From: a virus
Reading direction: 5' to 3' (one strand)
Length of the DNA stretch: 22,222 bases
Virus record (IMG/VR): IMGVR_UViG_3300045996_003090
Span: 1-22,222 of that record
Shown: in pieces, positions 1 to 22,222 of the stretch
Layout: every line of letters starts with the position of its first letter
Position numbering within the stretch: position 1 is the stretch's first letter
Program-made: the position numbers and the translations under genes
The notes under the pieces: generated by a model
Told to the model about the DNA's origin: nothing
Seen by the model: the letters and a program-made list of their open reading frames with translations, nothing else
Databases searched by the model: none

Positions 1-45
1 CCGGAGAGGGCCGCCGGCTTCGTCTCGCCCTCGATGCACGGATAG
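1..45 (+). CDS. 3' end of an upstream gene (partial)
   Basis: Frame 1 is open from the window edge to a TAG at 43-45 and encodes a tail ending in SPSMHG. The stop is followed at once by the AGGAGG ribosome-binding site of the next gene, which is the tight packing seen throughout this window. Only 14 residues are visible, so no function can be assigned. It could equally be non-coding leader. Confidence 0.35.
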   Translation, partial: PERAAGFVSPSMHG

Positions 46-53
46 GAGGCGTC

Positions 54-752
54 ATGACGGAGTCCGAGTGGCTGGCGTCGGAAGACCCCGCCGCGATGCT
101 GCGGCACCTGACGTGCACGACGTACGAGGAGCCGACGTACGGCGGCACCACGACTCAGAGTCGGAGTAAGCCCCTCGTCAGCGATCGCAAGCTGCGGCTG
201 TTCTGTGTGGCATGTGCCTGCCGAATGAAAGCCTTCGGTGCTCCCATCATCCCGGCCGCACGGAAAGAGTCGCACTATCCGGCCGCCTCATCCTCGGCGG
301 CGAACTGGGCGCACCCGCTCGCGTGGGACGCCAACTTCCCGCAGGCGGAGAAGGCCGCCCTGTTGCGCTGCGTCGTCGGCAACCCGTTCCTCGTCGTCGA
401 ACGTAAGCACAGACATCCGGGCGGCGGAAGCGTCTGGTCGCGCAAAGAGAACCCCGGCCCCGGCCGCCGTCTACTCACCATCGACGACGCCTGGCTCACC
501 CCGACCGTCCTGTCCCTCGCCCAGGCCGCCTACGAGGAACGCCTGCCCGGCGGCACGCTCGACCCCCTGCGGTTGGCGGTCCTCGCCGACGCCCTGGAGG
601 AAAGCGGCTGCACCGACGAGGCGATCCTGCGGCACCTGCGGGGCTGGGAGCAGGTGCCCGGAGGTGCCGGGTCCGCCTGGGTGCGCTGGGACGGCGGCGC
701 GCCGCACGTCCGGGGCTGCTGGGCACTTTCGTTGATACTCAATCAGGACTAA
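54..752 (+). CDS. Gemmataceae-type TIGR02996-like family protein, internally shortened
   Basis: The 232-residue protein starts with ESEWL...DPAAMLRHL (3-19) and continues with VSDRKLRLFCVACACR (about 42-57). It ends with AWLTPTVLSLAQAAYEERLP, DPLRLAVLADALEESGCTD and HVRGCWALSLIL. From memory, this is the order of blocks in the large paralogous family of Gemmata-like planctomycetes usually annotated as TIGR02996-domain proteins, and it is the best clue to the host. Family members usually carry a long Ala/Asp-rich middle; here that middle is short, giving a compact version. The start is well supported by AGGAGG at 44-49, 4 nt before the ATG. The biochemical role of the family is unknown to me. 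Its place just upstream of the packaging genes suggests host-gene capture or the edge of a prophage. Confidence 0.8.
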   Translation: MTESEWLASEDPAAMLRHLTCTTYEEPTYGGTTTQSRSKPLVSDRKLRLFCVACACRMKAFGAPIIPAARKESHYPAASSSAANWAHPLAWDANFPQAEKAALLRCVVGNPFLVVERKHRHPGGGSVWSRKENPGPGRRLLTIDDAWLTPTVLSLAQAAYEERLPGGTLDPLRLAVLADALEESGCTDEAILRHLRGWEQVPGGAGSAWVRWDGGAPHVRGCWALSLILNQD

Positions 753-755
753 CCC

Positions 756-962
756 ATGCGCTTCGCCGCCTACCGCTACGACCACGACCGGCCGGCCGAG
801 GCGTCGGCCATGTTCGCCCTGCTCGTCGCCGCCGGCCTGTCGCCCTCGTGGGCGCACCCCCGCGACGGCGCGGGCGGCTGGCTCGTCATGCTCTCGCGGC
901 CCGACGCCGCGCGGCTGGCGCTGTTGCAACTGGCCCACCCCGAGCGGTTCGGGGCCTGCTGA
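756..962 (+). CDS. small hypothetical protein
   Basis: The ORF encodes 68 residues, beginning MRFAAYRYDHDRPAEA and ending in a LALLQLAHPERFGAC tail. It follows the previous stop by 3 nt, and an AGGA in that gene's end lies about 8 nt before the ATG, so it is probably translationally coupled. It contains two short hydrophobic stretches (MFALLVAAGL and WLVMLS), neither long enough for a convincing membrane segment. I do not recognise a family. Spacing and codon use match the neighbouring genes, which is the main argument that it is real. Confidence 0.55.
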   Translation: MRFAAYRYDHDRPAEASAMFALLVAAGLSPSWAHPRDGAGGWLVMLSRPDAARLALLQLAHPERFGAC

Positions 963-999
963 TCCAACGACTGACCGGCGGTCGCCGGGAGGAGAACCC

Positions 1000-1209
1000 A
1001 TGACCCCCGAGCAATACCAGTCCGCCCTCGAAGACGCGCGGTCGGGCGCCGTCCGTCTGGGCCTGGCCTTCCGCGAGCTGTCCGCGCCCGGCTCGCCGCT
1101 GCTCGCGCCGCACCGCGCCTACGCGCTGGCGAGCCTGGAGCGGATAAGCCGGGAGGCGGCCATCGTGGCGGAACTGCTGGCGAAACTGGAGCCGCCCCCG
1201 GAGGCGTGA
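1000..1209 (+). CDS. small helical hypothetical protein
   Basis: The ORF encodes 69 residues, predominantly Ala/Leu/Glu/Arg, and looks entirely helical (ALEDARSGAVRLGLAFREL and LASLERISREAAIVAELLAKL). The start is supported by GGGAGGAG about 6 nt upstream. The stop at 1207-1209 falls within the extended -10-like sequence in front of the small terminase. A short helical protein just upstream of terminase genes could be a packaging accessory or DNA-binding factor, but no diagnostic motif is visible and I assign no function. Confidence 0.6.
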   Translation: MTPEQYQSALEDARSGAVRLGLAFRELSAPGSPLLAPHRAYALASLERISREAAIVAELLAKLEPPPEA

Positions 1210-1215
1210 TACAAT
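1207..1215 (+). promoter_or_regulatory. candidate extended -10 element before terS
   Basis: TGATACAAT matches the extended -10 consensus TGnTATAAT at all but one position. A start site about 7 nt after the last T would fall near 1222, only 2 nt before the ATG at 1224. The mRNA would then be nearly leaderless, which fits the lack of a well-spaced Shine-Dalgarno for that ATG. No clear -35 box is seen. Confidence 0.35.
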
Positions 1216-1223
1216 TCAACAGT

Positions 1224-1631
1224 ATGGCACGCATCCCCACAGCCCTGATACCCGAGCCCCACGGCAAGGAGATTCCGCCGCGCGACTTCGGCCTCGACGA
1301 GCGCGTCGAGGCCGCCGCCGTGCTGCTGGGCACCATGTACCCCAGCCAGGTCGCCAAGCGCCTCGTGTCCACCTACAAGTGCAGCTACACGACGGCCTAC
1401 GCCTACATCGCCCGCGCCCGGCACTTCATCAAGGGCCTCGACGCGCGGGACCACGAGACGACCTTCCACGACGTGCTGCACACCCTGCGCAGCATCCGCA
1501 AGAACCCCGCCGCCGCCGACGAGGCGAAGCTCAAGGCGGCGCAGTTGGAGATAGGCATGTGCGGCCTGCGCCGCGAGCCGCCCGCCGCCGCGAAGGGCGA
1601 GCCGCCTTTGTTCGAGAAGGACGAGGAGTGA
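1224..1631 (+). CDS. terminase small subunit (putative)
   Basis: The 135-residue protein has an N-terminal helix-turn-helix-like region (about 24-68: ERVEAAAVLLGTMYPSQVA then TTAYAYIARAR), followed by a helical segment and an acidic tail. This organisation, together with its place two genes ahead of the large terminase, fits a small terminase that recognises phage DNA and recruits the packaging motor. The start is uncertain. A GTG at 1206 would add six residues (IQFNS), but the GGAGG at 1200-1204 is only 1 nt from it. The ATG at 1224 has no good ribosome-binding site, though it lies just downstream of an extended -10-like sequence. Function rests on context and the helix-turn-helix pattern, not on a specific motif. 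Confidence 0.6.
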   Translation: MARIPTALIPEPHGKEIPPRDFGLDERVEAAAVLLGTMYPSQVAKRLVSTYKCSYTTAYAYIARARHFIKGLDARDHETTFHDVLHTLRSIRKNPAAADEAKLKAAQLEIGMCGLRREPPAAAKGEPPLFEKDEE

Positions 1632-1634
1632 AGC

Positions 1635-2222
1635 ATGACGCCGGGACGGATCGCGCGGGAGGCGGCCGAGGGGCTGGTGAGCATCGAGTCGCTCGACCAC
1701 CCTGGCAAACGATACGTCGTCTTCGTGGGCGGCGAGGGCAACGCCATTTGGCACAACGCCGCCCACGCCGACGAGGGCGCCGCCCGGCTGCGGGACAAAC
1801 TCGCCGCCTCCCACCAGGCCGCCGTCGAGCGCGCCCTGTGTGAGTGCCCCGTGCCGGGCGGGCTGGGCGGCGAGCGGCTGGCGGAGATGCGCGAGGAGTT
1901 CGGGGCGATGGAAGCCCCGGGCGGCATCTCGCAGAGACTCGTGCGCCAATGCCGCGACCTCCTCGCCCACATAGAGCACCTCACGCGCGCCCTGCACGAC
2001 TGCGGCCAGGACGGCACGGCGAGCGTGTGGGCGGCGGGGTACGAGGCGGGCAGGGCGGCGGGACTGGCGGAGGGTCTGCGGCGGGGCGCGGGAGAGCAAT
2101 GGCGATCCGACCTGCGGGCCGTCACCGAAGAGGGCGGCACCATCGCGGCCGACACGGGCGAGTTGTGCGACGACGCCGTCCGCGTGATCCGCGCCATCGA
2201 AGTGAACCACCCCCCGGAGTGA
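1635..2222 (+). CDS. hypothetical protein between the terminase genes
   Basis: The 195-residue protein begins with a short beta-rich segment (GKRYVVFVGGEGNAIW, about 24-39), followed by a mostly helical, charged body with an Ala/Gly-rich AAGYEAGRAAGLAEGLRRG stretch (about 135-153). GAGGAG ahead of the ATG supports the start, and the gene lies tightly between small and large terminase. I do not recognise a family. Co-transcription with terminase suggests a role in packaging or early head assembly, but that is positional inference only. Confidence 0.65.
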   Translation: MTPGRIAREAAEGLVSIESLDHPGKRYVVFVGGEGNAIWHNAAHADEGAARLRDKLAASHQAAVERALCECPVPGGLGGERLAEMREEFGAMEAPGGISQRLVRQCRDLLAHIEHLTRALHDCGQDGTASVWAAGYEAGRAAGLAEGLRRGAGEQWRSDLRAVTEEGGTIAADTGELCDDAVRVIRAIEVNHPPE

Positions 2223-2226
2223 CGCG

Positions 2227-3597
2227 GTGCCCCGCCTGCTCCCCTCCCTGCTGGGCGCAAAGACCCTGCGTCACTGGCGCTTCCCCTGCCATTTGCGCAC
2301 CCTGGAACAGCACTGCCTGCGCCTCGCCGACGACCCGACGTACAACCGCCTCGTGGTCGAAATACCCGTGCGTCACGGAAAGAGCTGGTACTGTTCGTGG
2401 ATGCTGCCGGCGTGGTATCTGCTGACGCGCCCCAGCCGCCGCGTGATCCTCGCCAGTTATGAAAAGGAGTTCGCGAACGAATGGGCCGTCAAGGTGCAGC
2501 ACACCATCGAGCAGTACGGCGAACGGCTGACCGGCGTGTCCCTGGGCGGCATCCGCAAGCAGGAACACTTCACGTTGGCTGCGCCCTACGCGGGCGAGTT
2601 GCGCACCGCCAGCCCCGGCAGTGGCGTCGCGGGCAAGGGGGCGGATCTCATCGTCATGGACGACCTCGTCAAGGACGCGAGGAAGGCCGCCAGCGCCAGC
2701 CAGCGGCACGCGCTCTCGACGTGGGTTAACTCGGAGCTGATGACCCGCCTGGAGCCCGACGGCAAGGCGATGGCGGTGATGAGCAGGCGCCACCCCGACG
2801 ACCAGTCCGGGCGATTCCTGGCACAGAACCCCGAGCTGCCGCCGCACCTGCAGTGGCACCGATTACACATGAGCGCGATAGGCGAGGACGGCGCCGCTTT
2901 GTGGCCCGCCCGCTGGCCGCTGTCGCGCCTCCTGGAGATCAAGCGCGACTACGAACTCGCCGGGCAGAGCTACCTGTGGTCGTGCCTGTACGACAACGAC
3001 CCGCGCGGCGACTCGACCATGATCGAGTGGCCCGAGGACTACTTCGCCGATCTGCCCGGCCGCCCGTTCTCCTACGACGAGCTCCCGCCCGACCTGCCCG
3101 TCAAGTGGCGCCTGCTGTCGCTGGACCCCTCCAAGGGCAAGGGCAGCCGCCGCGGCGACTACAGCGCCTGGTGCGACGTGACGGTTGACAAACAGGCGAC
3201 CATGTGGGTGCATCCGCACCTGAAGGTGATCCCCACCGAGGCCGTGGAAGACTACAGCGTTGAACTTTTGTCCCGTAACAGGTACGATGCGTTCGTCTGC
3301 GAGTGCAACGGCTTTCAGGAAGTGGTCGCGGACAACATCGCCCGCAAGGCATCAGCGAAGGGCGTGCACTGCCCGCTGTTCAGGAAGACTTCCACGGAAG
3401 ACAAGGAGGTCAGGTTACGCCTGGGGCTGGGGCCGCTGTTCGACCAGCGCCGCGTGCGGATGTGTGCCAGGTCCACGAGCTACCGATTGGCCCTGGCGCA
3501 ACTGCGGGAGTTCCCGACCGCCTCGCACGATGATTTTCCTGACTCGCTGAACCTGGCGTGCGACCTGATCAACTACCTGCTCACCGGGAGGCGCTAG
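2227..3597 (+). CDS. terminase large subunit (packaging ATPase and nuclease)
   Basis: The 456-residue protein carries the terminase signature. The ATPase has a Walker A-like PVRHGKS (about 47-53) and Walker B DLIVMDD (140-146). The C-terminal RNase H-like nuclease has its acidic triad in LLSLDPSKG...GDYSA (first Asp), FVCECNG (Glu) and SHDDFPDSLNLA (final Asp cluster). It docks at the portal, pumps DNA into the prohead by ATP hydrolysis and cuts concatemers. Length is normal for the family. Translation starts at a GTG only 4 nt after the previous stop, so coupling is likely. All key residues are present, so the enzyme should be active. Confidence 0.95.
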   Translation: MPRLLPSLLGAKTLRHWRFPCHLRTLEQHCLRLADDPTYNRLVVEIPVRHGKSWYCSWMLPAWYLLTRPSRRVILASYEKEFANEWAVKVQHTIEQYGERLTGVSLGGIRKQEHFTLAAPYAGELRTASPGSGVAGKGADLIVMDDLVKDARKAASASQRHALSTWVNSELMTRLEPDGKAMAVMSRRHPDDQSGRFLAQNPELPPHLQWHRLHMSAIGEDGAALWPARWPLSRLLEIKRDYELAGQSYLWSCLYDNDPRGDSTMIEWPEDYFADLPGRPFSYDELPPDLPVKWRLLSLDPSKGKGSRRGDYSAWCDVTVDKQATMWVHPHLKVIPTEAVEDYSVELLSRNRYDAFVCECNGFQEVVADNIARKASAKGVHCPLFRKTSTEDKEVRLRLGLGPLFDQRRVRMCARSTSYRLALAQLREFPTASHDDFPDSLNLACDLINYLLTGRR

Positions 3598-3599
3598 AC

Positions 3600-3839
3600 A
3601 TGGCGGAGGGCGCGCTCGTCATATGGGAATTTATCGGAGGGCCGGCGGACGGTTCTAAATCCGCGTTCAAGGACAAAGGCACGCCGCCCCCGCCCGACGT
3701 GGATTACAGGCAACGATACGGCAACCCGGACTGTCCCAAACACCTCTACGTCTTCGTAGACGAGGTGATCACGGCGGAAGGCAACAAGTGGAGGCGATAC
3801 CGCCACGCCGGCCTCGCCGCGGACGCCCCGACAGCCTGA
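3600..3839 (+). CDS. small phage protein of the 'F-x-GGPxDG...YRHAG' type
   Basis: The 79-residue protein contains EFIGGPADG near the N-terminus and YRHAGL near the C-terminus. From memory, this pairing occurs in many small uncharacterised phage and actinobacterial or planctomycete proteins. The ATG at 3600 is preferred over upstream codons because GGGAGG in the end of the terminase gene lies 8 nt before it. The gene is packed directly after the large terminase. No enzymatic motif is visible and the function is unknown. Confidence 0.7.
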   Translation: MAEGALVIWEFIGGPADGSKSAFKDKGTPPPPDVDYRQRYGNPDCPKHLYVFVDEVITAEGNKWRRYRHAGLAADAPTA

Positions 3840-3855
3840 ACCTAAGGTGGCAGAC

Positions 3856-4188
3856 GTGAGGGTGATTTTCAATCTGCACGTTGGTGGTGCCGACGGCACT
3901 ACCTTGATGCGACTGGCGGCCGACTTGCCTTTCGCGCCGCGGAAGGGCGATCACTTCGTCTTCTGCCCGGACTTCTGTTGCGCTCCGGGCTTGGCCCCCT
4001 GTAAGGCTAACCCGCCGTTTTACAGGGTCGCCGAAGGCTGTTGGGACGTCACCCTTTTCGACGATGACTGCCAAGGTAGTATGAACGAAAAAATCGCTCA
4101 CTACGCGGCCTGTGGCTTCGTCGAGGTCGTGAGCTGCCGAGAACTTTACACAGAGGCAGAGGTGGCAAGCAACCTGAACGGAGACTGA
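3856..4188 (+). CDS. hypothetical Cys-rich protein
   Basis: The 110-residue protein begins MRVIFNLHVGGADG. It contains a cysteine-rich stretch (FCPDFCCAPGLAPC, about 37-50) and three further cysteines downstream, which could bind metal or form disulfides. The GTG at 3856 is chosen because AAGGTGG lies about 8 nt upstream; a GTG at 3847 would add three residues but overlaps that ribosome-binding site. Codon third positions are less GC-rich than in the neighbouring terminase and portal genes, which may reflect recent acquisition. I do not recognise the family. Confidence 0.6.
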   Translation: MRVIFNLHVGGADGTTLMRLAADLPFAPRKGDHFVFCPDFCCAPGLAPCKANPPFYRVAEGCWDVTLFDDDCQGSMNEKIAHYAACGFVEVVSCRELYTEAEVASNLNGD

Positions 4189-4191
4189 AAC

Positions 4192-4809
4192 ATGCTCATC
4201 CAGTTAACCCGCCGCCAGCCCGGCGCCCTCGACCCGGCCGGCACCCCCGTCCTGGTCAACAGCGACCTGATCGTCAGCGTCGATCCCGTCGGCGAGGCCG
4301 GCTGCGTCGTCGAGATGCAGGGCGGCAAGAAGGTCGAAGTCCTCGAGCTGTACGACGAGGTCATGGACCGCCAGGACGACGCGCACGACGCGGGCGTCCG
4401 CCAGAAGCACGCCGACGAGCGCAAGAAGGCCCGCCACGAGAAGCAGGAGGCGAAGAAGAAGCTGCTGGCCTCCAACGAGGCCGCGCGCGCCCGCGACGCC
4501 GCGGCGCAGGCGCACGCCGCCAGCCACAAGCACCAGCAGGAGGCGCTGAAGGCGGCGCAGGTCGCGAAGCAGGCGGCCCTGGAGGCGGGCGTGCCCTACA
4601 CCGAGCACGTTACTCCCGAGGGAATTGATCTCAAGCACCCCGCCCCGCAGCCGCACCAGGCGGCGCCCGTGGGCACCGCCCCGCCGGTGCCGCCCGACGC
4701 GGCCGAGAAGGCGGAGAAGGCCGACGAGGCGAAGAAGGACGCGGACAGGACGAGGGCCGACGACCGCGGGCGCGGCACGGCGTTCCCGCACCGCGCGGAC
4801 AAGAAGTGA
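4192..4809 (+). CDS. FlbD-like N-terminal domain fused to a charged coiled coil
   Basis: The 205-residue protein starts with IQLTRR...PVLVNSDLIVSVDPV...VEMQGGKKVEVLELYDEVMD (about 2-61). The pattern of LTR, VLN-DLI, an NGKK-like turn and a final DEV helix resembles FlbD, a small beta-rich protein from flagellar operons. After it come about 80 residues of Lys/Glu/Ala/Gln-rich helix (about 62-142) expected to form a coiled coil, then a Pro/Ala-rich and charged tail ending HRADKK. The start follows the previous stop by 3 nt. The place just before the portal suggests a head-assembly or scaffolding role, but that is inference. The FlbD resemblance is by eye and may only reflect a shared small beta-barrel fold. 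Confidence 0.65.
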   Translation: MLIQLTRRQPGALDPAGTPVLVNSDLIVSVDPVGEAGCVVEMQGGKKVEVLELYDEVMDRQDDAHDAGVRQKHADERKKARHEKQEAKKKLLASNEAARARDAAAQAHAASHKHQQEALKAAQVAKQAALEAGVPYTEHVTPEGIDLKHPAPQPHQAAPVGTAPPVPPDAAEKAEKADEAKKDADRTRADDRGRGTAFPHRADKK

Positions 4810-4909
4810 GCCACGGTGCGGCGCGGGCAAATCCTCGTGGGACCGCGTCGCGCATTGCACCCGCCCGGCGGCCGGCGGGGTGGAAGAGGCCGCCAAACAC
4901 ACGGGGTCG
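4810..4909. other. non-coding leader of the tRNA-like element
   Basis: No convincing reading frame occupies this stretch. It contains a short GC-rich hairpin (CCCGCC 4860-4865 with GGCGGG 4874-4879). No clear promoter or terminator is visible. Confidence 0.4.
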
Positions 4910-5016
4910 CGGATCGTGGGCGAGAGGTCGAAGCCTGACCCAGAGCAAAAGCCTGAGCCGATCGCAGCCTGGGTGCGCGGCAGGGCTCGCGGGTTCGAAT
5001 CCCGCCGATCCGTCCA
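4910..5016 (+). tRNA. tRNA-like gene, anticodon region abnormal (type undetermined)
   Basis: A perfect 7-bp acceptor stem (CGGATCG 4910-4916 with CGATCCG 5006-5012) is followed by T and a genomic CCA (5014-5016). The T arm is textbook: GCGGG, TTCGAAT loop, CCCGC (4989-5005). A D arm follows position 9 (GGC 4919-4921 with GCC 4933-4935; loop with A14, G15, GG and A21 equivalents). The middle is not standard. The best stem is ACCCAG (4938-4943) with CTGGGT (4969-4974), enclosing 25 nt instead of 7, and then 14 nt of variable region. AAGCCTGA occurs twice (4931-4938 and 4949-4956) at an 18-nt offset, suggesting an internal duplication. No convincing anticodon can be named. It may be a decayed tRNA, a tRNA mimic, or a tRNA needing processing. 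Confidence 0.6.
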
Positions 5017-5043
5017 TGATAGGCGGGAAGTCACGGGGGCGAC

Positions 5044-7980
5044 GTGAATCTCATCGCACGCCTGAAGGCCGCCGCCCGCACCCTCTGGAGCGGCACGCTC
5101 GCCGAGGCCACCGCCGCGGACGTCTACGGCCGCCCCGTGTCGTGGATGGATTTGTGGACGGTCAACGGCCGCCCGCTCTCGCCGGTCCACCCGATCTACG
5201 GACCCGAGACGCGCAAGGAAAAGAACGCCACCCTGCGCACGCTGCAGGACCACGACCACGCCCGCAACCGCGCCCGCGTCCTGGCCGAGACGAACCCCAA
5301 CGCCGCGGGCTTGATCGACCGCTTGACGGCCTACAACGTCGGCAAGGGCAGCACCACCGAGGTGCAGGCCGTCAAGGAGGACGCCGAGCCGCCCAAGCGA
5401 CTCGCCGCCAAGGTGCGCGACTTCCTCAAGGAGTTCAAGCGCGTAAACAACTGGACGAAGCGCGAGCGCGAGTTCGTCCGCCGCCTGCACGTCGACGGGG
5501 AGTTCTTCCTGCGCTTCTTCCCGCAGAAGGACGGCACGACCCTCGTCCGCTTCGTCAACCCCGCCGCCATCCGCCCGCCGACGGGCGAGGACGCCGAGGG
5601 CGACTGGTCCTTCGGCATCCACACCCCGAACCTCGGCGACGACGACGACGCCGGCAGCGACGCCGAAGCCCCCGTGGCCTACTGCATCCACAACTTCCGT
5701 GAGAGTACCGACGAGATCGTCGAGGCGCAGTTTATTTTGCACGCCAAGATCAATTGCCTGAGCGATCAAAAGCGCGGCGTGCCGTCGCTGTACGCCGTGG
5801 AGGAAGAGTTGATCGGCAGCGCCAAGCTCCGCTGGGCCACGCGCGAGGGCGAGAAGAACCGCGCCTGTATCACCTACTTCCGCCGCCACAAGGCCGCCAG
5901 TGAAAGCTCCGTGCGTGCCTGGCAGGGCGCCCAGGCCGCGGCGGTCATGGAGCGGCCCAGCGACACGGGCAACCAGTCCCAGGTCTACGTCGAGCGCATC
6001 GAGGCCGGCAGCGTCGTGGACATCCCCGAGGGGCTCGACCCCTTGCCGCCCCCTTCGTCGCCCAACAGCGCCGCGGCGGGCGGCAGCGTGCAGCAGGCGC
6101 TCGAGGCCGTCGCGGCGCGGTTCGGCGTGCCCTACTGGATCGTCTCGGGCGACAGCGCCGCCACGAACTTCGCCGCCAGTCTGACCGCCGAGAGCCCCTT
6201 CACCGTCACCGTGCAGGACACGCAGTCCGACTTGGCCGAACTATCCGACGCCTGCCAGACCAAGGCCCTGGAGATCGGCGCCGAGCAGGCGCTGTTGCCC
6301 GAGGACGTGCTCGAGCAGATCGACCTGATCGTCAGCTTCCCCAGTCCCGTCAGCCGCAACAAAAAAGAAGAGAGCGACCGGCTGAAGGTGCTACATGACG
6401 ATTCCATCATAAGTCGGGCGGAAAGAACGACGCAGGAGGGCTTCGACCCGGAGAAGCAGCAGGCGCAGATCGTCGAGGAGCGGGCCGCCGAGGCGCGGCA
6501 GCCGCCGCAGCCCGGCCCCGCCCCCGGAGCGAACGGCGCGGCACAAAACGGGGCCAACGGCAAGGCACCCTCGGGCACGCCGGCCGCGCGTTACGCCCAG
6601 ATGACCGGGGCGCTGCGCGAGGGCGAGAGCCGGCGGCGCGAGGACTCGGACGAAGACGACGAGGACGACGAAGATCCACGGCTGATCGAGCAGAACGAAT
6701 GGACCGCCTACGAAGGCAAGCGCGGCGGCAAGGGGTGGCGGAACGCGAAGACGGGCCGGATCGTCTACGGCGAGCGGATGCCCGGCGGCGGCCGGCACGC
6801 GAAGGCGAAGGCCGACCCGGCCCAGGCGGGCGGCAAGCTGCGTGCGCTTCTGGCCGACCCGTCGAAGCTCACCCCCGAGGCCGTGCGCGACGCGGTCGAG
6901 GACGTGATGAGCCTGACGGTGCCGCAGATAAACGCGCTGAAGAAGGAGCTGGGCGTTAAAGCGAGCGGACCCAAGGCGGAACTGGCGAAGAAGGTGGCCG
7001 AGCGGGCGCTGGCGAAGGCGGGCCCGAGGCCGGCGGACGACGCGCCGCCGCCTCAGGCCGAGAAGCCCGCCGCGAAGAAGCAGGCGCCGCCGGCAGCCGC
7101 CGACCCCATCGACGCCGTGCTCGACGCCTACGAGGCGCACGCGGGCGGCGCGGCCGGCAGGCCCGAGATGCTCGCGAAGGTCAAGGGCATCATCGACGGC
7201 CTGGACGGCGCCGACCGCGAGCGGGTGCTGGATCACGTCGGCGTCTCCGACCTCGACGACCCTCACGGCAACCTCGACGACCGCCTCGCCTCCGCGCTGC
7301 TTTCGCGACAGGCCGGCGACGACGGCCGCCCGCCGCGCCCCGGCGCGAAGGCGGAGGCGTCGGGGCCGCTGCCCAGGCACCCCGCGGGCGCGGCGGCCCT
7401 GCCGGACTACTCCCGGCCGCCCGCCGAGCTGAAGGACGTGAGGAAGAAGGTCAAGGCCCGCTCGGTCGTCACGGAGAGGGACCGCGAGGTCGTGACGTTC
7501 TCCGACTTCGACGGCGACCCGAAGGCGGCGGCGGACGCGCTGCGGGCGTCCGGCTGGGACGTGATCAGCGAAGGCGGCATCGGCGGCGAACCCGTCGTCA
7601 CGGCCGCGCCCGCCCGGAAGCTGCCCGCGACGCCGAAGGCGGCCTATCACCTCGTGCCGAAGAAGCACCTGAAGGCCGTCTTGAAGGACGGGCTGAAGCC
7701 GGGGGGCCAGGCCAGAGAGGGTCATCAACTGGCCTACGGGTCCGGCCGCGTGTTCCTCAGCGGCAGCGAGGAAGGCGCCGAGGTGTGGCGCAGCCAGCTC
7801 GACGCGGGCACCCAGACGGGGGCCGAAAGCAAGATGGTCCTCATCAAGGTCGATCTGGCGGACGCGGGCGTGGACGCCTACAAGGACCAGGCCGGCGCCG
7901 TCATGGACCCGACGGCGTTCTACCTCCCCGGCGCGGGCGTGCCGGCCGCCCGGCTGTCCGTCGTGGAGAAGCGGCCATGA
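5044..7980 (+). CDS. portal protein, lambda-like, with long SAP-like and ART-like C-terminal extension
   Basis: Residues 1 to about 485 look like a lambda gpB-type portal: a TLRTLQDHDHARNRARVLAETNP segment, GLIDRLTAYNVGKG (like the family's 'vGxGi' turn), DGEFFLRFF, QKRGVPSLYAV, and FGVPYWIVSGD before a helical end. Portals form the dodecameric DNA entry vertex that docks terminase. The remaining ~490 residues are unusual: an acidic run (EDSDEDDEDDED, about 533-545), a Gly/Arg-rich WTAYEGKRGGKGWRNAKTG motif, a SAP-like helix-extended-loop-helix (about 609-659, LTVPQINALKKELGV), a helical domain (about 687-758), and a C-terminal domain (about 865-978) reading AYHLVPKKHLKAVLKDGLKPG...GRVFLS..., reminiscent of ADP-ribosyltransferase or RNA 2'-phosphotransferase-like folds. 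Family members are usually near 500 residues. The GTG start at 5044 has GGGGGCG upstream. Confidence 0.85.
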   Translation: MNLIARLKAAARTLWSGTLAEATAADVYGRPVSWMDLWTVNGRPLSPVHPIYGPETRKEKNATLRTLQDHDHARNRARVLAETNPNAAGLIDRLTAYNVGKGSTTEVQAVKEDAEPPKRLAAKVRDFLKEFKRVNNWTKREREFVRRLHVDGEFFLRFFPQKDGTTLVRFVNPAAIRPPTGEDAEGDWSFGIHTPNLGDDDDAGSDAEAPVAYCIHNFRESTDEIVEAQFILHAKINCLSDQKRGVPSLYAVEEELIGSAKLRWATREGEKNRACITYFRRHKAASESSVRAWQGAQAAAVMERPSDTGNQSQVYVERIEAGSVVDIPEGLDPLPPPSSPNSAAAGGSVQQALEAVAARFGVPYWIVSGDSAATNFAASLTAESPFTVTVQDTQSDLAELSDACQTKALEIGAEQALLPEDVLEQIDLIVSFPSPVSRNKKEESDRLKVLHDDSIISRAERTTQEGFDPEKQQAQIVEERAAEARQPPQPGPAPGANGAAQNGANGKAPSGTPAARYAQMTGALREGESRRREDSDEDDEDDEDPRLIEQNEWTAYEGKRGGKGWRNAKTGRIVYGERMPGGGRHAKAKADPAQAGGKLRALLADPSKLTPEAVRDAVEDVMSLTVPQINALKKELGVKASGPKAELAKKVAERALAKAGPRPADDAPPPQAEKPAAKKQAPPAAADPIDAVLDAYEAHAGGAAGRPEMLAKVKGIIDGLDGADRERVLDHVGVSDLDDPHGNLDDRLASALLSRQAGDDGRPPRPGAKAEASGPLPRHPAGAAALPDYSRPPAELKDVRKKVKARSVVTERDREVVTFSDFDGDPKAAADALRASGWDVISEGGIGGEPVVTAAPARKLPATPKAAYHLVPKKHLKAVLKDGLKPGGQAREGHQLAYGSGRVFLSGSEEGAEVWRSQLDAGTQTGAESKMVLIKVDLADAGVDAYKDQAGAVMDPTAFYLPGAGVPAARLSVVEKRP

Positions 7981-8171
7981 CCAGCCCCGAGGAAGTCCGC
8001 GAGGCCATCCTGTACGCCGCGATCGAACGCGCCGCGGCCAGCGCCGACGGCGACGCGCCCGACGAGGACGCGCAGTCCGAGGTGGACGCCATCCTGGCGC
8101 AACTGGAGGAGCCGGCCTTCAGCGAACTACTGGCCGAACTCGACGGAGAAAATTCTTCGCCAAAGGCATAG
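7977..8171 (+). CDS. small acidic hypothetical protein
   Basis: The ORF encodes 64 residues, MTSPEEVREAILYAAIERAA onwards, acidic and helical, ending in GENSSPKA. Its ATG overlaps the portal stop as ATGA, a strong sign of translational coupling. It lies between portal and protease, where some phages encode small head-assembly factors, but no motif allows an assignment. Confidence 0.65.
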   Translation: MTSPEEVREAILYAAIERAAASADGDAPDEDAQSEVDAILAQLEEPAFSELLAELDGENSSPKA

Positions 8172-8210
8172 CATCGCTTTCGCCTGTTAGCTACACTTAT
8201 GTTCAGGCAA

Positions 8211-8234
8211 GGGTCCGGCTTGATCACCGGACCC
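8211..8234 (+). other. perfect 8-bp hairpin upstream of the protease gene
   Basis: GGGTCCGG (8211-8218) pairs perfectly with CCGGACCC (8227-8234) around an 8-nt loop. There is no T-run, so a classical intrinsic terminator is unlikely. It abuts directly on a second, longer hairpin. Confidence 0.6.
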
Positions 8235-8295
8235 GAGAGATGAGCAGCGCAAACGAAGCGTATGCTCATCTTTTCGTTTGTAGCTGCTCTCTCTC
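8235..8295 (+). other. 21-bp stem-loop in the protease leader
   Basis: Three paired blocks stack with only small interruptions: GAGAGA (8235-8240) with TCTCTC (8290-8295); GAGCAGC (8242-8248) with GCTGCTC (8283-8289); and CAAACGAA (8250-8257) with TTCGTTTG (8273-8280). A 15-nt loop (8258-8272) caps them. The hairpin ends 26 nt before the ATG at 8322. It could be an RNase III-type processing site or a translational or antitermination control between the portal and head genes. No T-run follows. Confidence 0.65.
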
Positions 8296-8321
8296 TGCCC
8301 ACACCACAGAGAGCAGCCGCC

Positions 8322-9239
8322 ATGCACATGCACCTCCGCGACGTCTTCCTCACCGAACAGAACGTCGCCGTCGAGGGGGACGTCCTCAAGAACGTCGTCC
8401 TGCACGGCCCCGTCAGCACCAACGGAAACGAATACAGTCTCGACGCGATGCGCTCGCTGGTCCCCCTCCTGGAGGGCCGCGACGTGTACGTCAATCACCG
8501 CGTCGGCAAGAAGGCCCGCGACGTGGACGAACGCTTCGGCCACGCCCAGAACGTCCGCGTCGTCGAGCACGACCACGACGGCAGGCCGCGCGTGCGCGGC
8601 GACCTGCACTTCATGCGCTCGCACAAGGACTGCGCCCAGATCATCGAGGCGTACACGAAGGGCGCGCCCTACTACGGCACGTCCATCGTCGCCGACGGCA
8701 CGGGCCGGCAGGACGGCCGCAAACGCTTCGTCGAGCAGGTCACGCGCGTCGCGAGCCTTGACCTCGTGGACCGCGCCGCGACCGGCAGCCTGGTCGAGCA
8801 AGACGAGGGCGAGGGCGAGGCGCCGGCGGACCCCGCCGCGCGCATGACCAACGCGATGTGCGAGATGATCAGCGCCATCGTCACGGACACGTCGCTGGAC
8901 AAGGCCGGCAAGATGGCCAAGATCGAGGCCATCCTTGACGCCGCCGAAACGCCCGCCCCCGGCGAAGCCCCGGCCGCGCCCGCCGAAGGCGACGCGCCGC
9001 CGCCCATGTCCGAGCAGAGGCTGGCGAAGATGGTCGGCAACCTCGTCGAGCAGGCGCTCGCCCGGCGCGACGAGAAGCACGCCGGCCTCGTGGAGCAGGA
9101 AGTACAGCGCCGCCTGGCGGACGCCCGGTACGTCAAGCCCGCCACCACGCCGGGCGGGCCGCCGCCTCCGCAGTCCGCGGCCAAGGACGTGCCGCCTCAA
9201 GACCCCGCCGCGCGAAAGAAGTGGCTGCACTCCAACTGA
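8322..9239 (+). CDS. head maturation protease fused to scaffold
   Basis: The 305-residue protein has an N-terminal domain (about 1-175) with the layout of a phage prohead protease. After a TNGNEYS turn comes GRDVYVNH with a candidate catalytic His59, then a GDLHF strand and YYGTSIVADG with a candidate catalytic Ser121, then VASLDLVDRAATGSL. The C-terminal part (about 180-305) is Ala/Pro/Glu-rich and helical, as expected for an internal scaffold removed during maturation. It acts inside the prohead, processing scaffold and possibly capsid. It lies between portal and decoration/capsid genes, the usual place. AGAGAG at 8308-8313 supports the ATG at 8322; a second ATG at 8328 is also possible. 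The exact protease family (S78-, S77- or U35-like) cannot be fixed by eye. Confidence 0.8.
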   Translation: MHMHLRDVFLTEQNVAVEGDVLKNVVLHGPVSTNGNEYSLDAMRSLVPLLEGRDVYVNHRVGKKARDVDERFGHAQNVRVVEHDHDGRPRVRGDLHFMRSHKDCAQIIEAYTKGAPYYGTSIVADGTGRQDGRKRFVEQVTRVASLDLVDRAATGSLVEQDEGEGEAPADPAARMTNAMCEMISAIVTDTSLDKAGKMAKIEAILDAAETPAPGEAPAAPAEGDAPPPMSEQRLAKMVGNLVEQALARRDEKHAGLVEQEVQRRLADARYVKPATTPGGPPPPQSAAKDVPPQDPAARKKWLHSN

Positions 9240-9241
9240 AC

Positions 9242-9263
9242 AGAGAGGTGAGCGGTGCCTGAC
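9242..9263 (+). pseudogene. orphan initiation region of the decoration-protein gene
   Basis: AGAGAGGTG (9242-9250), 4 nt and GTG CCT GAC (9255-9263) form a good ribosome-binding site and start reading Met-Pro-Asp. The frame runs only to a TGA after 17 codons. The same 9-mer with identical spacing recurs at 9689-9697 before ATC CCG GAT (Ile-Pro-Asp), which leads into the decoration gene. I read the first copy as the original start, cut off from its gene when the HNH cassette arrived. Confidence 0.5.
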
Positions 9264-9282
9264 GCGCGCACACCACAAACAG

Positions 9283-9300
9283 ATTTGTGCCCACACAAAT
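9283..9300 (+). other. hairpin just upstream of HNH endonuclease 1
   Basis: ATTTGTG (9283-9289) pairs perfectly with CACAAAT (9294-9300) around CCCA. It is unusually AT-rich for this window and ends 10 nt before the ATG at 9311. It may control translation of the endonuclease or mark the cassette boundary. Confidence 0.5.
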
Positions 9301-9310
9301 GGTTTTGAGT

Positions 9311-9712
9311 ATGTGGCGAACCATCCCCGACTTTCCCGGCTACGAAGTGTCCGATTCCGGGCAGGTGCGCAGCTACCGCAGGCGCGGACACGGCGGCCTG
9401 AAAGCGACGCCACGCCTGCTGAAGCTGCAACGGTACGGCACCTACTACCACGTCCGGCTCACCCGCACCGACGGGAAGATCATCCAGATTTCCGTCCACG
9501 TCCTCGTCCTCGAAACGTTCGTCGGTCCCCGCCCCGAAGGGCTGTGGGCGCTGCACAGGGATGACGAGCCCACGAACAACCACCTCGACAACCTGTACTG
9601 GGGCACGGTGGGTCAGAACCTCAAGGACGCATGGCGGAACGGCAGGTACGCCTCCCGCGTGTTGAACGTTAAACCCGGCTCACGCCGGAGAGAGGTGGAT
9701 CATCCCGGATAG
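9311..9712 (+). CDS. NUMOD4-HNH homing endonuclease (HNH1)
   Basis: The 133-residue protein opens with a NUMOD4 signature, WRTIPDFPGYEVSDSGQVRS (2-21). It is followed by an HNH nuclease domain: a VHVLVLETF helix with His63, WALHRDD with His82, then N90-N-H-L-D-N94-LYWGT and N103. Such proteins are free-standing phage homing endonucleases that nick or cut a cognate site and spread by repair. ATG 9311 is preferred because it begins exactly at the NUMOD4 domain; GTG 9287 and ATG 9299 are in frame but lie in a hairpin. No strong ribosome-binding site is present. The last codons (GTG GAT CAT CCC GGA TAG) overlap the new 5' end of the decoration gene in another frame. It separates protease from decoration gene, normally adjacent, marking it as an insertion. 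Confidence 0.88.
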   Translation: MWRTIPDFPGYEVSDSGQVRSYRRRGHGGLKATPRLLKLQRYGTYYHVRLTRTDGKIIQISVHVLVLETFVGPRPEGLWALHRDDEPTNNHLDNLYWGTVGQNLKDAWRNGRYASRVLNVKPGSRRREVDHPG

Positions 9713-9713
9713 C
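9689..9713 (+). promoter_or_regulatory. second (diverged) initiation region of the decoration gene
   Basis: AGAGAGGTG (9689-9697) is followed after 4 nt by ATC CCG GAT AGC in frame with the TTG at 9714. The canonical start position is occupied by ATC, so initiation may occur at TTG 9714 (16 nt from the ribosome-binding site) or, unusually, at ATC 9702. Confidence 0.5.
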
Positions 9714-10205
9714 TTGTACAACTATGCACGCCACATCCGCGGGCACGCCAACGAGAAGCGTTTCCCCGGCACCGTCGCGGCGGAGATCAAGGCCGGCGAC
9801 TTCCTCGTGATGGCCTCCAACAAGGTCATCCGCGTCAGCAGCATGGCCGACGCGGGTACGCTGGCGCAGAACCAGGAGGCCGCCCACGACGTGTTCGCGG
9901 GCGTCGCCATCGACCAGAAGCGCGCCGGCGAGACGCGCGACGTGCTGGTGGCGACCCAGGGCGTCTTCCGCTACCCCTGCGTGGCCCTGCTCGCCGCCAG
10001 CGACGCGGGCGCCTTCGTCGGCATCGAGGGCACGGGGGCGGGCCTGGCCGTGGGCATGGCCGACCAGATCGTCGTCGTCGTCGCCACGGCCAACCTCGCC
10101 ATCGGCAAATTGGCCCGCGCCGCCGCGATCGGCGACGTGTTCCTGGAGGTCGAGATCGCCTCCGTGCTCGGCACCGTCCACAGCGGCGCGCAGGCCCCGG
10201 CCTGA
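9714..10205 (+). CDS. putative capsid decoration protein
   Basis: The protein has about 163 residues from TTG 9714, beginning LYNYARHIRGHANEKRFPGTVAAEIKAGDF. It is rich in short beta-strands, with repeated Val/Ala/Gly stretches (VFAGVAIDQKRAGETRDVLVATQGVFRYP). A small beta-rich protein between protease/scaffold and major capsid gene fits a head-stabilising decoration protein such as those of the gpD or DUF2190 types. The assignment is by position and composition. The start is ambiguous because the well-placed codon is ATC at 9702 (adding Ile-Pro-Asp-Ser) while TTG 9714 is a legal but poorly spaced start. This oddity coincides with the upstream HNH insertion. Confidence 0.65.
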   Translation: MYNYARHIRGHANEKRFPGTVAAEIKAGDFLVMASNKVIRVSSMADAGTLAQNQEAAHDVFAGVAIDQKRAGETRDVLVATQGVFRYPCVALLAASDAGAFVGIEGTGAGLAVGMADQIVVVVATANLAIGKLARAAAIGDVFLEVEIASVLGTVHSGAQAPA

Positions 10206-10206
10206 G

Positions 10207-10224
10207 CGCCCGCCCCTTCGGGCG
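10207..10224 (+). terminator. hairpin between decoration and capsid genes (possible attenuator)
   Basis: CGCCCG (10207-10212) pairs with CGGGCG (10219-10224) around CCCCTT, right after the decoration stop, followed by ATTTGC. The T-run is too weak for an efficient terminator. It could be a partial terminator or an mRNA-stabilising element setting capsid expression. Confidence 0.35.
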
Positions 10225-10255
10225 ATTTGCACCAGAGAGCGAAAGCGAGGCAGCG

Positions 10256-11542
10256 ATGGCGATACGCGGCGAGAAGTTCACGAGCCTGTTCGAGCAGGCG
10301 ATGAACGCCGACGTGAAGAACAACCCCGCGGCGTCGGGCGTGGCCGGCTACAAGCGCACCCTGCGGCGGATGCTCGGCATCACCGAGGGCCCCGGCGGCG
10401 AGCCGACGATCGACCGCGACGCGCGCGAGTTCGACCCGAAGGAAGTCAGCTTCGGCGAGCTGTGGCGTGTCTTCAAGCCCAGGGGCATGTCCGACGGCGA
10501 CATGCCGATGGCCATGTACCGCTCGCAGATGCTGGGCCTGACCGAGGCCGAGGGCCACGTCGTGTTGCCCTCGCACTTCTCGAACATCAGTGCGTTCTCG
10601 GCCACCGTGGCGGGCCTGCTCGACGCGCTGATCCTCGACGCCTACGTCCAGCCGGCCTTCAAGGCCGAGGAGCTGTTCACGCACGAAGACAGCAAAATGA
10701 GCGGCGGCTCCGCCATCGGCGTCATGAACGACGGCGAGGCGGGCGACGAACTCAACATGGGCGAGGCGTACCCCACGGTGGGCCTCAAGGAGACGAAAGT
10801 CTCGATCCCCGAGAACCAGCGCCGGGGTAACGTGATCCAGATCAACGAGCTGGATCTGATCTACGACCGCACCGGCAAGATTCAGGAGATGGCGACCAAC
10901 GCCGGCACGGCCGTCCGCCGCCTGAAGGAGATCGCCTGTGCCAAGGTGTTTTTGGGCATCACCAACACCTATTCCCGCGACGGCGTCACGGCCAACACCT
11001 ACCTCAAGACCGCGGGCTTCATCCCGGCGAACTACGTCAACAGCCTCGGGTCGCTGCCGCTGACCAGCTACACGAACATCGACACGGCCACCCAGACGCT
11101 CGCCACGAACCGCGACCCCGGCACGGGCTTCGAGATCGACATTCCCAAGCCGATCCAGGTGGCGGTCATGCCGCAGCGCTACCTGAGCCTGCTGACGATC
11201 ACCCGCGCCACGGAAGTCGAGACGCGCACCACCGACCAGACGGTGATCCGCCGCAGCGAAAGCCCCCTGCCGGGCATCGAGCCGGTGGAGCTTCCCATGC
11301 TCTACTACAACCTGCTCGTCGCCTCGGGCGTGTCGGCCGCGAACTCGGTGGAGCGCTGGTACGCGGGCAATTTCAAGAAGACGTTCCGCTACCGGCAAAT
11401 CATCCCGTTCGAGAGCCGCGAGGCCCCGCTGTCCAGCGAGGACGTCCGGCGTGACATCGTGCTGATCAAAGTCGCCCGCGAGATCGGCCGCCCGTGGGTG
11501 TGGGAGCCCAGATTTACTTTTGGTGCCACCAACGAGGCGTGA
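10256..11542 (+). CDS. major capsid protein (HK97-like fold, putative)
   Basis: The 428-residue protein lies directly after protease and decoration genes. It begins with a helical N-terminal region (about 1-100), then shows LLDALILDAYVQPAFKAEELF, where HK97-type capsid proteins start their core. A TKVSIPENQRRGNVIQINELDL strand and loop region follows, then RRLKEIACAKVFLG, a typical spine-helix-like segment, and a C-terminal YRQIIPFES...RDIVLIKVAREIGRPWVW. It would form the icosahedral shell. Length is in the normal range. GAGG 5 nt before the ATG supports the start. No single catalytic motif exists for this family, so the call rests on position, size and this layout. Confidence 0.8.
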   Translation: MAIRGEKFTSLFEQAMNADVKNNPAASGVAGYKRTLRRMLGITEGPGGEPTIDRDAREFDPKEVSFGELWRVFKPRGMSDGDMPMAMYRSQMLGLTEAEGHVVLPSHFSNISAFSATVAGLLDALILDAYVQPAFKAEELFTHEDSKMSGGSAIGVMNDGEAGDELNMGEAYPTVGLKETKVSIPENQRRGNVIQINELDLIYDRTGKIQEMATNAGTAVRRLKEIACAKVFLGITNTYSRDGVTANTYLKTAGFIPANYVNSLGSLPLTSYTNIDTATQTLATNRDPGTGFEIDIPKPIQVAVMPQRYLSLLTITRATEVETRTTDQTVIRRSESPLPGIEPVELPMLYYNLLVASGVSAANSVERWYAGNFKKTFRYRQIIPFESREAPLSSEDVRRDIVLIKVAREIGRPWVWEPRFTFGATNEA

Positions 11543-11557
11543 GCGGGAGGGCGTGCC

Positions 11558-11812
11558 GTGAGCCTCCAGAGCGATTTGCAGCAGCAGATCACCGACGCGC
11601 TGGACCTCATCGCCAGCTGGAACGGCGCGCTGCTGGCCGACGCCCTGAACCCGCAAAAGGATTACTCCCTCGACGGCGAGAGCGTCAGCAGGGTGGCGTG
11701 GCGGGCGGGGCTGATGGACAACATCAAGGCGGCGCGGGAGGGCATCCTCGAGACGCAGCAGTTGATCAACAGCCTCTCGCCTTACTCGATCAGCACGAGG
11801 CAAGTGATGTAG
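11558..11812 (+). CDS. small head-tail joining protein candidate
   Basis: The 84-residue, largely helical protein (SLQSDLQQQITDALDLI and AREGILETQQLINSLS) starts with GTG 11558, supported by GGGAGG 7 nt upstream. It follows the capsid gene, where connector or head-completion proteins are usually found. A role at the head-tail interface is positional inference; no specific family is recognised. Confidence 0.65.
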   Translation: MSLQSDLQQQITDALDLIASWNGALLADALNPQKDYSLDGESVSRVAWRAGLMDNIKAAREGILETQQLINSLSPYSISTRQVM

Positions 11813-11821
11813 AGGTGGGCG

Positions 11822-12142
11822 ATGGACTGGGGCGTTTCCTGGGAGGACCTCGAGGACCCGATCACCGTCACCCTGCGTTATCTGGCGGCTGGCGTCGCGG
11901 CGGAAAAGGTCGTCCCCTACGCCTGGAAGAGCGCGGAGGAGAAGCGCGAGGTCACGACGAGCCCGGCGATGACGGAGGCGACGTTCTGCCGCTTCCATCT
12001 GTGGGCGGATCACTTAGGCGGCGTCGAGCCGACGAAGGGCAACAAGGTGGCCGAGGAGGGCGGGGCGGTCTGGCACGTCGAGTCCGCCCAGAAGCAGTCG
12101 CGGGGGCGGCGGTTCCGACTGGAGTGCAGGCGTGATAGATGA
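11822..12142 (+). CDS. head closure/stopper-like protein (putative)
   Basis: The 106-residue protein has alternating strands and basic loops (ITVTLRYLAAG, REVTTSPAMTEATFCRFHLWAD, GRRFRLECRRDR). AGGTGGGCG precedes the ATG. It lies between capsid and tail-completion genes, and its last 11 nt overlap the next gene. Size and position fit the head-closure or stopper proteins that seal the connector, but sequence evidence is weak. Confidence 0.55.
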   Translation: MDWGVSWEDLEDPITVTLRYLAAGVAAEKVVPYAWKSAEEKREVTTSPAMTEATFCRFHLWADHLGGVEPTKGNKVAEEGGAVWHVESAQKQSRGRRFRLECRRDR

Positions 12143-12593
12143 GGTCCTCGACGCGCTGGTGACGAAGACGCAGGCGCTGGCCCTGGAGCTGGCCGGCGTC
12201 AGCGTGCCCGTCACGAAGGGCAAGCAGCCCCTGCAGGAGGACGGCTCGGGCGCGGCGAACACGCAATTCACCGTGGCGGCCGACCAGCGGCCGAAGGACT
12301 TCGTACGCTTCGACTCGCTGCACGACCTGCACACCGTGCGGGCGCAGGTGGTCGTGTGGACGCCCGGCAACCGCGACAACGCGGCCAACCTCCCCACGCT
12401 CTCGGCGTGGGAGGACGCCGTGCAGGCGGCCCTCAACGCCAGCCCGTCGGGCCTGGCGGTCGCCGGGGAGGTGCTGCTCGACGTGCGGGCGACGGCGGGG
12501 GTGTTCCTCGACCGCGGCAGTTTCGCCGTGGGCTGGGACGTGAGCGCTACGGACGTGGAAGTGGACGTGGTCAGACTGAGAGGTGCTGCATGA
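12132..12593 (+). CDS. tail completion/terminator protein (putative)
   Basis: The 153-residue protein from GTG 12132 overlaps the previous gene. It has an N-terminal helix (MIDEVLDALVTKTQALALELAG), then FVRFDSLHDLHTVRAQVVVWTPGN and a C-terminal strand region ending VEVDVVRLRGAA. This helix-plus-sheet architecture, together with its place just before tail proteins, fits tail terminator proteins that cap the tail tube. It ends in an ATGA overlap with the next start. The function is inferred from position. Confidence 0.55.
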   Translation: MIDEVLDALVTKTQALALELAGVSVPVTKGKQPLQEDGSGAANTQFTVAADQRPKDFVRFDSLHDLHTVRAQVVVWTPGNRDNAANLPTLSAWEDAVQAALNASPSGLAVAGEVLLDVRATAGVFLDRGSFAVGWDVSATDVEVDVVRLRGAA

Positions 12594-13213
12594 CCGTGCG
12601 GACGATCAGCTTCAGCGGCAGCATCGCGGGCGTCACCTTCCGCGGCTCGCACGCGCGCGACGTGGTCGGCGAAACGAACGGCCAACCCACCACGCTCGCC
12701 GCGGGCTCGGCCGGCGTGCTCTCCACGCGCACCGACGACAACACGGGCGAGGTGACGCTGACGGCCGGGCACGGCCAGACGAGCGGCACCTATGACGTGT
12801 TCTGGGACGGCGGCTGCCGCCGCGGCATGACGGGCACGGTCACGGTCAACGCGCTGGCGCTGGACGGCGGCGCCGGCGACAACCTGCCGGTCGCGACGTC
12901 CGCGGTGGTCGTGGACAAGCAGGAGACGATCGATTTCGACAGCGAGTCCTCGACGCTGATGCTGGTGGCCGTCGCCCAGACGCGGCGGGCTAGCGTGCAG
13001 TTCCAGCAGGAGGACGGCACGCCCATTTTGAGCCTCGACCTGGGGCGCAACAGCGCGAGCCTGACGGGCGCGAGCGCCGAGGGGTTCGTCTGGGCCTCGG
13101 ACACCGCCGTTACGAACCCGTTCGGCGCGGACATAGGCAAGGTCGTCGTCAGCAACGGCTCGAGCGCGGGCACCAACACCATCACCGTCGGCGCGGGCCG
13201 ATCCACGGTCTAA
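12590..13213 (+). CDS. tail structural protein, beta-rich, unknown
   Basis: The 207-residue protein starts at the ATG of an ATGA overlap, with GAGAGGTG upstream. It is beta-rich with many Thr, Ser, Gly and Val residues (SGSIAGVTFRGSHARD and GEVTLTAGHGQTSGTYDVFWDGG). The C-terminal half (about 110-207) contains SSTLMLVAVAQTRRASVQF and NTITVGAGRSTV. It could be a virion surface or tail protein. Position between tail-completion and tail-tube candidates supports a structural role; no family is recognised. Confidence 0.65.
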   Translation: MTVRTISFSGSIAGVTFRGSHARDVVGETNGQPTTLAAGSAGVLSTRTDDNTGEVTLTAGHGQTSGTYDVFWDGGCRRGMTGTVTVNALALDGGAGDNLPVATSAVVVDKQETIDFDSESSTLMLVAVAQTRRASVQFQQEDGTPILSLDLGRNSASLTGASAEGFVWASDTAVTNPFGADIGKVVVSNGSSAGTNTITVGAGRSTV

Positions 13214-13229
13214 TCGGGAGGGCCCCGCC

Positions 13230-13658
13230 ATGCCCATGCGACGAGGCGCGGACGTAAAGGTGACGATCAACGGGGTCGCGTACGCCGTGCAGCGCGTGCG
13301 CGTCGGCGACCGCTCGCCGGCGCTCAACGTCTCCAACAGCGAGGGGATGCCGGGCAACCCGACGTACGACGTCGTCGGGGGCTTCGTCACCAAGACGCCG
13401 GATCTGCGCGAGGGGACGCTGGAACTGGTCAGCGCCACGTTCGACGAGGACAACAACCCCTTCGCCTCGCCGTTGAGCCTGACCAGCGGCAACTGGTACG
13501 CCGTGGACGTCTTCCCCGCCGGGCTGTCCGGGCCGACGGCCCAGTTCGGCAACCTGCTGCTCGAGGACGTCTCCCACGACTTCAACATCCCCGGCCTGCA
13601 GCCCGTCACGCTGCGATTCCAGAGCGACGGCCGGTACGTCATGGCCGGGGAGACGTAA
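13230..13658 (+). CDS. tail tube protein (putative)
   Basis: The 142-residue beta-rich protein (DVKVTINGVAYAVQRVRVG, EGTLELVSATFDEDNN, PVTLRFQSDGRYVMAGET) lies immediately before the tail assembly chaperone pair. In siphoviruses this is normally the place of the major tail tube gene. Its size and strand content fit a tube subunit that polymerises around the tape measure. GGGAGG is 10 nt before the ATG. Its stop TAA overlaps the next start by one base. The assignment is mainly positional. Confidence 0.65.
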   Translation: MPMRRGADVKVTINGVAYAVQRVRVGDRSPALNVSNSEGMPGNPTYDVVGGFVTKTPDLREGTLELVSATFDEDNNPFASPLSLTSGNWYAVDVFPAGLSGPTAQFGNLLLEDVSHDFNIPGLQPVTLRFQSDGRYVMAGET

Positions 13659-14170
13659 TGTCCGACGCCGATCTGCTCCTGGACGAGGCCGTCGAGTTCC
13701 CGCGCGAGGGCGAGCAGCCCTGGGCGTTCGCCGCCTGCGACCTGGAGACGGAACTCCGCTTCCAGGCCGAGCACCAGCGCTGGGCGCGCAACCAACTGGA
13801 GACGATGAAGGCCGGCGTCGCCGCCGCGGCCTATCACGCGGCGCTGGACGTCCACGTCGAGCACGTCGAGGGCAACCGCTTCGCCTTCGGCGGCGGCCTG
13901 TCGCTGGCCTTTCTGACCACCGACCAGGGGCTCGCCGAATACCTCATCCTGCTGGCCGGCAAGGCCAACTGCCGCGCCGTCACCAGGGAGAAGCTCGCCG
14001 CCTTGCGCCGCAGGGACCGCCCCGCGTGGGACGAACTGGCCGGCAGGGTGCTGAGGCGCGATTTCCCAAACCTGTTCGCGGCGCCGGAAGCATCGTCGTC
14101 CGCAGCGCCGGCGACCCCCTCACCTTCCACCACAGAGTCTTCGTCCTGCTCGCCGGGGAGCCCTGGCTGA
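13658..14170 (+). CDS. tail assembly chaperone, G-type (unshifted product)
   Basis: The 170-residue unshifted product begins MSDADLLLDEAVEFPREGEQPW and is helical through residue ~138. After the frameshift site at 14065-14071 it continues only into a low-complexity tail (SSSAAPATPSPSTTESSSCS), as expected for the short product of a gpG/gpGT system. Such chaperones bind the tape measure and recruit tail tube subunits but are not part of the virion. It lies between tail tube and tape measure genes, exactly the usual site. Confidence 0.8.
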   Translation: MSDADLLLDEAVEFPREGEQPWAFAACDLETELRFQAEHQRWARNQLETMKAGVAAAAYHAALDVHVEHVEGNRFAFGGGLSLAFLTTDQGLAEYLILLAGKANCRAVTREKLAALRRRDRPAWDELAGRVLRRDFPNLFAAPEASSSAAPATPSPSTTESSSCSPGSPG

Positions 14171-14400
14171 AGTCCCGCCGCGAGATACTGGCCATGAAGC
14201 GCGCCTACGTCCTCGACGTGCTGTTCTGGAAGCGCGACGACCGCGGCGAGCCGGCCTTCGGGCCCGAGCCGCGCGACGAGCCTCTGGACTACCTCCGCGA
14301 CCTGGCCGTCCGGCGCGGGCTGCCGCACCGCGAGGCGTCGGCGTGGGCGGCGAAGGCGCACGCCCAGGGCATGAGGAAGGGGGCGGACGATGGCGGATGA
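13658..14400 (+). CDS. tail assembly chaperone, GT-type fusion made by -1 frameshift
   Basis: Ribosomes slipping back one base at CCCAAAC would join residues 1-138 of the G frame to the -1 frame from 14071 (PVRGAGSIVVRSAGDPLTFH...), ending at the TGA at 14398-14400. The product is about 247 residues. The -1 frame has no strong start of its own near the junction but encodes a well-formed charged domain (EPWLKSRREILAMKRAYVLDVLF), which argues that it is expressed as the T extension. In lambda the GT form is needed in a fixed ratio to G for tail assembly. The stop overlaps the next ATG by 11 nt. Confidence 0.8.
14065..14110 (+). promoter_or_regulatory. programmed -1 ribosomal frameshift site
   Basis: C CCA AAC (14065-14071) is a canonical X XXY YYZ heptamer, and CCA and AAC are true zero-frame codons of the G gene (Pro, Asn). 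Seven nt downstream a 6-bp stem is possible, CGGCGC (14079-14084) with GCGCCG (14105-14110), which may act as the stimulatory structure. The -1 frame then stays open to 14400. Confidence 0.85.
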
Positions 14401-15454
14401 CGCACTGAAGATCGCGTCCGAGACGCTGCTGAAGGCGGCCCGCGAGCTCAAGGAGGTGCCGCAGACGATGCTGCGCGCCGCCGCGGAGCAGCGGTCGCAG
14501 GCACGCGCGACGATGCTGGCGCCGCCCGAAACGCCCCAGACGCAGGCGTCCGCCGCGTCGTGGCAGGAGCAGCACAAGGACGACGTCGAGGCGCGCCGGC
14601 GCGAGTCGGCGGAGGCGCTGCGCCAGGAGCGCGAGGAGAGAGATAGGGAGATGCAGGAGATGCGGGCGAGGGTGCGGGCGAGGGTGCAGGCGCGGAGGGA
14701 GGCCAGGGAGGCCGAAGCGCCGGGGCCGGCCCCGGCCGCGACGCCCGCGACCCACGAGATAGGCGGGCTGCGGGCCGACGTCGCCCGGATGCACGCGGAC
14801 ACCTCGCGGCAGGCGTCGCCGCAGGGCCTGGCGCAGCTCGCGGCGGCACAGGCCCCCGCGCCCGCCGCCACGCCGGCGGAAACCGCGGCGGCCGGGCAGG
14901 GGCCGTCGGCGATGGAGCAGTTCGCCCGCGCCGCCCGCGCCGCCTCGGGGGCGCTGGGGACGTTCCGGGCGGCGGTGTCCGCCACGGAGGGGATGTTCCT
15001 GGGCGTGGCGGCCAAGGCGTCGCCCGCCGCCGCGGCGACGTTCCAGGGGAGCATGGACCTGCTCATGGCCCGGATCGGCAGCAACGTGCTGCCGGCCCTG
15101 GAGGTCGCCAGCCGGACCGTGCAGCAGGTCGCCGCCGCGGTGCCGTCGGGCGCCGTGAGCAAGAACACCGCCGTGGCAGCCGTCCTGGGGCCGGGCGCCT
15201 GGCTGATGGAGCAGATGAAGGACAGGGGGTGGGTCAAGGACGACGGCGCGATGAAGCGCAGCCTGGCGGGCCTGCCGCAGGCGCAGATGGGCACGGCCGA
15301 GCAGTTCCACGACAGGGCGCAGATGGCGGCACTCAACACCGACGACGTGCAGACGGAGATCCTCCGGACGCAGTTGCAAAACCTCGAAGCGATCCTCGGC
15401 GTTCTACAGAACCCCCAGGGGCCGGGGGACCGCGTCGTCGTGCCGTTCCGCTGA
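14390..15454 (+). CDS. tape measure protein (short, putative)
   Basis: The 354-residue protein directly follows the tail chaperones. The N-terminal third is helical, with a highly charged coiled coil (EARRRESAEALRQEREERDR, about 64-105). A Pro/Ala linker follows. Then comes an Ala/Gly-rich hydrophobic region (about 178-275: AVSATEGMFLGVAAKASPAA and MDLLMARIGSNVLPALEVAS), which resembles the membrane-active part of tape measure proteins. These set tail length and help DNA pass the cell envelope. The protein is short for the class, predicting a short tail if the usual length rule holds. Start at ATG 14390, overlapping the chaperone stop. Confidence 0.7.
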   Translation: MADDALKIASETLLKAARELKEVPQTMLRAAAEQRSQARATMLAPPETPQTQASAASWQEQHKDDVEARRRESAEALRQEREERDREMQEMRARVRARVQARREAREAEAPGPAPAATPATHEIGGLRADVARMHADTSRQASPQGLAQLAAAQAPAPAATPAETAAAGQGPSAMEQFARAARAASGALGTFRAAVSATEGMFLGVAAKASPAAAATFQGSMDLLMARIGSNVLPALEVASRTVQQVAAAVPSGAVSKNTAVAAVLGPGAWLMEQMKDRGWVKDDGAMKRSLAGLPQAQMGTAEQFHDRAQMAALNTDDVQTEILRTQLQNLEAILGVLQNPQGPGDRVVVPFR

Positions 15455-15462
15455 GGTGAACC

Positions 15463-16512
15463 ATGCCCGTCATCAACGGCATCGACTTCTACGAGAACTC
15501 GGGCGACCGCAAGTCCCCGGTGTACCGCTGGGCGACCGAGAACAGCCAGGTGCAGCGGTCGCTGTACGTCAGGGGCCAGCCCCTGACGCACGCGGACCTG
15601 ACCCAGGCGTCGCTCGCGCTATTGGGCTGCGCCTACGTCAGCACGGACGCGCTGGGATCGGCCGGCGCGACGAGGCGATGGATCAACCGCCAGACGCCCG
15701 CCGCCTTCGCCGCCAGCGAGACGCCCGACAACCTGGAGTCCGCCCCTTACCTGTACTGCACGAGCGTCCCCGCCGCCGAGCCTTGCAGCAGGCCGGCCGG
15801 CATGGACGCGGAGGGTCGTACCGAGTATGCGTGGATGCGTTATCAGACCGTGTGGGAGACTCTCCCGTACGACGTGAAGGAGGACGCCGCGGTCCTGGCG
15901 CAGACCGGCCCGCTGTACGGACTCATCGGCGCGCCGGATCAGCCCGACGAGGGGGATTGCCTGAGGCGGGGCTGGTCCCTGACGCGGTACGTAACCAAGA
16001 GCGTCGATCACGGCGCCCAGACCGTCAGCATGCGTCAGGGCTTCATGAAGTACCTCAGGGGCGCGGGCGAGCCGGTCGCCCAGCCGATCCCGGTGGGCTG
16101 GCCCATGACGGTGGCGCGGCTGGTGATCACCTACGTCTGGCACGCCGTGCCGCTGGCCGGCATACCGTGGGCCGGCATCCAGGCCGCGCTCAACGGCGTC
16201 AACAAGGGCGCCTTCGACGGCTACCCGACGGCGACCCTGCTGTTCTCCGACGCCAAGGTCCGCCACTACCGGAGCGCGTTCGGCCAGCGCATCGCCGACG
16301 TCAGCTACACCATGATCTACAAGCCGAACAAGGACCCGGTGACGGGCCTGTTCATGGGGTGGGAGGCGATCATCAGGGTCAAGGACGGCAAGCGCCGCTA
16401 CTGGGTGTTCTCCTGCGACGGCGAACAGCCCGACGTGAGCAACCTGCCGGAGGGCCGGGCGGCCTTTCAGTTCGTGGACTTCGCCGACCTGTTCCGCCCC
16501 GACCAGGGCTGA
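15463..16512 (+). CDS. tail-associated structural protein, unknown
   Basis: The 349-residue protein begins MPVINGIDFYENSGDRKSPV, with GAGGTG 6 nt before the ATG. It has many aromatic residues, scattered beta-type segments (LVITYVWHAVPLAGIPW, VSYTMIYKPNKDP, KRRYWVFSCDGE) and several cysteines. It follows the tape measure and precedes the tail fibre, where distal tail or baseplate proteins are encoded. I do not recognise the family. An overlapping longer frame from 15456 is a shadow that only becomes coding at the tail fibre. Confidence 0.7.
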   Translation: MPVINGIDFYENSGDRKSPVYRWATENSQVQRSLYVRGQPLTHADLTQASLALLGCAYVSTDALGSAGATRRWINRQTPAAFAASETPDNLESAPYLYCTSVPAAEPCSRPAGMDAEGRTEYAWMRYQTVWETLPYDVKEDAAVLAQTGPLYGLIGAPDQPDEGDCLRRGWSLTRYVTKSVDHGAQTVSMRQGFMKYLRGAGEPVAQPIPVGWPMTVARLVITYVWHAVPLAGIPWAGIQAALNGVNKGAFDGYPTATLLFSDAKVRHYRSAFGQRIADVSYTMIYKPNKDPVTGLFMGWEAIIRVKDGKRRYWVFSCDGEQPDVSNLPEGRAAFQFVDFADLFRPDQG

Positions 16513-16514
16513 GA

Positions 16515-16808
16515 CTACCACGTCACCTCGTTGACCCGCCCGCGCGCGTACCAGACGAACACCGCGGCGTCCACCGCGCCCCTGTCGTCCTTCGTGCGCC
16601 GCTTGTAGATCAGATACCCACGGTCGGGGTCGGGGTCGCCCGTCTCGACGCCGTCGGGGTCGCCCATCATGCGCCGCACGTCCTCCACGCTCTTGCCGAT
16701 CACGGCGTTACGCAGTTCGTCCCGCGTGTAGATTTTCGTTTTGTCCGCGCAGCCCGCCGCGAGCGCCAGGGCCACGAAGCACGCCACGACAGCCGGCAGC
16801 CTTCTCAT
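16515..16808 (-). CDS. phage-encoded lipoprotein with BamE/SmpA-like core (moron)
   Basis: This 97-residue gene is one of only two on the - strand. It has a classic lipoprotein signal: MRR, a hydrophobic stretch (about 4-16) and lipobox LAAGC with Cys20. After cleavage the mature part contains DELRNAVIGKSVEDVRRMMGDP (about 30-51), like the BamE/SmpA-type 'GkS...V...mGdP' helix-turn, then GYLIYKRR and a final strand. Residue +2 is Ala, which in proteobacteria would favour the outer membrane. AGAGG lies 7 nt before the ATG, and a promoter lies upstream. Orientation against the tail operon with its own promoter marks a moron probably expressed in the lysogen, perhaps altering the host envelope or blocking superinfection; that role is inference. 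Confidence 0.85.
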   Translation of the reverse strand: MRRLPAVVACFVALALAAGCADKTKIYTRDELRNAVIGKSVEDVRRMMGDPDGVETGDPDPDRGYLIYKRRTKDDRGAVDAAVFVWYARGRVNEVTW

Positions 16809-16835
16809 GATGCGTCCTCTCGTCTGGGCAGGCGA

Positions 16836-16865
16836 ATTATGCGACCTTTCCGGTTCGTCCGGCAA
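16836..16865 (-). promoter_or_regulatory. sigma70-like promoter of the lipoprotein gene
   Basis: On the - strand TTGCCG (16860-16865) and CATAAT (16836-16841) are separated by 18 nt. The -10 matches consensus at 5 of 6 positions and the -35 at 4 of 6. It lies about 27 nt upstream of the lipoprotein start, leaving room for a short leader with a ribosome-binding site. Confidence 0.6.
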
Positions 16866-16874
16866 GTGAACGGA

Positions 16875-16883
16875 TGCTATCAT
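16875..16883 (+). promoter_or_regulatory. candidate extended -10 element at the tail fibre start
   Basis: TGCTATCAT matches TGnTATAAT at all but one position. A start site 7 nt after its last base is 16890, exactly the A of the tail fibre ATG, which has no Shine-Dalgarno. A leaderless transcript is therefore possible. No convincing -35 is visible. Confidence 0.35.
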
Positions 16884-16889
16884 GGCGTC

Positions 16890-18584
16890 ATGGACCGCGC
16901 CGACCGACCGGAATGGGGACGCCTCAACGACGGCGAGATGCCGCCGGGCGAGCTGCAGCGCATTGACGACGCCGTGTCGCGGCCCGTGGACGAACAGGGC
17001 GGCGGCGGCGCCATCGCACACCCCGGCATGGCCGGCGATCTCCAGGGCGTCTGGGGCCGCGTCACGGCCCTCTACACCGCGGAGGGGCCGGGGCCGGCGC
17101 TGTACCATTTCGAGCAGATCGCCCACGTCGGCGCCGAGGCCGTGACGGTGACGGACGGCGTCGCGGGCGTCGCGCAGGAGGTCAACGACAACGTCGCCGT
17201 CCCGACCGACGGCACCGCGATCTGTCACTTCTGGCCGTCCGAGGACGCGCACGAGGGCGGCGCGGCCGAGCGCTGGCGGTTCACTTACTCCAACGTCAAC
17301 AACTACGATGGCGACGTCATCAACTATTACGACGTCGTCGTCAACTACTTCAACTCGGTCCTCAACTTCTACGACGTGACGTTCAACTTCAACAACGTCG
17401 TCATCAACGTCACCGACGTCGTCATCTGGCAGGGCGACGGCTACACGATCTATGACCACCCGGTCAAGTATTTCGACGGCGTCTGGTGGCACTACCACAC
17501 GATCACCCTATCCACCAGTCAGGCCCACAATCTATCGCTGCGCGTGCCCGCCGCCACGGGCAAGGACCGCGTCGTCGTCCGCCTGAGTGCCGAGACGGCC
17601 CTGGGCGAGTGCGAGATCACGGGCGCGGCCCCGATCCCCGACACCGGCAGCGGCCAGGTGGTCGTCTTCGAGAACGTCACCGAGGACGTGTATTTCATCC
17701 TCAAGCACCAGGACGCCAACAGCGACGAGGCCAACCGCTTCGCCTGCCCCGATCTGGTGGATTACGAGCTGGCCCCCGGCGAGGGCGTCGTCTGCTGGTA
17801 CGACCCGGCCAGCGCCCGCTGGCGGCCGATCGGCCGCGCCGCCGTCGCGGAGGACGTGTACGTCAAGGTGTCGGCCAACGACACGACGACGGGCCACCTT
17901 TCGAGCAAGATCCAGGCCGGCACCGGCATCGGCATCGCGATCCTCAACACCGGCGCCAACGAGCAGCTACAGATCAGTTCCACCGTGCAGGAGGTGACGT
18001 GGAAGTACGAGCGTTACTACCTGACGACCGGCGTCTACTACCACGCCGGGCACCCGACCGACGTGCAGACCTCGAGCTTCCTCTCCGTCGGCGGCGTCGG
18101 CAAGCTGTGGGCCTTCCCCTTCGTCAGCGCGCGGCCCGCCGTCACGGACGCCATCGGGGTCACGACGGGCACCAGCATCCCCGGCGCCTCGATCCGCCTG
18201 GGGATCTATTCCAACCTCGCCGACGACGACATGCGGCCCGACGCGAAGCTGTACGACTCGGGCGACATAGACGCCAGCACGGCCGGAGTTTTGTTCGCCA
18301 GCACGGGCGGCGTGGCGTTCGAGGCGAACAAGCTCTACTGGCTGGTCCTGACCGGCGACAACGTGACCATCCAGGTGCGCGCGGCGTCTTCGAATCAGGT
18401 GTGGGGGCTGCTCGGCTCGACCACCCCCGGCGGGCCGCAGGGCGTCGGCTGGTACGCGACCGGCTCCTACGGGGCGCTGCCGGCGACGTGGCCCGGCTCG
18501 CACGCCCCGGCGACGTACACGCCCAACTCCGGCAATTCGGTCTACATGATCGGCATAACGTTCAGCTCGCTGGGCGACCCCTGA
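16890..18584 (+). CDS. tail fibre / host-recognition protein with heptad beta-repeats
   Basis: The 564-residue protein from ATG 16890 (GTG 16866 is an in-frame alternative) begins MDRADRPEWGRLNDGEMPPG. Residues about 136-184 form consecutive 7-residue units, for example VINYYDV, VVNYFNS, VLNFYDV and VINVTDV, with Asn at position 3. This suggests a fibrous trimeric beta-shaft. The next region is mixed (about 200-365). The C-terminal ~190 residues (YYLTTGVYYHAG..., SIRLGIYSNLADDD, YDSGDIDAST, ANKLYWLVLTGDN) look like a beta-sandwich receptor-binding domain. Such proteins contact the host surface. It follows the tail genes and lies downstream of the divergent lipoprotein promoter region. Confidence 0.75.
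   Translation: MDRADRPEWGRLNDGEMPPGELQRIDDAVSRPVDEQGGGGAIAHPGMAGDLQGVWGRVTALYTAEGPGPALYHFEQIAHVGAEAVTVTDGVAGVAQEVNDNVAVPTDGTAICHFWPSEDAHEGGAAERWRFTYSNVNNYDGDVINYYDVVVNYFNSVLNFYDVTFNFNNVVINVTDVVIWQGDGYTIYDHPVKYFDGVWWHYHTITLSTSQAHNLSLRVPAATGKDRVVVRLSAETALGECEITGAAPIPDTGSGQVVVFENVTEDVYFILKHQDANSDEANRFACPDLVDYELAPGEGVVCWYDPASARWRPIGRAAVAEDVYVKVSANDTTTGHLSSKIQAGTGIGIAILNTGANEQLQISSTVQEVTWKYERYYLTTGVYYHAGHPTDVQTSSFLSVGGVGKLWAFPFVSARPAVTDAIGVTTGTSIPGASIRLGIYSNLADDDMRPDAKLYDSGDIDASTAGVLFASTGGVAFEANKLYWLVLTGDNVTIQVRAASSNQVWGLLGSTTPGGPQGVGWYATGSYGALPATWPGSHAPATYTPNSGNSVYMIGITFSSLGDP
17295..17441 (+). repeat. 21-nt / 7-residue coding repeat in the tail fibre
   Basis: Six 7-residue units lie without gaps at 17295-17420 (VNNYDGD, VINYYDV, VVNYFNS, VLNFYDV, TFNFNNV, VINVTDV), with a degenerate seventh to 17441. 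Asn at position 3 is invariant in the first six and hydrophobic residues hold positions 2 and 4. Confidence 0.8.
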
Positions 18585-18639
18585 GCGGGCGTGGTTTTCC
18601 GTCCACCAATCGGCTATCATCGAGGGAGGAGGCACCCCG

Positions 18640-19146
18640 ATGGCACTGACGACCGCACAGCTTCAGGCGCTGAAAGCCAGCATCGACGCCGACCCGGCCC
18701 TGTCGGCGCAGCCCAACAACAGCGACGGGCACGCCGCCGTCGCCGCCGCCTACAACCTGCCGGCCTCCCCCGCCTGGACGATCTGGCGCAAGGCGGTGCC
18801 GCTGTCGGAGATCGCCAGGGCGCTCAACGGGACGGAACTGGCGGGGCTGACCAGCCTCAACCACACCCGCCTGCAGACGGTGATCACCCTGACCAACGCG
18901 GCGGGCGGCGCCGACCCCAGTGACGCGGACAACCGCGCCTTCTTCGACGACATTTTCAGCGGGGCGGGCGGCGTCAACACGCGGGCGGCCCTTTTGATTC
19001 TTTGGAAGAAACTGGCCACCCGCGCCCAGAAGTTGTTCAGCACCGGCACCGGCTCGGACGCCTCCCCGGCGATCACCGCCGCGAACGTGGGCGAGTCTTT
19101 CGTCTTGACCGCCTTCGACGTGGACGCGGCCCGCAACCTACCGTGA
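18640..19146 (+). CDS. conserved phage protein of the 'LTTAQLQALKASIDADPALSAQP' family
   Basis: The 168-residue protein begins with the helix TTAQLQALKASIDADPALSAQP and contains WTIWRKAVPLSEI, then DNRAFFDDIFSG, then LLILWKKLATRAQKLFSTGTGSDASPA. From memory this arrangement occurs in many phages of diverse hosts near tail genes, annotated as hypothetical. It is probably a tail-associated or virion protein, and its biochemical role is not known to me. GGGAGGAGG 7 nt before the ATG is a strong ribosome-binding site. Confidence 0.8.
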   Translation: MALTTAQLQALKASIDADPALSAQPNNSDGHAAVAAAYNLPASPAWTIWRKAVPLSEIARALNGTELAGLTSLNHTRLQTVITLTNAAGGADPSDADNRAFFDDIFSGAGGVNTRAALLILWKKLATRAQKLFSTGTGSDASPAITAANVGESFVLTAFDVDAARNLP

Positions 19147-19156
19147 GGGACGGCTC

Positions 19157-19657
19157 GTGGCAGCCATAAAAACCGCCTACGGCACGACGACCGCCGGCAG
19201 CGGCGGCCTGACGTCCCTCGCGTCCTCCTCGACGTGGATAGCCGGGTACGAATGGTTCGTCGTGGACAACGCGACGGAGCTGGCGCTGAGCTACCGCCAC
19301 GACGGCAAGGTCCGCGTCGGCACCACGCCCACGATCAACACGGAAATACGCATCTACCTCGTCGCCAGCAACGACGGCACCAACTGGCCCGACGTGTTCG
19401 ACGGCACGCCCTCGGCCGAGACGGTCACGAGCGCCGGCGTGCGTGACGGGTTCGCCAAACTCGCCGCCGTGCTGCCGGTGGACGCGACGACCTCCGACCG
19501 CGATTACCCCTACGAGTTCGACGCGGCCCAGGTGTTCGGCGGATCGCTGCCCAGGAAGTACGCCCTGTTCGTCGCGCACAACACGGGCGTCAACCTGAAC
19601 TCCACGGCGGGCAACCACACCTACCGTTACACCCCTATTTTCGCGACTTCAACTTGA
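19157..19657 (+). CDS. conserved phage tail-region protein; C-terminus replaced by the HNH2 cassette copy
   Basis: The 166-residue protein from GTG 19157 reads SLASSSTWIAGYEWFVVDN, YRHDGKVRVGTTPTINTEIR, WPDVFDGTPSAETVTSAG and FVAHNTGVNLNSTAGNHTY. From memory this is a widespread phage family found beside tail fibre genes, beta-rich and probably virion-associated. Its last ten residues, RYTPIFATST, are encoded by 19625-19654. A diverged second copy of this end, RYTPVYATST plus TAA, lies 718 bp downstream, beyond the HNH2 gene. The present C-terminus therefore appears to have come in with the cassette, keeping the protein functional. The 3' end overlaps HNH2 tail-to-tail by 23 bp. Confidence 0.85.
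   Translation: MAAIKTAYGTTTAGSGGLTSLASSSTWIAGYEWFVVDNATELALSYRHDGKVRVGTTPTINTEIRIYLVASNDGTNWPDVFDGTPSAETVTSAGVRDGFAKLAAVLPVDATTSDRDYPYEFDAAQVFGGSLPRKYALFVAHNTGVNLNSTAGNHTYRYTPIFATST
19625..19657 (+). repeat. recoded copy of the tail-gene 3' end (copy in use)
   Basis: This is the 33-nt segment encoding RYTPIFATST and TGA. It matches 20343-20375 at 24 of 33 bases. The first 11 bases are identical, and the differences lie mostly at third codon positions. Confidence 0.8.
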
Positions 19658-20282
19658 TGGGGCGGGGAGGCTTGGTCAAGGCATCATGGACCGTCCACTT
19701 ACGTTTGAAGACTCTGTCCAAAATGAGCGAGGCGGGGATGCCCGTCTCGCGGGACCACTGCGCGAGCGTAAGGAGTCGGCCGCCGTGTTCGAGGATGCGA
19801 TTGCTGCGTCTGTTGTTGGCCTGATCCTCCTTGGTCGCCCAGCGGACGTTGCCCGGCTCATAGCCCTTACTGTTGTCGATGCGATCGATGGAGTGTTCGC
19901 CGCTCGGGGGGTCGCCGACCGCGACGGCGAACGCCTCGAACGACGCCCGCCACTCCGGGCATACGACGACGCCCCGGCCGCCGTACAGGTGATAGTTCTG
20001 CTGGGACGGGTAGGTGCATCGCGCTATGATCCCTGCCCAGACGCCGTACAGGCGCGTGCGGCGTCGGCCGTGCGTCCTGTTCCTCCGGGCGAGTACTTCG
20101 GAGTTGAGACATCCGCAACTGGCCGTCCGACTGAGGTTGGCGGCAAGGACGCGGGCGGTGTTGCCGCAGTCACAATCGCACGACCAGACGGTGCGCTTTT
20201 GCTTGCCCACGAGGACACTCTCGTGCGAGCGGGCGACGAGCCTACCGAACCGTTGCCCTGCAATGTTTTTGAACGCTGGCAT
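19635..20282 (-). CDS. HNH-type homing endonuclease with zinc-finger N-terminus (HNH2)
   Basis: The 215-residue protein lies against the tail operon. Residues 1-58 carry AGQRFGRLV and a Cys-rich finger (C35, C37, C39, C56, C58). The central nuclease region has the family pattern LYGVWAGIIARC (78-89), YHLYGGRGVVVCPEWRASF (97-115), SIDRIDN (131-137) and GYEPGNVRWAT (140-150), then N/R-rich residues. The C-terminus has a TLAQWSRETGIPASLILDRV helix-turn-helix-like DNA-binding segment. This is a common free-standing phage endonuclease type. AAGGG about 12 nt upstream may serve as ribosome-binding site but can pair in an 8-bp stem. Codon third positions look less GC-rich than in the neighbours. Its last codons lie antisense within the tail gene's new 3' end. 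Confidence 0.88.
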   Translation of the reverse strand: MPAFKNIAGQRFGRLVARSHESVLVGKQKRTVWSCDCDCGNTARVLAANLSRTASCGCLNSEVLARRNRTHGRRRTRLYGVWAGIIARCTYPSQQNYHLYGGRGVVVCPEWRASFEAFAVAVGDPPSGEHSIDRIDNSKGYEPGNVRWATKEDQANNRRSNRILEHGGRLLTLAQWSRETGIPASLILDRVFKRKWTVHDALTKPPRPIKLKSRK

Positions 20283-20291
20283 GCTAGCGCT

Positions 20292-20343
20292 GCCCTTGAA
20301 TGGGGGATTCTATTGACCCCATTGTACGCTACCTGTCAAGGGC
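20292..20343 (-). promoter_or_regulatory. structured leader of HNH2
   Basis: GCCCTTGA (20292-20299) pairs with TCAAGGGC (20336-20343), and inside it ATGGGG (20300-20305) pairs with CCCCAT (20317-20322). On the - strand the putative ribosome-binding site AAGGG lies in the outer stem, so translation could be gated by folding. A perfect TTGACA (20334-20339, - strand) is also present, but no well-spaced -10 follows it. Confidence 0.45.
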
Positions 20344-20375
20344 GTTACACCCCCGTCTACGCCACCTCGACGTAA
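20343..20375 (+). pseudogene. orphan 3' end of the tail gene (RYTPVYATST-stop)
   Basis: This 33-nt remnant encodes RYTPVYATST and TAA, is not attached to any gene body, and is followed at once by GGAGG and the next start. It is best read as the original end of the 19157 gene, left behind when the HNH2 cassette entered at or near CGTTACACC. Confidence 0.75.
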
Positions 20376-20384
20376 GGAGGCCGC

Positions 20385-21884
20385 ATGCTGGGCCGCTACG
20401 TCGATCTGGGCAACCCGGTCGCCGGCCACCCCCTCAACGAGGGCCTGATCTCGTGGTGGCTGCCGCTGCCGAACAACCAGGGCGGCGGGACGCTGTTCGA
20501 CCTGAAGAGGAAGTACGACGGGGCGCTCAACAACGGCCCGGCGTGGGCGCCCGGCCCGAACGCCTTCGCCTCGCTGGACTTCGTGCGGGCCTCCGACCAG
20601 TTCGTCGAGGCGGACTACGCGCCGCTGTCCGCCCTGAGCTGCACGTTCTGGTTCCGCCCCAACTCCCTGGTCAACTACTTCGTGTGGGTGGACACCAACA
20701 ACGGGGCCTCCATCACCCAGGACGTGCGCGTCTACAGCGACTCGGGCGGCACGCTGCACGCCGACTGCAACGGCGCCGACACGACCGTCGCCGGGGTGGT
20801 CGCGGGGGCGTGGAACTTCGCGGCGCTGATTCGGACGGGCGCGGGGACCAACCTCCTGTATCTATGGCCACCCTCGGGCGGGCCGCTCGTCAGTCCGGCG
20901 ACAATGTCTAGCCTAGGTGTCGCCTCCACGAAGTTCCGCATAGGTCGCGCCAAGGACGGGCACGCCTGCGACGGCCGGGCGACCGACGTGCGGCTGTACT
21001 CCCGCGCCCTGGGCGCCGCCGAACTGCGGGGGCTGTACGAGCAGGGATTGCGCGGCCACCCCGACACGCTGAGGCGCTGGTCGCGGCGGGCGTACCTGTT
21101 CGGCACGGCGGGCGGCGGCGGCGGGGGCGTCGCCGGCACGCTGGCCGTGACGCTCGCCGCCCCGACGCTCGCGTCCGCGGGCGCCGCGGCCGTCGCGGGG
21201 GCGGCCTCCCCGACGGCGCCGAACGTGACGGCCGCCTCGGCCGGCACGGTCGCCGTGGCCGGCGCCGCCGCGCCGACGCTGCCCGGCCCGACGCTGGCCT
21301 CGGCGGGCGCGTCCGCCGTCGCCGGGGCCGCCTCGATCACCCTGGCCGCCGCCACGCTGTCGTCCGCGGGCGTCGCCCCCGTCGTCGGGACGCTGGCGCT
21401 GACCGTGCCCTTCGTGGCCACCGTCTCGGCGGGCACCGCGCCCGTCGTCGGCGCCGGCGGCGGCGCCACGCCCGCCCCGACGCTGTCCGCCGCGGGGGCC
21501 GCGCCGGTCGTCGGTGCGCTGGCCGGCACGCTGGCCGCCCCGACGCTCCAGGCCGGCTCGAGCACTTCCGCCAGCGGCACGCTTTCGGTTACACTGGACG
21601 CGGTCACACTTTCGGCGGCGGGTGCCGTGGCCGTCGCCGGGGCGTCGGCGGCCGTCGCCACGGCCCCGACGCTCGCCTCGGCCGGCGCCGCCGCCGTGGC
21701 CGGGCAGTCTTCGGCGACGCTGGCCGGCGTGATCCTGGCCGCCCTCGCGGCGGCGCCGGTGGCCGCCGAAGCCTCGGTCACTCTGCCGCCCCCGACGCTC
21801 GCCGCGGCCGGGGGCGAGACGCCGCCCGGGCCCGCGGCGGGGGCCGACTACTTCCGCCGTTACGTCCTATCCAGAAGGGGGTGA
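20385..21884 (+). CDS. LamG-like virion protein with eleven 21-residue repeats
   Basis: The 499-residue protein starts at ATG 20385, with GGAGG 4 nt upstream. Residues about 15-225 have a concanavalin/LamG-like layout (GLISWWLPLPNN, LSCTFWFRPNS, WNFAALIRTG, FRIGRAKDGHACDGRATDVRLYSRALGAAELRGLYEQG), a fold that often binds glycans. A Gly run (GTAGGGGGG) leads to eleven consecutive 21-residue Ala/Thr/Val/Gly-rich repeats (about 249-479), then a short basic end ADYFRRYVLSRRG. It probably lies on the tail or virion surface and may contact host polysaccharide; that is inference from fold and position. The repeats may form an extended beta-stalk. Confidence 0.8.
   Translation: MLGRYVDLGNPVAGHPLNEGLISWWLPLPNNQGGGTLFDLKRKYDGALNNGPAWAPGPNAFASLDFVRASDQFVEADYAPLSALSCTFWFRPNSLVNYFVWVDTNNGASITQDVRVYSDSGGTLHADCNGADTTVAGVVAGAWNFAALIRTGAGTNLLYLWPPSGGPLVSPATMSSLGVASTKFRIGRAKDGHACDGRATDVRLYSRALGAAELRGLYEQGLRGHPDTLRRWSRRAYLFGTAGGGGGGVAGTLAVTLAAPTLASAGAAAVAGAASPTAPNVTAASAGTVAVAGAAAPTLPGPTLASAGASAVAGAASITLAAATLSSAGVAPVVGTLALTVPFVATVSAGTAPVVGAGGGATPAPTLSAAGAAPVVGALAGTLAAPTLQAGSSTSASGTLSVTLDAVTLSAAGAVAVAGASAAVATAPTLASAGAAAVAGQSSATLAGVILAALAAAPVAAEASVTLPPPTLAAAGGETPPGPAAGADYFRRYVLSRRG
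21129..21821 (+). repeat. eleven tandem 63-bp coding repeats
   Basis: Eleven units of exactly 21 codons run without any indel. A typical unit reads VAGAASITLAAATLSSAGVAP. Positions of V-x-G at the start and S/A-A-G near the end are best conserved. Confidence 0.85.
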
Positions 21885-21887
21885 TCC

Positions 21888-22222
21888 TTGGCCATTCAGT
21901 TCAGCGAGGCCGTGCGTAACGCGCGGCTCGACGCCATCGAGAGCACGATCGGCACCTCGGCCGTGTTGAAGATCCGCAGCGGGGCCGTGCCCGCCAACGT
22001 GGCGGCGGCCGACGCCGGGACGGTCCTGTGTACGCTGTCCTTGCCCTCCGATTGGATGGCCGCCGCCGCCAGCGGGCAGAAGGCCAAGTCCGGCACCTGG
22101 GAGGACACGTCGGCCGACGCCACCGGCACGGCCGCCCACTTCCGGATCTACGCCTCCAACGGCACCACCGCCCACATGCAGGGGACCGTTACGGCGACGG
22201 GCGGCGGGGGAGATCTCCAATT
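21888..22222 (+). CDS. conserved phage tail-region protein, start only (partial)
   Basis: The frame from TTG 21888 stays open to the window edge (111 codons). It reads AIQFSEAVRNARLDAIESTI, VLKIRSGAVPANVAAADAGT, LPSDWMAAAASGQKAKSGTW and GTAAHFRIYASNGTTAHMQG. From memory this is a well-conserved phage family found near tail fibre genes and usually annotated hypothetical. AAGGGGGTGATCC before the TTG gives a strong ribosome-binding site, and the start lies 3 nt after the previous stop. The C-terminus is outside the window. Confidence 0.85.
   Translation, partial: MAIQFSEAVRNARLDAIESTIGTSAVLKIRSGAVPANVAAADAGTVLCTLSLPSDWMAAAASGQKAKSGTWEDTSADATGTAAHFRIYASNGTTAHMQGTVTATGGGGDLQ

Follow-up and report, generated by a model that had tools for sequence, protein, structure and literature searches.

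How can a gene that has been invaded near its 3′ end by a nuclease gene remain complete, and why does the same short gene end occur a second time beyond the nuclease? This question is raised by the window analyzed here, a 22,222-nt stretch of viral DNA (IMG/VR record IMGVR_UViG_3300045996_003090, positions 1 to 22,222), in which two similar gene ends lie on either side of an antisense gene for a putative homing endonuclease. The features of the locus are as follows.

19157..19657, + strand: invaded host gene, 166 aa, in a structural-module neighbourhood; chimeric, with a native body and a cassette-supplied end, as judged from relatives and empty sites
19625..19657, + strand: cassette-supplied 3′ end RYTPIFATST-TGA, CGTTACACCCCTATTTTCGCGACTTCAACTTGA, overlapping the 3′-terminal codons of the antisense nuclease gene
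19625..19635, + strand: left copy of CGTTACACCCC, an exact 11-nt repeat delimiting the cassette
19635..20282, − strand: putative homing endonuclease gene, 215 aa, PHROG 374, annotated as HNH endonuclease (E = 1.2e-60; conserved family residues present)
20283..20342, − strand: cassette leader, 60 nt, upstream of the nuclease start; predicted hairpin
20343..20375, + strand: orphan native 3′ end (stump) RYTPVYATST-TAA, CGTTACACCCCCGTCTACGCCACCTCGACGTAA, beginning with the right copy of CGTTACACCCC (11 nt)
20376..20380, + strand: GGAGG, the ribosome-binding site of the next gene, remaining in place after the stump (compare L001, below)
20385..21884, + strand: next gene, 499 aa, with a Laminin_G_3 domain; syntenic in cassette-free relatives

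The cassette comprises 718 bp (19625–20342) and lies within the final 11 codons of the 19157 gene. The two copies of the gene end are identical at 24 of 33 bases: all of the first 11 nt match, and 13 of the following 22. From the proline codon onward every codon differs, five of them silently (P, A, T, S, and T) and two conservatively (I/V and F/Y), and the stop codon differs as well. The antisense gene overlaps the cassette's copy by 23 nt, and the ATG of the next gene is at 20385, following the orphan and GGAGG. On both strands of the whole window, no third stretch matched either copy at ≥ 21 of 33 bases, so the doubled end is not a chance resemblance. These facts about the two ends had been given in the original prediction and are correct base for base. 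The designation “tail gene” used there is only a label, and the 166-aa product had no match in Pfam, PHROGs, or annotated phages.

The invaded gene belongs to a conserved family, with relatives in 45 other viral contigs. In three cassette-free contigs (L001, L002, and L003), the preceding gene, the homologue of the invaded gene, and the next gene follow one another as in the window but without an intervening nuclease; the relatives of the next gene were found through synteny only, and a direct search for them detected none. The L001 gene ends in YTPVYANVAA-TAA, followed by TGGAG and then by MLGRYIDLGNPV, which closely matches the start of the window's next gene, and a Val-Tyr pair is a frequent ending in the family. 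Because the cassette-free relatives run through this VY-type end into the next gene, the stump is ancestral. Furthermore, the orphan shares 6 of 10 residues and 19 of 30 bases with the L001 end, whereas the cassette's copy shares 4 of 10 and 14 of 30; the orphan is therefore the native end, and the copy arrived with the cassette. Comparison with these relatives shows a native gene that was interrupted near its end and was supplied in frame with a diverged end, while its native end persists past the nuclease. Thus, the proposed insertion of the nuclease into the 3′ end of the gene is supported, as is the proposal that a homologous, diverged end keeps the gene whole. The check suggested at that time, that cassette-free relatives should run from an orphan-type end into the next gene, was positive in the relatives examined.

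The nuclease ORF is intact and carries the conserved residues of its family. Its HNH profile matches were to PHROG 374 and PHROG 3377; no Pfam match was found for it, and its predicted model, which is confident (pLDDT 93.5), matched no solved structure in the PDB. In this model, predicted strands at residues 131–134 and 146–149 are followed by a helix, and Arg134, which is invariant in the family alignment, lies within the putative active-site motif. Many HNH families have a histidine at the place in the motif where PHROG 374 has this invariant arginine. The enzymology of this “HNH” family appears unsettled. Relatives of the nuclease occur in > 1,000 phage records, all at < 60% identity. The leader (approximately 20283–20345) is predicted to form a stable nested hairpin (−20.8 kcal/mol, z = −2.2), and no match to a sigma-70-type promoter was found in it. 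The window also contains a second putative homing endonuclease gene, HNH1 (9287–9712), with NUMOD4 and HNH_3 domains, between two genes of the structural module, and its flanks showed no doubled piece.

Relatives of the PHROG 374 nuclease were gathered from viral contigs, phage records, and bacterial genomes, and were reduced to 284 distinct nuclease units. The same-strand translated flanks were compared for each unit, and each candidate was inspected. This survey yielded 14 clear doubled edges including that of the window, eight of them gene ends and six gene starts. The 13 additional edges, a recurrence that had also been put forward as a check, come from at least 13 phages or prophages, including the cultured phage LucasX and bacterial genomes. 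They are listed below, and the gene names outside the window are our reading of the sequences, not database calls.

Doubled end, window: gene at 19157
Doubled end, L110: terL
Doubled end, L100: DNA ligase
Doubled end, L347: nuclease-like gene
Doubled end, L166: SbcC-like gene
Doubled end, L281: NinB-like gene
Doubled end, L249: SH3-type wall enzyme; stump fused to the nuclease C-terminus
Doubled end, L099: small gene; stump fused to the nuclease C-terminus
Doubled start, L337: muramidase
Doubled start, L309: terS
Doubled start, L310: head protein
Doubled start, L052: macro-domain gene of Xanthomonas phage LucasX
Doubled start, L070: ssb
Doubled start, L117: RuvC-like gene; stump fused to the nuclease N-terminus

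The resulting frequency of about 5% is rough, because the sorting was done by eye, post hoc, on the best-scoring matches; in the weaker cases, L281, L099, and L117, the gene context counts as much as the score. Because GC-rich loci give low-complexity matches in the wrong frame, a codon-shuffle null and control genes were used. At an automatic cut of p < 1e-3 under this null, 9 of approximately 278 testable units qualified. Of approximately 855 control genes taken from these loci, at most one, if any, still gave a match at this cut after the explained matches were set aside, i.e., nuclease–nuclease pairs, repeats, low complexity, and one case locus present twice. The comparison of nuclease units with control genes gave a Fisher p of 3e-6 to 2e-5. 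L244 was rejected as a doubled edge, with paralogous HTH genes flanking its nuclease. Neither L123, with tandem nuclease genes and leaders, nor L136, in which the similarity is between two structural genes, was counted. In a small sample of HNH_3-type nucleases (17 loci), no convincing doubled edge was found.

Several loci have features of their own. In L047 (4709–6054), TVTINSFLRNL-stop and TISINSFLRTI-stop lie on either side of the nuclease gene, which doubles the 11-residue end of a 59-aa ORF, and the likeness continues beyond the stop codon; judged by sequence, this is possibly a fifteenth case or possibly a repeated leader. In-frame fusions of stump and nuclease are present in L117 (2893–3540, at the N-terminus), L099 (1391–1813), and L249 (2866–3744, the latter two at the C-terminus), so that in these three a scrap of host protein is now part of the nuclease. 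In LucasX (L052, 2822–2923), the macro-domain stump is directly followed by an annotated rho-independent terminator, which appears to belong to the cassette.

The origin of a supplied end can be traced best in the L110 terL. Its nearest relatives are five cassette-free contigs (L430–L433 and L436), and the L430 terL is 95.8% identical to that of L110 over 165 residues of the body. The terL genes of all five end in ...SASLDGTHNMQARAVKRVAAAGWT, as does the L110 stump, and the stump with the terminator downstream of it is 86.9% identical to L430 over 176 nt. The L110 terL itself now ends in ...SSAGGGAELASRRQVKAVSSMGWT, unlike L430 (alignment score of 42.5, vs. 111.5 for the stump), and this copy best matches terL lineages that are only 74–80% identical in the body. 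By these alignments, the L110 terL is a mosaic, and its supplied end is demonstrably of another lineage. The cassette and stump are the same in three separate contigs, with identical terL ends. The same terL also contains a large intein-like insert near its ATP-binding motif (L110, 697–2964), so that mobile elements of two kinds may be present in one gene.

Cassette-free relatives likewise resemble the stump more closely than the copy in L309 and L347, and in LucasX in a comparison with four phages; the gap between LUCX_95 and the LucasX stump is 15 nt, and a similar gap of 13 nt is present in phage FLC9. The comparison was mixed in L337, and in L310 the residues did not separate stump from copy, whereas the bases placed the stump closer. 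In the window, the copy is farther from the relatives than the stump is, and an origin in another lineage is clear only for the L110 terL. No donor genome for the window's cassette was found among the relatives examined. The two window copies share 8 of 10 residues with each other, more than either shares with L001, so the donor would be closer than any of these relatives.

Codon usage was compared in 15 pairs of copies (the 14 cases and L047). The same codon was used at 58 of 175 identical residues, versus 68.9 ± 6.1 expected under independent codon choice (z = −1.8), so that, as a test of active recoding, the deficit was not significant. Silent sites are essentially randomised and the residues differ as between orthologs; a foreign allele therefore suffices without selected recoding, and the supplied end fits such a foreign, diverged allele. 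The word “recoded,” used of the cassette's copy in the original prediction, goes further than these pairs allow.

We consider it fairly probable, on the evidence of these genomes, that a cassette consists of a homing nuclease gene and a flanking host-gene piece from another phage lineage, and that it is established by one-sided homing between diverged phages. In a co-infection, the nuclease would cut a cassette-free allele near the edge of the gene. On the gene side, the break would be repaired from the donor phage by homology, which would copy the donor's gene edge, a resistant allele, along with the nuclease gene. The opposite side, where homology to the donor is slight, would be joined illegitimately, and the remainder beyond the cut would become the stump, a step that the anatomy suggests. 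The diverged edge would keep the gene working, would not re-create the cut site, and would offer little homology for precise loss of the cassette. One-sided homing would account for starts and ends alike, for the variable length of the stumps (10 to > 30 codons), for divergence like that of orthologs, and for native flanks past the stump.

Divergence between the copies would equally be expected if the nuclease and a replacement edge diverged by selection traveled as one unit with the same insertion each time, because under either reading an identical copy would re-create the target and provide direct repeats for deletion. The anatomy is indeed that of the fungal hybrids described below, for which such a unit was proposed, the last codons of the nuclease overlap the window copy and tie the two physically, and the shared codons are slightly fewer than independence predicts. 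However, this codon deficit falls short of significance, and the case nucleases share only approximately 50% identity among themselves or with any other sequence in the set; for this reason no unit recurred in a second recipient, apart from the L110 terL cassette with its three contigs. We therefore regard a fixed unit of this kind as doubtful. It is similarly unlikely that this large phage nuclease family is a natural home-and-rescue drive, in which essential-gene edges are invaded and the replacement edges are kept divergent by selection; such a drive would leave the host gene working and the cassette immune to its own nuclease, and would block precise loss by recombination.

The exact 11-nt repeat at both edges of the cassette could suggest that the gene end was duplicated in place and that one copy drifted before a nuclease was inserted between the two. 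This is very improbable: the two terL ends in L110 are of separate lineages, all cases have randomised silent sites, and edge doubling is seen beside nucleases but not beside other genes. The orphan keeps its reading frame and stop codon, as the true last exon after an intron or a bypassed segment would, but cmscan found no Rfam intron family in the insert, the antisense nuclease gene fills nearly all of it and leaves almost no non-coding sequence, and a complete end with a stop codon already precedes it, which makes an intervening sequence highly implausible. The motif is short and the window is a fragment from a metagenome, which might point to misassembly or chance similarity. Such an artefact is scarcely credible when the motif is unique in the window, 13 other cases include a cultured phage and bacterial genomes, control genes are nearly free of doubled edges, and the L110 structure is common to three contigs.

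Mobile ORFs that replace gene ends in fungal mitochondria, which the original prediction had mentioned for genes such as atp6, are described in the literature (PMC3630166). In Glomus mitochondria, atp6, atp9, cox2, and nad3 have an endonuclease ORF, a foreign C-terminus, and duplicated native C-termini, and between the foreign and native C-termini of atp6 the identity is 63.5% for DNA and 91% for protein (PMC3630166); Allomyces atp6 is cited there as the first case. The phage cassettes resemble these hybrids in having an endonuclease ORF near the 3′ end of a gene, an in-frame replacement C-terminus, the native C-terminus downstream, and mostly silent divergence. In both the window and the L110 terL, the ORF lies within the host coding sequence, with a homologous end in frame and the native end beyond, as in the fungal mobile ORFs. 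In contrast, the fungal endonucleases are of the LAGLIDADG or GIY-YIG type and reside in organelles, whereas the phage cassettes carry PHROG 374 nucleases, antisense in the window, and double gene starts as well as ends.

Among phages, the free-standing endonucleases of T4 (seg and mob) are mostly located between genes, cut the coding sequence of a neighbour, and co-convert the flanks (PMC2988022). Like them, the cassettes are intron-less phage nuclease genes adjoining conserved genes. Unlike the window cassette, the T4 nucleases are intergenic or split a gene into working pieces, and gene ends that are duplicated or truncated are not mentioned in this T4 homing review. Split genes are exemplified by nrdA of phage Aeh1, with MobE, and by gene 60 of T4, with MobA (PMC2988022); as in the window, an HNH gene lies within a host coding sequence, but there the host gene stays split into two working parts, whereas the window gene is made whole again by a replacement edge and its severed part is a stump. 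Synthetic home-and-rescue drives (PMC7968924) likewise place a nuclease in an essential gene with a version of the lost part, which in the drives is cut-resistant. The recoding in those drives is engineered, whereas the divergence in the phages looks inherited from another lineage. In the literature searched, largely outside subscription papers, we found no phage description of replacement-edge cassettes.

The doubled edges indicate a recurring route for putative homing genes into conserved phage coding sequences without introns, inteins, or gene splitting, and such cassettes would stitch together genes of different phage lineages. The inner edge of a stump should lie near the original cut, and it may reveal the cleavage positions of these poorly known selfish genes; with the edge near the cut, the target sites of orphan endonucleases could be read from genomes. 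Homing scars can take the form of short orphan peptides next to a nuclease gene, or of odd first or last residues in terL, terS, ssb, or ligase, and this bears on both the annotation and the phylogeny of phages.
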